A stretch of DNA of 64,000 nucleotides from Verrucomicrobiaceae bacterium E54 (GTDB lineage: Bacteria; Verrucomicrobiota; Verrucomicrobiia; Verrucomicrobiales; Akkermansiaceae), in NCBI GenBank assembly GCA_022548915.1, contig JAKZES010000004.1, positions 1 through 64,000 of the forward strand, given 5' to 3'. Within the stretch, counting starts at the first letter, position 1. The number at the start of each line of letters is the position of its first letter. The notes below the pieces were generated by a model that was not told where the DNA came from, made no database searches, and worked only from the letters and a program-made list of their open reading frames with translations. Both the position numbers and the translations under genes were made by a program. This document shows, in pieces, positions 1 through 64,000 of the stretch.

Positions 1-35
1 TGATGAAATCGGCATCAGCCGGGCCGATTTCATCA
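1..35. repeat. 13-bp perfect inverted repeat downstream of hipA
   Basis: Arms TGATGAAATCGGC and GCCGATTTCATCA are perfectly complementary around a 9-nt loop. The structure starts at the first base of the window and ends 11 bp before the hipA stop, so it could act as a 3' stem-loop for the hipBA transcript. There is no obvious U-tract, so a factor-independent terminator is not shown. It may also be a REP-like palindrome. Confidence 0.5.
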
Positions 36-46
36 TCGGCGCTCCA

Positions 47-1273
47 TTACCACCTCGATGTCGGCATTTCAGTGGCCAACCGGGCGGCATGACCCTCCGG
101 CAGGCCCGCCGTGGCCGCAAATTCCGGCCAGCGCCGCACGACATCGATGACCCGGCCGATTTTTTCGTCGATCCGCCGGACCGACTGATCCCGGCCCAGT
201 CGGCGGAGATCGTCGGGCTTCAGCTCCGCATGGCGGCCATTCACGGCCGCGCTCCGGAGATTCGACGTGAGCGGATTGGAGGCAAAGGTCAGGTCGTAGG
301 CCGGACTCGGGTGCCACTGGTGTTCGGAGTCCATCAGGAAGGCGTGATTTCGCCCGTGATCATCGTCGTTGCCGACACTGACGTTGAACACCGCTCGAAG
401 GAAGAACTCATCGACCGCGGATTCTTCGGCACAAAGCATCCGCGCGAGATTCATCAGGTCGGCATAGTCCAGCCCGTCGCCGGGCGATGTGTGGGTCAGC
501 CCGCACCAGGTGTGGACGTGGAAACGCTGACCATCCAGGCGGTCGAATCGACGGGTGAGGAAATGCGCCCGCCCGCGCGCGTCGGTGAGAAGTCGGGTCT
601 CCGGCACGTGGATGCCTGCCGCAGCGGCCATCAGATGGCAGGCATGCTCTTCCCGCGTCTCCATCCCCTCCGCATCGAGCTGGAACTTGAGAAGCCAAGG
701 CGACGAGCCTTCAGGTGGGTTGCCGCCTCCGGGCCAGAGTGTGGCAAAGTCCTTGGAGAGGTGGACCAGTGCTTTGGGCTGGGCGCCCCCGGCCGTCATC
801 CCGGATCGAATCAGCTGGGTGATTCCTTCGGCGGGTTCACCGTCGTAAACCCGCCGCGCGGTATCCACCAGATCGGCCACATCGATGGCGACCTCGGAGC
901 GGAAATCCGGAGGCGCTTCGTCCGGCTCGTAGCCCAGCACCCCAATCCCATAGTCGCCTTGGGCGGCCAGCTTCTGCAGGGAGCCCACGCGCCGCCACGG
1001 AATGCCCTTCTCGTCAAAGAACCGCTTCAGCAACCGGGTGCCCCACCAATCGGGCATCGAGTCCTCGAACAAGCCGAACAGCGGCCCGAAGGCGGGAGTG
1101 GGCGTCGTGACCGAGCCCGGGGTGTTGGCCGGGAGGTAGATGGGCGAAAGCTCGATGCCACGTGCCGCCCACTCGGAATCAAATTCAAAAAAGACCCGGT
1201 GGTCGGGTGCCTCGAAGAGCCGGCCAATGACCGGTCCCTCCGGAATGCCCAGATGGCGGACGGTGAGCTTCAT
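47..1273 (-). CDS. hipA: HipA-like Ser/Thr kinase toxin
   Basis: A 408-residue protein of the HipA family, whose members are type II toxins that phosphorylate targets such as GltX and induce dormancy. The N-terminal HipA_N-type region covers roughly residues 1-110. A Gly-rich segment SGMTAGGAQPKA near residue 160 matches the ATP-binding region. The catalytic segment GNDDDHGRNHAF near residue 300 and the following YDLTF match the HipA_C active site. Its ATG overlaps the hipB stop by 4 bp (ATGA), giving the usual antitoxin-first operon. The predicted site of action is the cytoplasm. The substrate cannot be read from sequence. Family assignment is firm; toxicity is inferred. Confidence 0.88.
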   Translation of the reverse strand: MKLTVRHLGIPEGPVIGRLFEAPDHRVFFEFDSEWAARGIELSPIYLPANTPGSVTTPTPAFGPLFGLFEDSMPDWWGTRLLKRFFDEKGIPWRRVGSLQKLAAQGDYGIGVLGYEPDEAPPDFRSEVAIDVADLVDTARRVYDGEPAEGITQLIRSGMTAGGAQPKALVHLSKDFATLWPGGGNPPEGSSPWLLKFQLDAEGMETREEHACHLMAAAAGIHVPETRLLTDARGRAHFLTRRFDRLDGQRFHVHTWCGLTHTSPGDGLDYADLMNLARMLCAEESAVDEFFLRAVFNVSVGNDDDHGRNHAFLMDSEHQWHPSPAYDLTFASNPLTSNLRSAAVNGRHAELKPDDLRRLGRDQSVRRIDEKIGRVIDVVRRWPEFAATAGLPEGHAARLATEMPTSRW

Positions 1274-1575
1274 GATCTGATCGAGCCGCGGGTGGCCTTC
1301 TCAACCGCTTCGAGCGAGGCATAGGCAGGCGTCTCCGCGAAAAGCTCCCGCAGGCCGCCGTCGAGATTGAGGATCACCGCCACCTTCGCCAGGCGCTGCA
1401 GCGAGCCCTTGCCCTCACGCTCCAGCAGCTTGAGCGTCGAAAGGCTGATCCCCGACCGCTCGGCCAGCTCCGCCTGGGTCCAACCCCGGGCCTTGCGATG
1501 ATCGCGAATCCGGTGGCCAATCTGACGCGTCAAGTGAGTCGGGTTCCGTTGTTGAAAAGTCGATATTTTGTCCAC
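1270..1575 (-). CDS. hipB: HipB-like XRE antitoxin/autorepressor
   Basis: A 101-residue protein with an XRE helix-turn-helix (RDHRKARGWTQAELAERSGIS...) at about residues 22-75. Position and overlap with hipA identify it as the HipB-type antitoxin, which in this family neutralises HipA and represses the operon. The start used is GTG at 1573-1575. The first codons (GTGGACAAAATA) also form one arm of the upstream inverted repeat, so the repressor probably binds over its own start codon. Confidence 0.82.
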   Translation of the reverse strand: MDKISTFQQRNPTHLTRQIGHRIRDHRKARGWTQAELAERSGISLSTLKLLEREGKGSLQRLAKVAVILNLDGGLRELFAETPAYASLEAVEKATRGSIRS

Positions 1576-1607
1576 AAAAGCTCAATAAGGGCAAAATAGA
1601 CAAAATA
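1564..1607. promoter_or_regulatory. Candidate hipB operator
   Basis: Two 9-bp arms, TATTTTGTC (1564-1572) and GACAAAATA (1599-1607), are perfect inverted repeats separated by 26 bp. They flank and include the hipB GTG start. The spacing of about 35 bp between arm centres resembles paired sites for a dimeric HipB-type repressor. The assignment rests on position and symmetry only. Confidence 0.5.
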
Positions 1608-1623
1608 CAAGCTCTTATGGAGC

Positions 1624-1766
1624 GCGCGACGCTGTCGCGCATCGCTGGGCTCGAGGTGTTCTTTTCCCGGCAAGGGTCGAAAGGCGGTCGCTGCCTGCCT
1701 TTCCGGGAGTTTGAGCCGTGGGGAAGATTCGGGACTTCTTGGGTTCGCGGGGAGCGACGGCGTCGC
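1624..1766. repeat. Two REP-like palindromes between hipB and rarA
   Basis: GCGCGAC-GCT-GTCGCGC (1624-1640) and GCGAC-GGC-GTCGC (1754-1766) are short perfect stem-loops with a GAC(NNN)GTC core, in the 197-bp gap that also carries the hipB promoter side and the rarA 3' end. Another palindrome with the same GAC(GCT)GTC core lies inside the DUF1016 gene. No gene is visible in the gap. Confidence 0.45.
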
Positions 1767-1772
1767 GCGTTC

Positions 1773-3131
1773 TTACCGCTCCATCTGCTGCCGCCAGTAG
1801 TCGAGGCGCTCCTTGATCCGCTTCTCGAGGCCGTTCTCGGTGGGCGTGTAGTATTTCCGGCCCTCGGGCAGGTAGGCCTGGGGGACGTAGCCCCCCTCGT
1901 AGTCGTGGGAGTAAAGATACTGGAGTTTCTCGTCTTCCGTTCCGCTGGCGGACGCCAGCTTTTTCCGGGTCTTGGTGCGCAGGTGCTCCGGTACCGCCAG
2001 CGTCCGGCCCTTTTCGATGTCCTTCATCGCGGCACCGAGGGCGGCGTAGGCGCTGTTCGATTTCGGTGCCGTGGCGAGGTAGACGGTGGCGTGGGCCAGC
2101 GGGATGCGGCCCTCGGGCATGCCGATGAACTCAAAGGCCTGGTGGGCGTCCATCGCCACCCGCAGGGCGTTGGAGTCCGCCAGACCGATGTCCTCGCTTG
2201 CCGAAATCACCAACCGGCGGGCGATGAAGCGGGGGTCCTCGCCGGCGTGGAGCATTTTTGCCAGCCAGTAGAGGGCGGCATCGGGGTCCGAGCCACGGAT
2301 GGACTTGATGAAGGCCGAGGCGGTGTCGTAGTGGGCGTCGCCATCCGCATCGTAGGCAATCGCCTTGCGCTGGATGCTCTCTTCGGCGACCGCCAGACTC
2401 AGGTGGATCGTGCCATCCCCCGCGGGAGGCGTGGTCAGGACCGACAACTCCAGCGCCGTCAGGGCTTTTCGGACGTCGCCGTCGGACATCTCCGCCAGGT
2501 GCCTCAGGGCCTCCGATTCAGCCTCGATCGCCATCGAGCCAAAGCCGCGATCCGAATCCGATATCGCCCGCTCCAACAATTGAATCAAGCATTCGCTTGA
2601 AACAGATTCAAGCTGAAAGATCTGGGAGCGGGACACCAGCGGCGAGTTGACGTAAAAGTAGGGATTATGGGTGGTTGCGCCGATGAAACGAACGGTTGCT
2701 TTCTCAATGTGAGGCAGCAGCACGTCCTGCTGGGACTTGTTGAAACGGTGGATCTCATCAATAAACAAAACGGTCGTTTGGTTGCGGAGATCGCGGTAGG
2801 TGCGTGCCTGATCGATCTTGGCGCGGATTTCGGCGACGTTGGACTCGACGCCATTCAGTGCCTCGAAGCGGGATCCGGTCGTGCGGGCGATGACGTGGGC
2901 GAGGGTGGTCTTTCCGGTGCCCGGGGGGCCGTGGAAGATCAGCGAGGTGAAGCGGTCGGACTCGATCGCCCGGCGCAGCAGCTTGCCTTGGCCGAGGATG
3001 TGGTCCTGTCCGAGGATCTCGTCGAGCGTGCGCGGGCGCATCCGCGCGGCGAGCGGTTCATCGGCGGAGGCCTCGCGGGGTCTCGAGGGTTCCGCGTCGC
3101 TGGCGAAGAGGTCGGCCACGGGATGATTCAA
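1773..3131 (-). CDS. rarA: Replication-associated recombination protein A (RarA/MgsA AAA+ ATPase)
   Basis: A 452-residue AAA+ ATPase of the RarA/WRNIP1 family, acting at stalled replication forks and related to clamp-loader proteins. Visible features are the RPRTLDEILGQ entry motif, Walker A GPPGTGKTT near residue 70, Walker B LFIDEIHRFNKSQQD near residue 125, and a sensor-1 region GATTHNPYFYVNSPLVSR. The C-terminal part matches the family tetramerisation region. It is divergent from the carbonic anhydrase gene, with a 44-bp gap between starts. Length and motifs are typical. Confidence 0.95.
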   Translation of the reverse strand: MNHPVADLFASDAEPSRPREASADEPLAARMRPRTLDEILGQDHILGQGKLLRRAIESDRFTSLIFHGPPGTGKTTLAHVIARTTGSRFEALNGVESNVAEIRAKIDQARTYRDLRNQTTVLFIDEIHRFNKSQQDVLLPHIEKATVRFIGATTHNPYFYVNSPLVSRSQIFQLESVSSECLIQLLERAISDSDRGFGSMAIEAESEALRHLAEMSDGDVRKALTALELSVLTTPPAGDGTIHLSLAVAEESIQRKAIAYDADGDAHYDTASAFIKSIRGSDPDAALYWLAKMLHAGEDPRFIARRLVISASEDIGLADSNALRVAMDAHQAFEFIGMPEGRIPLAHATVYLATAPKSNSAYAALGAAMKDIEKGRTLAVPEHLRTKTRKKLASASGTEDEKLQYLYSHDYEGGYVPQAYLPEGRKYYTPTENGLEKRIKERLDYWRQQMER

Positions 3132-3175
3132 GATTGGAGATTGCCCGATGACGATTTCGGAATTGGGATTTCGGC

Positions 3176-3826
3176 ATGCAGACGCTGAAGCACCTCCTGG
3201 AAAAGAATCGTGAGTGGGCTGCGGGCCAGCTCGAGGAGGATCCCGGTTTCTTCAGTCGTCTGGTCGCCCAGCAGAACCCCGAGTACCTCTGGATCGGGTG
3301 CTCCGACAGCCGCGTGCCCGCCAATCAGATCACCGGCCTCGCGCCCGGCGAGGTCTTCGTCCACCGCAACGTGGCCAACGTGGTCGTGCAAACGGATTTC
3401 AGCATGCTTTCCGTGCTCCAGTACGCCGTGGACGTCCTCAAGGTCCGCCACGTCATCGTTTGCGGGCACTACGGCTGCGGCGGCGTGCAGGCGGCGCTCG
3501 AGACCGTGCCGCACGGAATCATCGACAATTGGCTGCGCCACATCCGCAACATCGCGCGCCGGAGGGCGGACGAACTCCAGGACCTCGAACCCGCCGAGCG
3601 GATCGACCGCCTGTGCGAGCTCAACGTGCTGGCCAATGCCGAGAACATCGCCCGCTCGACCATCGTCGAGGATGCGTGGGACCGCGGCCAGCAGGTCGGC
3701 GTCCACAGCTGGATCTACGACCTCGGCAACGGCCTGATCAAGCCGCTCGCGCCGTCGATCAATCACGCCGTTTTCGACCCGGCGGTGTTCCGCGGGCCGG
3801 ATGCCGGAAAATTGCCGGTTGAATAA
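3176..3826 (+). CDS. can: Beta-carbonic anhydrase
   Basis: A 216-residue zinc enzyme interconverting CO2 and bicarbonate. Zinc ligands and the catalytic dyad are visible: C42 and D44-x-R46 in CSDSR, then H98 and C101 in GHYGCGG. The residues between (VFVHRNVANVV) are typical of the plant/bacterial beta class. It is cytoplasmic, with no signal peptide. It is followed 38 bp later by ssrA. The start ATG lies just outside rarA, so the two genes likely share a bidirectional promoter region. Confidence 0.95.
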   Translation: MQTLKHLLEKNREWAAGQLEEDPGFFSRLVAQQNPEYLWIGCSDSRVPANQITGLAPGEVFVHRNVANVVVQTDFSMLSVLQYAVDVLKVRHVIVCGHYGCGGVQAALETVPHGIIDNWLRHIRNIARRRADELQDLEPAERIDRLCELNVLANAENIARSTIVEDAWDRGQQVGVHSWIYDLGNGLIKPLAPSINHAVFDPAVFRGPDAGKLPVE

Positions 3827-3864
3827 TCGGCGGGGCAGGGGCATCTTGCGCCGACTCAGCAAAC

Positions 3865-4219
3865 GGGGGCGTTCTGGTTTCGACGGGATGTTCGACGAGC
3901 TGGCTGCACGTGGAGGTTGATCGGTTGGCCTCCTAAAAAGCCGATCAAACAGAATAATTGCAGACTCTAACGAGCTCGCACTTGCTGCTTAATTGACGGC
4001 AACGTCTGAACCCTGATGCCTGTTAAGGGGGAAGGCGACCAACCAACAGGCTGGCTGGCGGACCGGGCGACCGGGTCCGGCGGTGAGATTCAACAGGACG
4101 CTAGGGTGGGGGACGCGGCTGACGGGCTGATCCCATCCGAAGCAACGAGTGTCAGCTAAACGTGTAGATGCCAGCACTGAAGGCATTTCGGACAGGGGTT
4201 CGACTCCCCTCGCCTCCAC
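3865..4219 (+). ncRNA. ssrA: tmRNA (transfer-messenger RNA), host gene of the integrated element
   Basis: The 5' end GGGGGCGTTCTGGTTTCGAC and the 3' T-arm/acceptor GGTTCGACTCCCCTCGCCTCC are diagnostic. GGGGGCG (3865-3871) pairs with CGCCTCC (4211-4217) to form the acceptor stem. The tag reading frame starts at GCA 3960 and reads ADSNELALAA followed by TAA (3990-3992), a standard proteolysis tag ending in ALAA. The last 21 bp are the attL core. After the acceptor stem the DNA reads ACTTTT here, but ACCATT at attR, so integration removed the encoded 3' CCA and maturation now depends on CCA addition. tmRNA with SmpB rescues stalled ribosomes. Confidence 0.95.
4199..4219 (+). repeat. attL: attL: 21-bp core at the 3' end of ssrA
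   Basis: The 21-bp segment beginning TTCGACTCCCCTCGCC and ending CTCCAC is repeated exactly at 37717-37737. It covers the T-arm and acceptor stem of tmRNA, a classical site for tyrosine integrases. Identity stops on both sides (GG versus GC to the left, TTTT versus CATT to the right), fixing the core length. Confidence 0.92.
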
Positions 4220-4396
4220 TTTTCTTTCCTTTTGATTTTGAGTTACTTACGGACCGGGGTTGTGGTCTGATCGGCACTTTCAAAAGGATTTCAAAAAATC
4301 AGGCCCGAATTTGGGGGTCTCCCGGGCACCTGTCGAAGCGGTCATTCAGATCCATTAGTCGGCAATCCTGCTCGCCAGTCGCCAGCGGGTTGAGCT

Positions 4397-4795
4397 TCAG
4401 GAAATGGCTCCGAGCGCTCCCTGATCGAAGGTGCCGTTTTTGCAGGATGGACACCTTCGGCCGGCGAGCTTCGCCACGTCGACGAGAGCGGAGCTGCCGC
4501 ACTCGGTGCACGTGAGTTCGTCGCGGTCGGGATCCCGCTTCACGATCTCGAGGCAGGCTTCGCAGAGGTAGTCGGATTCGTTTCCGCCACGCTCCTTCAC
4601 GACCTGCTCGATCTCGTTGGCGGTTGGTGGATGGCCGAGGATGTCGGCGACGATCTCCTCGAGTTCCTGTTCGCCCCCGGGGTGGTAGAAGTGGTGGCGC
4701 TCTCCGTCCGGTCCTTGGACGTACGGATTCCCGTCATCCCAGGAGTCGACCGTGAAGTCGCAGCTGGGACAGGTGTAGCTGGTGCAGGACGCCAT
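4397..4795 (-). CDS. Hypothetical zinc-ribbon protein
   Basis: A 132-residue protein with four Cys pairs: CPSC near the N-terminus, CEAC in the middle, then CTEC and CPSC near the C-terminus. This suggests two zinc-ribbon modules, the second formed by the C-terminal pairs. A mostly helical acidic stretch (EQELEEIVADIL...) lies between. I do not recognise a named family. It is the first gene inside attL, on the minus strand. About 180 bp between the att core and its stop holds no gene. Confidence 0.6.
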   Translation of the reverse strand: MASCTSYTCPSCDFTVDSWDDGNPYVQGPDGERHHFYHPGGEQELEEIVADILGHPPTANEIEQVVKERGGNESDYLCEACLEIVKRDPDRDELTCTECGSSALVDVAKLAGRRCPSCKNGTFDQGALGAIS

Positions 4796-5219
4796 TGGGT
4801 TGATCGAGTGTTGGGATCCTTCAGGCCAACCGGAGGCCCTTGGAAGTCGTCATCGCCGGGCTAATCGGGGCGGCCGAGTGGGTCATTTTTACGCAAGATT
4901 CGCGCTGCGGAAAAAGCCATTGAGAAGATGACCTCTCAAAAATCATGCTTTTTCGGAGATTTTGTGCATTCGATCTGGATAGGAATTGTTCCCACCAAGG
5001 AGGCCAAAACCCGAAGGGCCAGAGGCTGCAATTCGTTGTAGATCAGGCATCAACAGAGAATTGAAAATACACGAATGGAGCAGCCAGTGGTCGAAGCTGC
5101 TGCCACATCGGATCCAAGAACCGATTGAGGAGACCGCTTTCAGGCTCCCAGGAGGCACATATTCTGGAAGAGCGTCACGAAGCTGCCTTGAAGCGGTGGG
5201 ATTGGTTTGCATCATTCGG
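4796..5219. other. Gap without a convincing gene
   Basis: About 420 bp with locally lower GC than the neighbours. The ORFs listed here on both strands start with non-ATG codons or have low-complexity composition, and I do not accept them. It probably contains the promoter of the zinc-ribbon gene (minus strand). No repeat or RNA signature was recognised. Confidence 0.4.
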
Positions 5220-5528
5220 CTACTCCGAAGCGAAGGCAGCCCAAGTCACCCGCCAGTTGTTTTCGCACGCAATCTTTGCGGTGAGTTTGTGACCGCCCGG
5301 AGGAAACCTGAGGTTGATGCGGAATCCGGACTTGCTGGGGTGGTAGATGGCTGATGCCCCCTCGGCCACCCAGTGCTGGGAGTCGCCTGCCAGCGAACAG
5401 ACGTAGACGGGGGCGGCTTCCAGGTGCTCGAGTCCGGTGGCGACCTGGACGAAGATCTGCCCTTCCTGATCGGGGTGATCTTTCCAGTCGGAGGGGCAGG
5501 AGGAACCGGCGGCGATGGCGACAGACAT
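5220..5528 (-). CDS. Hypothetical protein, 102 aa
   Basis: A small protein of unknown family with a balanced, protein-like composition. It contains the segments FVQVATGLEHLEAAPVYV and a C-terminal beta-rich part (GFRINLRFPPGGHKLTAKI). It has no signal peptide, membrane segment or metal motif. It is preceded on the minus strand by a GC-rich hairpin and T-run (5592-5623), so it is probably transcribed from its own promoter. Confidence 0.5.
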   Translation of the reverse strand: MSVAIAAGSSCPSDWKDHPDQEGQIFVQVATGLEHLEAAPVYVCSLAGDSQHWVAEGASAIYHPSKSGFRINLRFPPGGHKLTAKIACENNWRVTWAAFASE

Positions 5529-5591
5529 GTTCCTACCTTGCGGAGCGGTGTGGTGTGTCGGCGAGCCAATTCCCGGCTGCTGACCGCTAAG

Positions 5592-5623
5592 AAAAAGAAC
5601 CCGCCCCGGCCGGGGCCGGGGCG
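5592..5623 (-). terminator. Intrinsic terminator, minus strand
   Basis: CGCCCCGGCC-GG-GGCCGGGGCG is a perfect 10-bp stem. Read on the minus strand it is followed closely by GGGTTCTTTTTC, giving a U-rich tail. It lies just after the stop of the membrane protein gene ending at 5640. Confidence 0.7.
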
Positions 5624-5639
5624 AGCTCTTGGGACGGGA

Positions 5640-6143
5640 TCAGTTGTAATGCTCGTAGGGGTGGTGGCGATCTGGTCGCCGGGTAGCCCGATGCCGTTGG
5701 ATCAGCTTCACCACCAGGAAGGCGGTGGCCAGAGCCAGGACGATCGGCGGCATGGCCGAGACTGCGGTGGTGATGTTGGTCAGCGAGGTGCTGACCAGAC
5801 CGCTCCACGATTCCAGGCCGGCGAGAAGTGCCGTCACGGGTGGGATGATGAGCACGGCAGCGACGGTCAGGACGACAGCCAACCACAGGCTCACCCGGAT
5901 CCACTCCCGGAGGAATCCACTCGGTGAGAGCCAGTGCTCGGCTCTCAACAGATTGTAACGCACCACCTCGGCGGAGCGCTCCGGCCATCGGAGTCGGTCG
6001 AGCTGGGCGATGATCACGGGCCTGGCCACCGGGGCCGGCCTCCAGACCTGCCGAGCGAGTTGGAACACCGGCCGGCCGGGTGGCCCGAGCGGTGCCGGCT
6101 CTTCGGGCACCGGCTTGCCGGGATCAGGAGGTAGCGCTTGCAT
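5640..6143 (-). CDS. Hypothetical two-TM membrane protein
   Basis: 167 residues from the ATG at 6143. A longer start at 6197 would overlap the upstream lipoprotein gene by 74 bp, so I prefer the inner start, preceded by GGGGAGAG. A Pro-rich N-terminus is followed by two hydrophobic helices (VSLWLAVVLTVAAVLIIPPVTALL and PPIVLALATAFLVVKLI) and a basic C-terminus. The spacer between the helices is Ser/Thr-rich. Family unknown. It overlaps the lipoprotein gene by 20 bp, suggesting co-translation and a joint role at the envelope. Confidence 0.6.
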   Translation of the reverse strand: MQALPPDPGKPVPEEPAPLGPPGRPVFQLARQVWRPAPVARPVIIAQLDRLRWPERSAEVVRYNLLRAEHWLSPSGFLREWIRVSLWLAVVLTVAAVLIIPPVTALLAGLESWSGLVSTSLTNITTAVSAMPPIVLALATAFLVVKLIQRHRATRRPDRHHPYEHYN

Positions 6144-6486
6144 GGCTGCTCTCCCCCCTTGAGCTGGATCCGATTGCTGTTCCTCCGACAAAGGCAATCA
6201 CGGTGACGAAGGCCAGACCCAGGGCGGCCAACTGCCATCGGCCCTTGCCCATGGTTGCCTTCTCGACCTTGGCCTCTGCCTCTTGGACTTCGGCTTTGGC
6301 TTCTTCGACCTTGGCTTCGGCTTGTTGTCGGAGCTGGCGTTCGGCCTTCACTCGATCCTCGATCACGCTAACCGGACTGGCACCCGGCGAACGCGGTGGT
6401 GGTGGTGCGCCTCCGCTGGATTCATCACAGCTGCTCAGCAGAAATGCGGTCAGCAGGAGGAGCACGGTATTGATGATGGTCTTCAT
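6124..6486 (-). CDS. Small lipoprotein with coiled coil and C-terminal TM helix
   Basis: A 120-residue protein. The N-terminal signal MKTIINTVLLLLTAFLLSSC has a lipobox (LLSSC). An Ala/Glu/Lys-rich coiled coil follows (about residues 45-78), then a hydrophobic helix (LAALGLAFVTVIAFVGGTAIG) and a Ser-rich tail. AAAGGAGG lies 8-10 bp before the ATG, a canonical Shine-Dalgarno sequence. It could be an Rz1/spanin-like or superinfection-exclusion protein, but no homology is claimed. It is translationally overlapped with the downstream membrane protein. Confidence 0.65.
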   Translation of the reverse strand: MKTIINTVLLLLTAFLLSSCDESSGGAPPPPRSPGASPVSVIEDRVKAERQLRQQAEAKVEEAKAEVQEAEAKVEKATMGKGRWQLAALGLAFVTVIAFVGGTAIGSSSRGESSHASATS

Positions 6487-6499
6487 GGTGCTCCTCCTT

Positions 6500-7303
6500 T
6501 CAGTTGGCGAGTCCGACGACGCCGTCGCAAAGCCCGTGGAGGGCTTCGCTGCGGGCGAGTGTCAGGCTCGGGTTTTGGCCCTTGTAGACCTCGGTGAAGG
6601 CGTTGAAGAGGCTCCAGACCGTTCGTGGCCTGAAGGCCGCGTGACTCGGCTCTCTCCATTCGTGGACGACGTCCGGCACCTGCATCGGCGTGATCGCCCC
6701 GCAGTCGGTGGCCCGAATGACGAGGTCGTGAACCTCCCAATCGGCGAGGGGCCGATCCCGGTAGGCGTCAATGCGTCGATCCAGACCGCGGAAGCGATCC
6801 CCAAGACGACCGACGGCACGGGCCGTCAGATGCCTCAGGTCACGGTAGGCGAAGCGGGTGTGCTTGCGGCTGATTTTCACCTCGCCGGAGAAAGCGAGGT
6901 TGTCGCAGGTGAAGACCGAGGTGCCCGCCACGAGTCCGGCCGGGAAGGTCTTGTCGTGGCTGTTCCGCAGGCCGACGACCCAGGCGTAGTCACGCTCGGG
7001 TGTGTCGGGCTGGCGAACCTCCATCACGCCGAAGTAGCGTCGGCCCTCGTGGGAGAGGGCGTGGCTTTCGCGGCCGATCTGGAAGCCGGCGGTTTCGAGC
7101 TGGGTCTGGACTTCCTCCAGCAACGCCCGATGGGCGAGTGGATACCAGGTGGTGGTGCCCCTTGGGGTGGGCACGGCATTGAGGGTGGGCCGGTCGACGA
7201 GTTCCGCCCCGCAGTGGAGCAGCATTCCGGCGACGGGCCTTTCGATGGGTGGATCGACGATCTCGTATGGCACGGGAACGTCGGGATTCATCAGTTCAGT
7301 CAT
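6500..7303 (-). CDS. DUF932 (phage/plasmid-like) protein
   Basis: A 267-residue protein with the DUF932 signature region VVGLRNSHDKTFPAGLVAGTSVFTCDNLAFSGE (quoted in parts: VVGLRNSHDK, CDNLAFSGE). DUF932 proteins are common on plasmids, phages and integrative elements. Their biochemical role is not established. The ATG at 7303 has no Shine-Dalgarno. It is preceded by an A/C-rich leader (ACCAACAACCAGCC) and a GC-rich hairpin, like three other genes of this element. Confidence 0.8.
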   Translation of the reverse strand: MTELMNPDVPVPYEIVDPPIERPVAGMLLHCGAELVDRPTLNAVPTPRGTTTWYPLAHRALLEEVQTQLETAGFQIGRESHALSHEGRRYFGVMEVRQPDTPERDYAWVVGLRNSHDKTFPAGLVAGTSVFTCDNLAFSGEVKISRKHTRFAYRDLRHLTARAVGRLGDRFRGLDRRIDAYRDRPLADWEVHDLVIRATDCGAITPMQVPDVVHEWREPSHAAFRPRTVWSLFNAFTEVYKGQNPSLTLARSEALHGLCDGVVGLAN

Positions 7304-7774
7304 TTGGTTTGGCTGGTTGTTGGTTTCTAGGAATGCACGAAGGGCGGCCCCGGAAACCGGAGCCGCCCTTGGTGCGGAGAATCAGAGTCTGGCCGAAAAG
7401 CTTCCGCCTTGAGCCATCAAAGGAGATGAGGAAAGCTGGAACAGCTGCTGAGGAACCCATGTGCTACCACTTCCGACGCCCGTCACCTCCAATGGTCGGG
7501 ATGCTCCGAGCCTGTATCGTCGCCCAAGGCGGGATGGACGTGGGCGTGGTGACGAGTAAGCTGCAATTAGGCAACGCCCATGAACCGCACCTCACGCCTC
7601 GGCATCAAAGCCCGTGTCTAGCCCTGACCCCCCTGAGTTTTGAGCTCAACCCGGATAAAGCCTTTTTAGGCCTCCTTCGTGCAGGGCAAGCCGATCAACC
7701 TCGGTTCAATCGGTCCAACTGAAGCGGAACTATTGTCGCAAGAAAGCCAAAGCATTTTACCACTACGAATCTTC
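7304..7774. other. Intergenic region with GC hairpin (7340-7370)
   Basis: This is a divergent gap between the DUF932 gene and the DUF2321-nuclease gene. It holds the perfect stem AAGGGCGGC/GCCGCCCTT (7340-7370) with an inner CCGG/CCGG stem, placed in the DUF932 5' leader. The ORF at 7249-7722 runs from the DUF932 start into low-complexity sequence and I do not accept it. No other gene is seen. Confidence 0.45.
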
Positions 7775-8524
7775 ATGAACTACCTAGACACACAGCAAGT
7801 TTGCCTAAACGGACATCAGATCACGGATGGAATCAAGTTTAGTCCCGAAGCCATGAGGGACCACTGCCCAGAATGTGGTGAGAAAACCATCACAGAATGC
7901 CCTAAATGCAGCAAAGCAATTCCAGGCCATCAGCATTACGAGGGAGTTTTTGTGGCCGGTTCTGAGCCAGTCCCATCACACTGCACATCCTGTGGAGCAC
8001 AATTCCCTTGGACAGAGAGAAGAAAGAAGATGGCGACTCAATCCGGAAAAGATTCGGGAGTCGACTTTGCTGATCTAGTGCGGGTAGCGTGCTCTAGGTT
8101 TCATCTTGTCACCAAACAGCTTCGAGAGCGTCACGCTTCTCGCTCAACACTCGATGTTGAGGATGAGTACGATGTGCAGGACCTACTGCATAGCCTCTTG
8201 CGACTCTATTTCGACGACATCCGGCCTGAAGAGTGGACGCCCAGCTATGCGGGAAAGTCTTCCCGAATGGACTTTCTCTTGAAGGCTACTGGAATTGTGA
8301 TTGAGGTCAAAATGACTCGAAAGGGCCTCGGGGCGAAGGAGCTCGGAACACAGCTCATCGAAGACATTGGCCGTTACCAATCCCACCCCGATTGTGAGCA
8401 CTTAATCTGTTTTGTTTATGACCCAGACGGCCGTGTCGCAAATCCGAGAGGCATTGAGCGGGACTTAAGTCGCTCTGAGGGAGGTCTTAAGGTGACTGTT
8501 TGGATAGTGCCTCAAGGCTACTAA
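7775..8524 (+). CDS. DUF2321 zinc-ribbon fused to PD-(D/E)XK nuclease-like domain
   Basis: 249 residues from the ATG at 7775, where the family-typical start MNYLDTQQVCLNGHQI begins. Residues 1-80 form a DUF2321-type zinc region (CLNGH, CPECGE, CPKC, CTSCG). The C-terminal domain has RMDFLLKATGIVIEVKMTRKG, a D...EVK arrangement typical of PD-(D/E)XK restriction-like nucleases, followed by a helix with Q (TQLIEDIGRYQ). A single-gene nucleic-acid sensor/nuclease for defence is a reasonable inference. Lower GC than its neighbours and position between minus-strand genes mark it as separate cargo. Confidence 0.72.
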   Translation: MNYLDTQQVCLNGHQITDGIKFSPEAMRDHCPECGEKTITECPKCSKAIPGHQHYEGVFVAGSEPVPSHCTSCGAQFPWTERRKKMATQSGKDSGVDFADLVRVACSRFHLVTKQLRERHASRSTLDVEDEYDVQDLLHSLLRLYFDDIRPEEWTPSYAGKSSRMDFLLKATGIVIEVKMTRKGLGAKELGTQLIEDIGRYQSHPDCEHLICFVYDPDGRVANPRGIERDLSRSEGGLKVTVWIVPQGY

Positions 8525-8679
8525 AAATCAAATTGCATTCAGAGCTGCAATCAGCCTCGAGAACCTACCTGCACCATTGTCAGAGCTGTCTAGTCGGTTT
8601 TGAGTAAAACCCCTAGAGAACGGGACATGTGAAGCCCGATCCTCACCCACTCGGGCAGAGGACCGGGCCCGAATTTGCT

Positions 8680-9507
8680 CTACGCCGAAGTCCTGCTAGA
8701 TGGCGGCCACGCGGCACAGTCCTTGCGAAACTGGCACCACGAGCAGTGCATGCCGGGCTGTGGGAAGAACCGTTCTTCAACGATCCCCTCCACGGCGGTC
8801 TCGAGCATCCGAACGACCCGGTCCTTCCGTTGCCGGTCGGCGGGTGGGGAGCTGACCTTGATGACCTGCGGCGTCTTGGTCTTCACCAGGAACACGAGGT
8901 CGAGCGACGGCGGGGTTTCTCCCGTCGCGCCCTCGACCAGCAGCTGGTAGCTGACCAACTGGATCTCGTGGTCGAAGGCCGCCTGCTTCGGGTCGGGGCG
9001 CGCCGCGGCGGACTTGAAGTCCACCGGGACGCCGTCGTGGGTGACGAGGTCGATGACCCCGCCCAACGGCACCGGGAGCCCGTCGAGCTTCTGGTCGAGG
9101 GGCACTTCCACCGCCTTGGGGCGCTCGGTGGGTGCCTCCCCGGAGTCGAGGTAGGCGGCCAGCACCCGCAGCCCGTCTTCCCGGGCCTTGGTGCGGGCCT
9201 TGTCGTCCTTCCAGGACACCGGGCCTTCCTCTTTCTCCAGACGCCGGAACTCGACCTCGAAGACGCTGGCGAGCATCTCGGGCGAATCGTTTCCACCCCG
9301 CCAGCGGGCGAGGTGGAAGGCCTGTAGCCCGGCGTGGATCGCCTTCCCCAGATGCAGGGACGGCGACACCGGGGCCGGCAGACGCAGCACGCGCTCGAAG
9401 AAGAACTTCAACGAGCACGACAGGTACGACTTCGCCGCGCTGGGCGAGATGTGGTCCGGGAGGGTCCGGGGGGCTGGCGCCACCGCCTGCTGGGTCGGGG
9501 CGATCAT
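8680..9507 (-). CDS. PD-(D/E)XK (RecB/Cas4-like) nuclease
   Basis: 275 residues from the ATG at 9507, which overlaps the upstream stop (ATGA). The RecB-family order is visible: ISPSAAKSYLSCSLKFFFERV at the N-terminus, GGVIDLV and VDFKSAA (D...DxK), QLVSYQLL (Q-x-x-x-Y), and a C-terminal cysteine group HCSWCQFRKDC. Together with the N-terminal Cys this resembles the 4Fe-4S site of AddB/Cas4 nucleases. Coupling to the following small protein and location in the element core suggest a DNA-processing role in the element rather than CRISPR adaptation; no cas genes are present. Confidence 0.8.
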   Translation of the reverse strand: MIAPTQQAVAPAPRTLPDHISPSAAKSYLSCSLKFFFERVLRLPAPVSPSLHLGKAIHAGLQAFHLARWRGGNDSPEMLASVFEVEFRRLEKEEGPVSWKDDKARTKAREDGLRVLAAYLDSGEAPTERPKAVEVPLDQKLDGLPVPLGGVIDLVTHDGVPVDFKSAAARPDPKQAAFDHEIQLVSYQLLVEGATGETPPSLDLVFLVKTKTPQVIKVSSPPADRQRKDRVVRMLETAVEGIVEERFFPQPGMHCSWCQFRKDCAAWPPSSRTSA

Positions 9508-10001
9508 GAGTGACCTCCCTTCCCGTTGGCGTAGGCCCGGCCGCTGGAACGGCGCTGGGGCTTTCCGCCGTGCGTGTCGAGCAACTCGTCGATCAGGCCG
9601 GAGGCCTCCATCTTGTTGAGTTGCTTCACGCCCTTGCCGAAGCGTTGGCGGGCGAGGTGGTCGACCTCGTCCTTGTCGAGGCTGTGCTCGTCGACGAGCT
9701 TCAGGATGAGTTCCTTCTGCTTGTCGCTGCACTGCCAGCGGTCGCCATTGGGCGAGTGCCCGTTGGAGCCGTCGGTGTGCGGTTGGGCGTCGTCCATCCC
9801 GTAGTCGCCGGGCGGGACGAAGCCGGTGGATTGGATCTGCTCGTCGACATTGGTCTGGAGCAGGTCGTAGAGCCGCCGGGACTCGGCGGCGACGTCGTCG
9901 GTAGCCACCAGTTCGGTCTCAACGGAGACGGAGAACTGATGACTGGAGTAGCCCGGGAGTCCCAGGCGTTTCGAGTAGGTTGCATTCAGGCGGATAGCCA
10001 T
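9504..10001 (-). CDS. Hypothetical protein coupled to the RecB-like nuclease
   Basis: 165 residues from the ATG at 10001; the longer ORF start would run through a terminator. The N-terminal half (MAIRLNATYSKRLGLPGYSS... SVSVETEL) is beta-rich. The C-terminal half is helical and basic (KQKELILKLVDEHSLDKDEVDHLARQRF). A single-strand DNA-binding accessory role for the overlapping nuclease gene is possible but not shown. The ATG lacks a Shine-Dalgarno and follows an A/C-rich leader. Confidence 0.62.
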   Translation of the reverse strand: MAIRLNATYSKRLGLPGYSSHQFSVSVETELVATDDVAAESRRLYDLLQTNVDEQIQSTGFVPPGDYGMDDAQPHTDGSNGHSPNGDRWQCSDKQKELILKLVDEHSLDKDEVDHLARQRFGKGVKQLNKMEASGLIDELLDTHGGKPQRRSSGRAYANGKGGHS

Positions 10002-10023
10002 GGCTGGTTGTGTGTTTGTGGTT

Positions 10024-10063
10024 GTGCCCGGGCACGAAAAAGCCCGGCCGTGATGGGCCGGGC
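10024..10063 (-). terminator. Intrinsic terminator plus GTGCCCGGGCAC palindrome
   Basis: Read on the minus strand, GCCCGGCC-catcac-GGCCGGGC is followed by TTTTT, a strong factor-independent terminator for the sigma-like gene that ends at 10093. Directly after it is the 12-bp perfect palindrome GTGCCCGGGCAC (10024-10035), which lies in the leader of the next gene. The 15-mer GCACGAAAAAGCCCG is shared with the terminator at 10938-10992. Confidence 0.75.
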
Positions 10064-10092
10064 GTCGTCGTGGCGGGCGGTTTGTGGGGTCT

Positions 10093-10803
10093 TTATTTGA
10101 GGCAGGTCGTCGTCGGCTTCGTAGTCGAGGTCGTGTGGCAGGCATGCCGCTCGCGTGCGGACCGCAGATCGGATTCCCAAGAGGGTTTCACGCCATCGAG
10201 CAGTCGCCGAATCACGTCCTCGCCGAAGAACTCGATCAGGTCGGTGGCGATCCTCCGCTTCAGGATCAGTGCGGCACTGTCCTTGATGCCGCAGCGTTTC
10301 CCGGCCTCCCGCATGGTGCCGCCTTCCGCCAGCGCAAGGATGGCGATCCGGTGGCGGGGCGGATGAGCGGCCATGAAGGCCTCCCAGTCGAGGTTGCGGG
10401 CGGCTTCCTCGGAGGGGTCGGGTTCCTGCCCCTGGTAGGGGTGGCAGGAGACGACCTCGTGCAGGGTGCCGATGTCTCCGAACTCCGTCTCGACGGACTC
10501 GTCCAGCCATTCGTGGCGGGCCTTGCCGTCGAGCTGGCAGCCGGGCGACATGGCGTCGCTGCGACCGGTGTAGTAGCTGCGGCGTCCGCTGCGGGCGGCC
10601 TTGGTCGCATACCACACCATGTTGCCGGCGGTGAAGCGCCGGCCGGCTTTCTCGGCGGAGTCCATCATCCGGGCGGCCATCAGGGTGGCGTCCTGGGTGA
10701 TTTCCTCGTCGTCCTCGTGTCCGACCTTGGGGATCGTCCTGGCCGCGTGACTGAGGCGGGGCGCGACTTGATGTTCGAGCATGTCATTGAGCACTGGGCT
10801 CAT
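10093..10803 (-). CDS. Sigma-70-like HTH regulatory protein
   Basis: A 236-residue protein. The N-terminal part is helical with a region-2-like layout. The C-terminal helix-turn-helix (RIAILALAEGGTMREAGKRCGIKDSAAL) resembles region 4 of ECF sigma factors. The basic, Thr-rich tail is unusual. I call it sigma-like rather than a proven sigma factor. It is flanked by intrinsic terminators on both sides, so it is a single-gene unit. Its own leader shares the hairpin and A/C-rich pattern seen before three other element genes, making it a candidate regulator of that set. Confidence 0.5.
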   Translation of the reverse strand: MSPVLNDMLEHQVAPRLSHAARTIPKVGHEDDEEITQDATLMAARMMDSAEKAGRRFTAGNMVWYATKAARSGRRSYYTGRSDAMSPGCQLDGKARHEWLDESVETEFGDIGTLHEVVSCHPYQGQEPDPSEEAARNLDWEAFMAAHPPRHRIAILALAEGGTMREAGKRCGIKDSAALILKRRIATDLIEFFGEDVIRRLLDGVKPSWESDLRSARERHACHTTSTTKPTTTCLK

Positions 10804-10937
10804 CGTGTTGGTTTCCTTTCGGTTAGGGGTTGAAAGGCAACCGCACGACGGCCCCCACCGCGGGAGCCTGCCGTGGCGATTGCCAGGGTGGCTCCCGTTC
10901 CCGCGGGTGGAACGCGGATGGGGGGAGAGGGATTGAT

Positions 10938-10992
10938 GCCCGGCAGCACGAAAAAGCCCGCCGGTGAGGGCGGGTTGGTCGTGCTGCCGGGC
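10938..10992 (-). terminator. Nested hairpin terminator
   Basis: The inner stem CCCGCC/GGCGGG is followed on the minus strand by a T-run (GGGCTTTTTCG). This unit is enclosed by a 14-bp perfect outer inverted repeat, GCCCGGCAGCACGA (10938-10951) and TCGTGCTGCCGGGC (10979-10992). It lies 14 bp after the stop of the 61-aa protein. The outer arms would sequester the U-tract, so a two-state structure is possible. Confidence 0.65.
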
Positions 10993-11006
10993 GGGATTGG
11001 TTTCGA

Positions 11007-11192
11007 CTACCGATGGCGGTAGTCCTGTCGTGTTTCTTCCCGGAGTCGGGTGGTCTCGCCGGCCTTGAGGGCCGGACGGAGGAGGTCGTCCACGAGCTTG
11101 GTCATGGGGATCCTCCGGTGCTTCGCCTCGTGGTAGAGGGCAGACACGAGATCACGCTCGATCCGGGGAGAATAGCTGCGGTTTCGGGCCAT
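11007..11192 (-). CDS. Small ribbon-helix-helix-like protein, 61 aa
   Basis: A basic 61-residue protein starting MARNRSYSPRIERDLVSALY, followed by KHRRIPMTKLVDDLLRPAL. This is the beta-strand, helix and helix layout of CopG/Arc regulators or type II antitoxins. ACGGAGAA precedes the ATG. No toxin gene is adjacent on the same strand. A dedicated terminator follows it. Confidence 0.6.
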   Translation of the reverse strand: MARNRSYSPRIERDLVSALYHEAKHRRIPMTKLVDDLLRPALKAGETTRLREETRQDYRHR

Positions 11193-11354
11193 TTTCTCCG
11201 TGATTTCGGGTTCAGAACGAGCCGCGGATAGCTAATCCACGGATCATGTTATTATGGCTGTTTCGACCCAATTTCTTTACTCAGGTAGCCATTCCTCCCT
11301 CGATTTCAGCCATTTTTCGACGCTTCGCCGGTCAAATCGGAGGGTGAGACGCTC

Positions 11355-11474
11355 TCAGGGAGGCACTTTGATGACTGGAGTGTTGTGCTCGCAGGTGTAG
11401 GGATCGATGTCTTCCGGTCGGAGACTCAGATGAGCGGCAGTGTCTTGCCAGGTGGGCAGGTCAAGCGGATCCAC
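11355..11474 (-). CDS. Possible 39-aa small ORF
   Basis: A GTG start at 11474 gives a 39-residue peptide (VDPLDLPTWQDTAAHL...VIKVPP) that ends at TGA 11355, in the 330-bp gap between the 61-aa gene and the NucS-like gene. It is too short for the ORF track. The opposite strand is also open here, so strand and coding status are uncertain. The rest of the gap shows AT-rich promoter-like sequence only. Confidence 0.22.
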   Translation of the reverse strand: MDPLDLPTWQDTAAHLSLRPEDIDPYTCEHNTPVIKVPP

Positions 11475-11521
11475 GCTGATTCAATCTTCCGCTTCGGCGG
11501 GGACCGTGGTGAACTTCAAAC

Positions 11522-12721
11522 ATGACCTCACTCGGACAGTCTCAATACTCCGTCCCGATGCTTGTCAACCCGACGGGAGACATCGGATCGGTCGCTCTTG
11601 AGCCCGTGGATCTGGCGGTGCGAGGAGAAGGAGCCCACGACGAGGAGTGGCTGCAAAAGCTCCTGCACGACCAACCGAGCCTGATTCCCGTTGATGACAT
11701 CGAGCCGGCGTTCTCGGGGCTGACTCCGGTATGTCGGGAGCTTCCGACCGGAGTTGGCCCGATCGACAACGTTTACGTGAACGAACGAGGGCTGCTGACC
11801 TTCGTGGAATGCAAGCTGTGGCGAAACCCTGAGGCTCGCCGCAAGGTCGTTGGCCAGATTCTGGACTACGCCCAGCAGGTGAGTCGCTGGATGCTCGCGG
11901 ATTTCGATGCAGCCCTTGGCAAGTCCGTCGCTCCCGCGGGTGCCGGATTATGGGAGATCGCGAAGGAGGCGTTCTCGCTCGATGACGAGGCTCGGTTTTT
12001 GGATCGAGTGCAGCACCACTTGAGCAATGGAACGTTCCTGTTGCTCATCGTCGGGGACGGAATCCGGGAGAGCACGGAGGACATCGCCCGCTTCATGAAC
12101 CAGCACGCCGGTTTGAGCTTCGCTCTCGGGTTGGTGGAGATGGGACTTTTCAATTTGCCCGGAGACGAGCGCCTGTTGGTGCAGCCCCGCGTTCTGGCGA
12201 AAACAGTGGAGATCGGTCGGCTCATCGTTCGGGCGGAGGATGGAGTTCGGATTGAGCAGACGGACAACAAAGCGGCAAAGCAGTCGCCGGGGAGCTCGGG
12301 ATCAAGCCGTCGAACTTTGACCGAAGAGCTTTTCATCGAGGAGGTGGCCGGGAATTCGTCGCTGGCCGACAAGCTGCGGGAGTTCTTCGCCAAGATTCAG
12401 GAGAACGGCTTGCGTATCGAAGCCACCCCGCGGGGAGCCAGCTTGAAGATTGTGGCGGGCGAGCCCGGCATGAACATCGCCACCCTCTCGAAGAAGGGAA
12501 CATGGCGGAACTATGGATGTGGTGACAGCGAGGAAGGCAGACGGTATCTCCGTGCCCTCGCCGCGTTGTTCCCTGACGGAGTCGTCAAGGAAGGAGGGAA
12601 CGACGGCGGATGGAGTTGGACCGTGCAAAGTGCCGACGGCCGCAACTACCACATCGAAGACCTGGTCGCTCACGCCGATGAGTGGCTGGCGTTGCTTCGG
12701 GATCTCGAGGCGAATGATTGA
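11522..12721 (+). CDS. PD-(D/E)XK endonuclease-like protein (EndoMS/NucS-like region)
   Basis: A 399-residue protein. The N-terminal third has the restriction-like core EEWLQKLLHDQPSLIP, IDNVYVN and LLTFVECKLWRNPEARRKVVGQILDYAQ. This E/D...ECK arrangement with a following Q matches DUF91/NucS and related nucleases. The central part is helical. A C-terminal domain of about 110 residues (LRIEATPRGASLKIV...IATLSKKGTW) is of unknown type and follows a Ser-rich linker. It stands alone on the plus strand, suggesting independent anti-invader cargo. Confidence 0.7.
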   Translation: MTSLGQSQYSVPMLVNPTGDIGSVALEPVDLAVRGEGAHDEEWLQKLLHDQPSLIPVDDIEPAFSGLTPVCRELPTGVGPIDNVYVNERGLLTFVECKLWRNPEARRKVVGQILDYAQQVSRWMLADFDAALGKSVAPAGAGLWEIAKEAFSLDDEARFLDRVQHHLSNGTFLLLIVGDGIRESTEDIARFMNQHAGLSFALGLVEMGLFNLPGDERLLVQPRVLAKTVEIGRLIVRAEDGVRIEQTDNKAAKQSPGSSGSSRRTLTEELFIEEVAGNSSLADKLREFFAKIQENGLRIEATPRGASLKIVAGEPGMNIATLSKKGTWRNYGCGDSEEGRRYLRALAALFPDGVVKEGGNDGGWSWTVQSADGRNYHIEDLVAHADEWLALLRDLEAND

Positions 12722-12808
12722 TATTGCCTGCTGTCAGCCTTCGCCCGTGCGGACCGGGCTCAAAGCAGATCTTTCCTTGATGGTGTCACAGGCCGAGCGG
12801 GGAGGTGT

Positions 12809-13165
12809 TTACCCAGCCAATGGCTTGTCTTCACCAGTAGCAGCTTTCTCGCTGGTCTCTTCTTTAGTTGCCCTTCTCACGATCAGAACAAACAGCGCTC
12901 CACAACCCAGCATCAGACACCAGACCGCGAGCTTCAGCTTCACCACCTTTTCCCAAGTGTAGTCGTAGTAGCGAAGGACGAGCTCGGTCTCTCGGTAGTT
13001 CAAGGAGACGGGCTTCCCGGCGTATTGGGCCATCTGAGCCTCTCTCATCGTTGGAAACGTCTCCTTGATGTAGCTCGGAGCTGGGAGTGCCTCCGCAACG
13101 AGCTGCCAGATCAAGATTAGGAGGCAAAGAGCCGCTCCGATGGATGCGGTTTTCTTGATGGTCAT
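12809..13165 (-). CDS. Hypothetical two-TM membrane protein
   Basis: 118 residues from the ATG at 13165. The ORF track's longer GTG start at 13255 sits inside an operator palindrome and is less likely. It has two hydrophobic helices (IGAALCLLILIWQLVAEALP and LKLAVWCLMLGCGALFVLIV) with an extracytoplasmic stretch of about 50 residues between them. The gene is divergent from the XRE regulator and may be its target through the shared operators. Family unknown. Confidence 0.6.
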   Translation of the reverse strand: MTIKKTASIGAALCLLILIWQLVAEALPAPSYIKETFPTMREAQMAQYAGKPVSLNYRETELVLRYYDYTWEKVVKLKLAVWCLMLGCGALFVLIVRRATKEETSEKAATGEDKPLAG

Positions 13166-13246
13166 GGCTTTGATCAGTTCGGTTTGCTCTGTCTTGGGCT
13201 CAGCCAGTGGATGTCGCCAGTCAACCCCTTGGCACGCTGACAGCGT

Positions 13247-13308
13247 GTTCCCCACGGGGAACCAATCCAGCCAACCCGCATGCCATTGTCAAGTTCCCGG
13301 TCGGGAAC
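13247..13308. promoter_or_regulatory. Twin palindromic operators GTTCCC(C/G)-NN-(G/C)GGGAAC
   Basis: GTTCCCC-AC-GGGGAAC (13247-13262) and GTTCCCG-GT-CGGGAAC (13293-13308) are near-identical dyads whose centres are 46 bp apart. The second ends 4 bp before the ATG of the XRE gene, so binding would block translation-start or promoter sequence. The first lies on the side of the divergent membrane protein. Autoregulation by the adjacent XRE protein is the simplest reading. Confidence 0.65.
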
Positions 13309-13312
13309 AGAA

Positions 13313-13591
13313 ATGGAGCAGCGATTTCGCAACTGTGTTGGGCCTCAAGTCCGTGATCTTCGGATGGCTGGCGGACTGACGCAGGAGCAGTTGGCCGCCA
13401 AGCTGCAGCTGGCCGGTCTCCACTCGGTCGATCGGGTGGCGGTGGCGAAGATCGAGTCCCAGATCCGTTCGGTTTTCGATTTCGAGCTGGCCGTCATTGC
13501 CCAGGTGCTCGGGGTGGATGCCTCGGCGCTGCTGCCACCGGTGAAGGCTCTCAAGGCCGACCTCGATGACCTGATCGAGGGGCGGCGCTGA
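13313..13591 (+). CDS. XRE-family transcriptional regulator
   Basis: 92 residues from the ATG at 13313; an earlier ATG at 13280 would place the operator inside the gene. A standard XRE helix-turn-helix is visible: VRDLRMAGGLTQEQLAAKLQLAG...VAKIESQIRSV, then FELAVIAQVLGVDASALLP. It likely binds the twin GTTCCC palindromes immediately upstream and may control the divergent membrane gene or the downstream defence array. Confidence 0.75.
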   Translation: MEQRFRNCVGPQVRDLRMAGGLTQEQLAAKLQLAGLHSVDRVAVAKIESQIRSVFDFELAVIAQVLGVDASALLPPVKALKADLDDLIEGRR

Positions 13592-13888
13592 GACCCCCCA
13601 AAAAAAAAGTTGAACGATCTCTTGGATGGAGGACGTTCTGCTGCTGGTGACTGTCGAAGGTCACTGGAGAAATCCCGGCAACGGGAGTGTAGTTCCCCTT
13701 GGTGGATCCTTAGGTCCAGAGAAGCCGAAAAAGGGGTCGGCCGCATGAGTGAAACGCTCCGCGGCCATCCGAACGGACCTGACAGGAAATCACTGACCCA
13801 CATTTCGGATGAGCTCATTCCTATTTTTTAGGCCGATGATTCGTGCCCGCGATGCGGGTGGTGGTTTCCGCCACCTGAAACACGAATA
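13592..13888. other. Non-coding gap with a three-stem RNA-like structure (13840-13886)
   Basis: A run of A (AAAAAAAAAG) follows the XRE stop. At 13840-13886 an outer stem TTCGTG/CACGAA encloses two hairpins, CCCGC-GAT-GCGGG and GGTGG-TTTCCG-CCACC. It ends 3 bp before the GTG start of the DUF3102-like gene, so it would form in its 5' leader. No gene is accepted in this gap; the 73-aa ORF at 13610 lacks protein-like composition. Confidence 0.45.
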
Positions 13889-14710
13889 GTGAAACAGAAT
13901 ACGATTGGAGACGGCAAGGTCGTCTCAACGAAGAAAGTCGCCAAGGGCCCTAAGCCCCAGGCAGATCGAGTGAAGAAGGAGACCGTGGCGGCACTTGCCG
14001 GTCACGAGGAAGACGAAAAGAAGGCCCGCGAACTGATCGGTGAGATCAACGCCTCGGAATCCGAGGTCGAGAAATTGCACAGGAAGCTCGTGGCCAAACA
14101 GCATGCCAGCTTCGAGAAGGCCCTGGATCTCGGCGAGATCTTCTGCCGCCTCAAGGAGGCGTGCGGTCACGGTCGGTGGGAGGCCTACGTGGAGAAACAC
14201 CTCGGCTGCTCGTCCAAGAAAGCGAGCATGTACATGCGGTTCCACACCCACCGCGGTGATCTGGAGAAATCGGAAACGTTTCCGAAACTGAGCATCCGTG
14301 AGGCCAACGGGCTTCTCAAAAAGCCGAAGAAGCCGGTCGCAGCGAAGACTGCGGCTACCGACAAAACGGCCGAGGAGGAGGCGGTGGACTCTGGTTCGGA
14401 ATCTGAGCCAGGGGACGGACTGGAGCTTGCCGACGGCAAGAGTCTGTCGCTGACCAACGCGAACTGGTCGGAGGGGCTCATCAGCCGTGGTGAACTGGAA
14501 CACTTGATCCAGCAGGCAGCCCCGCGGAAGAACAGGCCGGCGAGCCGCATCGTCGCCGCCCGCGAGCAGCGGCTCATCGTCGCCATCGTGGCCGGCGTGA
14601 ACCGGGAATGCGACGGCACCCAACACGACCAGGCAGTGGCTCGGGTCCGTTCGGCCCTCGACAAGATCCTCGGACTGCTGTCGCCAGTCGGCGCTGACGA
14701 GGCCGCCTGA
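13889..14710 (+). CDS. DUF3102-like protein
   Basis: 273 residues from a GTG start directly after the structured leader; no internal ATG gives a better start. The N-terminus is Lys-rich. The central part SFEKALDLGEIFCRLKEACGHGRWEAYVEKHLGCSSKKASMYMRF matches the DUF3102 pattern (quoted pieces: ALDLGEIFCRLKE, GRWEAYVEKHLG), a domain found in mobile-element proteins with a DNA-binding role proposed. An acidic linker and a helical C-terminus follow. It precedes hsdM by 240 bp. Confidence 0.6.
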   Translation: MKQNTIGDGKVVSTKKVAKGPKPQADRVKKETVAALAGHEEDEKKARELIGEINASESEVEKLHRKLVAKQHASFEKALDLGEIFCRLKEACGHGRWEAYVEKHLGCSSKKASMYMRFHTHRGDLEKSETFPKLSIREANGLLKKPKKPVAAKTAATDKTAEEEAVDSGSESEPGDGLELADGKSLSLTNANWSEGLISRGELEHLIQQAAPRKNRPASRIVAAREQRLIVAIVAGVNRECDGTQHDQAVARVRSALDKILGLLSPVGADEAA

Positions 14711-14950
14711 TCGAGGAAACCCTCTCCCGGTGGCCGGACAGCCCGTCCACGCCACCGGGAGCAGAGGCATGCCGTCGGGGTGGCGGATTCTTTGTCCCCC
14801 CGGCGGCTCTCCAATGGCGGCGGAAATTCTGGAATCCCTTGGGAGGCCCCCTCTAATGTGAGCCCGTCCGAGGAGGAATCTATCAACCGCCCCCTGCGGA
14901 TGTCCGACCCGGTCGGCGATGCTGACGACCTTTCGACCCTTTCCCACCCC

Positions 14951-17353
14951 ATGGCCCTCAAAAAATCCGAACTCTACTCCTCCCTCTGGGCGTCCTGCGA
15001 CGAGCTGCGGGGCGGCATGGATGCCAGCCAGTACAAGGACTACGTGCTGGTGCTGCTGTTCATCAAGTACATCAGCGACAAGTACGCCGGCAAACCCTTC
15101 GCCGCGATCAAGATCCCGGCCGGCGCGAGCTTTGCCGACATGGTGAAGCTGAAGGGCAAGAAGGACATCGGCGACCAGATCAACAAGACGATCATCGCCC
15201 CGCTGGCTGCGGCCAACAGCCAGCTCTCCCAAGCCGATTTCCCCGACTTCAACGACCCGAACAAGCTCGGCAGCGGCAAGGACATGGTCGACCGCCTCAC
15301 GAACCTGATCGGCATCTTCGAGAATCCGGCCCTCGACTTCTCACGCAACCGGGCCGACGGCGACGACATCCTCGGCGACGCCTACGAGTTCCTGATGCGG
15401 CACTTCGCCACCGAGAGCGGCAAGAGCAAAGGCCAGTTCTACACGCCGGCGGAGGTGAGCCGCATCATGGCCCGGGTGATCGGGATCGGGCAGACGGAGA
15501 CGAGTCCGGACACCACCGTGCTCGACCCCACCTGCGGCTCCAGCTCGCTGCTGCTGAAGGTCGCCGACGAGGCTCGCACCCCCGTCTCCCTCTACGGGCA
15601 GGAAAAGGACTCCGCCACCTCGGGCCTGGCCCGGATGAACATGATCCTGCACGACTACCCGACGGCGGAAATCAAGCAGGGCAACACGCTCGCCAACCCG
15701 CTCTTCAAGGACGGCGACGGCCTCAAACTCTTCGACTTCGTCGTCGCCAATCCGCCCTTCAGCGACAAGCGGTGGAGCAACGGGGTCGATCCCGAGAACG
15801 ATCCCTACGACCGTTTCAGTCACTTCGGCGTGCCGCCGGGCAAGCAGGGAGACTACGCCTACCTCCTGCACATCATCCGCTCGCTGAAGTCGACGGGGAA
15901 GGGGGCCTGCATTCTGCCTCACGGCGTGCTGTTCCGGGGAAATGCCGAGGCCGCCATCCGCCAAAAGCTGATCCGCAGCGGCTACCTCAAGGGCATCATC
16001 GGCCTGCCGGCCAACCTCTTCTACGGCACCGGCATCCCGGCCTGCATCCTCGTCCTCGACAAGGAGCATGCCGCCGCCCGCAAGGGAATCTTCATGATCG
16101 ACGCCAGTGCGGGCTTCCAGAAGGACGGCAACAAGAACCGCCTCCGCTCCCGCGACATCCACAAGATCGTCGATGCCTTCACCAAGGGCGTCGAGATCGA
16201 CGGCTACTCGCGGATGGTTCCGGTCGCCGAGATCGAGAAGAACGACTTCAACCTCAACCTGCCCCGCTACATCGACAACCGCGAGGCCGAGGACACTCAG
16301 GACATCGAGGCTCACCTACAGGGCGGCATCCCCGAGGCCGACCTCGAAGGCCTCGCCGAGACCTGGGCCGTCTGCCCGGGGCTGAGGAAGTCCCTCTTCA
16401 AGGCCAACCGCCCCGGCTACCTCGACCTCACGGTCGAAACGGGTGCCCTCAAGGAAACCATCCACGGGCATCCCGAGTTCGCCGCCTTTGTGGAGGGCAC
16501 CGAGAAGCACTTCGCCACCTGGCGGGACGCCATGGCCAAGTCGCTCCGCCAGCTCGAGCCCGCCTGCCAGCCCAAGCAGGTCATCCACGACCTCTCCGAA
16601 GGCCTGCTGGCCCACTATCTGGGCCAGCTGCTGCTCGACGCCTACGCGGTTTATCAGCACCTCATGGACTACTGGGCGGAGACCATGCAGGACGACGTCT
16701 ACCTGATCGCCGCCGATGGCTGGAAGGCCGAGACCTACCGCATCCTCGTCGAAGACAAGAAGGGCAAGACCAAGGACAAGGGTTGGACCTGCGACCTCGT
16801 GCCGAAGTCACTCGTGGTTGCCCGGTATTTTGCCCAGGAGTTGGACGACATCGAATCCGCCACCGCCGACCTGGAGGCGCTGGTCTCGGCGCAGACCGAG
16901 CTTGAGGAGGAGCACGGCGGCGAGGAAGGGGCGTTCGGCGAGTTCGAGAAGATCAACGCCGCGGCGGTCAAGGCCCGGCTGAAGGAACTCAAGGCGGGAG
17001 GCGACGATGCCGATGAGCGGGCCGTCCTGAAGGAGTGGCTCGACCTTAGCGAGGAGATCTCCTCGCTGAAGAAGGTCATCAAGGACGCCGAGGCGAAGCT
17101 CGATGCCGCCGCCTACGCCCAGTATCCCAAGCTCACCGAGGGCGAGGTGAAGACGCTGGTGGTCGAGGACAAATGGCTTGCCACCCTCGGCACCGCCATC
17201 CACGGCGAAATCGACCGCATCGAGCAGGCCCTTACCGGCCGGGTCAAGGAACTTGCCGACCGCTACGCCACCCCCATGCCCGCCATGACCGACCGCGTGG
17301 CCGAACTCGAAGCCAAGGTCGCCGCCCACTTGGAAAGGATGGGCTTCGCATGA
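14951..17353 (+). CDS. hsdM: Type I restriction-modification DNA methyltransferase subunit
   Basis: 800 residues from the ATG at 14951 (MALKKSELYSSLW); the upstream 57-residue extension is not protein-like. HsdM_N covers about residues 1-150. The N6-adenine methylase core shows motif I LDPTCGSSSLLLKV near residue 191 (Ser where CGSG is usual) and motif IV NPPF near 266. KGQFYTPAEV is also visible. The last 250 residues contain coiled-coil segments, giving a long HsdM subfamily member. It transfers methyl groups from SAM to adenine in the HsdS-specified site. Its TGA overlaps the next ATG. Confidence 0.93.
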   Translation: MALKKSELYSSLWASCDELRGGMDASQYKDYVLVLLFIKYISDKYAGKPFAAIKIPAGASFADMVKLKGKKDIGDQINKTIIAPLAAANSQLSQADFPDFNDPNKLGSGKDMVDRLTNLIGIFENPALDFSRNRADGDDILGDAYEFLMRHFATESGKSKGQFYTPAEVSRIMARVIGIGQTETSPDTTVLDPTCGSSSLLLKVADEARTPVSLYGQEKDSATSGLARMNMILHDYPTAEIKQGNTLANPLFKDGDGLKLFDFVVANPPFSDKRWSNGVDPENDPYDRFSHFGVPPGKQGDYAYLLHIIRSLKSTGKGACILPHGVLFRGNAEAAIRQKLIRSGYLKGIIGLPANLFYGTGIPACILVLDKEHAAARKGIFMIDASAGFQKDGNKNRLRSRDIHKIVDAFTKGVEIDGYSRMVPVAEIEKNDFNLNLPRYIDNREAEDTQDIEAHLQGGIPEADLEGLAETWAVCPGLRKSLFKANRPGYLDLTVETGALKETIHGHPEFAAFVEGTEKHFATWRDAMAKSLRQLEPACQPKQVIHDLSEGLLAHYLGQLLLDAYAVYQHLMDYWAETMQDDVYLIAADGWKAETYRILVEDKKGKTKDKGWTCDLVPKSLVVARYFAQELDDIESATADLEALVSAQTELEEEHGGEEGAFGEFEKINAAAVKARLKELKAGGDDADERAVLKEWLDLSEEISSLKKVIKDAEAKLDAAAYAQYPKLTEGEVKTLVVEDKWLATLGTAIHGEIDRIEQALTGRVKELADRYATPMPAMTDRVAELEAKVAAHLERMGFA

Positions 17354-18489
17354 ACTTCGACCAACTCGTCACCCTCTGCGGCGACACGCACCGGCGGTTC
17401 GCCGCCGCCGCCGGTCGCACGATCAACGCCCACCTCACCGCTCGCAACTTCCTGCTCGGGCTCTACATCGTGCATTTCGAGCAGGAAGGCGAGGACCGGG
17501 CCGGCTATGGCAAGCAGACCCTCAAGGCCTTGTCCTCCGCCCTGCAGGCCGCGGTCGGGCGCGGCTTCTCGGTGGACAACCTTGAATTGATGCGGCGCTT
17601 CTACCTCCAATTCGGCCCCGAGATCCTCCGTCACGGGATTTCCGAGACACCGTCCCGGATTTCCCAAGCGGCCACGCCGGACAAATCCGAGACGCTGTCT
17701 CGGATTTCCACCGAGATCGCCCGGGCGGCCCTGCCCGGCGGGGAAATGATGGCCGAGCTGCCCGCTCTTTTCCCCCTCGGCTGGTCGCACTATGTCGAGC
17801 TGCTCACCATCGATTCCCCGGACGAACGCCGGTTCTACGAAATCGAAGCCGCCGCCAACCAGTGGGGCGTCCGCGAACTCCGCCGGCAGATCGCCAGCTC
17901 CCTCTACGAGCGCCTCGCCCTCAGCCGCGACAAGGAGGAGATCCGCCGCCTCGCCAGCGAGGGCCAGGTCGTCGAGAAGGCCGCCGACCTCATCAAGAAC
18001 CCGCTGGTCCTCGAGTTCCTCGGCCTCGATGAGCGGCCGCACTATTCCGAGGACGACCTCGAATCCGCCATCATCGACCGCCTGGAGAGCTTCCTGCTGG
18101 AACTCGGCAAGGGCTTCCTCTTCGAGGGTCGGCAGAAGCGCTTCACCTTCGACAACGACCACTTCTTCGTCGATCTCGTCTTCTACAACCGGCTGCTCCG
18201 CTGCTACGTCCTCATCGACCTCAAGCGCGACAAGCTCACCCACCAGGACCTCGGGCAGATGCAGATGTATGTGAACTACTTCGACCGCCACGTGAAGCTG
18301 GACGACGAACTCCCCACCATCGGCATCGTCCTCTGCCACCGCAAGAACGACGCGCTGGTCGAACTCACCCTGCCCGCCGACGCCAACATCTTCGCCTCGA
18401 AATACCAGCTCTACCTCCCCTCCAAGGAGGAACTCAAGGCCCGCCTCGAACAGATCACCGAAGACCTGGAAGGAGGGCTGCCGCAGTGA
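17350..18489 (+). CDS. DUF1016/YhcG-type PD-(D/E)XK nuclease within the RM operon
   Basis: 379 residues; the start ATG overlaps the hsdM stop (ATGA). DUF1016 N-terminal helical region: LLGLYIVHFEQEGEDRAGYG, ALSSALQAAVGRGFSVDNL. The C-terminal nuclease region has FFVDLVFYNRLLRCYVLIDLK near residue 287 followed by HQDLGQMQMYVNYF, a D...DLK...Q pattern. YhcG-type proteins are often found in type I RM loci, but their role is unclear. A 40-residue insert (ISETPSRISQAAT...SETLSRIS) between the two parts is encoded by REP-like palindromes. It overlaps hsdS by GTGA. Confidence 0.85.
   Translation: MNFDQLVTLCGDTHRRFAAAAGRTINAHLTARNFLLGLYIVHFEQEGEDRAGYGKQTLKALSSALQAAVGRGFSVDNLELMRRFYLQFGPEILRHGISETPSRISQAATPDKSETLSRISTEIARAALPGGEMMAELPALFPLGWSHYVELLTIDSPDERRFYEIEAAANQWGVRELRRQIASSLYERLALSRDKEEIRRLASEGQVVEKAADLIKNPLVLEFLGLDERPHYSEDDLESAIIDRLESFLLELGKGFLFEGRQKRFTFDNDHFFVDLVFYNRLLRCYVLIDLKRDKLTHQDLGQMQMYVNYFDRHVKLDDELPTIGIVLCHRKNDALVELTLPADANIFASKYQLYLPSKEELKARLEQITEDLEGGLPQ
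17683..17707. repeat. REP-like palindrome inside the DUF1016 coding region
   Basis: AAATCCGAGAC-GCT-GTCTCGGATTT is a perfect 11-bp inverted repeat, in frame in the gene. An imperfect relative (GGGATTTCCGAGAC-ACC-GTCCCGGATTTCCC, shown in parts) lies at 17635-17665. Both encode the SET(P/L)SRIS peptide. The GAC-NNN-GTC core also occurs in the palindromes between hipB and rarA. Confidence 0.6.
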
Positions 18490-19751
18490 AGCCCGGATAC
18501 AAGCAGACCGAGGTCGGGGTGATTCCGGAGGATTGGGAGACGCCGTCCATTGGAGACTACCGACCATTTGTCACCAGCGGATCTCGTGGGTGGGCTGCTT
18601 ACTATGAGGAATACGGGTCGCCATTCATCAGGATCACCAATCTGAACCGGGGATCGATCCACTTGGATCTCGATGACCTCCGCTTCGTCGCTATTCCGCC
18701 TCAAAACACCGAAGGTCAGCGAACTGTCCTGCAGGACGACGATCTGCTCATTTCGATCACAGCTGACATTGGCATCGTCGGCATCGTGTCCCACGAATTG
18801 CCTAAACCGGCCTACATAAATCAGCACATCGCCTTGGTGCGATTCGATCGGGGGCGGATATCACCGAAGTATGTGACCTACTTCTTGGGGTCCGAACGAA
18901 CCCAACGGATCTTCCGGGCATTGACTGACTCGGGAGCAAAAGCAGGGATGAATCTCACGACCGTTCAGCAAATTCGCTTTGCGGCACCACCCACCCTCGC
19001 CGAACAAGAAGCCATCGCTGCGGCCTTGAGCGATGCGGATGCCCTCATCGACTCCCTGGAGCAACTCATCGCCAAGAAACGCCTCCTCAAACAAGGGGCC
19101 ATGCAGGACCTCCTCACCGGCAAGAAACGCCTCCCGGGGTTTGAGGGGGAGTGGGAGGTGAAGACGTTGGGCGAGCTGTTCACGTTCAAGAATGGCCTCA
19201 ATAAATCGAAGGAGTTTTTTGGGCACGGGACCCCTATCGTAAACTACATGGACGTATTCGAGGCACCGATGCTCACCCCCCAGCGACTCATCGGCAAAGT
19301 GTCACTGACCCGAAGCGAGTTGAACGCCTACGACGTCCGCTCCGGAGACGTCTTTTTCACCAGAACTTCGGAGACCCCGGATGAGGTTGGGATGGCGGCG
19401 GTCATTACAGGAGAGCCAGTCGACACCGTTTTCAGCGGATTCGTTCTTCGGGCTCGGCCCAAACAAGATGTGTTCGACAATGCATACAAAGCTTTTTGTT
19501 TCCGGACTCCAGAGGTTCGGGATCAGATCGTGGCGAAAGCCTCTTACACGACTCGGGCACTGACGAATGGGCGGGCTCTGTCCACCGTGAAGATCAGGGT
19601 GCCCGAGAAATCAGAACAAACCGCCATCGCCGCGATCCTGAGCGACATGGACGCCGAGCTCGCCGCCCTCGAAGCCAAGCTGGCCAAGGCCCGCCAGGTG
19701 AAGCAGGGCATGATGCAGGAACTCCTCACCGGAAAGACGAGGTTGATTTAG
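18486..19751 (+). CDS. hsdS: Type I restriction specificity subunit
   Basis: 421 residues with a GTG start overlapping the previous stop (GTGA). The layout is two target-recognition domains separated by a conserved helical spacer: KQTEVGVIPEDWE at the N-terminus, AEQEAIAAALSDADALIDSLEQLIAKK...QDLLTGKKRL in the middle and SEQTAIAAILSDMDAELAALEAKL...QELLTGKTRL at the end. The two spacer repeats are typical of HsdS pseudo-symmetry. It determines the bipartite DNA target, which cannot be read from sequence. The TRD parts have lower GC than the conserved parts, as expected for exchanged TRDs. Confidence 0.92.
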   Translation: MKPGYKQTEVGVIPEDWETPSIGDYRPFVTSGSRGWAAYYEEYGSPFIRITNLNRGSIHLDLDDLRFVAIPPQNTEGQRTVLQDDDLLISITADIGIVGIVSHELPKPAYINQHIALVRFDRGRISPKYVTYFLGSERTQRIFRALTDSGAKAGMNLTTVQQIRFAAPPTLAEQEAIAAALSDADALIDSLEQLIAKKRLLKQGAMQDLLTGKKRLPGFEGEWEVKTLGELFTFKNGLNKSKEFFGHGTPIVNYMDVFEAPMLTPQRLIGKVSLTRSELNAYDVRSGDVFFTRTSETPDEVGMAAVITGEPVDTVFSGFVLRARPKQDVFDNAYKAFCFRTPEVRDQIVAKASYTTRALTNGRALSTVKIRVPEKSEQTAIAAILSDMDAELAALEAKLAKARQVKQGMMQELLTGKTRLI

Positions 19752-19763
19752 CCCGCCACCGAT

Positions 19764-21440
19764 ATGCCTGCTAAGAAATCATCTAACCGGCTGGTGAAGA
19801 AGGCCACGACGAAGAAGGCCACGACGAAGAAGGCCACGGCGAAGAAAGCCACGGCGAAGAAGGCCACGGCGAAGAAAGCCACGGCGAAGAAGGCCACGGC
19901 GAAGAAGGCCACGGCGAAGAAGACCCCTCCGAAGAAGGTAACCCCGAGATCCGTTCTTAAAATGACGGCCGCGGAGGCTCGGTCATTCTTCCTGAAGGGA
20001 GAGAGCTACTGCAATCTTGACCTCCCGCCGTATTTCGACTTCGAGCCGATCCTTCGCAACGTCGATGCCATTCTTTCCGGGAGGCTCCTCAGCTCGATGT
20101 GGTCGAACAGCCCTTGCGAAGTCGATGCGATCAGCCACACGATCCTGAACAATAAGGATGGTCGTTACGCCTGGCGTCCAATCCAGCTTACGCATCCAGC
20201 ACTCTACGTGTCCCTCGTTCATCACCTGACCGATCCGGCCAACTGGACGAAGATTCTCGACGCGTTCAAGCGATCCCGTCGTGATCCGCAGATCCACTGC
20301 TTGAGCCTTCCGGTCGAGTCTCGAAATGCCCAGCAAGACAAGGCAGCTCAGGTCCTCCAATGGTGGGAAGATGTGGAGCAGCGGTCCATTCAGCTTTCGA
20401 TCGAGTATGAGTATCTCTTTCACGCCGACATCACGGACTGCTACGGATCGATCTACACTCATTCGCTGAGTTGGGCCTTGCACGGTCGAGCGGTCATGAA
20501 GCAACCGGTGAACAGGAACAACCGGGTCCTCATCGGTAACATCATCGACCGACACCTCATGGACATGAGTCACGGTCAGACGAACGGGATTCCTCAGGGG
20601 TCGGTGCTGATGGATTTCATTGCCGAGCTTGTCCTCGGCTATGCTGACCGCCTCCTCAGAATCAAAATCCGCCGAGCCGGAATTCGGGACTACCAGATTC
20701 TTCGCTATCGCGACGACTACCGAATCTTTACCAATCACCCAACCGAGGGGGAAGAGATACTCAGGCTTCTCACCGAGACGATGCATTTCCTCGGAATGAA
20801 GCTCAGCCCCGCCAAGACCGGCCCTTCGTCCAGCGTCGTCGCCGGGTCGGTGAAGCCGGACAAGATTGACTGGATCACGCAGATGGAATTCAACCGCAAC
20901 CTCCAGAAGCACCTGTTGCTCATCCACGGGTTTTCACGGAAGCACCCGAACTCAGGCAGCTTGATCCGGGCTCTGGTCAAGTTCTACCGCAGGATCCATA
21001 GGCGGAAAAAGGCGATAGCGGACCCTAAGCCGATGATTGCTTTGACTGTCGATATTGCAGCAAACAACCCAAGGGCTTACTCCATCACTGCCGCGATCAT
21101 CAGCAAGCTACTGAGCAACATTGGCAAGGGGGTCGAGGTCAACGACCTGTTGGGCAAGATCAGGAACCGCTTCGAGCGTGTCCCGAACACCGGCCACCTT
21201 CAGATTTGGTTGCAGCGGATCTCCCACTTTCATCAAGGGGCGGCCATCGGATACACGGAACCCATCTGCAAATTGCTTGGGGGCGGGAATCCGACGATTT
21301 GGAAGAACGACTGGATCCAGTCGCGACGATTGAAGGCGGCAATCGATCCAAAACGCATCGTGGACAAGAAAGTCGTCAGGAAGACGCACCTTGTGATTGC
21401 CCTGGATGAAGTTCAGTTGTTTAACCCGTATGCAACGTGA
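19764..21440 (+). CDS. Reverse transcriptase with N-terminal (KKATA)n tail
   Basis: 558 residues, starting 12 bp after hsdS. Residues 1-70 are a Lys/Ala/Thr-rich tail with eight 5-residue repeats (two KKATT and six KKATA), like histone-H1-type bacterial nucleoid proteins. The RT core follows: motif A ADITDCYGSIYTHSL near 220, motif B QTNGIPQGSVL near 275, and motif C RYRDDYRIF near 314, with the catalytic YxDD as YRDD. GMKLSPAKT is the next motif. There is no maturase or HNH domain of group II introns. The C-terminal 200 residues are helical. It looks like an unknown-group/Abi-like defence RT. The subgroup cannot be fixed here. Confidence 0.86.
   Translation: MPAKKSSNRLVKKATTKKATTKKATAKKATAKKATAKKATAKKATAKKATAKKTPPKKVTPRSVLKMTAAEARSFFLKGESYCNLDLPPYFDFEPILRNVDAILSGRLLSSMWSNSPCEVDAISHTILNNKDGRYAWRPIQLTHPALYVSLVHHLTDPANWTKILDAFKRSRRDPQIHCLSLPVESRNAQQDKAAQVLQWWEDVEQRSIQLSIEYEYLFHADITDCYGSIYTHSLSWALHGRAVMKQPVNRNNRVLIGNIIDRHLMDMSHGQTNGIPQGSVLMDFIAELVLGYADRLLRIKIRRAGIRDYQILRYRDDYRIFTNHPTEGEEILRLLTETMHFLGMKLSPAKTGPSSSVVAGSVKPDKIDWITQMEFNRNLQKHLLLIHGFSRKHPNSGSLIRALVKFYRRIHRRKKAIADPKPMIALTVDIAANNPRAYSITAAIISKLLSNIGKGVEVNDLLGKIRNRFERVPNTGHLQIWLQRISHFHQGAAIGYTEPICKLLGGGNPTIWKNDWIQSRRLKAAIDPKRIVDKKVVRKTHLVIALDEVQLFNPYAT
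19797..19916 (+). repeat. 15-bp coding minisatellite, eight copies
   Basis: Eight tandem 15-bp units of the form AAGAARGCCACGRCG encode KKAT(T/A). The first two end in ACG (Thr), the last six in GCG (Ala), and only synonymous AAG/AAA changes are seen among the latter. The multiple-of-three unit preserves frame, so copy number can vary without inactivating the reverse transcriptase. Confidence 0.9.
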
Positions 21441-21524
21441 AGCTGGCGCATCATGGTTGATGTTGGCTGGCTTACTCAGGAAACGCGGTTCGGGCATGAT
21501 ACCGGAGGCGATTCTTTGTGAGCT

Positions 21525-22232
21525 ATGGTGACTGAGGAAACGACTGGCTGGCAGGGCATTGGGGAACTGCTCGACGACTGGATGAGGCTCGACGCCACGA
21601 TCGCCCGGTCGAATCACGCCGAGGGCCGGTCGTTCAATCCGCTACCTTGGCTCAAGATCGGCGAGACCATGCACAGTCGGATCCTCGGCGACTTTCTCGA
21701 CCCACAAGGAAGTCACGGACAGGGAGCGATATTTCTGATGCCTTTTCTTGAGGAGTTGGGAGTGCCCGAACCGCAAGCCGGCATCTGGCACGTAACGGTG
21801 GAGACCGGTCGTGTGGACATCCTGATCTGGAGGAATGAGCCGAGGAGAAGTGCGGTGATCATCGAGAACAAGGCGAAGGATGCGGTCGACCAGTTGAACC
21901 AGATTTATCGGTATTGGCACCATGAGGTTTTCCTCTGGGATCCTGCAGCATGGCCGATGGGAAACCCGATGGCGATCGAGGAGCGGCGGCGCGATTTTCA
22001 CGTGGTCTATCTGCCGACCGGGAAGGACAAGGGCCCAGCCGCTCACAGTATGGAGAGGCCGCAGGGGATGGAGAAAGCGAACCCCTGGGATCGGGTCCCG
22101 TTGAAATGCACGATTATGCCGTTGGCGGACCTGATGGAACTTTGGGAGCGGGAATCCGTCGGCAAGGTGCCGCCGACAAACCATCGTCTCAATGCCTTCA
22201 TCGGCCTTTATCAGGAACTCTGGAAAAAATGA
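21525..22232 (+). CDS. PD-(D/E)XK nuclease superfamily protein (PDDEXK_4-like)
   Basis: 235 residues. The core GRVDILIW...SAVIIENKAKDAVDQLNQIYRYW (residues about 95-125) gives D...ENK...Q-x-x-x-Y, the pattern of the PDDEXK_4 family. The N-terminal segment RSFNPLPWLKIGETMHSRILGDFLDPQGSHGQG also fits that family. Its stop overlaps the next start (ATGA), so it probably acts with that protein. It sits directly after the RT gene, with an 84-bp gap. Confidence 0.8.
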   Translation: MVTEETTGWQGIGELLDDWMRLDATIARSNHAEGRSFNPLPWLKIGETMHSRILGDFLDPQGSHGQGAIFLMPFLEELGVPEPQAGIWHVTVETGRVDILIWRNEPRRSAVIIENKAKDAVDQLNQIYRYWHHEVFLWDPAAWPMGNPMAIEERRRDFHVVYLPTGKDKGPAAHSMERPQGMEKANPWDRVPLKCTIMPLADLMELWERESVGKVPPTNHRLNAFIGLYQELWKK

Positions 22233-22852
22233 AAAGGGAACTTATCGACCGAGCCGGCGAAGTCTTCCATTCAATGGAGCGTTGGACTGCGTTCTATCAA
22301 ATCGAGTCACAGGTGATTCATATCATGGACCACTGGCTCCGGATCGGTGCCGAGGCTTTGAGGAAGGACTTCGAGCTCAACCCGTGCGGCTCATGGCAGT
22401 GCTCGGCTTGGGGTGGGGAGACGAGAGACACCCACTGGTATCTCAGCGGTGACGGTGAACCGGGTGAGGTGGGGATCGGACTCGGCATTGGATGGCGGGA
22501 ATTCGAGCTCCACCTTATCCATGGTGGCAATGACCAGGAAGCACGCCAGCGGGCGGTCGCAATCCTTGCCTCAGCGGAGTTCGAGCCGCTCCGTATTTTG
22601 ACGGGATCGCCCGAGGTGCGTGCGGAACGCAGGAAATACGGCAGCATCCTTTCGATTCGGAACTTCAATCCTTTTGACGAGGTTCGCGATCCTGCGATGA
22701 GGGCAAGGATGATCGCTTGGCAGGCGGGGCAGGCCACGGAGCGGTTCGTGGAACGCACGTCGGCCAGGATCCGGCAGATCACGGATGATCTCATGATCAC
22801 CCGGTTGGTTCGCGAACTGAACATTCGGGTTGGAAAAGGGCCTTCCGCTTAG
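22229..22852 (+). CDS. Hypothetical partner of the PDDEXK_4-like nuclease
   Basis: 207 residues, translationally coupled (ATGA). No family is recognised with certainty. It has a helical N-terminus, a beta-rich middle with TRDTHWYLSGDGEPGEVGIGL, and SILSIRNFNPFDE. Aromatic and charged residues are frequent. In PDDEXK_4 loci the C-terminal half is often one polypeptide with the nuclease, so this could be a split second domain. A longer in-frame ORF to 21950 is a shadow of the upstream gene. Confidence 0.65.
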   Translation: MKRELIDRAGEVFHSMERWTAFYQIESQVIHIMDHWLRIGAEALRKDFELNPCGSWQCSAWGGETRDTHWYLSGDGEPGEVGIGLGIGWREFELHLIHGGNDQEARQRAVAILASAEFEPLRILTGSPEVRAERRKYGSILSIRNFNPFDEVRDPAMRARMIAWQAGQATERFVERTSARIRQITDDLMITRLVRELNIRVGKGPSA

Positions 22853-22865
22853 AAGCAAGGAGTCG

Positions 22866-23807
22866 ATGAGCACGAAGTTGATCACCACAGGTGTTTGGAA
22901 GGAGCTCACCAAGGCAGCGAAATCCGCCCGGAAGCCCTGCCATGTGGCGGTTGCGTACTTTTCGGAAGGAGCGGATCGTTTGCTGCCGCTGCCCAGTGGC
23001 AGTCGGCTGGTGGTGAATGCGAACGAGCGGGTCGTAGCGGCGGGCCAGACGTGTCCGACGACTCTCGAAAGGTTGCTTGAGAAGGGGGTGAAGATCTACA
23101 GCGTGGAGAACCTTCACGCGAAGGTCTTCGTGATCGGTGAAACCGCTTATGTCGGTTCCAGCAATGCTTCATGGAATTCGGAACGCCGTTTGGTGGAAGT
23201 GGTGGTCCGTTCCAACGACGCCGGCGTTGTCCGAAGTGCACGGAAACTTGTGGAGGGACTCTGCCTCAGCGAGCTGACTCCCGGAGCGTTGGCGAGGTTG
23301 GCGGGTATTTATGTCCCACCGAAGTTCCCGCACGGCAAAGGCAGGAAGCGGGTGGCCGGTCAAACCACCGTTGCGGCTGAGATTGCGCCGCTGAGAATCG
23401 TCAGGCTGAGGGACGTCGAGTGGTCGGAGTGGGACCAAGAGAACATCGACAAGGGTGAAGCCGAGGCAGAACGGAGTCGTGAACACGGCGAAGGGTTTCG
23501 TCTGGATCACTTCAAGTGGGCCGGAAACTGTGCGGTCCAGGAGGGGGACGCGGTGATCCGAATTCTCACCGAACGGGATGGGCGGGCCTTCGTCTACCCT
23601 CCGGCGAGTGTCATCAAGAAGGACGTGCGGAAGAGAGATGGGAAGCTGGTGAGCTACCTGTTTGTGGAGGGGCCTGATCGCCGTCGACGGCGGTTTTCGA
23701 CGTGGGTCCGGAAACTGGGCAGTGCTGCCGAGAAGAAGGTCGGGCGTAGCGGCGTCGTGAAGGATGCCGCCCTGGTGCGGAAGCTCTTGAGATCGTGGGA
23801 AGGCTGA
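22866..23807 (+). CDS. PLD-like nuclease with a single HKD motif
   Basis: 313 residues from the ATG at 22866. The segment LHAKVFVIGETAYVGSSNASWNS (HxK...GSSN; H near residue 83) is the phospholipase D/nuclease signature, present once as in BfiI/Nuc-type enzymes that dimerise to form the active site. The usual Asp of HxK(x4)D is not evident (HAKVFVIGE), a feature to note. The C-terminal half (residues 170-313) is basic and of unknown fold. It lies 13 bp after the previous gene, in the same operon. Confidence 0.72.
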   Translation: MSTKLITTGVWKELTKAAKSARKPCHVAVAYFSEGADRLLPLPSGSRLVVNANERVVAAGQTCPTTLERLLEKGVKIYSVENLHAKVFVIGETAYVGSSNASWNSERRLVEVVVRSNDAGVVRSARKLVEGLCLSELTPGALARLAGIYVPPKFPHGKGRKRVAGQTTVAAEIAPLRIVRLRDVEWSEWDQENIDKGEAEAERSREHGEGFRLDHFKWAGNCAVQEGDAVIRILTERDGRAFVYPPASVIKKDVRKRDGKLVSYLFVEGPDRRRRRFSTWVRKLGSAAEKKVGRSGVVKDAALVRKLLRSWEG

Positions 23808-23873
23808 CCGGTGATGTCTTGCAGCGATGGACATCGACGAAGGGGAAGGGATCGGGAAAATGAATGAACGGCT

Positions 23874-24182
23874 ATGAGTGAAGGCATGGAAACACCGGAT
23901 TCGCTGTGGGAAGTCTGCACGGCCAACAAGCGGCTCGTGCCGATGCCGGACCCTTGGAACCAGCTCTACGGCATGCTCAAGAACACCCGGCGGAAGCCGT
24001 CCGGCGGCTGGGAACCACCGCTGCCGCTCATTCTCGCCGCATGGGATGAATCCATGCCGATCCAGAAGCAGCTGCGATTCAAGGAGCACCTGAAGTGGGC
24101 GGAGGGCCAGGGACAACTGCAGGAAGTCGGAGCGTTCCTCCGCTCGCTGTCGGAGGAGCAGTGGTGCCATTTCGGGGAATAG
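23874..24182 (+). CDS. Hypothetical protein, 102 aa
   Basis: A small protein with WNQLYGMLKNTRRKPSGGWEPPLPLILAAWDESMP and a helical C-terminus. No family is recognised. Trp-rich composition and codon use like the neighbours support a real gene. ATGs at 23874 and 23889 are both possible starts. It lies 66 bp after the PLD-like gene and may be a modulator within the array. Confidence 0.55.
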   Translation: MSEGMETPDSLWEVCTANKRLVPMPDPWNQLYGMLKNTRRKPSGGWEPPLPLILAAWDESMPIQKQLRFKEHLKWAEGQGQLQEVGAFLRSLSEEQWCHFGE

Positions 24183-24272
24183 CGAGGCCCGGGAAAGTGT
24201 TTTTCAGCACGATTTCACCAGATATTGGTTGCAAAGGGTGTCAAAAAGCACCCTATTCTCTCCAGCGAGGCG

Positions 24273-24692
24273 ATGTCATCCCTTCCAGCCAAGGCCTCGA
24301 AAGCCGTCCGTGAGACCATCATCGAAGCCCTGGGGAATCCCGGGCAGAGGTTTCTCGACCGGGCGGGCAGTTCGGGCAACTGGCTGGCCAAGTGGGGCAT
24401 CACCGAAGCGACGATTTACGAGGAGTTGATCGCCGGGCTGCAATGCTCCGATCATCTCTTTCTGAAGAAACGACAACCTGGGAAACCGCAGGCCTACCAG
24501 TGCATCCTCGATTGTCCGGAAGACGGCGACGACTACCCTGCGATCGTGATCCACGTCACCCTTGCACCGCGGGGTGAGCCGCCAAGGGTCCGCGTGGCCG
24601 TCCATCCGAGCGATACTGTTCGCACCCTGCCAGCGCTTCCCTATCCCGATGAAACCGATGAAACCGATGAAAACGACCAAGCCAAGAACTGA
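24273..24692 (+). CDS. Possible toxin partner of the MqsA-like antitoxin
   Basis: 139 residues from the ATG at 24273; the track's TTG start at 24225 is less likely. It contains ATIYEELIAGLQCSDHLFLKKRQPGKPQAYQCIL and PAIVIHVTLAPRGEPPRVRVAVHPS, a mixed alpha/beta layout compatible with a small RelE/MqsR-fold toxin. That is inferred only from position before a MqsA-HTH protein. The acidic tail (DETDETDEN) is encoded by a 9-bp tandem repeat that also supplies the start codons of the next gene in another frame, with a 44-bp overlap. Confidence 0.5.
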   Translation: MSSLPAKASKAVRETIIEALGNPGQRFLDRAGSSGNWLAKWGITEATIYEELIAGLQCSDHLFLKKRQPGKPQAYQCILDCPEDGDDYPAIVIHVTLAPRGEPPRVRVAVHPSDTVRTLPALPYPDETDETDENDQAKN

Positions 24693-26010
24693 CGCCTCTC
24701 AGGGTATCCCCTGCTTCGAGTGTGAGGAGGGAACCTTGGTTCCGACTCTCTGTGACCACCAGGTGGAAGTCGCCGGGGGGAAGGTGCTGACCATTCCCGA
24801 GGTCCCCATGCTGGTGTGCGACCAATGCGGGGACCGGGTCACGGGAGACGAAGGCAACGCACGCATCAACGCATTCCTCGACAAGGCCCTCAACGCCATC
24901 AGTCCCGAGGAGGTGCAGCAGTTTCTCGCCAAATACGGCCTGACGCAGAAGGAGGCCGCCCAGATCACCGGCTACGGCGAGAAGAACATTTCCCGCTGGG
25001 CCTCGGGGCGCGCCCGTCCCTCGGAGTCCGTCAGCAACATCCTGCGTCTGCTGCTCAGTGATGAGGAGGCGTTCGAGCGACTTCGTCGCAAGGATTTCTC
25101 GTCCCGGCCCAAGGTCAGCTACCCCAGGGAACACCGGCAGCCGGACGCCAACGAAAAGAAGGTCTTGTCGGCCATCGACTATCCCAGGCTCGTGGAGATG
25201 GAGTTGGTTCAGGCCACTGCCAGCCCGAAGGAGAAACGGAGCGAAGTCTGCAAACTGACCAAGTCCGGGGACCTGAATGAGCTGGAGGTCCACATGACAC
25301 GGCGCTGGCAGCAGATTGCCGCCTTCAAGGACACCCGCCAGAAGTTCAACCCGGTCAGTGCGGGCCTCTGGAGCTACATCGGTGAACAGAGGGCCGCCAG
25401 CATCGCCACCGAGCCCTACGATCGGAAAAAGCTGCACAAGGCGGTCAAGTCACTGCGTGAGCTGACCCAGCATCCGCTCGCCGACGTTGCCGACCAGGCA
25501 CGCGACATCCTGGCAAAGGCGGGCGTGGCGCTCGTCTTTGTTCCCATCATGAAGGACTGTGCCCTACGCGGCTCCACGCGGCTGCTGACGCCATCCAAGG
25601 CCCTGATCATCCATGGCCTGAAGTTCCGCAGTCTTTCCCAGTTCTGGATCATCTTGTTCCACGAGATCGCCCACCTCCTTCTCCACATCAAGTCACCGAA
25701 GGACGTCTTCACCGATTACGAGGATCAGGATCAGGACGAGCGTGAGCAGAATGCGGACCGATGGGCCTACGACACCCTCGCATCCCTCGATCGGGAACTG
25801 GAATTCAGGTCCAAGTACCCCAAGCCTACCATCTGGCAACTGGAGAGCTACGCCGCAGAGATCAAGGTTCACCCGGCGATTGCCGCCGAGGTTTTCAACA
25901 AGCGTGCCGGGGAAGACGTCATCTCCTATGCCTACCTGAAGAAAAAGAAGCTGTTCCCACAGCTTAGTGAGATCGAGAGGAAGGCCCTGATGACGAGCGC
26001 CTCGACCTGA
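24649..26010 (+). CDS. MqsA-like zinc/HTH antitoxin fused to ImmA/IrrE metallopeptidase
   Basis: Up to 453 residues. Residues about 20-70 hold two Cys pairs (CFECEEG, CDQCGD) of the MqsA type. A helix-turn-helix follows near 96-120 (LTQKEAAQITGYGEKNISRWASG). The C-terminal half contains HEIAHLLLHI (HExxH, near residue 338) of the ImmA/IrrE family, plus a downstream acidic helix. Such fusions couple DNA binding with proteolysis of a repressor or antitoxin. Three in-frame ATGs (24649, 24658, 24667) lie in the tandem repeat MKPMKPMK, so the exact start is ambiguous. A 218-bp gap with a GCCACC-GGC-GGTGGC hairpin (26164-26178) follows. Confidence 0.8.
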   Translation: MKPMKPMKTTKPRTDASQGIPCFECEEGTLVPTLCDHQVEVAGGKVLTIPEVPMLVCDQCGDRVTGDEGNARINAFLDKALNAISPEEVQQFLAKYGLTQKEAAQITGYGEKNISRWASGRARPSESVSNILRLLLSDEEAFERLRRKDFSSRPKVSYPREHRQPDANEKKVLSAIDYPRLVEMELVQATASPKEKRSEVCKLTKSGDLNELEVHMTRRWQQIAAFKDTRQKFNPVSAGLWSYIGEQRAASIATEPYDRKKLHKAVKSLRELTQHPLADVADQARDILAKAGVALVFVPIMKDCALRGSTRLLTPSKALIIHGLKFRSLSQFWIILFHEIAHLLLHIKSPKDVFTDYEDQDQDEREQNADRWAYDTLASLDRELEFRSKYPKPTIWQLESYAAEIKVHPAIAAEVFNKRAGEDVISYAYLKKKKLFPQLSEIERKALMTSAST

Positions 26011-26228
26011 ACGGGACGGAAGTCAGTCCCGGCCGGGGGAAACGGGAGACCGATGAGTAGAGGTTCCACTGGCGCAGGGGCCCGAAACACACCGCATGGA
26101 GCGGAATTTCGTTCACCGGTCGCGGAGACGATGAGCCAGGGGAGAATGACCGCCAAACCCGGAGCCACCGGCGGTGGCGAAGATCGGGTTGCCTCCCGAA
26201 TCCGGAAGGGTTAGGATCGGCTCACGCG

Positions 26229-26471
26229 ATGAGCAAGAAAACGCTGGATCAGGAGAGCCTCGAGATCAGGGAGCTGGAAGCACACTTCCCGACCCTTTCG
26301 GCCGAAGCGTTTTCAGCGGCGGCGAAGCGGTCGCTCGCAGCGGGCGAAAGCGTGACCCAGGCCTTTGGCACCAAGGTGTTCCGAATTTCCCCTGGCGGCG
26401 GACGAGTGGTGGTGAAGACGATCCCCGAGCCGCTGGCGGTTGAGGCCGGCTCGAAGATCCGGATCCGGTGA
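26229..26471 (+). CDS. Antitoxin paired with the zeta-like toxin
   Basis: An 80-residue acidic protein (LDQESLEIRELEAHFPTLSAEAFSAAAKRSLAAGESV). Position and GTGA overlap with the zeta-like gene make it the likely antitoxin, although it is not the classical epsilon protein. The C-terminal basic segment VVVKTIPEPLAVEAGSKIRIR could contact the toxin. The ATG at 26229 follows a 218-bp non-coding gap, so this is a probable internal promoter of the toxin/hsdR block. Confidence 0.65.
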   Translation: MSKKTLDQESLEIRELEAHFPTLSAEAFSAAAKRSLAAGESVTQAFGTKVFRISPGGGRVVVKTIPEPLAVEAGSKIRIR

Positions 26472-27208
26472 GCGACTCCCGGCCAAGGGTGCGAATGTTC
26501 GCCGGGCCCAACGGCTCCGGGAAGAGTTCACTGAAGGAAGTCCTTCCGGAGAAGCTTCAGGGGATTTACCTGAACCCCGACGAGATCGAGGCTACGCTCA
26601 GGCGGGAGCGACGGCTCGATCTCGCCGCCATCCAGCTCGCCGGGGCATCCGGGAAGATCCTTGAGCGGCTTGGCTCGCTTCGCCGTCCTGGATTCACGGG
26701 ATTTGCCGACAGGATTTCGCACGGTGAATCGGAGGATGTGCTCGAGGTGGAACCCGAGGCTGTGGACGCGTATTTCGCGTCGGCCCTCGTCGAGTGCCTG
26801 CGGGAGGAATTGATGGAACGCCGGGTGAGTTTTACGTTTGAGACCGTCATGTCACACGAGTCGAAGGTGGACGTGCTGGTGCGGGCCAAGGACCTGGGAT
26901 ACCGGAGCTACCTCTACTACGTGGCAACCGAGGATGTGGAGATCAACGTCTCGCGGGTGGCCAACCGGGTGGCTCTCGGAGGACACCCGGTACCTGAGGC
27001 CAGCATCCGCAGTCGCTACGACCGGTCGCTCGGGCTGCTCTTTGACGCGATCGTTGCGAGCAACAGAGCCTACATTTTCGATAACTCGGGCGATGGTTCG
27101 CGTCGTTCATGGATCGCCGAGGTGACGGACGGCGAGGAAATCGAACTCAAGACCTCGACAATTCCGTATTGGTTCAAGGAGGCAGTGTTGGACAAGATCG
27201 GCCAGTGA
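26468..27208 (+). CDS. Zeta-toxin-family kinase
   Basis: 246 residues with a GTG start. Walker A is at AGPNGSGKSSL (residues 12-22). YLNPDEIEATL is the substrate-side Asp region. SFTFETVMSH and the Arg-rich lid RVALGGHPVPEASIRSRYDRSL complete the zeta layout. Zeta toxins phosphorylate UDP-N-acetylglucosamine or related nucleotides. Its GTG overlaps the antitoxin stop, and its own stop overlaps the hsdR GTG. The toxin is therefore translationally sandwiched between its antitoxin and the restriction subunit. Confidence 0.83.
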   Translation: MSDSRPRVRMFAGPNGSGKSSLKEVLPEKLQGIYLNPDEIEATLRRERRLDLAAIQLAGASGKILERLGSLRRPGFTGFADRISHGESEDVLEVEPEAVDAYFASALVECLREELMERRVSFTFETVMSHESKVDVLVRAKDLGYRSYLYYVATEDVEINVSRVANRVALGGHPVPEASIRSRYDRSLGLLFDAIVASNRAYIFDNSGDGSRRSWIAEVTDGEEIELKTSTIPYWFKEAVLDKIGQ

Positions 27209-30200
27209 GCGACATCGGCAAGCCAGAGCGAGAGACGCAGGACCGGGTGATCGCCCTGTTCGTGGACGAGCTCGGCTACACCTACCTTGGCGACTGGTCG
27301 GACCGGCCGGCGAACAGCAACGTCGAGGAGGGCCTGCTGACGGCCAATCTCACCCGCCGCGGATATTCGCCGGCGGCGATCAATGGGGCGCTGGAGAAGT
27401 TGCAGAGGGAGGCGGGCAACAAGAGCCGGAAGCTCTACGACAACAACGAGGCGGTCTATGGACTGCTCCGCTACGGGGTGCAGGTGAAGACCGAGGCCGG
27501 CAAGGAGACGGAGACGGTCCACCTGATCGACTGGGAGGGCGGCGAGAACGACTTCGGCATCGCCGAAGAGGTCACGCTCAAGGGGGATCACGAACGGCGA
27601 CCGGACCTGGTGCTCTACGTGAATGGGCTCGCCCTCGGAGTGATCGAGCTGAAGAACAGCCGGGTGAGCATTGGCGATGGGATCCGCCAGCTGATCTCGA
27701 ATCAGAGGCCGGAATTCAACGACTGGTTCTTCAGCACCGTGCAGTTGGTTTTCGCCGGCAGCGACAGCGAGGGGCTGCAATACGGCACCACCGGCACGCC
27801 GGAGAAGTATTTCCTGAAGTGGAAGGAGGACGAGGAGGACGACGAAGGCTACAAGCTCGACAAGTACCTCTCGAAAATGTGCCGCAAGGACCGGCTGCTG
27901 GAGCTGATCCACGATTTCGTGCTCTTCGACGGCGGGGTGAAGAAGGTGCCGCGGGTCCACCAGTATTTCGGCGTGAAGGCCGCCCAGGAGAAGGTGAGGG
28001 CACGGGAGGGCGGCATCATCTGGCAAACCCAGGGCAGCGGGAAGAGTATCGTCATGGTCCTGCTGGCGAAGTGGATCCTGGAGAACCGGCACGACGCCCG
28101 GGTGGTGGTGGTGACCGACCGCGACGAGCTCGACAAGCAGATCGAGAAGGTGCTCAAGCAGGCCGGGGCGGTGCCCGAGACCGACGAGGTGAGGGCCACC
28201 AGCGGTCACGACTTGCGGGAGAAGCTCGGCCAGGCGAATCCGCGGCTGATCTGCTCGCTGGTCCACAAGTTCGGCGTGGCGGGCGTTGACGACTTCGACG
28301 AGTTCATCAAGGAACTCGAATCGCAGCCCAGCAAGACGGTTGGGGAGGTCTTCGTCTTCGTCGATGAATGCCACCGCACCCAGAGCGGGAAGCTGCACAA
28401 GGCGATGAAGGCGATGATGCCGAACGCGGTGTTCATCGGCTTCACGGGCACGCCGCTGCTGAAGAAGGACAAGGCGACCACGCTGGAGGTCTTCGGCCGC
28501 TACATCCACACCTACAAGTTCAGCGAGGCAGTCGAGGACGAGGTGGTCCTGGATCTGATCTACGAGGCTCGCGACATCGACCAGGTGCTGGGCTCCGAAG
28601 AGAAGATCGACGCGTGGTTCGAGGCCAAAACCAAGGGCCTGAACCAGTGGCAGCGGAATGAGCTGAAGAAGAAGTGGGGCACCATGCAGAAGGTGCTCAG
28701 CTCACGCTCGCGGATGGAGAAGGTCGTGGCCGACATCCTCTTCGATTTCAGCACAAAGGCCCGGCTCAGCAGCGAGCGGGGCAATGCGATGCTGGTGGCC
28801 GGCAGCATTTACGAGGCCTGTTGCTACTACAACCTCTTCCGCAAGACGCCGCTGAAGGACAAGTGTGCGGTGGTGACCTCCTATGACCCGAAGGCCGGTG
28901 ATGTGACACGGGAGGACACCGGGGCCGACTCGGAAACCGACCGGCAGACGATCTACCATACCTACACCGAGCTGCTGGAGGACGTCACCCCCAAGGCCGG
29001 CAAGAGCAAGACCGAAACCTATGAGGACGAGGCCAAGCGGCTTTTCACCGACGAGCCCGCCCGGATGAAGCTGCTGATTGTCGTCGACAAGCTGCTGACC
29101 GGCTTCGACGCCCCGAGCTGCACCTACCTCTACATCGACAAGTCGATGCAGGATCACGGCCTGTTCCAGGCAATCTGCCGCACCAACCGGCTCGACGGCG
29201 ACGACAAGGACTTCGGCTTCATCGTCGACTACAAGGATCTCTTCAAGAAGGTGGAGGACGCGATCTCGGTCTATTCCGAGGAACTCGACCACTCGGACGG
29301 CGGACCCGATCCCGAGGTGTTGCTGAAGGAACGTCTGAAGAAGGGAAGGGAGCGGCTGGACAACGCGATCGAGCAGTTGGCCCTGCTGTGTGAGCCGGTG
29401 GAGGCCCCGAAGGACGAGTTGCAGCACATTCGCTACTTCTGCGGCAACACCGAGATCCCCAAGGACCTGAAGGACCGGGAGCCGCAACGGACCGCCCTCT
29501 ACAAAGGTGCCGCCGGTCTGCTGCGGGCCTATGCGAACATCGCCGATGACCTCGACGCCGCCGGCTACGACGCGGCGGCCCGGAACCGGATCAAGGACCG
29601 GCTCGACCACTATGTGAAGCTCCGCGACACGATCCGCAACGCCAGCGGCGAGTCGATCGACCTCAAGGCCTACGAGGCCGACATGCGGCACCTGATCGAC
29701 ACCTACATCGAGGCACGGGACCCCAAGAAGATTTCGCCCTTTGACGACATGCCGCTGCTCGACCTGATCGTGAAGAGCGGCATTTCCAAGGCCATCGGCG
29801 GCAGGCTGAAGAATCTCAAGGGCAACAAGGACGCGATCGCCGAGACCATCGAGAACAACGTCCGCAGCAAGATCATCAAGGAGCAGCTGAACGATCCGGC
29901 GTTTTTCGCCAAGATGTCGAAGCTGCTCGACGAGATCATTGCCGAGCGGAAGCGGAAGGCCGTGGCCTACGAGAAATACCTCCAGAAGATCGCCGCCCTG
30001 GTGGGCAAGGTGCAGGCCGGGCACGAGGATGACGTTCCCGAGGCCCTGAAGAAGAGCAGGGCCGTCCGGGCGATCTACAACAACCTGCTCGACAAGACCG
30101 GCGGCAACCCAAGCGAATCCCCGGCTGCCTATTCCACCGACAAGGACGCGGCCCTGCAACGAGCGCGGGACATCGATGCCGAAGTGCGGCGGGTGAAGCG

Positions 30201-30327
30201 GGCGGACTTCCGCGGCAACCAGGCGAAGGAGAACGAGATCAAGGCGGCGATCTTCCCGCTTCTCGGTGACGACATCGACGAGGTGAACCGGATTTTCGAG
30301 ATCATCAAGCAGCAGGCGGAATACTGA
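27205..30327 (+). CDS. hsdR: Type I restriction endonuclease subunit R
   Basis: 1040 residues from the GTG at 27205 overlapping the zeta stop (GTGA). The N-terminal nuclease has RRPDLVLYVNGLALGVIELKN (D...ELK, near residue 132). The SF2 translocase has WQTQGSGKSI (Walker A, near 275), VFVDECHRTQ (DECH box, near 386) and GFTGTPL, then GFDAPSCTYLYIDK and a Q/R-rich motif FQAICRTNR. The C-terminal helical region binds HsdM. It lies about 7.5 kb downstream of hsdS, an unusually split arrangement, with cargo genes in between. It completes a type I RM complex with hsdM and hsdS. Confidence 0.93.
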   Translation: MSDIGKPERETQDRVIALFVDELGYTYLGDWSDRPANSNVEEGLLTANLTRRGYSPAAINGALEKLQREAGNKSRKLYDNNEAVYGLLRYGVQVKTEAGKETETVHLIDWEGGENDFGIAEEVTLKGDHERRPDLVLYVNGLALGVIELKNSRVSIGDGIRQLISNQRPEFNDWFFSTVQLVFAGSDSEGLQYGTTGTPEKYFLKWKEDEEDDEGYKLDKYLSKMCRKDRLLELIHDFVLFDGGVKKVPRVHQYFGVKAAQEKVRAREGGIIWQTQGSGKSIVMVLLAKWILENRHDARVVVVTDRDELDKQIEKVLKQAGAVPETDEVRATSGHDLREKLGQANPRLICSLVHKFGVAGVDDFDEFIKELESQPSKTVGEVFVFVDECHRTQSGKLHKAMKAMMPNAVFIGFTGTPLLKKDKATTLEVFGRYIHTYKFSEAVEDEVVLDLIYEARDIDQVLGSEEKIDAWFEAKTKGLNQWQRNELKKKWGTMQKVLSSRSRMEKVVADILFDFSTKARLSSERGNAMLVAGSIYEACCYYNLFRKTPLKDKCAVVTSYDPKAGDVTREDTGADSETDRQTIYHTYTELLEDVTPKAGKSKTETYEDEAKRLFTDEPARMKLLIVVDKLLTGFDAPSCTYLYIDKSMQDHGLFQAICRTNRLDGDDKDFGFIVDYKDLFKKVEDAISVYSEELDHSDGGPDPEVLLKERLKKGRERLDNAIEQLALLCEPVEAPKDELQHIRYFCGNTEIPKDLKDREPQRTALYKGAAGLLRAYANIADDLDAAGYDAAARNRIKDRLDHYVKLRDTIRNASGESIDLKAYEADMRHLIDTYIEARDPKKISPFDDMPLLDLIVKSGISKAIGGRLKNLKGNKDAIAETIENNVRSKIIKEQLNDPAFFAKMSKLLDEIIAERKRKAVAYEKYLQKIAALVGKVQAGHEDDVPEALKKSRAVRAIYNNLLDKTGGNPSESPAAYSTDKDAALQRARDIDAEVRRVKRADFRGNQAKENEIKAAIFPLLGDDIDEVNRIFEIIKQQAEY

Positions 30328-31043
30328 TGAGCACCCGCCTCCAGATCGGCGAACTCGAGGTGGAGGTGATCCGCAAGGACATCAAGAACGTCCACCTGAG
30401 CGTGCTGCCACCGGTCGGCAAGGTCCGGCTGTCCGCTCCGGAGCACGTGAAGATCGACACTCTGCGGGTCTATGTGGTGTCCCGGCTGCAGTGGATCCGC
30501 AAGCAGCAGGAGAAGCTCAAGGGTCAGGACCGGGAGACTCCCCGGGACTACGTGGAGCGTGAGAGCCACTATCTGTGGGGAAAGCGTTATCTGCTGACGA
30601 TCGATGAAAAGGATGAGCCCCCGAAGGTCGAGCTGACCCATCGGCAGATGATCCTCCAAGTGCGTCCTGGGGCGACGCAGGCGAAGCGGGAGGAGGTTCT
30701 GGCTTCATGGTATCGGGACCGGTTGCGGGAGGCGGTGCCGCCGCTCATCGCCCGCTGGGAGCCGATGCTCGGCGTGAAGGTGAAGAGGTTCTTCATCCAG
30801 CACATGAAGACGAAGTGGGGCGGATGCAGCCCGGAGCGGGGAACGGTCCGGCTGAACAGCGAGCTGGCGAAAAAGCCACCGGAGTGCCTCGAATATCTCG
30901 TGGTGCATGAAATGGTCCACCTCCTCGAGCCGACCCACAACGATCGGTTCCTCGGCCTCATGGACCGCTTCATGCCGAACTGGCGGAGCCGGCGGGCGAC
31001 ACTGAACAGCCTACCGGTGCGGCACGAGACGTGGGGGTATTGA
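30327..31043 (+). CDS. YgjP/SprT-like zinc metallopeptidase (DUF45, M48-related)
   Basis: 238 residues with a TGATG overlap to hsdR. The C-terminal domain has KTKWGGCSPERGTVRLNSEL and YLVVHEMVHLLEPTHNDRF, giving the HExxH zinc site near residue 193 with a downstream His. This family is often the last gene of type I RM operons; its role there is not established (processing or quality control of HsdR is a hypothesis). There is no signal peptide, so it is cytoplasmic. Confidence 0.86.
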   Translation: MSTRLQIGELEVEVIRKDIKNVHLSVLPPVGKVRLSAPEHVKIDTLRVYVVSRLQWIRKQQEKLKGQDRETPRDYVERESHYLWGKRYLLTIDEKDEPPKVELTHRQMILQVRPGATQAKREEVLASWYRDRLREAVPPLIARWEPMLGVKVKRFFIQHMKTKWGGCSPERGTVRLNSELAKKPPECLEYLVVHEMVHLLEPTHNDRFLGLMDRFMPNWRSRRATLNSLPVRHETWGY

Positions 31044-31528
31044 TGGGGGAGGCCAGTAGAGAATTTCCAGTATTAAGCATGAAACATCCACGGGATTGGA
31101 GTCCCAACACCCTCAATTACATTGCCCTGATTCCTGCGGTGATTCTGATCTACTCTCTCATGGAAGGCGAGTTGTTCGTGCGGGCCGCAGTGGCCATCTT
31201 GGCCGGTTTTCTTGGTCCGCTCTTCCTATGCCTTGCCAGCTTGTTGTGTGGTGTCTTGTTTGATCATATTCTTGGGCAAAACACAGCTCAGGCAAGAACG
31301 ACGAAGGGTGAGCTTTCTGGATTCTTCCGCTCGTTCATCGGTCCATTCTACCTCGTGCTGATCCTCTGCATGGCCCTGCCTGTGCTTCCGAAGAACCGTG
31401 CCACACACCGCGAGGCACTCATGGATCGGGCCATCCAGAGTTTGCTGGAGGACGATGGTCCGCGGTTCAGTCCGGTCTCTATCAACGCACTGAAGGCCGA
31501 GATGCGAGAGATGGACAGCGGGGAGTAG
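31043..31528 (+). CDS. Hypothetical membrane protein ending the array
   Basis: 161 residues from the ATG at 31043 (TGATG overlap with the peptidase). Three hydrophobic stretches are visible (YIALIPAVILIYSL, AVAILAGFLGPLFLCLASLLCGVL and FIGPFYLVLILCMALPVL). A hydrophilic C-terminus follows. Family unknown. As the last coupled gene of a defence array, a membrane-perturbing effector is conceivable but unsupported. About 170 bp without a gene follow before the hairpin array. Confidence 0.6.
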   Translation: MGEASREFPVLSMKHPRDWSPNTLNYIALIPAVILIYSLMEGELFVRAAVAILAGFLGPLFLCLASLLCGVLFDHILGQNTAQARTTKGELSGFFRSFIGPFYLVLILCMALPVLPKNRATHREALMDRAIQSLLEDDGPRFSPVSINALKAEMREMDSGE

Positions 31529-31701
31529 GAGGGCCAGGAAGTAGACGCTTTGGCATGACCGCAGCGAGCGACTCATTCGTTCATAGCGATTAGAATGACA
31601 GGAATGGATCAATGGGTTGCAGCGCGGCCCGCGTAGGCGGCTTGTTGGTCGGTAACCGCGAGGGGAGGAGTTGGAGCATTGGCTTGCCAAATACCGATCA
31701 G

Positions 31702-31890
31702 CCACTGCTCCAGTGGGGCGGTAGGCCCTGACAATTTCGGATGAGTCAGGGAGCGGGACCAGGCTCCGACTCTCTACGGGTTTGCTCCAGTCGGTCTCTG
31801 CACGGCTGCGCCGTGCAGCAGCCCTCCTCCGCAAACCGTAGAGAGTCACGAGCGGTCCCTCTGATAGCTGCCGGCTATCGCCGGCAGCTA
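31702..31890. repeat. Array of four perfect hairpins (candidate origin or structured RNA)
   Basis: In order: CCACTG-CTC-CAGTGG (31702-31716); CCCTGAC/GTCAGGG (31726-31751); a long stem with arms GACTCTCTACGGGTTTGC (31768-31785) and GCAAACCGTAGAGAGTC (31831-31847), one bulged G, enclosing CTGCACGGC-TGC-GCCGTGCAG (31798-31818); and TAGCTGCCGGC-TATC-GCCGGCAGCTA (31865-31890). The array sits between convergent genes, next to the candidate replication initiator. The 425-bp gap (31529-31953) holds no gene. Confidence 0.7.
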
Positions 31891-31953
31891 CGCTTGACCC
31901 TATTCCTCGTTGATGGGGAGGATGGTGGGTCTGCTGGTAGGAGGGTTAGGGAT

Positions 31954-32985
31954 TCAGGCTGGGTCGTCGGCGTAGAGGTCTGCGACCAAGCCTTGGGGAG
32001 GCCACTCGGGCGGAAAAATCTCCGCGAAGTCGATTTCAAGGTCGTTGAGCTGTGTGGCAGCAATGGCCGCAAGCATCCTCCTCCCCGTATCGCCCCTTGT
32101 GTAATTCTGCCTACAGAAGTTCGAGAAACCACTGAGCAGATCCACACCGTCGGTCAACGTAACGCCCTGTCGGGCGAGGTCGGCCAGAAGGGTTACCATG
32201 TAGGCCTGCAGGCGGCTAAGGCGGAAGTGGCCCTGCGGGCAGCGGGCCTGCAGGGAGCGGACGGAGGGAAACCCGAGCATGATCCCTCGGAATGCCTCGT
32301 AGCAGCGGTCGAACTGCAGCCAGGTCGGGAATTCGTCGTCGCCCGGACCGAGCAGCTCCTTCAGCACATGCTTGCGGAGTTTGATCTCAAAGCGGACCAC
32401 ATCGCCGGGAATGTGGTCTCTCTCAAGACGCTTGTCGTAGGCCCCGATCTCGAGGTTGGTGCCTCGGAGCTGGATCCCCGACCGGTCCCCTCGAACCTTC
32501 CATTCGACCGCATCCGCCTGGATCCGTGGGTGGCGGGCGTTGCGGAAGCAGGTGAAGAATTGTTGGGCGGAAACGCCTGGCCACCGGACCTGAAGGGTGA
32601 GGTGGAGATACACGAACTGGAGGGGGATGGAAGTCAGATGGACCGGAGAGATCTCGGAGACCAGCTCGGCCACGCGTGCAAGGGCTCGGTCGAGCTCCGC
32701 CTGTGAGGTGGGCAACCGGGCGTTATGACCGTAGAGCAGGTTGGGGAGGCTGACCTTGAAGCCGTCGATGACGTCGTTGTAGCCATAGACGGTCAGGTAT
32801 TTCTTGGGGGCAATCATCCGCTTGAGGACGAACTTGGAACGGTGTTCACCCTGGTAAGTGACGGGTTTCTGGGGCAGGAACTCCCATCCCTCATGGTTGT
32901 CCAACTGGGACTCCATGCGGTTGAGGGGAATGACCCCATTCCGGCAGGGGGAGGGTCCAAAGTTGGCGATGGTTGTATCGTTCAT
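31954..32985 (-). CDS. Candidate phage/plasmid replication initiator (gpII/X-like)
   Basis: 343 residues. The middle segment TNLEIGAYDKRLE...GDVVRFEIKLRKHVLKELLG resembles the central region of rolling-circle-type initiators of the phage II/X replication family. YGYNDVIDGFKVSLPNLLYGHNA is a plausible N-terminal segment. A single catalytic Tyr cannot be named confidently. Hairpin arrays on both sides of this gene and its neighbour fit an origin-plus-initiator module. Upstream (32986-33141) is AT-rich sequence with a likely promoter. I rate the assignment as moderate. Confidence 0.5.
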   Translation of the reverse strand: MNDTTIANFGPSPCRNGVIPLNRMESQLDNHEGWEFLPQKPVTYQGEHRSKFVLKRMIAPKKYLTVYGYNDVIDGFKVSLPNLLYGHNARLPTSQAELDRALARVAELVSEISPVHLTSIPLQFVYLHLTLQVRWPGVSAQQFFTCFRNARHPRIQADAVEWKVRGDRSGIQLRGTNLEIGAYDKRLERDHIPGDVVRFEIKLRKHVLKELLGPGDDEFPTWLQFDRCYEAFRGIMLGFPSVRSLQARCPQGHFRLSRLQAYMVTLLADLARQGVTLTDGVDLLSGFSNFCRQNYTRGDTGRRMLAAIAATQLNDLEIDFAEIFPPEWPPQGLVADLYADDPA

Positions 32986-33141
32986 GGTCTTGAAGGGGGG
33001 ATTGATGAGCTGACGGGAATGTACGAATGCAAAAATGCAGACGAGTTACCCTATATTAGTAGAAATCGATCGAATGAAGGTATCGAGTTTGGGCAGCGCC
33101 GGCGGCGTTGAAGCGGGGCCCCACCGCTACCGGCGGTTGAT

Positions 33142-34242
33142 TCAGACGGCGACCTCGGTTTCGACTTCACCGGGGCGGCGGAAGATGTAGGGCATCTCAC
33201 GGACACGCATTTCGTCAGGCCAGCGGCCCCAGTAGCCGATCCGGCCGCCGCCGAGACGGAGCTCACGACCGTCGTCGATTTGCCTTGCCCCCAACCCTTG
33301 AATGAAGAAGGGGATACGCAGGATTCGGCACTGGGTTTGTAAACTGCGGACCCAATCCAGATTGAACGGGCGTGCGTACTCGCCGGATTCGCCACCCACT
33401 ACCACCCAGTCGATGCCGGTGAGATCGACCACCACTTTTTCCACGAGTGGTTCAAAACAGACGGCTTTGAACCCGGGGACATTCCGCAGTTCATCGACAA
33501 GGTAGGCGGTGGCTTGGTTCGTCACCGAGGTCATCGACATAAGGTTGCCCGGCCAGAGCTTGCCGTGTTCGGTCCGAAGCCAAGCAGCGAAATCTGCCAT
33601 GCGGCTGGGCCGCTTCGTCATCCAGATCCAGTTGTGGCGGGAGCCGGGCTCGCTGTCGACGTTGTGGATGATCTCTTCACTGAGAAAGGAGAACGGGATT
33701 GCCTCGCTCAACGCGTCGCCCATGGACGAGATGAGGATCGTCCGGGACAGGTTGCTGAGCCAGGGCTTACCACCGCGAGCCTGTCCGCGAAGATCCGACC
33801 AAAGGCTGGCGTTTTCCATCCGCCCGGGCATGGGGGTGACGTTCTCGAAGATCGGCAAACGTTCTTTGTCACCCGTGGCATTGGAAGCCACAAACCTGGA
33901 GTCGTGATCGGCAATCTTGACGCCGGCGAAGCAGCGGAAGGGCTCAAGAATCCACCGCTCGAACCAAGAATAGTGGATCTTGGGAAACTCTTCGTTCAGG
34001 CGGTCGATGATTTGATACCGAGCATGCAGTATCGAAGTTCCGGTTTGGTAGGATGCCAAAACGCGTTCGACGCGGGTACGGAGTTCGTCGGCATGCATAG
34101 AAATGCGCTGTCCGATACCCGAAACAAGACCCGGGATGATTTCGGATGGGTGCGGCCACAACTCGCAGCCGTCGCATCCGACGATGGGGTTCACAGTATT
34201 GTCACAGATGGGGATTCTGGTTTGTCTTGGTAGAGTATTCAT
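33142..34242 (-). CDS. DUF5131 (phage Gp37/Gp68-like) protein
   Basis: 366 residues from the ATG at 34242. Family-like segments: TVNPIVGCDGCELWP at the N-terminus, ILISSMGDALSE, HNWIWMTKRPSRMADF, DWVVVGGESGEYARPF and PFFIQGLG. Members occur in phages and mobile elements; the molecular role is unknown. The leader has no Shine-Dalgarno but an A/C-rich stretch (ACTAACCAACGAAACGAA) preceded by TCGTCCCGCGGGC, like three other element genes. Confidence 0.78.
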   Translation of the reverse strand: MNTLPRQTRIPICDNTVNPIVGCDGCELWPHPSEIIPGLVSGIGQRISMHADELRTRVERVLASYQTGTSILHARYQIIDRLNEEFPKIHYSWFERWILEPFRCFAGVKIADHDSRFVASNATGDKERLPIFENVTPMPGRMENASLWSDLRGQARGGKPWLSNLSRTILISSMGDALSEAIPFSFLSEEIIHNVDSEPGSRHNWIWMTKRPSRMADFAAWLRTEHGKLWPGNLMSMTSVTNQATAYLVDELRNVPGFKAVCFEPLVEKVVVDLTGIDWVVVGGESGEYARPFNLDWVRSLQTQCRILRIPFFIQGLGARQIDDGRELRLGGGRIGYWGRWPDEMRVREMPYIFRRPGEVETEVAV

Positions 34243-34315
34243 TTCGTTTCGTTGGTTAGTGCCCGCGGGACGACGCTGTGCGCCATGGAGAGGCAATCAG
34301 CCAATTGCTGGTGGG

Positions 34316-34440
34316 TGTCCCTAAGGCGGGACAGTCCTCTCCCCGGCGGCTTTAGGTCCGCCCTCGTCGAGCCAAGTGTGAGGGCTTCAGCCCTCGGTAA
34401 TCTCCTTAGTGGCACTCGGGACACGGGGGGCGCTGCCCCC
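34316..34440. repeat. Second hairpin array
   Basis: TGTCCC/GGGACA (34316-34333), GGCGG/CCGCC (34345-34362), GAGGGCT-TC-AGCCCTC (34380-34395) and GGGGGC-GCT-GCCCCC (34426-34440). It occupies the 309-bp gene-free gap between the DUF5131 gene and the Xis-like gene. With the array at 31702-31890 it brackets the replication-like and DUF5131 genes. It may carry Xis/Int sites or a second origin. Confidence 0.6.
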
Positions 34441-34551
34441 GGTCCGTCGTGATCTCGATCATCAAAAAGGGCGCTTCCGAAGCGGACCCTGGATCCACAC
34501 ATTTCCCAGTGGAGGGGATCTCACTGTTGGCCCGTTTGCCGGGCATCATCA

Positions 34552-34752
34552 TTACTCCGGAAGGTAGTCCTCCCGGGATCTCAACCAGGCCTCCACGCTG
34601 GGGCGACTGAACCTCACGGACCGTCTCTTCCCCCTGGGGAGGTTGATGACGGGCAATCCGTGATCGCGGATCAGCACCTCGATGCGTTCGGGCCGGATAC
34701 GGAGCCAACGGGCGATTTCGCGCCGAGTCAGCAGCCTGTCTGGTCTTTCCAT
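34552..34752 (-). CDS. Xis/AlpA-like helix-turn-helix protein
   Basis: 66 residues from the ATG at 34752. The sequence DRLLTRREIARWLRIRPERIEVLIRDHGLPVINLPRGKRRSVRFSRPSVEAWL (shown here in family order: HTH, wing, terminal helix) is the winged HTH_17/excisionase layout. It is divergent from the RHH-integrase pair, as expected for a recombination directionality factor. About 180 bp of gene-free divergent promoter region follow on the right. Confidence 0.75.
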   Translation of the reverse strand: MERPDRLLTRREIARWLRIRPERIEVLIRDHGLPVINLPRGKRRSVRFSRPSVEAWLRSREDYLPE

Positions 34753-34936
34753 ACCATTGCTCCGGACACGCAGTGCAGCCCACCCCAACCGCGGGGAGGG
34801 CCTTCTGCTGATTCCGGGGATTTGGAGGCATGGAAATCACAGTGACAGAGGTCCCCTACGCCCGGAAGTTGAAGAGGTCAAAAGAAAACACAGAAAAACT
34901 TATGTGCCGAGGCCCCATTCGTGCTATTTTACCGCC

Positions 34937-35296
34937 GTGAGCCGCTACAAACCATTTAGTGTCAGTCTTCTGCCCGAACGGATCGAGATGATCGAAGCCC
35001 GTGCGAGGGAGCTTGGGCTTTCCAAGTCGAAGTACTTGCAGGCACTCGTCGATGCCGACATCGATGTCGGCCTGCTGGACTGCACCGTTGACGCCAAAGG
35101 CGGGAAGCCGGTGGTTACATTGAAGGACGGGGTGAGCGTGGTCGTGCTGGACAAGGCCGCGGTCGAGTCGTTGAGTGTGGACCTAATCGAGAATGCGGTT
35201 CGCACCCTGGGTCGCATCTACCCGGATCTGAGGATGAGCTCGCTGGCGAATCCCATCCGTAAGACGGCCACCCAAGTCGTGAAGGAGAAGCGATGA
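34937..35296 (+). CDS. Ribbon-helix-helix protein coupled to the integrase
   Basis: 119 residues from the GTG at 34937 (VSRYKPFSVSLLPERIEMIEARARELGLSKSKYLQALVDAD begins the RHH fold; longer ORF starts are not protein-like). The domain resembles Arc/CopG DNA-binding proteins. A C-terminal acidic segment follows. Its stop overlaps the integrase ATG (ATGA), suggesting a regulator or accessory factor of integration. Confidence 0.65.
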   Translation: MSRYKPFSVSLLPERIEMIEARARELGLSKSKYLQALVDADIDVGLLDCTVDAKGGKPVVTLKDGVSVVVLDKAAVESLSVDLIENAVRTLGRIYPDLRMSSLANPIRKTATQVVKEKR

Positions 35297-36537
35297 GCCA
35301 AAAGACGGGAAAGCCCTACAAGATCATCAAAGACGGTAGCGTCTCGGTGAGAATCTACCGGAACTTCATGGCTGGGAAGTTCCGCTTTCAAGTCGCCTGG
35401 AACGAAGGTGGTCGCACCATCGCCAAGACCCGGACCAAGGAGGCAGACGCCATCGACCTGGCAGAGAAAGTGGCCGCGAGGCTGGCGGATCACGGTAGCG
35501 CGAAGAAGCAGGTGGTCTCGGGCCGCAGCTACCAGGCACTGCGCCGGCTGCAGGACCTTGCCGACGGTGACGTTCACGCCCTGCTGTCCGAGCTGGAAGC
35601 TGCGAAGAAGCACCTCGGCCAGGCCAACTGGATCGAAGCGGCACGATTTTGGAAGATGCACGCACCTGAGAATTTCAAGGAGAGGATGGTCTCCGAGGTG
35701 TTCGAGGAATACATGGAGCTCATCGCCGACAAGCCGCAGAAGGCCCGAAGCGGTATCCGCTCCAAGGTGAAGAAGTTCACCGATCGGTTCGGTGGCGAAC
35801 TCATCGGGCTGGTGACCACGAAGGACTTCGAGAAGTGGTTCCGTCAGCTACCGGGCACGAAGAACTACGCCAACAAGGTCCGGGCCGAGCTGGTGACCTT
35901 TTTCCGGAAGGCCCAGGTCTGGGGCTACCTACCGGAAGGGGAAGTCGTCCCCGCCAAGATCGCACCCCACCGGCTTGAGAAGAAGGAGCCGGCAATTTTC
36001 AGCGTCGAGAAGGCCCAGGAGGTTCTCGGCAAGGTCCGGGACGACTGCGTGCCGTATGTGGCGATTGGGCTCTTCGCCGGCCTGCGGCCATTCGAGCTCG
36101 CCTGCCCGGGTGAGACTCGCTCCCTTCGCTGGGAGGACATCGATTTCGAGAAGGGCTACATCAAGGTCCGGGCCGAGGTGGATGGAAAGAACCGCATCGC
36201 CCGTTGGGTGAAGATGAGCGCGAACCTGATGGAATGGCTGCTGCCGTATCGCAAGCTCGAGGGCAAGGTGGCGATGACCCGGGCCGCCGTGATCGTGAGC
36301 AAGGACCTGCGGGACAAGGGCGTGATCAAGGATTGGCCATGCGACGTCATGCGCCACTCGTTCTGCAGCTACCTGCTGGCCAAGGAGCAGAACATCGGCC
36401 TCGTCGCCGAGCAGGCCGGCAACAGCCCGGAAATGATCCGGAAGCACTACCGCCGCCCCCTGACCCAGGAGGAAGGCGAGGCCTGGTTCGAGATCCGCCC
36501 CGACCATGGGGAGGCGGAGGGAGCCGAGGTGGCGTGA
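35293..36537 (+). CDS. int: Tyrosine site-specific integrase
   Basis: 414 residues. The catalytic domain shows the first Arg in FAGLRPFELA (near 262), the box II segment DVMRHSFCSYLLA (near 352) with the second Arg, AEQAGNSPEMIRKHYRR with the nucleophilic Tyr (near 385), and a Lys-containing beta region before. The first His of HxxR is replaced by Asp (DVMR), as in some families. An N-terminal arm-binding region and a core-binding SAM-like region precede it. It lies 1.2 kb from attR and is the enzyme expected to use the 21-bp ssrA core. Confidence 0.93.
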   Translation: MSQKTGKPYKIIKDGSVSVRIYRNFMAGKFRFQVAWNEGGRTIAKTRTKEADAIDLAEKVAARLADHGSAKKQVVSGRSYQALRRLQDLADGDVHALLSELEAAKKHLGQANWIEAARFWKMHAPENFKERMVSEVFEEYMELIADKPQKARSGIRSKVKKFTDRFGGELIGLVTTKDFEKWFRQLPGTKNYANKVRAELVTFFRKAQVWGYLPEGEVVPAKIAPHRLEKKEPAIFSVEKAQEVLGKVRDDCVPYVAIGLFAGLRPFELACPGETRSLRWEDIDFEKGYIKVRAEVDGKNRIARWVKMSANLMEWLLPYRKLEGKVAMTRAAVIVSKDLRDKGVIKDWPCDVMRHSFCSYLLAKEQNIGLVAEQAGNSPEMIRKHYRRPLTQEEGEAWFEIRPDHGEAEGAEVA

Positions 36538-36588
36538 GCGATGAATCGCTCGATTTGAATGCAGTGCCGACCGGGGGCATAATCCGGC

Positions 36589-37539
36589 ATGAGCGCCGCC
36601 AACACGGAGGATTGGAAGGAATTGCAGCAGAAGCTATCAGATGCATTCACCACTGATGGGATCATTGGCAAGCGGGTGGGACATATTCTCGACGCCGAGG
36701 CCAGATACGGGGAGTTCGTGGAGACAAATTTTCGAGGGGTTGGGCTGCTTTCACATGCCTTTCAGGAGTTCTACATGGACACGATCGAGCTCGCGGCCGC
36801 GGGATGGGAAGAGCAAGGGCGAGATCCGACACCGGCCACCTACACGGAGGTGTGGCTTTGGCATCTCGCGAACTTCCGGAGTGTCCGGGCTGTCGATATC
36901 CTCTTTCACAACGGGTACCCGATGGATGGGCTCACCCGGCTGCGGCACCTCAAGGAATCTGCCCTCCTGCTTGGTGGAATGCTCTCCGGGCTGACCAATT
37001 ACACGAAGCTGAAAGCGTGGGAGACACCCGACGGCCAGCAAACCGCAGCGCCAACTGATCAACGCCGGCGAAGGGAGATAATGGCCGAGGAACGCCGTGT
37101 CCTCGGCCTCATGATCCGAGCAGAATCAGGAATTCCCAGTGATGATCTCGATGAGCTTCGGATCTGGGAGAGCTTCTTCAATATGGAGGTGCATGGTGCT
37201 TTACTCACCCAGGTCCTCGAGCATGGTCCAACTGTTCTGGGGAGGGACACGATGTCGGTCGCACCGAAGCCCCGGAACGACTCGATAGGTATGTTCATGA
37301 ATCGAATGTGTGAAGTCGCATGGATGTTGCACCGGACCCTACCGATTCTGCAGCTCTCGGATCGCCGCTTTGACTCCTCATGGGAGCAAAAGTGGACGCT
37401 GCTCGACGAGAATTTCCTCGCCATGGAGCAGTCACTCGCTGATCTGGGGAAAGAGATCGGGAACGTGCTCATTCGATTCATCGAAGAGAAACTCCCCTTC
37501 GATCACCAGGCCTGCTTCGACACTCACGTCCGCGCCTGA
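36589..37539 (+). CDS. Hypothetical protein, last gene of the element
   Basis: 316 residues, mostly helical, no membrane segment. Segments such as WLWHLANFRSVRAVDILFHNGYPMDGLTRLRHLKESALLL have a helical-repeat look. Family not recognised (a DUF5677-like relation is possible but not claimed). Located between int and attR, a frequent position for defence or moron genes. About 180 bp without a gene separate it from attR, including a GCCCG/CGGGC hairpin. Confidence 0.62.
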   Translation: MSAANTEDWKELQQKLSDAFTTDGIIGKRVGHILDAEARYGEFVETNFRGVGLLSHAFQEFYMDTIELAAAGWEEQGRDPTPATYTEVWLWHLANFRSVRAVDILFHNGYPMDGLTRLRHLKESALLLGGMLSGLTNYTKLKAWETPDGQQTAAPTDQRRRREIMAEERRVLGLMIRAESGIPSDDLDELRIWESFFNMEVHGALLTQVLEHGPTVLGRDTMSVAPKPRNDSIGMFMNRMCEVAWMLHRTLPILQLSDRRFDSSWEQKWTLLDENFLAMEQSLADLGKEIGNVLIRFIEEKLPFDHQACFDTHVRA

Positions 37540-37716
37540 AGACCGGTTGGGAGCTCTGCCCGCAGCTGTCCGGGCCTCAAAAAATTCAAATGGAATCGGG
37601 GTACAAGCGGGGCAATATGTGGCAGAAATGCACTTCGAGTGACGCCGCAGTACGCCGTCGCTAAGCGCTGAACGTCTGTCAGTTGCGACGAGAACGAGCC
37701 TTCCATGATGAGTGGC

Positions 37717-37737
37717 TTCGACTCCCCTCGCCTCCAC
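37717..37737 (+). repeat. attR: attR: 21-bp core
   Basis: An exact copy of the ssrA 3' end, followed by CATT so that the sequence reads ...CTCCACCA. It therefore carries the original tmRNA acceptor end including an encoded CCA. No more of ssrA is present, as expected for recombination at the core. Confidence 0.92.
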
Positions 37738-37805
37738 CATTCACATATTCCTGATTGTGAGTTGGTTGCAAATCTCAAGGAGAGGGGAGAAATCGGGGGT
37801 TAAAA

Positions 37806-37994
37806 CTGATTTCAAACAAATCTGGGTGGAATTCACCCTTCGACATCGAGTTCACCCTCAAGGCCGTCGTGGGGTCCGCGTCTCCGGTGCTCGGCGTGAT
37901 CACCTCCTTCCAGGAGCAGATCGAGTGGCACCTGCGGATCCTGTCCCTTCTCGTGGGCCTCGCGGTCGGCGTGCTTTTGCTGATCGTGCTGTGA
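37806..37994 (+). pseudogene. 5'-truncated remnant of a small membrane protein
   Basis: An open frame ends at TGA 37992-37994 and reads SPFDIEFTLKAVVGSASPVLG...WHLRILSLLVGLAVGVLLLIVL, with a hydrophobic C-terminal helix and GC-rich, codon-like third positions. Upstream to the in-frame stop at 37758-37760 there is no ATG or TTG; only CTG 37806 and GTG 37869 are available. It lies about 100 bp after attR, so it may be a gene whose 5' part was lost. A small gene with an unusual start is the alternative. The rest of the gap to 38199 shows no gene. Confidence 0.35.
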
Positions 37995-38199
37995 CGGAAG
38001 GTGCGGGGGCGGCGTCGAAATGGCTTCCTCGTCAAGGTGCCGCATCGGGCCGTGAGTCTTTCCGCCTCCGGGTCGCGGTGGTGCCACCATGGCGCGGGTG
38101 GCGAGCCACCGGCGGGACACCGATTCTTTTGGAAAGACATTGCCGTGCCGCTGCATGATTCGCTTGATTTCCTCGACTCTGAAGTGAAGACATCGACCC

Positions 38200-38219
38200 A
38201 TTCCCCACATTTGGGGAAT
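38200..38219. promoter_or_regulatory. Palindrome upstream of the ECF sigma gene
   Basis: ATTCCCCA-CATT-TGGGGAAT is a perfect 8-bp dyad ending 17 bp before the first ATG of the ECF sigma gene. Its position suits an operator for regulation of the sigma-kinase pair. Confidence 0.45.
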
Positions 38220-38236
38220 CCGCACTCCGGCCTGCC

Positions 38237-38854
38237 ATGCCAGCGAATCCCGACATGTTGCCAACCCGGCATTCTCTCATCGAGAGGGCCCGCTCGCACC
38301 ATGACACCAGGACATGGGAGGATCTGCTCGATTACTACGAATCCTTCATCAGCAAGATCCTCCTGCGGATGGGTTTCCGGGGCATGGATCTGGAGGATGT
38401 CCGGCAGCAGGTGTCGCTCAAACTCTGGCAGGGGCTCAAGTCCTACCGGCGGGACGCAGGCGGGGCCCGTTTTCGGAACTGGCTCTCGACCTTGATCCGC
38501 AATTCCGCGATCAATTGGATCAGCGCGCAGCGCCAGGTCGGGCGCGAATCCATGCTGGAGTCGGGCGACCTGGAGCGCATCGCCGCCAAAGGACCGGAAA
38601 TCGAGCAGCTCATCGAGCAGGAATGGCAGCGGCATGTCGTCACCCTCGCGGTCGAGAACCTCAAGAAGGTGTTTTCCGGCAAGGCGATGGAGGTGTTCGC
38701 GCTCTCGCTCGAGGGCGAGTCGGTGGACTCGATCGCCGCCACCCTCGACCTGCGCAAGGAAAGCGTCTACGTCCTGAGGACGAGGGTGAAGTCCAGGGTC
38801 CGACAGGAGATCGCACGGCTTCAGCAGGAATTGGAGGGGGGGCGCCATGAATGA
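38237..38854 (+). CDS. ECF-type RNA polymerase sigma factor
   Basis: 205 residues (alternative ATG at 38252). Region 2: WEDLLDYYESFISKILLRMGFRGMDLEDVRQQVSLKLW and FRNWLSTLIRNSAINWI. Region 4: AMEVFALSLEGESVDSIAATLDLRKESVYVLRTRVKSRVR with the HTH. It overlaps the kinase start by 8 bp, a pairing common in Verrucomicrobia and Planctomycetes in which a membrane kinase may control the sigma factor. The downstream exoprotein genes are plausible targets. Confidence 0.88.
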   Translation: MPANPDMLPTRHSLIERARSHHDTRTWEDLLDYYESFISKILLRMGFRGMDLEDVRQQVSLKLWQGLKSYRRDAGGARFRNWLSTLIRNSAINWISAQRQVGRESMLESGDLERIAAKGPEIEQLIEQEWQRHVVTLAVENLKKVFSGKAMEVFALSLEGESVDSIAATLDLRKESVYVLRTRVKSRVRQEIARLQQELEGGRHE

Positions 38855-40868
38855 GTCCGACCCGTTCTACGAGAGGTCCTTGCAAAGAATCGACGCTTTC
38901 GCCGCTGACCTCTACGCCGATGCGGAGGCGCAGACCAGCACCTGCGAGACCCGCGATGACCCGGCGCCGCTGTTCCATGCCCTGAAGGGCATCCCGGCCC
39001 GTTACGAAGGGGCGGAACGGATCGGCCGTGGCGGGGCCAAGGAGATCTTCCGGGTCCGCGACCTGCGCTCGACCCGCGAGGTCGCGATGGCGAAGCCTTT
39101 GCCGTCCCTCGGTGAGGATGACTTTGACGCCTTCCTGCGCGAGGCGCACATCACCGCACGACTCGACCACCCCGGGATCGTGAAGCTCTTCGACATGGGA
39201 GTCGATGAGGACGGGCGACCGTTCTTCACCATGGAACTCAAGAAGGGCCGCTCGCTGCGGGAAATGCTGCGGGAGGCAAAGGAGGGCCGGGAGTTTCCCT
39301 TGAGGCAGCGGCTCTCGATCCTGCTCCGTGTCTGCGAGGCGGTCGCCTACGCCCACTCGCGCCGGGTTCTCCACCTCGATCTCAAGCCGGAGAATATCCA
39401 GATCGGCGAGTTCGGGGAGGTGCAGGTTTGCGACTGGGGCATGGGCGTGGTGCTTCGGCCTCCCGAGGGCGAATTGGAACAGACCGAAGTTCTCCTCGAC
39501 CCCGACCTCTACGGGCCGCTTCTGCGGCACTCTCGCGGCACGCCCGGCTACATGGCACCGGAGCTGTCGGAGGCCGGCAGGCCGAAGTCGGTTGAGATGG
39601 ATGTCTTCTCGCTTGGCTGCATGCTGCAGGAGCTGCTCACCCTGCAGGCGCCGGATGGCCCGGAGCTTGCACCGGAGAGCGGCGACGAGGTGCTGGGGGC
39701 CATCGTGGCCAAGGCCACGAGGAAGAATCCGGTCAAGCGGTATTCCTCCGTGGCCGGGCTCCAGCGGGACCTGTCGCGCTACCTCGCCGGCTACAGCACC
39801 TCGGTCGAGCATGCGGGGTTTGTTCGGGAAGTGCAGTTGTTTTACCGCCGCCACCGCACGCCCTGCCTGCTGGTGGCGGGGTTCGTGCTGCTGTTCGTGG
39901 CGGGGACCACCGTGTTCATCGAAAGGCTCGAACGAAGCCGCGAGGAGGCCGTGGTGGCGCGGCAGCTTGCCGAGCAGGCCCAGGACCTCTACCGCGCCCA
40001 GAAAGTCGAGGCGGAAACCGCCCTGCAGAACTATCTCGCCGCCACCGAGGAATCCGACCGCCGACTCGAAGAGCAGGGGCGCCTGGCTGCCGAGTCGGTG
40101 AGCCGCCTGACAGGGAAGCCATTTTTTGAGAATGAAGCCATCCTGCCAAAAATGGTCCGCGAAGGGCATCGGCGCCTGGACCGGGTGATCGCGCTCGACC
40201 CACCCCCTGAGTCACCGGTTTGGCAATATAAGTTCTGGCTGCTGTTTCTCACCCAGGATCTCAAGGGCGCGCTCCAAGTCCGGAGCGGAAACCTCGACAA
40301 CGTCGAGGACCTGGTCGCCCTGGCGCACGAGCATGCTCCGGCTCAGACCGAATCCGGGTGCCTTCCAGCCCCAGCCTTCGCCGAACTGCTGAGGACCCTC
40401 GCCGGCTTGAAGGATCCGAGCCGCAACCCCCTGATGGAACGGATGCTGATCTATGACCAGCAGTTCCCCAGGCCGGATGAGGAGCGGGTGGCGATCCTCC
40501 GCGAGGTGCTCGCCGTGGTGAATTCGGATGCCTCCGAGGTGGAACTCACCTTCGACTCCCGGGACCGGTCCCTCGTGGTGCGCGGCGCCAAGGTCCGTGT
40601 GCTTTCCCTGCGGGCAAGGCACGGCTGTTCCGACCTCAGTCTGCTGCGCTTCCTCAAGCCCGTCAGGCTCGTGTTGGAGGGGACCGGCGTGACCGACCTC
40701 GAGGAACTCAACGGCCTGCAACCGGTGTTCCTCGATCTCCGTGACACCGACGTCCGAGACCTCCAGCCGCTGACCCGGATGCCCTCCCTGCAGGAGGTCA
40801 AACTGACACCGGGGCGCTTCACCGAAGAGGAACTCTCGATCCTCGAGGAGCGGGAGGAACGGGAGTAG
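38847..40868 (+). CDS. Membrane Ser/Thr protein kinase with LRR-like C-terminus
   Basis: 673 residues. The kinase domain at about 55-310 has RIGRGGAKEIFRV (Gly loop), a VAMAKP Lys, HLDLKPENIQIGEFGEVQVCDWG (catalytic loop near 175, with DWG replacing DFG) and GTPGYMAPEL. A single TM helix CLLVAGFVLLFVAGTTVFI lies near 340-360. A coiled-coil segment follows, then an extracytoplasmic domain ending in LRR-like strands (LVLEGTGVTDLEELNGLQPVFLDLRDTDVRDLQPL). It is cotranslated with the ECF sigma factor. Its 3' end is duplicated at 46024. Confidence 0.9.
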   Translation: MNESDPFYERSLQRIDAFAADLYADAEAQTSTCETRDDPAPLFHALKGIPARYEGAERIGRGGAKEIFRVRDLRSTREVAMAKPLPSLGEDDFDAFLREAHITARLDHPGIVKLFDMGVDEDGRPFFTMELKKGRSLREMLREAKEGREFPLRQRLSILLRVCEAVAYAHSRRVLHLDLKPENIQIGEFGEVQVCDWGMGVVLRPPEGELEQTEVLLDPDLYGPLLRHSRGTPGYMAPELSEAGRPKSVEMDVFSLGCMLQELLTLQAPDGPELAPESGDEVLGAIVAKATRKNPVKRYSSVAGLQRDLSRYLAGYSTSVEHAGFVREVQLFYRRHRTPCLLVAGFVLLFVAGTTVFIERLERSREEAVVARQLAEQAQDLYRAQKVEAETALQNYLAATEESDRRLEEQGRLAAESVSRLTGKPFFENEAILPKMVREGHRRLDRVIALDPPPESPVWQYKFWLLFLTQDLKGALQVRSGNLDNVEDLVALAHEHAPAQTESGCLPAPAFAELLRTLAGLKDPSRNPLMERMLIYDQQFPRPDEERVAILREVLAVVNSDASEVELTFDSRDRSLVVRGAKVRVLSLRARHGCSDLSLLRFLKPVRLVLEGTGVTDLEELNGLQPVFLDLRDTDVRDLQPLTRMPSLQEVKLTPGRFTEEELSILEEREERE

Positions 40869-41001
40869 TCGGCCGCCACGAAGCGCCCTCCTGCGTGCCC
40901 CCGCGCGGCGAAACCGCAGAAACTTTGGGAAAATTTCGCCCCGAGTGTTTCGATTTTCCCGTCGGGACGGTTCTTCCCTGCGAATGCCCGAAATCCGGGC
41001 G
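40790..41001 (+). repeat. Direct repeat copy A (kinase 3' end plus downstream leader)
   Basis: It covers the last 26 codons of the kinase gene and about 130 bp downstream, ending in GCCCG-AAATC-CGGGC. Copy B at 46024-46225 is very similar. The non-coding part includes GAAACCGCAGAAA and TGTTTCGATTTTCCCGTC. It forms the leader of the PEP-CTERM gene at 41147. Confidence 0.85.
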
Positions 41002-41146
41002 TTCTGTCAGTTTCGTGTGTCCACCAAGGAAATGCGAGCATAGCTGGCATTCAGTCACCATTCAGATTGCGCACAAGAAAGCACTTTTGCACTCTCTTCG
41101 CTGGAACTACCTGAACCACCTGCAAATCACGACCTCATTCCCAATC

Positions 41147-41887
41147 ATGGAATCCAAGAAATCCATCGTCTCCGTTGCTCTCTTTCTCGCTTCGATTCTC
41201 ACCACTTCCGCGACCACGGTTGTCCTGAATCAAGCCACCATCAATGCCTCCGCCGAAGTTTCCGGAGCCAGCATTACCGGAGCCACTGATCTGGATCTGG
41301 GCACGTCGACGCTCACCTATGCTGATTTCACCATCAGTTCGACCAACAATGGCAGCGCATCGAATATTTTTGTAAGTGACATTGGATCCGGCACCGAGAT
41401 GGTTCAGATCGGTAACAATGGTCATAGCGGCTGGAAAGCTTCAGAGCTTTCCAACAATGAACTCGTGACCGTCACATTCAATCAACAGGTCAATCTCACC
41501 CAGGTTACCTTGCACGCCTGGGGGAATAATGACGACCCTGCCTTCATCGGGCTTGCGGGTGATCCGGGAGTGATTTCGGTTTCAAGCTTCACCAATACGG
41601 GAGCCGTTGATGGCGATGGTCTGGAGGCCCAGCCGAACGGTTACGTTTACGACGGCGTGGGTGATCTGCTCACACTGCGGATCGATGGATTTGCCCATCA
41701 GGTCACCGTCAACTTTGAGAATCCCGTCAGCTTGAACTCATTCACCGTTACCTCCGGAAGTAGCGATGCGGGCGCAGGCGGCATCGGCTTTGGCGGTTTC
41801 ACCTATACCGCGATACCGGAGCCTTCCACGGCCCTCTTGGGAGCGATGGGTCTGCTGGCGCTGCTGCGGCGCCGTCGTGGATTCTGA
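41147..41887 (+). CDS. PEP-CTERM sorting-domain exoprotein
   Basis: 246 residues from the ATG at 41147; the track's upstream start reads through the leader repeat. A signal peptide (MESKKSIVSVALFLASILTTSA) is followed by a beta-rich Ser/Thr/Asn domain. The C-terminal anchor is IPEPSTALLGAMGLLALLRRRRGF, the PEP motif, hydrophobic helix and Arg cluster processed by exosortase. It is exported to the cell surface or exopolysaccharide. Function of the body is unknown. A 119-bp gap follows. Confidence 0.88.
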   Translation: MESKKSIVSVALFLASILTTSATTVVLNQATINASAEVSGASITGATDLDLGTSTLTYADFTISSTNNGSASNIFVSDIGSGTEMVQIGNNGHSGWKASELSNNELVTVTFNQQVNLTQVTLHAWGNNDDPAFIGLAGDPGVISVSSFTNTGAVDGDGLEAQPNGYVYDGVGDLLTLRIDGFAHQVTVNFENPVSLNSFTVTSGSSDAGAGGIGFGGFTYTAIPEPSTALLGAMGLLALLRRRRGF

Positions 41888-42006
41888 TCCGGACCGCTGG
41901 TGGCCTGGCGAGGCCTCCAACCTGCTGCTTCAGATTCCGTCCGAACGAAGGTCGGGACGCTCTCTGAGTGCCTATCCTCGCATGGCCCCTCAAGAACCCG
42001 GCTCTG

Positions 42007-45000
42007 ATGAACGGTGCGAAAACCCTCTCGTTGCTGGCGAGCTTAACGCTCCCGCTTGCGGCTGAGACCTTGCTCCCCGCCGAATTGGGGCCGACTGGCA
42101 GTCTCCCGCAAGTGGTTCGAAACGCCACCCTGCGAGTCCTGGCGCAGAGTGGGAGCCAGCTATTCAGAGGCGATTTGAACGGGACTCCCATTCTCGGGAT
42201 TGAAGGAGGCTTTGATAATGCAACCGTGTCCGGAACGGAAACCCTCAGCCTCTTCTTCGACCGCAGGAACCGGATTGATGCCCTGGAACTCGGCGGCTTC
42301 GACCCCTCCGATTCGCCGGTGCTCATTTCGGGTTTTACCAGCGATCCTGGGGCTCCGCTGAGCAATGGCACGACGAGTTTTGCCAATGGCGTCCTTTCCC
42401 TCACCGCGACCAGCTTCGTCGAGGTCGCGGCCGTCGCGTTTGCAAACCCGCAGAACGTCGACCTCTTTACCATCTCTGCGCCGGAGGCGGATGCCGAAGG
42501 CAAGGGCATAAGCCTGGTCAGCCTTTCCCATACCCCGCAGCCACAAACGCTCTATCGGGAGGAGTTCCCAAACGGTCGCCGCAGTGCCCGTCCGCTTGCC
42601 GCCTGCGGCTGGGATGCAAGCTCGGCGACGGGCACTGGGTCGGGCGGCAGCATTTCCCCCACACAGACCGTGGTCGCTGCAGGCGACCTCGGCAGCGGTG
42701 ACCTCGGCAGCGCCACGGCGAGTTCAGGAGGACTCAGCTTCAGCAGTGCCTCGGGCAACCTCTTCATTGGCGAGGAGGCCACCTACACCTCGATCGGGAT
42801 CGTTGGCTCGTTTAAGTCCACCACCCTTAGCCAGGGAGAGAACTGCGACATCACCCCTGTCGACAGCATGGTGGTGGATGAGATCACTTTCTCGGGATTT
42901 GGCGGCAACGATTCGCCCATTCTGCTCTCCGGCTTCCCCTCGGATCCGGGGGCCACACTCAGCAACGGAACCGCTGTTTTCGCCGGCGAGACCCTGACCC
43001 TGACCGCCACCAGCTTCGCGCAACTCGCCACTCTCAGCTTCGCCACTCCCCCGGTCCTCAGCACACTCAACATCCGCTGCAACGGAACAGATTCCGGTGC
43101 CGGCGGCGTCGGAATTCACACACTTACCTACCGTGCCGCCATCGGCGGCTTGCCCTCCACCGCGCAGATTGCCGGCATCTTCGGTGACGACCACGCGGAG
43201 ATCTTCGCCAGCCAGTCCAATGGGGACACCAAGGCGATCATTTCCACCGAGGAGGATTGGATCGACCACGACCCGGCGCGATATACCGGACTTGAACTCC
43301 GCTGGGAGCAGGCCGGTGGAGCCAACGGCGCCAACGTCGAGGTCCGCCCCATGATCGAGGTGAGGGGGCAGTGGTTCGCATCGGCAACCTCCTTCGGAAC
43401 CTCCGCGGACAATTCTCCCTTTGAGAACAAGAGCCTGACCCTCTCGACCGCCGCCGCTGACTGGCGCTCTGTCACGCTTTCCGACAACTCGGCGGTTCTT
43501 GGTCCACCGCCTGCCGGTGATCTCAGCGGCCCGATTACCAATCTCGGATTCTTCGCCGACTTCAGCGCGGATGAGGAGGATGAGACCCTGCTTCTCGATC
43601 GCGTTGAACTGGTCGGCCATCCACTCTTCCCCGACGAAGAGGCGTGGACCTTTGTGTCGATGCCCGACTTCACCAATGCTGACATCGCCGACATGTCCGG
43701 TGCGCTCACGGGGGTGCCCGCCGCCTCCGGTTGGGATGGCGGTCAAAATGGCAGCACGGCCGAGATCGAGGACAGTTTTCTCGGCCTCTTCCAGTCGATG
43801 ACTTCCGAGTCACCGGACCTCTTCCTTGTGGCCGGCGACCTCGTCGAGGGCGAGTGGTTCAAGGACGCCGCCGGGCGGCAGATCATCGGCCCGGTCAACA
43901 GCGATGCAAACCGGGAGCTCGCCTTCATCGAGGGCTCCTACTACTTCTACGGCCACTATCAGAACGCCTGGTTCGGCGCCAACGACCTCCGGGTCATCGC
44001 CTGCGTGGGCGACCATGAACTCGGTGACAACGACTGGGGAATCAACGGTGCCAACACCAAGCTGATCCCGACCATGCGCAGCGAGTTCTCGCGCTGGTTC
44101 ACCCGCTTTCCGGCCGGCCAGTGGTCCACTTACACGCCGGGCGGACGGCCCGACCGCACCAGCCCCGACTTTGCCGACACGCCGGCTCCGCTCATCTACC
44201 CGGACCGGCCGGTGGGCTCGCCGCACGAGCAGACCGCCTTCGCCCTGCGCCACAAGGACACCCTGATCATTTCGCTGGACGTCTGGCAGCACGTCGGGCC
44301 GGGCACCTTCCTCTACCCCTATGGCGGCACGGTCAAAGCGGAGCTGGAAGCCACTCAACTCGCCTGGGTCCAGAACCTTCTCGCCGAGGCGGAAGCGGAT
44401 CCGACCATCCGCCACATCATCACCCAGTGCCACACCCCGATCCTGCAGCCGGTGCTGACCACCGCTTCCTCAGGCATGACCTACATCGATGGCGAGTCCA
44501 GCCCGCTGTTCCAAGCCATGGCGGACTACGGGGTCGATCTGCACTTCTCCGGTGAAGTCCACGACATCGCGGCTTCTCTCGCACACGAGGGCGTCCAACA
44601 AATCGTCCACGGCTCTCCGCCCGGATCACGCGTCCTCAACTACCTTCTCGTCCGGGTCTTCCCCGATCAACTGGACTGCACGATCAAAACCGGTCGCCAG
44701 TATCGCGACACCTCCGTCCCCTACTGGCAACCGGAGGACGGCAACGGCAAAGCAGGCTTCGCTGAAATCCGGGAACCCTTCAAGGCCTCCGGCCGAATCA
44801 CGATCGACAAGTCCGGCCCCGAAAAAGTCGTCTCGGACAGCACCGGGTTTCTCGCCAATATCGAGCACGACGATTATCTCCTCCACTATTCTTTCGATCA
44901 TCCAGCCGGGACCCGACAGATGCCGAACGAGGGCACGCTTCCCGACCTCAATGCCGACGGCCAGAAGAAGTGGCTCGGCGACCTCGACTCCGCATGGCTC

Positions 45001-46008
45001 GCCTCACCCGATTTCGGCCCCGGCAAATTCGGCAACGCCCTCAGCTTCGCAGGGGTCGCGGGCAACCCCGACCAGATCAATGCGGGGGAATGCCCCACTC
45101 CGCTCGCCAAGCCGCGCACCCTCGCCTTCTGGCTCAGAACGTCCCGGCCCGGCTTCATGAACATCGCCGGATACGGAGACGACGAGAGACCTTTCGGGGA
45201 GTTCAACGCACAGATCAGCGCGGACGGTCGCCTGCAACTCGACATCGGCGCCTACACCGCCGCCGCGCTTGGGGGACCGGTGATCAATGACGGATTGTGG
45301 CACCACTGCGCCATCGTCGTCCCCGCCTGGGACCAATCGACCCTTGGCGAAGTCCTGTTCTACGTGGACGGTGTCCAGTATGCAGCCGACACCACAGATC
45401 CGGGTGAGACCATCCTGACAAAGACGACCTCGTCGAGAGGGCAGATGTTCATCGGGCGTCATCCCCTCAACACCAACGCACCCTTCGTCGGGGAACTCGA
45501 TGATCTGGTCCTCTGGGGCCGCGGCCTGGGCGCCGCCGAATTGTCCCTCCTGCATGCCTTCGGCTCATCCACATTGGCCTACGATGTCGCCAGGGCCGAC
45601 CCACTACTCAAGGCGTTCCGGCGCGGCGAGGGGGTCGAGATCGACGGCACCACCTGGTTCTACGTCGGGGAGGACCTGCGCGGTTCTCCCGGAACTCCCT
45701 ACGACCTTGACAGCGACTACCTGACTCCCCTCGCGCCCGGCAGCGGCATGTCCACCATCGGAAGTGCCATCGACCGCTCGCTGAAGGGGCGGCTCACCAA
45801 TGTGGATCGACAAGCCGCCACGGTCACGCTGCAGTGGAACTCCCTTCCCGGAGCCACCTACGACATCGAGGGTTCAGACGACTTCATCGGATGGGACCCC
45901 GAGCCGACCGGCCTCAATATTCCCTCCGAGGGAACGACCACCACCCACGAGTTGACACCCACCAGCCTTCCGGCCCGGAGATTCTACCGCATCACCGAGA
46001 CCCCATGA
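42007..46008 (+). CDS. Secreted metallophosphoesterase with duplicated N-terminal domain and LamG domain
   Basis: 1333 residues from the ATG at 42007 with a signal peptide (SLLASLTLPLAA). Two related beta-sandwich segments share (S/N)DSP(V/I)L(I/L)SGF(T/P)SDPGA and LSLTATSF. The calcineurin-like phosphoesterase core follows: VAGDLVEGEWF (near 610), CVGDHELGDNDW, QCHTPI and HFSGEVHD. A LamG/concanavalin-like domain (about 960-1190) and a C-terminal beta domain complete it. Metal-dependent hydrolysis of phosphoesters outside the cell is the likely role. No PEP-CTERM anchor. Confidence 0.85.
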   Translation: MNGAKTLSLLASLTLPLAAETLLPAELGPTGSLPQVVRNATLRVLAQSGSQLFRGDLNGTPILGIEGGFDNATVSGTETLSLFFDRRNRIDALELGGFDPSDSPVLISGFTSDPGAPLSNGTTSFANGVLSLTATSFVEVAAVAFANPQNVDLFTISAPEADAEGKGISLVSLSHTPQPQTLYREEFPNGRRSARPLAACGWDASSATGTGSGGSISPTQTVVAAGDLGSGDLGSATASSGGLSFSSASGNLFIGEEATYTSIGIVGSFKSTTLSQGENCDITPVDSMVVDEITFSGFGGNDSPILLSGFPSDPGATLSNGTAVFAGETLTLTATSFAQLATLSFATPPVLSTLNIRCNGTDSGAGGVGIHTLTYRAAIGGLPSTAQIAGIFGDDHAEIFASQSNGDTKAIISTEEDWIDHDPARYTGLELRWEQAGGANGANVEVRPMIEVRGQWFASATSFGTSADNSPFENKSLTLSTAAADWRSVTLSDNSAVLGPPPAGDLSGPITNLGFFADFSADEEDETLLLDRVELVGHPLFPDEEAWTFVSMPDFTNADIADMSGALTGVPAASGWDGGQNGSTAEIEDSFLGLFQSMTSESPDLFLVAGDLVEGEWFKDAAGRQIIGPVNSDANRELAFIEGSYYFYGHYQNAWFGANDLRVIACVGDHELGDNDWGINGANTKLIPTMRSEFSRWFTRFPAGQWSTYTPGGRPDRTSPDFADTPAPLIYPDRPVGSPHEQTAFALRHKDTLIISLDVWQHVGPGTFLYPYGGTVKAELEATQLAWVQNLLAEAEADPTIRHIITQCHTPILQPVLTTASSGMTYIDGESSPLFQAMADYGVDLHFSGEVHDIAASLAHEGVQQIVHGSPPGSRVLNYLLVRVFPDQLDCTIKTGRQYRDTSVPYWQPEDGNGKAGFAEIREPFKASGRITIDKSGPEKVVSDSTGFLANIEHDDYLLHYSFDHPAGTRQMPNEGTLPDLNADGQKKWLGDLDSAWLASPDFGPGKFGNALSFAGVAGNPDQINAGECPTPLAKPRTLAFWLRTSRPGFMNIAGYGDDERPFGEFNAQISADGRLQLDIGAYTAAALGGPVINDGLWHHCAIVVPAWDQSTLGEVLFYVDGVQYAADTTDPGETILTKTTSSRGQMFIGRHPLNTNAPFVGELDDLVLWGRGLGAAELSLLHAFGSSTLAYDVARADPLLKAFRRGEGVEIDGTTWFYVGEDLRGSPGTPYDLDSDYLTPLAPGSGMSTIGSAIDRSLKGRLTNVDRQAATVTLQWNSLPGATYDIEGSDDFIGWDPEPTGLNIPSEGTTTTHELTPTSLPARRFYRITETP

Positions 46009-46023
46009 CGGATTCACCTCCCA

Positions 46024-46093
46024 GCAGGAGGTCAAACTGACACCGGGGCGCTTCACCGAGGAGCAACTCTCGATCCTCGAGGAACGGCAATAG
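46024..46093 (+). pseudogene. Remnant of a second kinase gene 3' end
   Basis: The in-frame tail QEVKLTPGRFTEEQLSILEERQ and stop matches the last residues of the membrane kinase (QEVKLTPGRFTEEELSILEERE...), with a deletion of three codons. It starts 16 bp after the metallophosphoesterase stop. The rest of the kinase gene is absent. This is a decayed fragment of a duplicated kinase-leader unit. Confidence 0.8.
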
Positions 46094-46225
46094 TCGGCCG
46101 CCACGAAGCGCCCTCCTGCGTGCGCCCGCGCGGTGAAACCGCAGAAATTTGGAAAAATTTCGCCTCAACTGTTTCGATTTTCCCGTCGGGACGGTTCTTT
46201 CCTACAGATGCCCGAAATCCGGGCA
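46024..46225 (+). repeat. Direct repeat copy B
   Basis: About 200 bp closely matching 40790-41001, including the non-coding leader with GCCGCCACGAAGCGCCCTCC and the terminal GCCCGAAATCCGGGC. It precedes the exoprotein gene at 46313, mirroring the placement of copy A before the gene at 41147. Confidence 0.85.
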
Positions 46226-46312
46226 TTTCGGCGAGGTCGTGCGTCCGCCCCGGACCCTCGATCCCCCGTCAGCATTCAACCACCGCTCATCGCAAGGATC
46301 ACAAAAGGAGGC

Positions 46313-48952
46313 ATGAATCATCACTTCAAACTCCCACTTCTCGCGGCCCTTCCCTCTCGCATGATGACAGCAATCTCGAAAGGTTTCCTTCCTCCCGCCA
46401 TCATCTCGCTGGTGCTCACTGCCGCCAGCCATGGCGACACGACATTTCTGACCAACAATACCTCGCCCAAGACCCTGGCCCCGGACGAGGGCGATGGTGC
46501 GCCTCTCGCAGGGATCGGCGCCAGTGACGTCACGGCCCTGACCCTGAGCGCTGACGATGGAGGGAGTGCGCTTAATCTCACCACCGTCAGTGTCGTCGAC
46601 CAGAATGGAGCCACCACCCTCGGCATGGATGGAGATTCCCTTGGCGTCAACAATGACAAGTGGGGCGTCGACCAGGTCTGGACCTTCTCCTTTGACCAGG
46701 CTCGCAGCCTCAAGGACATCTCACTCTCTGATGCGAACACCGTTCAGGACAGACTGACCATTTCATCAACGGCGTGGGGGAGTGACACCGTGGTCGATGG
46801 CGGCAATTGGACGTTCACGACCGATGGCACGGTTGGCACGATCACCACGGCGGTGATTCCGGGGTCGCCGACTATTTTCGACTTCGACGCCTCCGGCCTG
46901 TCGAGCGTACCCGCCAACACGACGATCACCATTGCCCACCTTTCCGGCGGAGGGGGTGTCCAGCTGCATAGCTTCACCGTCGGCACGGTCGTACTCGATC
47001 CCGACCCGCCGACCCCCGACCCGATGACCTGGGAAAGCGAACCGGCAGCCATCGGCGAAACCAGCATCACGATGACGGCCACCACCGCCATCGACCCGAG
47101 CGGCGTCCAGTACTACTTCACCGAAACCTCCGGCGCCGGCAATGACAGCGGGTGGCAGACCAGCCCGACCTACATCGATACCGGACTCAGCCCCAACACC
47201 ACCTACACCTACACGGTGAAAGCGCGCGATGCCCTCGGTCTTCACGAAACCGGGGCCTCGGGGGCCGTGGCCGCCACCACTGATCCTGCCGCCCCGCCGA
47301 CCCCGAATCCGATGACTTGGGCGAGTGTGCCGACGGCGACCTCCGAAAGCATCATCACCATGACGGCCACCACCGCCAGCGACCCGAGCGGGGTGCAATA
47401 CCAGTTCGTCCGCAGGCTTGGGTTGGGAGGCAGTGTGGAATTCACCAGTGCCTGGCAGGACAGCCCGGAATACACCGATACCGGCCTGAATCCAGGCACT
47501 GAATACAGCTACACCGTGGCGGCAAGAGACTCCCTGGGCAACACGACCGATCCGTCCGGCGAGGAGGCCGCCACCACCGATCCTGCGGATGTGACGCCTC
47601 CATCACCCAGTACGATGACATTCTCCACCGCCCCGATCGCCATCACCCCCACGAGCATCACCATGACGGCGACCACCGCCACCGACCCCTATGGCGTGGA
47701 GTACTTCTTCGACGAGACTTCCGGCAATCCCGGCGGCAGCGACAGCGGCTGGCAGGACAGCCCGACCTACCTCGACACCGGCCTGGATCCAAACACTGAA
47801 TACACCTACACCGTCATCGCGCGGGACAAGAGCCTCGCCCAGAACCCCACGACGGCATCATCACCCGCCTCGGCGACCACCCACCCTTCAACGGGCATCG
47901 GGACGCTCCTCATCGGCGGCTTTGGCGGGACCTCCGCAACCGCGATTCAGAGCGCAACGATCAGCAACGTCGACGTGACGCTCACCAGCTCCGAAGTGCC
48001 CGGTGTGCCGACAGACGGCAACGCGCAGATGGATGGCATTCTCTGGGGCAACTCCGCGCTCGATGTCGAGGCACCTTCCATTTCGAACACCCAGGATCCC
48101 GGCCGTGCAGCCGTCATCCAGGAAGGAACCGGGACCAGCTGGACCCTGGTGCTGACGGTGACCAACAACGGGGCCGACGAACTTTCCCTGGAGGGCCTTC
48201 ACTTCAAAACGAAGAAGGATATAAATAATCAGGGGCCGAATTACTGCACCATCGCCTATGCTTCGGGCAACTTGGGTGCGCCAGCCAGCATCATTATGGC
48301 CATCCCCAATGGTGCTGGCAATGGGTTCGATATCCCGCTCGCGGGTTTCCTCGCGGATACGACGCTCGCGGGTGGTGAGACCGCCACCTTCACCTGGACC
48401 CCGGGGCCTCCGGAAGACCCCGCCGGCAATACGGGCTTCCGCCTGGACAACTTCGCCCTCTCCGGTTCCGTGGCCGGAGGATCCCCTGCCTTCAATACAT
48501 GGGCGGCGCGGGATGGAGCCAGCGGCGTCACCTTCGAAGGCGACGCCAATGGCGACGGAGTGATCGATGGCCTTGCCTTCCTGCTTGGCGCGGACAATCC
48601 CAACGTCAATGCGACCGGCCTGCTGCCGAGCAGCGATGAAAATGGCGGAGATCTCGTCATGAGCTTCGACTGCCTGGCCGCCGCAGCCCGCGGGACGGCC
48701 GTACTCACCCTGGGGTGGGACGGTGACCTGGCCGGATCCTGGCTCGGTGTCCCGGTGCCCGGCGCAGTGGGTGCTCCCAATCCGATTGTCGAGGCCAACG
48801 GCACCGGAAGCGTCAGCTTCGTGGCGACGGACGGTGGCACGAATACCAGTGGCGACCCCCTGATCGCCATCGAGGCCACCATCAGCGACGCCACCCAGTC
48901 TGCCGGAGGCAAGCTCTTCGGACGCCTCGAGGGTGCCGAGTCCACCCCCTGA
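46313..48952 (+). CDS. Secreted FN3-repeat protein with shared N-terminal module
   Basis: 879 residues from the ATG at 46313; the ORF track start lies inside the leader repeat. The signal peptide ends near ASHG. The N-terminal module (DTTFLTNN...LTLSADDGGSALNLTTVSV...LHSFTVG) recurs in three neighbours. Three fibronectin-III-like repeats follow, each with PMTW or MTFS, SITMTATTA, SGVQY and YTYTV. A beta domain (LLIGGFGG...FRLDNFALSG) and a C-terminal GDANGDGVIDGLAFLLGA segment, typical of Verrucomicrobia exoproteins, follow. No catalytic domain is seen; adhesive or structural role inferred. Confidence 0.78.
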   Translation: MNHHFKLPLLAALPSRMMTAISKGFLPPAIISLVLTAASHGDTTFLTNNTSPKTLAPDEGDGAPLAGIGASDVTALTLSADDGGSALNLTTVSVVDQNGATTLGMDGDSLGVNNDKWGVDQVWTFSFDQARSLKDISLSDANTVQDRLTISSTAWGSDTVVDGGNWTFTTDGTVGTITTAVIPGSPTIFDFDASGLSSVPANTTITIAHLSGGGGVQLHSFTVGTVVLDPDPPTPDPMTWESEPAAIGETSITMTATTAIDPSGVQYYFTETSGAGNDSGWQTSPTYIDTGLSPNTTYTYTVKARDALGLHETGASGAVAATTDPAAPPTPNPMTWASVPTATSESIITMTATTASDPSGVQYQFVRRLGLGGSVEFTSAWQDSPEYTDTGLNPGTEYSYTVAARDSLGNTTDPSGEEAATTDPADVTPPSPSTMTFSTAPIAITPTSITMTATTATDPYGVEYFFDETSGNPGGSDSGWQDSPTYLDTGLDPNTEYTYTVIARDKSLAQNPTTASSPASATTHPSTGIGTLLIGGFGGTSATAIQSATISNVDVTLTSSEVPGVPTDGNAQMDGILWGNSALDVEAPSISNTQDPGRAAVIQEGTGTSWTLVLTVTNNGADELSLEGLHFKTKKDINNQGPNYCTIAYASGNLGAPASIIMAIPNGAGNGFDIPLAGFLADTTLAGGETATFTWTPGPPEDPAGNTGFRLDNFALSGSVAGGSPAFNTWAARDGASGVTFEGDANGDGVIDGLAFLLGADNPNVNATGLLPSSDENGGDLVMSFDCLAAAARGTAVLTLGWDGDLAGSWLGVPVPGAVGAPNPIVEANGTGSVSFVATDGGTNTSGDPLIAIEATISDATQSAGGKLFGRLEGAESTP

Positions 48953-49077
48953 AGCAGAGTTCACGCGCTTCTCATCACATAACCCATCTGTCCCATCCTT
49001 CATCCGCCGTTGCCCCGAACGAATTCTGCCACTGATCAGTTCCACCTTCGAAAATCAACATCCAACACTTCCCTATC

Positions 49078-49761
49078 ATGACTACCACCTCCCAATTTCT
49101 CCTGCGCTCCGCCATTGCCTCGCTCGCGCTTGCCGCCTCCAGCCACGCTGCCACGGTCTTCGTCACCAACGACAACGGCAACGCCGCTGACCTTGATGGA
49201 GCCGTCGCGACCACCGTGACACCGCTGACCCTGAGCGCTGGTGACGGCGGCGGCACGCTCAACGTCACCACCTTGTCAGTCCTTCAAGATGCCAAGGAGA
49301 ACAGTCTCGGAATGGACGGTAACTCTCTAGGAGTCGCTGGAGACAGGTTTGGAATAAATAATGGAAACTTTCAGACTTGGATTTTTTCCTTCGATCAAAC
49401 CCTCAGCTTTGATGGCGTGCAATTCATCGACGAGGTCACAAATACTAATCGAGATTCCATGTCCATTTCATCCAGTGCATGGGAAGGCCTTACCGGCGTG
49501 ACGGACGGCAGCAATTGGACCTTCGACAGCGTTACCGGCACGATTACGACCGGCGATGTGCCTTACTCGTCGACAGTCTATGATTTCACGGGTGCCGGCC
49601 TCGCAAACATCACTTCCGGCACCTCGATTACCATTGCTTTTGCGGGCGGCAACGGCGGCACCGGCCTCGAGAGCTTCACGGTCAGCGTGATCCCCGAACC
49701 CGGTTCGCTGGCGCTGATCAGTCTGGCAGGTCTGTCGCTCCTCGCCCGCCGTCGGCGTTAA
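49078..49761 (+). CDS. PEP-CTERM exoprotein, single shared module
   Basis: 227 residues. A signal peptide (SAIASLALAASSHA) is followed by the shared beta module (LTLSAGDGGGTLNVTTLSVLQ...LGMDGNSLGV) and the C-terminal anchor VIPEPGSLALISLAGLSLLARRRR. It is the minimal member of the local family: the module plus an exosortase anchor, with no other domain. A strong terminator follows. Confidence 0.88.
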   Translation: MTTTSQFLLRSAIASLALAASSHAATVFVTNDNGNAADLDGAVATTVTPLTLSAGDGGGTLNVTTLSVLQDAKENSLGMDGNSLGVAGDRFGINNGNFQTWIFSFDQTLSFDGVQFIDEVTNTNRDSMSISSSAWEGLTGVTDGSNWTFDSVTGTITTGDVPYSSTVYDFTGAGLANITSGTSITIAFAGGNGGTGLESFTVSVIPEPGSLALISLAGLSLLARRRR

Positions 49762-49787
49762 GGTCAGCGCAAATCTGCATTTCAAGG

Positions 49788-49821
49788 AAGCCGCTGCATG
49801 GTTTATGCGGCGGCTTTTTTT
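49788..49821 (+). terminator. Intrinsic terminator
   Basis: AAGCCGCTGCAT-GGTTT-ATGCGGCGGCTT (one mismatch in 12 pairs) is followed by TTTTT. It ends the PEP-CTERM gene. The ATG at 49805 used by the ORF track lies within its right arm, so the next gene must start later. Confidence 0.88.
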
Positions 49822-49858
49822 GACCCCGCTTCCATCGAATAAAACCCTCAATCATCGA

Positions 49859-52063
49859 ATGAGAAACTCACTCCACTTCATCATTGCCTCGCTTGCAATG
49901 ACCGCTGCCAGCCACGGCGACACGACCTTTTTGACCAACAACACCGCCTCCAAGATTCTTGCCCCCAATGAGGCGGATGCGGCGGCATTGGAAGGGGTTG
50001 GTGCCACAGATGTCACCGCCCTCACCCTGAGTAGCGATGATGGCGGCGGCACCCTCAATTTGACCACGAATTTAGTAACGGTGAATGCGGGCACTCCAAC
50101 CCTGGGCATGGATGGAAACTCAATGGGTGCCAACAACGACAAATGGGGGACCAACCAGATTTGGACCTTCACCTTCGATCAAACCCTCAGCTTCGATGGG
50201 TTTCAACTCTTTGACAGTAATCAAATTAAAGATAAAATGTCGATTTCATCGACTGCATGGGGTGGTGATACGGTGACCGACGGCAGCAACTGGGTATTCA
50301 CGCAGGCAGGTGGCGTCGGCACGATCACGACAGGCATTGTTCCGGCGGCCTCCACTGTCTATGATTTTACCGGTTCCGGCCTGTCCAATGTCGCTGCGGG
50401 CACTGAAATCACGATCGCATGGGTGGAAGGAAACGGTGCGGTCGAAATGGAGAGCTTCACGGTTGGCTCGGTCGGGGGAGGGGGCACGCCCAACCCCGCC
50501 ATCCAGTCCTTCACATCCAATGTCGCCAGCGCAACACCCGGTTCTTCGGTGACGCTCAACTGGAGCGCCTCCAACTACGACACGCTCGTCATCGAACCCG
50601 GCAGTATCGATGCCGCTGCGCTGAGCACGAACGGAAGCGGCAGCACGAGCGTCACGGTCAACGCGACGACCACCTACACCCTGACGGCCAGCAAGGACGG
50701 CAACGAGGCCACCCGCAATCTCGAAGTCACGGTGACGGAGTCGGTGGATAACAGCTCTCCCTCTCAAGTTTCGCTCTGGACGCAGTGGTACCGGCCAGTC
50801 GACCAGCCGGTCTTCTCCACCACGGACGGCAACAACCACGATGCGGTCATCTTCCACGAACCGACCGGATCCACCTACAAATACTACCTGATCGTCAGCC
50901 ATGAGCCCTCCAACGCCTTCCTCTGGGGCACCAACACCTTCTCATGGAACAGCGCCGACTGGACCCTGATCGAGGGCAACTACCAGATCAACGGACAGTA
51001 TGAATACGACGACGGCGTCAAAGTGGGCGACACCTACTACCTCTTCGAGGCCGGCAAGGTCCTCACCTACACCGGCGACCTGGTCAACTCGAGCGGCAAC
51101 TGGACCCAGGCCGGCACCTTCCCCTCGGGCACCTGCGACGACATCGGCGTCTTCCATGAAGACGGCGTCTTCCACATCTTCGGGGAGTATGGCAACTTTC
51201 CCTATGGACCGGATGGCACCAGCCTGTCCCACTACACTTCCACCACCGGCCTCGGAAACTGGACCCTGGTCGATGCCAAGGCTGTCGATCCCAATCCCGA
51301 TGGGGGCAATGCCAATGGCGTGGGCGACGCCACCATCATCAAGGTCGACGGCATCTACTATCTCTTCTGCGATTTGGAAACGCAGACCAATCCCTATCGG
51401 GTGATCGCCTGGTCATCGACTGACATCAATCAACCATTCACCTACCTCGGCATCGCCTTCGAACCCCGCGAGGGCGAAACCGACGACTGGGACAACTATC
51501 GGGTCCAGGACGCCGACATTCTTTACGTCCCCGAACTGAAGCGCTTCATCATGGTCTGCAACATGCGGGACCTTGACGGAAACCCGGGGCCCAACGCGAC
51601 ACGCGTCATCGGCACCTTCTACTCGAAGGTGACCGACGGCGGTTTCGATGCCTACCTCGAGGGCTTCCCGACTCTGGCTGGCCCCGATGCCCTCGTCGAT
51701 GCCGATCCCGACGGCGACGGAGCCACGAACGGCGAGGAATACGCCGGGGGCACCCTGCCCGATGATTCATCCAGTGTTCCGCTTCATCATTTTACCAGCG
51801 TCGAGGACAGCGCACTCGACTACCCGGCTCTGGTCTTCGACCGCATCAAGGTCGATCCCCAGGCAACCCGGACCGGCGAGACCAGCAACGCCGGCAGCCT
51901 CGATACCGGCGCGTTCTCCCCGGCTGCGGGTGTGGAAGTCCTCACCGGCCCGAGCGAGATCGGGGCCTTCTTCGAGAAGGTGACCTATCGTTCCACGACC
52001 CCCTGTGGAGCGGCGGACTCCCAGTTCCTTCGTGTGCGCACCACCATCGCTCCCACACCGTAG
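49859..52063 (+). CDS. Secreted five-bladed beta-propeller protein (GH43/GH117-like)
   Basis: 734 residues from the ATG at 49859 (MRNSLHFIIASLAMTAASHG signal). The shared N-terminal module is followed by an Ig-like domain (SFTSNVASATPGSSVTLNWSAS). The propeller segment has NHDAVIFHEPTGSTYKYYLIVSHEP, DDGVKVGDTYYLFEAG, CDDIGVFHEDGVFHIFGEY and GDATIIKVDGIYYLFCDL. Repeated D/F-x-Y-Y-L blades are typical of GH43, GH32 and GH117. The C-terminus DADPDGDGATNGEEYAGG is a calcium-binding-like segment. Substrate unknown; adjacent sulfatase and esterase genes suggest a modified polysaccharide. Confidence 0.72.
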   Translation: MRNSLHFIIASLAMTAASHGDTTFLTNNTASKILAPNEADAAALEGVGATDVTALTLSSDDGGGTLNLTTNLVTVNAGTPTLGMDGNSMGANNDKWGTNQIWTFTFDQTLSFDGFQLFDSNQIKDKMSISSTAWGGDTVTDGSNWVFTQAGGVGTITTGIVPAASTVYDFTGSGLSNVAAGTEITIAWVEGNGAVEMESFTVGSVGGGGTPNPAIQSFTSNVASATPGSSVTLNWSASNYDTLVIEPGSIDAAALSTNGSGSTSVTVNATTTYTLTASKDGNEATRNLEVTVTESVDNSSPSQVSLWTQWYRPVDQPVFSTTDGNNHDAVIFHEPTGSTYKYYLIVSHEPSNAFLWGTNTFSWNSADWTLIEGNYQINGQYEYDDGVKVGDTYYLFEAGKVLTYTGDLVNSSGNWTQAGTFPSGTCDDIGVFHEDGVFHIFGEYGNFPYGPDGTSLSHYTSTTGLGNWTLVDAKAVDPNPDGGNANGVGDATIIKVDGIYYLFCDLETQTNPYRVIAWSSTDINQPFTYLGIAFEPREGETDDWDNYRVQDADILYVPELKRFIMVCNMRDLDGNPGPNATRVIGTFYSKVTDGGFDAYLEGFPTLAGPDALVDADPDGDGATNGEEYAGGTLPDDSSSVPLHHFTSVEDSALDYPALVFDRIKVDPQATRTGETSNAGSLDTGAFSPAAGVEVLTGPSEIGAFFEKVTYRSTTPCGAADSQFLRVRTTIAPTP

Positions 52064-52269
52064 ACATGTTGCGATCCCTGAAACCAACGCGCCTCAAGGA
52101 GTCGAAACACCTCGAAGCTACCTTTCAAGTCAGCTTTTCGCAGCATCCGCAGACTGCGGGTGTTTCAGCGGCGAGCAGTGAGTTGGTCCCCACCGGCAGC
52201 AGTGGCGGTGGTCCGACCGTCCGGGCGACATTCAGCGGGCTTTCCTGTTTCCTGACTTCATTTCCATCC

Positions 52270-55200
52270 ATGCCTCGAATCTCGCTCTTCCTTTGCCTGC
52301 TGGCACTGTCGACTCTGTCGGCCCAGGGTCGGCCAAACATCATCATCTTCTTCACCGACGACCTCGGCTACGGTGATCTCGGTTGCTTCTGGCAAGACCA
52401 GCGCTCGGCCACGAAGAAGTTCGACACTCCGGCGCTCGACCGGATGGCCGCCGAGGGGGCGAAGCTGACGCATCACTATGTCGCCGCCTCGGTCTGTGCA
52501 CCGTCGCGCGCCTCACTGTTGACCGGCCGCCACCAGGGCCACTGCGAGGTCCGCAACAGCCAATTCGACAAGGCGCTCCCCGATAGCCACAACGTCGCAT
52601 CCGTTCTCAAGGCAGCCGGATACCGCACCATTCATATCGGTAAGGACGGTTTGTCCGGTGGGGAGGGATCCACCAATCTGACCGGGACCGGTTCGCAGAA
52701 TCTGGCCGCCCACCCCCTGGACCGGGGCTTCGACCGCTTCTTCGGCTACCTCTTTCACTCCGACGGCCATGAGCACTACCCGCGCAACGGGACGACCAAC
52801 AAAAGCGCCCACATCTACGACGATTACCAGCAGATCACCAATGCCTCGGTTGACCTCTACACCACCGACGCCTGGACCGCTTGTGCCAAGCAGGAGATCA
52901 TCAACGAGGCCACTGATGGCGATGACCAGCCGTTCTTTCTCTACATCGCCTACGATGCCCCGCACTTCAACATGCAGCGGCCCGCGGTGGCTTATCCGCC
53001 CATCGACAATGACGGTGACCCACTGACCGGGGGCATCCAATGGACCACCGCCACCGACGGATCGGGAAACGTCCGCTACGCCTCGACGGCCGACGGGACC
53101 GGCACCATCGACGGCTACACCCACCCCGACATTCCCTCCGCATGGGCGGCATCAGAAAAGCAGCACGTGGGCATGATCCGGCGCATCGACAATTCGGTCG
53201 CCGACATCCTCCAGACCCTCAAGGACCTGGGCATCGACAACAACACGATCTGCATCTTCAGCTCCGACAACGGGCCGCACAACGAGGGCAACAACCCGCG
53301 CACCTTCGAGTCCTTCGCCAACATGGAGGGCATCAAGCGCGACATGTGGGAGGCGGGAATCCGCGTGCCCACCATCGTTCGCTGGCCGGGCAACATTGCC
53401 GGAGCCACCGGCAACGAAGCCAATATTCACGAGATTGATTATCCCAGTGCACTTTGGGACTGGATGCCGAGCTTCTGCGAGATGGCCGGCGTGCCGGCTC
53501 CGGCCTGGTGCGACGGGGTGTCCCTGCTGCCCGCGCTGACAGGTAGCGGCACCCAACGTGACAAGGGATACCTCTACTTTGAATTTCAAAACAGCGGAAG
53601 CACCCCGGACTGGACCGAGTTCCCCAATCACCGGGGAGAGACCAAGGGTGAAATGCAGGCTCTGCGCATGGGCAATCACATGGGCGTCCGCACGGGCATC
53701 AGCACGGGCAGCGAGCCCTTCAAGATCTACGACGTCACCACCGATCCCGGGCAGGCCACGGACCTGGCGGGCAGCCTCCCCGAGCTCGCCGCCGAGATGC
53801 AGACCCTCGCCCTCACCGCGCGTCGTCCGGGCGGCGGTGTCAGTCGGCCATACGATGGTCTTGCGCTGCCTGCGCTATCGTTTGCCTACACCCTGACCTC
53901 CGGTGTCGACTGGAAGAGCTACACGGATCCCGGAGCCACCTGGCAATGGGTGCCCGAGTTCCGGGACCTGACGCCGACGGCCACCGGCACCACCACCAAC
54001 ATCAGCCTCGACGTGCGCCCGGCCGACGAACACTTCGGCATGCTCTACAGCGGATACATCGAGATCCCGACGTCAGGCAGCTACACCTTCCGCCTGGACT
54101 CGGATACCGGGGTCGACTTCTTCCTGCACGATGGCCACCTCATTGCCAACGATTACGACCACAGCCCCAGCGCCACATCGGTCGCCGTGAACCTCGAAGC
54201 CGGACTGCATCCCTATCGCCTCTACTACCGGCACGCCACGGGGGGGCGCAACCTTTCGCTCCAGTGGTCCGGGCCTGGTTTGACGCAACAGCCGGTGCCG
54301 GACTCCGCGCTCTTTGCGTCCACCCCGCAGCCGCTGACGGCAGTCGCAGATCTTTCCACTACGATCATCGGTCAATCCATACTCATCGACGTGCTGGCCA
54401 ATGACTTGGATGACGGCCTGCCTTCACCCATTTCCATCCAGAGCGTGGCCACCCCCGACTTCGGCACGGCAGGCATCGAAACCGGAAAGATCCGCTACAC
54501 GCCACCCGCGGGTTTCGAAGGCACCGCCGCTTTCAGCTACACCATCACCGACGGTGATGGCAGCGACAGCGCGACCGTGACAGTGGACGTGGCTCCGCAA
54601 CAACCGCCCAGCGCCGTCGACGACGAGGCCGCGACCAGCGGAAGTCTTTCGGGTCCGGGCGATCCGGTCACGATTCCGGTGCTGGCCAACGACAGCGACC
54701 CGGACGGTGGGCCTTCGCCGCTATCCATCAGCTCGGTGGGCGAGCCGATTGGTGGCAGCGTCGTCATTTCCGGAAATGACCTCGTCTACACCCCGGCCAG
54801 GAACTTCATCGGCACCGATGCCTTCCCTTACACGGTCAGTGACGGGGCCGCGGCGGCGACCGCCCGGGTGGTGGTCGAGGTCAGCGGACCAAGCCCGGGA
54901 AATTTGACCGCTTATTGGGATTTCGAGGGTGTGGACCCTTCCGATGTGACCGATTCCGTCAGCAGCGCGGTCGGCACGCTTGTCGGCTCGGCGGCGACGA
55001 ATGGCGCGGCCATCGCCCCGACGGGGTCGAATTCGCTCAATCTGCCAAGCTCGGGTTCGTATTTCGATGCCAACACCAATGGCGGACTGGGGGGCACCGG
55101 ATCGTTCACCGTGTTTGCCTTTATCCGACACACCGCCGACACCTTGGGAACCTTCTTCAACTACTCCCCGAGCCCCAACCAAGGCGGCAGGGACCTGCGC

Positions 55201-55977
55201 CTGTTTGTCATGGGCAATGGTGGCTACCGCATCGAAATGACTGCCGGCGCCTTCTTCGAGTTGTCGTCCACGGACTTTGATTTGAGTGACGGCAACACCC
55301 ATGCGGTGGCGGCCGTCTTCGACAGCTCGACAGGCGACAGCTTCCGGGACGTCGACCTTTATGTGGACGGCAAGCTGTATGACGTTCCGAGCGGCACCGA
55401 CCATATCGTCAATCTGCTGGCGGGTGGAAGCATCCAGATCGGCCGGGATCAGGTCGGTGCCAACAACCGACCCTTCGTCGGGCAGGTCGATGATGTGGCC
55501 GTCTACAATGAGGCCCTCAGCCTGGCTCAGTTGGATGATCTTGCAGCCCGGGGAGTCCCGGCAGCAGAACTGAACCTCTTTTCCATCTGGATGGCGAACC
55601 CCGACTTCGGATTGCCGGTGGAAGACCGCGCCTTCGGCGCCGACCCTGACGGCGATGCACTTGCCAATGGTCTGGAGGCCTGGTTCGGCACTCACCCCGG
55701 TGTGGCCAATGCAGGTCTGACCATCCTGATGACCGGCGCCAACGAAACGCGCATCCAACATCCGCAAAACCCGAATCCCCCGGCCAATTTGTCCGCCGGC
55801 TACGAGTGGTCGCCCGACCTCTCCGACTGGTTCCCGCCCGACGGGGTTTCAGGCCCGAGCAACGGCACGAAGGCCACCTCTCTCATGGAAACCACCGATG
55901 GAACCCGAACCATCACCATCACAACCACCCCGGAACTGGAGGCACTTTTCCTCCGGCTGGCGGTCACTCAAGAATAG
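52270..55977 (+). CDS. Multidomain secreted sulfatase
   Basis: 1235 residues from the ATG at 52270 (signal MPRISLFLCLLALSTLSAQG). The sulfatase domain has NIIIFFTDDLGYGDLGC (metal Asp pair) and the formylglycine site CAPSR near residue 76, then HIGKDG and SDNGPHNEGNN. A PA14 domain (about 540-680), two Ig-like VLANDxDPDGG-type repeats and a LamG domain follow. Desulfation of an extracellular sulfated glycan is likely, needing a formylglycine-generating enzyme elsewhere. Its leader contains a GC dyad (CCGCAGACTGCGG). Confidence 0.9.
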   Translation: MPRISLFLCLLALSTLSAQGRPNIIIFFTDDLGYGDLGCFWQDQRSATKKFDTPALDRMAAEGAKLTHHYVAASVCAPSRASLLTGRHQGHCEVRNSQFDKALPDSHNVASVLKAAGYRTIHIGKDGLSGGEGSTNLTGTGSQNLAAHPLDRGFDRFFGYLFHSDGHEHYPRNGTTNKSAHIYDDYQQITNASVDLYTTDAWTACAKQEIINEATDGDDQPFFLYIAYDAPHFNMQRPAVAYPPIDNDGDPLTGGIQWTTATDGSGNVRYASTADGTGTIDGYTHPDIPSAWAASEKQHVGMIRRIDNSVADILQTLKDLGIDNNTICIFSSDNGPHNEGNNPRTFESFANMEGIKRDMWEAGIRVPTIVRWPGNIAGATGNEANIHEIDYPSALWDWMPSFCEMAGVPAPAWCDGVSLLPALTGSGTQRDKGYLYFEFQNSGSTPDWTEFPNHRGETKGEMQALRMGNHMGVRTGISTGSEPFKIYDVTTDPGQATDLAGSLPELAAEMQTLALTARRPGGGVSRPYDGLALPALSFAYTLTSGVDWKSYTDPGATWQWVPEFRDLTPTATGTTTNISLDVRPADEHFGMLYSGYIEIPTSGSYTFRLDSDTGVDFFLHDGHLIANDYDHSPSATSVAVNLEAGLHPYRLYYRHATGGRNLSLQWSGPGLTQQPVPDSALFASTPQPLTAVADLSTTIIGQSILIDVLANDLDDGLPSPISIQSVATPDFGTAGIETGKIRYTPPAGFEGTAAFSYTITDGDGSDSATVTVDVAPQQPPSAVDDEAATSGSLSGPGDPVTIPVLANDSDPDGGPSPLSISSVGEPIGGSVVISGNDLVYTPARNFIGTDAFPYTVSDGAAAATARVVVEVSGPSPGNLTAYWDFEGVDPSDVTDSVSSAVGTLVGSAATNGAAIAPTGSNSLNLPSSGSYFDANTNGGLGGTGSFTVFAFIRHTADTLGTFFNYSPSPNQGGRDLRLFVMGNGGYRIEMTAGAFFELSSTDFDLSDGNTHAVAAVFDSSTGDSFRDVDLYVDGKLYDVPSGTDHIVNLLAGGSIQIGRDQVGANNRPFVGQVDDVAVYNEALSLAQLDDLAARGVPAAELNLFSIWMANPDFGLPVEDRAFGADPDGDALANGLEAWFGTHPGVANAGLTILMTGANETRIQHPQNPNPPANLSAGYEWSPDLSDWFPPDGVSGPSNGTKATSLMETTDGTRTITITTTPELEALFLRLAVTQE

Positions 55978-56076
55978 GACCTCGGCGGTTTTCTGAATCT
56001 GCGAAACGAATTGTCTCAAATCCACAAGCCACCGATGCCGAAGCAATCTGACCCCGATCCAAACAACCCACCTGCC

Positions 56077-59000
56077 ATGAAACGCAACCCAAAAATCCTG
56101 GTCTTCTCCACCCTCGCCTCGCTTGCGCTCACTGTCGCAAGCCACGCGGATACGACCTTCGTAACCAACACCTCCGGCAACGCGGCTGCGCTTGCGGGAA
56201 ACGGCGCGGGGACAACGACACCTTTGACCCTGAGCGCCGCCGATGGCGGGGGCACGCTTAACCTCACCACCGTGTCAGTCCTTCAAGATAATGCTGAAAG
56301 CGCACTTGGAATGGATGGCACTTCGGTAGGCGTCTTTAACGACAAATTCGGAATCAACAATGGCAACCCTCAGACGTGGATTTTCAGCTTTGATACAACC
56401 CTCAGTTTCAAAGGCTTCACCTTTGCAGACGAGAATGGCACGGGAGATACCATAACGATCTCCTCGAGCGCATGGACCAGCGATACGGTGACAAATGGTG
56501 CCAATTGGACCTTCAGTGGCGGCACGATTACAACCAACGGCATACCAGGCACTCCGACAGCCTATGATTTCAGCGGTTCCGGCCTTTCCAACATCGCTGC
56601 GGGAACGCAAATCACGATCGCATTCGGCTCCGGTAATGGTGGCGCTGCTTTGCACAGCTTCACGGTCGGCACGATCGCCGCCGACACCGACCCACCGACC
56701 CCCGACCCGATGACCTGGGCCAGCGTGCCGGCAGCCGTGAGTGACAGCAGCATCACCATGACGGCCACCACCGCGAGCGATACCAGCGGCGTGGAATACT
56801 TTTTTACCTGCACCTCCGGTGCAGGCAATGACAGCGGCTGGCAAAGCAGCCCGACCTACACGGATGAAGGCCTGAGCCCGAATACGACCTACACCTACAC
56901 GGTGAAAGCGCGTGATGCCGTCGGTCTTTACGAAACGGCAGCCTCGGACCCGGAGTCCGCTACCACCGACGCGCCGGACACGGCCAAACCCAGCCCCGAC
57001 CCGATGACCTTCGCGGTCGTTCCCACGGCGGCGGGTTCCTACTCGATCTCAATGACGGCCACCACGGCCACCGACGCCAGCGGCGTGGAATACTACTTCG
57101 CCGAAACCTCCGGAAATCTCGGGGGCAGCGACAGCGGCTGGCAGGACAGCCCGGAATACACGGACAACGGCCTCAGCCCCGACACCACCTACAGCTACAC
57201 CGTGACCGCGCGCGACAAGAGCGCCAACCAGAACCAGACCGCCGCGTCCACCCCGGCGGCCGAGGCCACCACCGACCCGGAGCCGGTGGAGCCCGTTCTG
57301 GTGGGCGGATTCGACGGGACCAATGACGTCGCCCTGCAGAGCCCCACCATGGCCAACACCACGGTGACGCTGAGCAGCACCACGGGTGCCATCGCAAACG
57401 CGGGCAACTTCCAAAGCAACAGCATTCTCTGGGGCACCACGGACCTCGACGTCGATCCCGTCGATACGAACTCGAAGGCGATCGTCCAGTTCGGTTCACC
57501 GTTCACGCTGACGCTGGTGGTGCAGAACAACAACTCCCTGGACCTTGCGCTGGATAAGATCCACTTCCGGGTGAAGAAGGACGTCAACAACGAGGGTCCC
57601 AACAAGGTGACCATCACCTACACGGCGGGTGCGCTGGGACCCGCCGGCGTCAGCACCGAGGTCACCATTCCCAACGGGGTGACCGGTCATGATGTGAGCT
57701 TCGGCGATTTCCTCGCCGACACGACCCTCGCCACCGGCGAATTCGCCTACTTCACCTGGTCGCCCGGTCCCCCCGAGAATCCCGCGGGCAACACCGGATT
57801 CCGGGTCGACAACTTCGCGGTCTCGGGAACGCTGACCATTTCGGACTACCTCTCCTGGGGCAGCGGGCAGAACTGGACACTTGGCGACCCCGGGACCGGC
57901 GAGCAGGAGGACTACGACGGAGACGGCCTCAGCAATGACACGGAGCGGATCTTCGGCCTGGACCCGGCGGATTCGAGTTCGGTGACCCCGTTCACGTCCC
58001 CCTTCGACCCCGCCGCCGGGACCTTCAGCTACACCCGGCGGAGCCCGTCACTCACGGGGCTGACCCACCAGATCTTCTATTCCACGGACCTCGACCAGTG
58101 GGAACTCGATGCCGGCGCCCTCCAGACGCCCGGCGCCCTGCTCAACGGTGTCGAGACCGTCGATGTCGCGCTGACGCCTGCCCTGCTCGACGAGCCCCGG
58201 CTTTTCGTCAGGGTCGCCGCACAACTGATCGTCCTCGGACCCTCACCCGAGCTGATCAGCCTGTGGGGCACCGGCAGCACCATCACCTTGAACTTCACCG
58301 AGGCGCTGAATGAAGGGACAGCGACCAACACCGAAAACTACACCGTGGAACTGGACGGGGGAGGCAGCATCACTGTCACCGGAGCATCGCTCAGCGAGAA
58401 CGGCAAGACGGTCACCCTGAGCCTGGGTTCCAGCCTCAGCTTGGCCAGCGCCTACAACGTGACGCTTGGCAATGTAACCGGCCCCAACGGCGAGCCGCTC
58501 GTCGGCGACAGCGTGGGGCAGTTCCAGACCTGGGACGACGACCCGAACGGGATCAAGGTCTTCATCCTCGCCGGACAGTCGAACATGGTCGGCTACGGGC
58601 GTGAGGGCAGTGGCGTCGACGTGAAGGGCACCCTGCGCTACCTCGCAAACAACGATGCCAGCTATCCGGAATACGCTTACAGCACCATGCTCGATACGCC
58701 CAGTGATCCCGCCAACAGCACCTGGGCCTCCCGCAGTGATGTCCGGGTCTGGTGGCTCGCCAACACCTCGGGGAATGACACCCTCGGCACCACCAACATC
58801 CGCAAGGGCGACCTGACGGTCGGCTTCGGCAAGGACGGCACCATGATCGGCCCCGAGTATGCCTTTGGCCAGGTTCTGGGCGACTTCTACGGCTCCAATG
58901 ATGTGCTCATCATCAAGACCGCCTGGGGTGGCAAGGCACTCGCCTCCGAGTTCCGCCCGCCCAGTGCCGTCGCCGACCGCGGCGGCGAAGTCGGGTTCTA

Positions 59001-59478
59001 CTATCAGGCCATCATCGATCAGACACGCCAGGCACTCGACAACCTCGACACCGAATTCCCGGACTGGAGCGGACAAGGCTACCAGATCGTCGGCATCGGT
59101 TGGCACCAGGGTTTCAACGACAAGGTCAACCCGGACTTCTCCGCCGAATACAAGGACAACCTGCCCGACCTGATCAGCGACCTGCGGGGGGAATTCGGCA
59201 AACCCGACCTGCCCTTCGCCATCGCCAGCAGCGGCATGACCGCGGCGCCGGTTGAGGCCTTCCCCTACTCCGGCTACTCACTGGTGGAAAAGGCGCAACT
59301 CTGGGTCGCCGGGGTGGCCCAACCCGCCGAGACCCAATCCAGCGATACCCGCCCCTTCTGGGAAGCGGTGGCGGATTCCCCGATGGACCAGGGCTACCAC
59401 TGGAACCAAAACGCCCGCAGCTACTTCCGGATCGGTCAGGCGCTGGGTGACGACATGGTGGACCTGCTGACGCCGTGA
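56077..59478 (+). CDS. Secreted sialate-O-acetylesterase-type protein with FN3 repeats
   Basis: 1133 residues from the ATG at 56077 (signal ends ASHA). The shared module, two FN3-like repeats and the same following beta domain as the 46313 protein occupy the first 600 residues. An SbsA-like Ig domain precedes the C-terminal SASA domain, which has FILAGQSNMVGYG (catalytic Ser near 833), AWGGKALASEF and GIGWHQGFND. SASA enzymes remove O-acetyl groups from glycans. It likely acts with the neighbouring sulfatase and GDSL enzyme. Confidence 0.85.
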   Translation: MKRNPKILVFSTLASLALTVASHADTTFVTNTSGNAAALAGNGAGTTTPLTLSAADGGGTLNLTTVSVLQDNAESALGMDGTSVGVFNDKFGINNGNPQTWIFSFDTTLSFKGFTFADENGTGDTITISSSAWTSDTVTNGANWTFSGGTITTNGIPGTPTAYDFSGSGLSNIAAGTQITIAFGSGNGGAALHSFTVGTIAADTDPPTPDPMTWASVPAAVSDSSITMTATTASDTSGVEYFFTCTSGAGNDSGWQSSPTYTDEGLSPNTTYTYTVKARDAVGLYETAASDPESATTDAPDTAKPSPDPMTFAVVPTAAGSYSISMTATTATDASGVEYYFAETSGNLGGSDSGWQDSPEYTDNGLSPDTTYSYTVTARDKSANQNQTAASTPAAEATTDPEPVEPVLVGGFDGTNDVALQSPTMANTTVTLSSTTGAIANAGNFQSNSILWGTTDLDVDPVDTNSKAIVQFGSPFTLTLVVQNNNSLDLALDKIHFRVKKDVNNEGPNKVTITYTAGALGPAGVSTEVTIPNGVTGHDVSFGDFLADTTLATGEFAYFTWSPGPPENPAGNTGFRVDNFAVSGTLTISDYLSWGSGQNWTLGDPGTGEQEDYDGDGLSNDTERIFGLDPADSSSVTPFTSPFDPAAGTFSYTRRSPSLTGLTHQIFYSTDLDQWELDAGALQTPGALLNGVETVDVALTPALLDEPRLFVRVAAQLIVLGPSPELISLWGTGSTITLNFTEALNEGTATNTENYTVELDGGGSITVTGASLSENGKTVTLSLGSSLSLASAYNVTLGNVTGPNGEPLVGDSVGQFQTWDDDPNGIKVFILAGQSNMVGYGREGSGVDVKGTLRYLANNDASYPEYAYSTMLDTPSDPANSTWASRSDVRVWWLANTSGNDTLGTTNIRKGDLTVGFGKDGTMIGPEYAFGQVLGDFYGSNDVLIIKTAWGGKALASEFRPPSAVADRGGEVGFYYQAIIDQTRQALDNLDTEFPDWSGQGYQIVGIGWHQGFNDKVNPDFSAEYKDNLPDLISDLRGEFGKPDLPFAIASSGMTAAPVEAFPYSGYSLVEKAQLWVAGVAQPAETQSSDTRPFWEAVADSPMDQGYHWNQNARSYFRIGQALGDDMVDLLTP

Positions 59479-59610
59479 CGGACCGCTCTCACCTCCACGC
59501 CGAGGCCGCTTCCGGGTCGTCCCATTGTGGGACTAGCCAGACGCCGGTCGACCGCGCTGCAATCGATCGGAAAGCGACCAGTCGAACACCCCCGTCCAAC
59601 GAAACACCCG

Positions 59611-60408
59611 ATGAAGCACTCCGCCACCCTCCTCTCATGCATGTTCGCCCTGTGCGGACTCCACGCCGCGGCTTCTCCGCCAACCGCCGAGCCCATGCCA
59701 TGGGAGAATCCCGCCTACGAGACCACCATCCGGGCCACGCAGGCCGAATCCCGGCCCGGGCCGGAGGAAGATCCCAACAGCTGGACCGCCTGGCTGCGGC
59801 ACCACGAGGACCGCAAGCGCTGGTGCACCGAGCAGGAAGTCGACCTGCTGATGGTCGGCGACTCGATCGTATTCGGCTGGTCGCGCGTGGGAAGGAAGGT
59901 GTGGGACGAGTTCTATGGCAATCGCAAGGCGGTGAACATCGGTTCCAGCGGCGACCGGACCTACCACATGCTCTGGCACTTCCAGAATGGCGGGCTCGAC
60001 GGCATGAAGGACCGCAATCCGAAGCTGGTCGTGATGATGATCGGCACCAACAACCGCGGCATCCCGGAGCTGCACGGGCATGACACCGCCTACGGCATCC
60101 TCGCCCTGCTCAAGGAGATCCACGCCAAGCTGCCCGAGTCGAAGATCCTGCTGATGCCGATCTTCCCGCGCGGCGACACCCCGGAGGACCCAGGTCGCCT
60201 GCGGAACGACCAGATCAACAGAATCATTCGTAGCTACGTGGACCATGAAACCGTCCACTGGCTGGATGTCGGCCACGTCTTTCTCGACGGGGCAGGCCGG
60301 ATCAATCGCGAACTCATGCCGGATGGGCTGCATCCCAACGAGCAAGGTTACCGCGCCTGGGGCAGGGCGATGGAGTCTATGGTCGAAGAGTTGCTGTGCA
60401 ACGAGTAG
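59611..60408 (+). CDS. Secreted GDSL/SGNH hydrolase
   Basis: 265 residues from the ATG at 59611 with a signal peptide (LLSCMFALCGLHAAAS). SGNH blocks are visible: VGDSIVFGW (Ser, near 83), NIGSSGDRTYH (Gly), MIGTNNRG (Asn, near 144) and MPDGLHPNEQGY (Asp-x-x-His, near 237). The domain resembles PAF-acetylhydrolase-like esterases. Probable deacetylation of carbohydrate substrates with the preceding SASA protein. Confidence 0.9.
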   Translation: MKHSATLLSCMFALCGLHAAASPPTAEPMPWENPAYETTIRATQAESRPGPEEDPNSWTAWLRHHEDRKRWCTEQEVDLLMVGDSIVFGWSRVGRKVWDEFYGNRKAVNIGSSGDRTYHMLWHFQNGGLDGMKDRNPKLVVMMIGTNNRGIPELHGHDTAYGILALLKEIHAKLPESKILLMPIFPRGDTPEDPGRLRNDQINRIIRSYVDHETVHWLDVGHVFLDGAGRINRELMPDGLHPNEQGYRAWGRAMESMVEELLCNE

Positions 60409-60597
60409 GTCCGGGGACATGCAGGCTTCCCGCACCAAGCATGTGGCGTGGAGCTGCGGGTGGACGGGGATCGGCGCGCGGCAGCGGTGCGTGCTTGTGC
60501 TCGACGCCCCCGGGGTCGTTTTGAGATATTCCAGTCCTGTCGATGCGAGGAGAAGCTTGTGGGCGGGATCAGCAGGAAGAATTCAACACCCAGAGAA

Positions 60598-61839
60598 ATG
60601 GACAAAAATGAGAGACCGGTGGGATGGGGGGTGGCTGGCACGGCCCTGTGCCTTCTGGCCGGCAACGCGTCCGGCTCGGGCGGCTTTGCCGACGATGTGG
60701 ATTTCATGAAGCAGCACACCCCCGTGGTGGTGCTTGAGGATGGGGAGGCGGCGGTGGCGGTGGCGCCCGACTACCAGGGGCGGGTGATGACCAGCACCTA
60801 TGACCGAGAGGCGGGACCGAGCTTCGGCTGGATCAACCGGCCGGTGATCGAGAAGGGGTTCCTTTCGGATGACGAGAACAAGGGGAAACTCGAGGAGCAC
60901 ATTTACATCTTCGGCGGCGAGGAGCGTTTCTGGCTGGGACCGGAAGGCGGGCAGTATGCGATCTTCTTCAAGCCTGGGGCCAAGTTCGAGTTCTCCGACT
61001 GGCGGACGCCGGCGGTGATTGACACCGAGCCCTTCGAGTTGGTCGAGAAGACGCCGACTTCCGCCCGCTTCAAGCACGCGGCCGAACTCACGAACTACAC
61101 CGGCACCCGGTTCGAGCTGGGGATCGAGCGCACGGTCAAACTGCTGGGCAGGAAAGAGGCGTCGGAGCAACTGGAGGTGGAACTCGGGGAAGGGATCCGC
61201 ATGGTCGGCTATGAAACCGACAACCGCCTCACCAACACGGGCTCGCGGGCATGGACCGCGGAGACGGGACTGCTCTCGATCTGGATCCTCGGGATGTACA
61301 ATCCGTCGCCGGAAACGACGGTGGTTGTTCCTTTCAAGGCCGGGCCGGAGGAGGAACTCGGTCCGAAGGTGAACGATGCCTATTTCGGCAAGGTGCCTGC
61401 CGAATATCTGAAGGTGGAGGAGGATGTCCTGTTCTTCAAAGGGGACGGAACCCGCCGGGGAAAGATCGGAGTGACGCCGCAGCGATCCAAGGGCATCGCC
61501 GGCAGCTACGATGCCGCGGGCAAGGTGCTCAACCTCGTGACCTACAACGTGCAGGCGGCGCCGGATGGATTCGTCAACTCGATGTGGAAAATGCAGGAGG
61601 AACCCTACGCAGGGGACGTGATCAATGCCTACAACGACGGATCCCCCGAACCCGGGGTGCCTCCGCTCGGGCCGTTCTACGAGCTGGAAACCTCGTCGCC
61701 GGCGGCAGCCCTCAAGCCCGGAGAGACGATGAGGCACGTCCAGCGCACCTTCCACATTCACGGCACGGAGGAGCTCCTCGATCCGATCGCAAGAAGGGTG
61801 CTCGGCGTCGGTCTCGAGGAAATCAACGAGGCGCTCTGA
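60598..61839 (+). CDS. DUF6786-like exported protein
   Basis: 413 residues from the ATG at 60598; it has a short hydrophobic segment (GVAGTALCLLAGNASG) that may be a signal. VVVLEDGEAAVAVAPDYQGRVMTSTYDREAGPSFGWINRPVI is typical of the DUF6786 family in Planctomycetes and Verrucomicrobia (quoted parts: YQGRVMTSTYDREAGP, FGWINRPVI). A beta-sandwich related to carbohydrate-processing proteins is likely. Function not established. The 189-bp upstream gap shows no gene. Confidence 0.7.
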   Translation: MDKNERPVGWGVAGTALCLLAGNASGSGGFADDVDFMKQHTPVVVLEDGEAAVAVAPDYQGRVMTSTYDREAGPSFGWINRPVIEKGFLSDDENKGKLEEHIYIFGGEERFWLGPEGGQYAIFFKPGAKFEFSDWRTPAVIDTEPFELVEKTPTSARFKHAAELTNYTGTRFELGIERTVKLLGRKEASEQLEVELGEGIRMVGYETDNRLTNTGSRAWTAETGLLSIWILGMYNPSPETTVVVPFKAGPEEELGPKVNDAYFGKVPAEYLKVEEDVLFFKGDGTRRGKIGVTPQRSKGIAGSYDAAGKVLNLVTYNVQAAPDGFVNSMWKMQEEPYAGDVINAYNDGSPEPGVPPLGPFYELETSSPAAALKPGETMRHVQRTFHIHGTEELLDPIARRVLGVGLEEINEAL

Positions 61840-61942
61840 GAAACCTGACGGGATCATGGGTGGCGGGTGCCATCCGGCCCTTGGCAGGAGCCATGCTCCC
61901 TCTTAGGATGGCTCCCCTTCGGAACGCGAAACCCTTGAAATC

Positions 61943-63226
<1,284 letters not shown>

Positions 63227-63250
63227 TCCGAGGGTGGCTCCCGGGCGATG

Positions 63251-63268
63251 CGGGGGCATGCTCCCCCG
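63251..63268. terminator. Hairpin between convergent genes
   Basis: CGGGGG/CCCCCG with a 6-nt loop lies between the gltA stop and the DUF1501 stop. It has no clear U-tract and may serve both directions weakly. Confidence 0.4.
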
Positions 63269-63282
63269 GTCCCTGGCCAATA

Positions 63283-64000
63283 CTACGCCAGCACTTCCTT
63301 GACCACGCGGGCGTGCTCGACGCCGGTCAGCTTGAAGTCGAGACCCTGGAACTTGTAGGTCAGGCGTTCGTGATCGATGCCGAGCTGATGCAGCATGGTG
63401 GCGTGGAGGTCGTGGACCGAGACGCCGTCCTGCGCGACGGCATAGCCGAGTTCGTCGGTGGAGCCCCAGGTCGTGCCGCCCTTGATCCCGGCACCGGCGA
63501 GCCACAGTGAGAAGGCCTGGATGTGGTGATCGCGGCCGCTGCCCTGGGCCATCGGCGTGCGGCCGAACTCGCCACCCCAAATGACCAGGGTGTCGTCGAG
63601 CATGCCTCGTTCCTTGAGGTCCCTGACCAGCGCGGCGGTGGCCTGGTCGACATGGCCGGCGACGGTCTGGATGCCTTTCTTGATGCCGCCGTGGTGGTCC
63701 CAGCCGCGGTGGTAGAGCTGGATGAAACGCACGCCGCGCTCGGCCAGACGGCGGGCGAGCAGGCAGTTCGAGGCGAAGGATCCGTCGCCGGGCTTCGCGC
63801 CGTAGCTTTCGAGGACGGCATCCGACTCGTCGGACACGTCCATCAGTCCCGGCACGGAGGCCTGCATCTTGAAGGCCATCTCATACTGGGCGATGCGGGT
63901 GGCGATCTCGGGATCGTTCTGCCGGCGCCCGAGCAGGCCGTTCATGCCGTTGATCGTGCGGACCATCTCGGCCTGGTCGGCGCGGGTCACTCCGGCGGGG
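63283..64000 (-). CDS. DUF1501 family protein (partial, 5' end outside the window)
   Basis: About 239 C-terminal residues are visible. Family features: CLLARRLAERGVRFIQLYHRGWDHHGG, LVIWGGEFGRTPMAQGSGRDHH and GGTTWGSTDELGYAV. DUF1501 proteins are abundant secreted Tat-exported proteins of Planctomycetes and Verrucomicrobia, usually paired with DUF1553 genes, and related to the sulfatase/phosphatase fold. The start lies beyond base 64000. The function is not experimentally defined. Confidence 0.92.
   Translation of the reverse strand, partial: PAGVTRADQAEMVRTINGMNGLLGRRQNDPEIATRIAQYEMAFKMQASVPGLMDVSDESDAVLESYGAKPGDGSFASNCLLARRLAERGVRFIQLYHRGWDHHGGIKKGIQTVAGHVDQATAALVRDLKERGMLDDTLVIWGGEFGRTPMAQGSGRDHHIQAFSLWLAGAGIKGGTTWGSTDELGYAVAQDGVSVHDLHATMLHQLGIDHERLTYKFQGLDFKLTGVEHARVVKEVLA

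Follow-up and report, generated by a model that had tools for sequence, protein, structure and literature searches.

The window, a stretch of 64,000 nucleotides from a contig of Verrucomicrobiaceae bacterium E54, carries an ECF sigma factor gene and a kinase gene followed by a phosphoesterase gene and four exoprotein genes:

38237..38854, + strand, ECF sigma factor gene, 205 aa (Sigma70_r2, 6e-11; TIGR02937)
38847..40868, + strand, transmembrane Ser/Thr kinase gene, 673 aa (Pkinase, 3.7e-34)
41147..41887, + strand, exo1, PEP-CTERM protein, 246 aa (PF07589)
42007..46008, + strand, secreted calcineurin-like phosphoesterase with LamG domain (profile matches)
46313..48952, + strand, exo2, secreted protein with fn3-like repeats, 879 aa (profile matches)
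49078..49761, + strand, exo3, PEP-CTERM paralogue of the exo2 N-terminus (similarity, profile match)
49805..52063, + strand, exo4, paralogue of the exo2 N-terminus (similarity)

The sigma factor has the size (~200 aa) and the regions 2 and 4 of an ECF protein of the sigma-70 family, and matched TIGR02937 with 65.8 bits (cut-off 42.9) over residues 27-191. Membership of TIGR02989 (Sig-70_gvs1, the Rhodopirellula/Verrucomicrobium family) was rejected, the match being weak (38.7 bits, below the cut-off of 124.6). The sigma and kinase genes overlap by 8 bp, and the co-encoded Ser/Thr kinase identifies the sigma factor as a kinase-linked one. The kinase comprises an N-terminal catalytic domain and, near residue 340, a hydrophobic/transmembrane segment; its C-terminal part probably lies outside. 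The putative start codon of the phosphoesterase was picked by its signal peptide, and the ATG of exo2 at 46313 has GGAGG ahead of it.

The end of the kinase gene and the region behind it occur twice, as a direct repeat:

40783..41016, + strand, repeat copy 1 (kinase 3' end, stop and leader)
46017..46240, + strand, repeat copy 2 (kinase-tail remnant, to 46093, and leader)

The copies are 88% identical over 221 bp (E = 1.9e-76); each comprises the terminal ~25 codons of the kinase with their stop, followed by the leader. Copy 1 spans the final codons of the kinase and the region ahead of exo1; copy 2 begins 9 bp past the phosphoesterase stop and ends ahead of exo2, with the kinase frame and its TAG (46091-46093) retained. 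The ~200-bp repeat with a stop codon in frame, recorded in an earlier note on this DNA, was thus confirmed, as was the presence of an exoprotein gene after each copy; the leader, which the note had put at 130 bp, is indeed duplicated and is slightly longer, ~150-160 bp per copy. Between copies, identity amounted to 72/77 in the kinase tail (plus a 9-nt gap), 54/56 in the 5' leader block, 16/19 in the A-tract region, 29/30 in the core block described below and 40/56 in the 56 nt 3' of the core, and similarity faded ahead of both start codons (41147 and 46313). The 9 nt are missing both from copy 2 and from the paralogous kinase introduced below, so that an insertion in the intact kinase, of a second GAGGARCGG, accounts best for the gap.

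In the search for further leader copies to which the earlier note had pointed, the whole leader found no other copy in the 5.9-Mb genome, and the only other significant match to the repeat was a partial one, to the kinase tail. Within each leader, an A/T tract precedes two short blocks separated by 14 nt:

40930..40936, + strand, A/T tract AAAATTT, promoter copy 1 (tract count at sites)
40946..40953, + strand, -35-like block TGTTTCGA, copy 1 (core pattern, weight matrix)
40968..40974, + strand, -10-like block CGGTTCT, copy 1, 14 nt past TGTTTCGA (core pattern, weight matrix)
46153..46160, + strand, A/T tract AAAAATTT, promoter copy 2 (tract count at sites)
46170..46177, + strand, -35-like block TGTTTCGA, copy 2 (core pattern, weight matrix)
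46192..46198, + strand, -10-like block CGGTTCT, copy 2, 14 nt past TGTTTCGA (core pattern, weight matrix)

This core, TGTTTCGA-N14-CGGTTC, was found once more, behind the sole close paralogue of the sigma-kinase module (C234; sigma factor 72% and kinase 69% identical) and again ahead of an exoprotein gene. The C234 leader, which is followed by a secreted-protein gene and in which CTGTTTCGATTCCCCGGCCCGGCGCGTTCC comes after an A tract, has diverged too far to give a blastn match; plain sequence search, having returned two copies and a kinase-tail match, thus misses this third site. With up to three mismatches allowed (<=3), the core pattern had exactly 3 matches in 5.9 Mb, namely the window pair and C234, and its reversed control had 0. 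Since the pattern was derived from these same three sites, what is informative is the absence of any further match. A looser pattern yielded 9 matches in the genome versus 4 in the control, and the six extra ones were treated as chance. When scored with the two-block weight matrix described below, copy 2 reached 19.7 bits versus 18.3 bits for copy 1, the C234 site being the lowest-scoring of the three; the same scan detected no site ahead of the window's own sigma gene. A minus-strand match at 52110 with a spacer of 15 (18.4 bits) is not followed by a gene and was discounted as a chance match. The genome encodes more than 10 PEP-CTERM-like tails and has only three of these sites, which do not stand ahead of most of its PEP-CTERM genes; a general PEP-CTERM regulon does not fit these numbers. 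The -35-like word is unlike the GGAAC-type word usual for ECF sigma factors. ECF41 and ECF42 promoters have TGT-type -35 words, as does the site here, but the rest of their -35 word and their -10 differ from it, and the corresponding sigma factors have C-terminal regulatory extensions and are not kinase-linked.

Kinase homologues were next taken from 116 related genomes; at 18 of 26 loci, a simple motif search placed a sigma gene immediately ahead of the kinase. Leaders of several relatives presented an A/T tract, then YGTTWMGA, 14 nt and CGGTTT, and the equivalent leaders could be written as CTGTTWMGA-N14-SGTTY after an A/T tract. Among the relatives that have the site is the cultivable Roseibacillus persicicus (L088, at 8265). 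An ungapped motif search recovered the A/T tract and the -35 block mixed with chance matches, and was therefore replaced by a two-block weight matrix built on 14 sites from seven groups, each group being scored by a matrix from which it was excluded. The training sites had first been chosen by eye, so that only the leave-group-out scores and the untrained sites count as independent. Against 300 dinucleotide shuffles each, 12 of the 14 training sites gave p = 0.003-0.007 (L090, p = 0.013; L079, p = 0.053), and an untrained site at L103 gave p = 0.003, likewise with 300 dinucleotide shuffles.

Both strands of 50 loci with related sigma genes (0.95 Mb; Verrucomicrobiota, Lentisphaerota and Planctomycetota) were then scanned. 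At module loci, 13 sites scored at least 16 bits versus ~1.0 expected. Spacers of 14 nt predominated (13 sites, versus 3 at 13, 3 at 15, 1 at 12 and 1 at 16), with none at the other spacings tested in the module loci. Two conserved blocks at a narrowly fixed spacing upstream of targets, as in ECF-type promoters, were thus found. Eight of the 13 sites were training sites or repeat views of the same site; the five untrained ones each lay just upstream of a gene start (5/5), 41 nt ahead of a secreted-protein gene (L079:1632), 136 nt ahead of the sigma gene itself (L080:5350), 60 nt ahead of a PEP-CTERM gene on the minus strand (L087:9326) and ahead of MoxR genes (L096:5504 and L103:8379). The L080 site fits an autoregulated sigma factor. 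Two sites with a 15-nt spacer were seen at L083, one of them ahead of a secreted protein. An A/T run of at least 5, a feature outside the matrix, stood just upstream of 16 of 22 sites versus a background of 7-10%. The expectation that the element would precede other PEP-CTERM or exoprotein genes was borne out by the C234 exoprotein gene and, in relatives, by PEP-CTERM, exoprotein, MoxR and, once, sigma genes. Many related modules (e.g. those of Pontiella, most Lentisphaera and Rhodopirellula) had no site detectable with the matrix, and when 384 genomes of the class were searched strictly, only two sites, both already known, came up, the reversed control also giving 2. In a sister sigma subfamily, position and spacing are the same but the -35 word is another one: two of three matches to CTGTCCCAA-N14-GYTCAT lay at modules, the third (L141) overlapping coding frames and being probably due to chance.

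The arrangement of genes around these sites indicates with which gene the element travels. An HNH-like gene at L078/L099 and a transposase-like insertion at L096 lie between the kinase and the site, which is still found ahead of MoxR; at L077 (G053), the MoxR gene and its site lie on one contig and the kinase on another; and at L087 the target, a PEP-CTERM gene, is oriented against the kinase, with the site on the target's strand. As the site stays by the target at these four loci, where it is separated from the kinase, the element belongs to the target gene, and its reading as a kinase 3' UTR is disfavoured. The distance from site to start codon ranged from ~40 to 390 nt, a variation that a promoter would be expected to show.

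Sigma-kinase modules are of an already known kind. Kinase-linked ECF sigma factors form six groups, and those other than ECF43 are predicted from gene order, with their mechanism still to be worked out (PMC8999054). In ECF43, represented by EcfP-PknT of Vibrio parahaemolyticus and EcfK-PknS of Xanthomonas citri, the kinase activates the sigma factor by phosphorylation, and members typically lack the acidic DAED motif, the charge being gained by threonine phosphorylation (PMC8999054, PMC13147305). As in ECF43, the ECF sigma factor of the system studied here has a Hanks-type kinase encoded next to it. ECF43 membership was excluded, however, by an acidic sigma2.2 motif, which reads DLED in the window and in C234, the acidic pair being kept in 17 of 18 sigma sequences (L048 was not caught by the pattern). 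With DLED intact, activation must differ in detail from that of ECF43. The Ser/Thr-kinase-linked groups with an intact DAED are ECF59, ECF61, ECF62, ECF217 and ECF283 (PMC8999054); like them, the sigma factor described here is co-encoded with a Hanks-type kinase and has a DAED-like sigma2.2 motif, and sigma relatives accompanied by a kinase occur in Rhodopirellula (L089, L091). Unlike them, the members here are from Verrucomicrobiota, and a conserved target promoter with a 14-nt spacing is proposed. No description of this promoter was found in the literature searched, which dealt with Verrucomicrobiota, PEP-CTERM proteins, ECF factors and kinases, most subscription journals being outside its scope.

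What was observed is the repeat, a core that stands three times in the genome, always ahead of an exoprotein gene, and a two-block signature with a fixed spacer beside related modules. Most likely, the repeat is a dedicated on-switch for the kinase and its partner sigma factor, copied ahead of a second set of secreted-protein genes, and the same switch most likely adjoins related modules in other Verrucomicrobiota. As judged from the sequences compared, we assign a probability of about 0.76 to the repeat carrying a promoter for the adjacent ECF sigma factor, controlled by the co-encoded kinase, with the second site produced by local duplication. The leader very probably holds a promoter of the sigma-kinase module, one of the two roles that the earlier note had thought likely, its core recurring by C234 and related modules with the 14-nt spacer and the A/T tract. 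In the mechanism we propose, the outer domain of the kinase would sense a signal and the kinase would alter the sigma factor's activity, probably through phosphorylation, a step proposed by analogy with ECF43 (PMC13147305, PMC8999054). The sigma factor encoded at 38237-38854 would read the A/T tract, TGTTTCGA, 14 nt and CGGTTC, and transcription by the holoenzyme would begin a few nt downstream of the -10 block, at ~40981 and ~46205. One message predicted from ~40981 would cover exo1 and perhaps also the secreted phosphoesterase; the other, from ~46205, would cover exo2 and perhaps also exo3-exo4. We infer that local duplication of the kinase 3' end and promoter gave rise to the second site and placed two adjacent secreted-protein gene sets under one switch. 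A predicted promoter present 1-3 times per genome, mostly beside the module, offers a direct reporter for the kinase-linked ECF system; it names the switched genes and the expected transcription starts, and opens the kinase and sigma factor to a simple reporter assay.

How the second copy arose may be read in more than one way. The earlier note had seen in it the ancestral duplication of a kinase-leader-exoprotein unit whose second kinase was lost. A tandem duplication of the whole unit, after which the second kinase was lost except for its end, would account for the stretch of kinase coding sequence that copy 2 carries in correct order and frame, and for the exoprotein genes after both copies. 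Exo1 and exo2, however, lack the similarity expected from a duplication as recent as the repeat: they are 26% identical with no significant overall similarity (E = 0.13), versus 88-94% identity for the repeat itself. The nearest paralogue of exo1 in the genome (39%) lies elsewhere, and on these grounds the idea that exo1 was recently copied from exo2 or from some other gene was rejected. Duplication of the whole unit would therefore require the replacement of one exoprotein. Moreover, with C234 as outgroup, 13 changes in the 3' leader were derived in copy 1 versus 2 in copy 2; on this short and moderately reliable alignment, copy 2 looks to retain the ancestral 3' flank and copy 1 to have a new one. 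Whole-unit duplication is thus unlikely. A simpler history has exo1 and the phosphoesterase entering between the kinase and the target it first had, with duplication of the kinase end and promoter at the junction. The duplication would be a concrete case of regulon growth via promoter copying. The copying took the kinase 3' end along in this instance. We tentatively extend this account to a Verrucomicrobiota kinase-linked ECF lineage that might be nearly a one-promoter switch, with 1-3 sites per sigma factor beside its own gene, a regulon growing by local promoter copying before new secreted-protein genes, and a freely exchanged target (PEP-CTERM, MoxR ATPase, esterase, pilin-like).

A promoter of this kind might be read by another sigma factor or a DNA-binding regulator rather than by the adjacent ECF sigma factor. 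The L077 site lies away from a kinase gene, and most modules have no site upstream of sigma, both of which would suit another regulator. Yet the sites are nearly confined to module neighbourhoods, a fixed 14-nt spacing of two blocks is typical of sigma recognition, and the sister subfamily has its own -35 word at the same place and spacing. Recognition by another factor accordingly appears improbable.

We see a similarly small chance that the two copies are a mere relic of recent local duplication, the leader of copy 2 being functionless and conserved through little elapsed time. The earlier note had taken the unusually good conservation of the leader as a sign of function. The kinase remnant, which is not selectable as a kinase, is equally well kept (72/77, as compared with 54/56 and 29/30 in the leader), so that recency explains the conservation and the case for function rests on other loci. 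It is there that the relic reading meets difficulties: the core is found again at C234, a diverged paralogue, and in other genera, by the same module or ahead of the same target, and copy 2 is undecayed by outgroup comparison and outscores copy 1.

Recognition as a promoter also accounts for the leader better than a role in RNA. Folding placed a hairpin at the predicted 5' end of each transcript:

40982..41004, + strand, hairpin at the predicted transcript 5' end, copy 1 (folding, 9 bp)
46206..46228, + strand, hairpin at the predicted transcript 5' end, copy 2 (folding, 9 bp)

The four substitutions that distinguish the two stems all keep pairing, one pair being changed on both sides, and this short hairpin weakly suggests the RNA leader that the earlier note had offered as an alternative. 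It is not formed in the C234 leader, and positions 40300-46800 had no Rfam match at E up to 1; the hairpin is therefore accessory at most. That the conserved part acts chiefly as an RNA leader of the exoprotein messages (stability hairpin, riboswitch or translation control) is very improbable, since the feature shared between genera is not a structure but a pair of short blocks that have a variable spacer and lie upstream of the hairpin. The hairpin may stabilise the message. MoxR-type leaders have a long hairpin of their own, which would suit an RNA role.

In the equivalent neighbourhood of a sister sigma-kinase subfamily, a different two-block word, CTGTCCCAA-N14-GYTCAT, was found at the following positions:

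L053:3475, CTGTCCCAA-N14-GYTCAT
L062:3399 / L117:8076, CTGTCCCAA-N14-GYTCAT
L112:9638, minus strand, the same word with a slightly different first base

Compared to the putative promoter of the window, the 14-nt spacing is identical but the -35 word is not. This combination suggests that sigma factor and promoter changed together.

Hairpins lie at the predicted 5′ end of the transcript of each leader copy (40982-41004 and 46206-46228), and the four substitutions between them, one of which is a two-sided change, preserve pairing. Separately, in the MoxR-group leaders L047 and L051, the stretch predicted to be the 5′ UTR of the MoxR gene contains a long hairpin, GATCGTGGC...GCCACGATC, which folds better than every shuffle.

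The tandem exoproteins exo2, exo3 and exo4 (46313-52063) are related to one another in their N-terminal domains, at 46-55% identity, but not in the remainder; among the three, the leader is present at exo2 only. A minus-strand match at 52110 (18.4 bits, spacer 15) falls inside a coding region, is not followed by a gene and is probably due to chance.

Two divergently oriented PEP-CTERM-like paralogues adjoin the kinase of a related module, L087:

L087:8445-9290, minus strand, clear site
L087:9564-10316, plus strand, weak site at most (10.4 bits)

The clear site is confined to the minus-strand paralogue. Behind the only close paralogue of the window's own module in its genome, on C234, lies a further exoprotein:

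L031:5539-7056, minus strand, exoprotein

By eye, this protein looks chimeric, with a PEP-CTERM-style secreted N-terminus fused to a glycosidase-like body.
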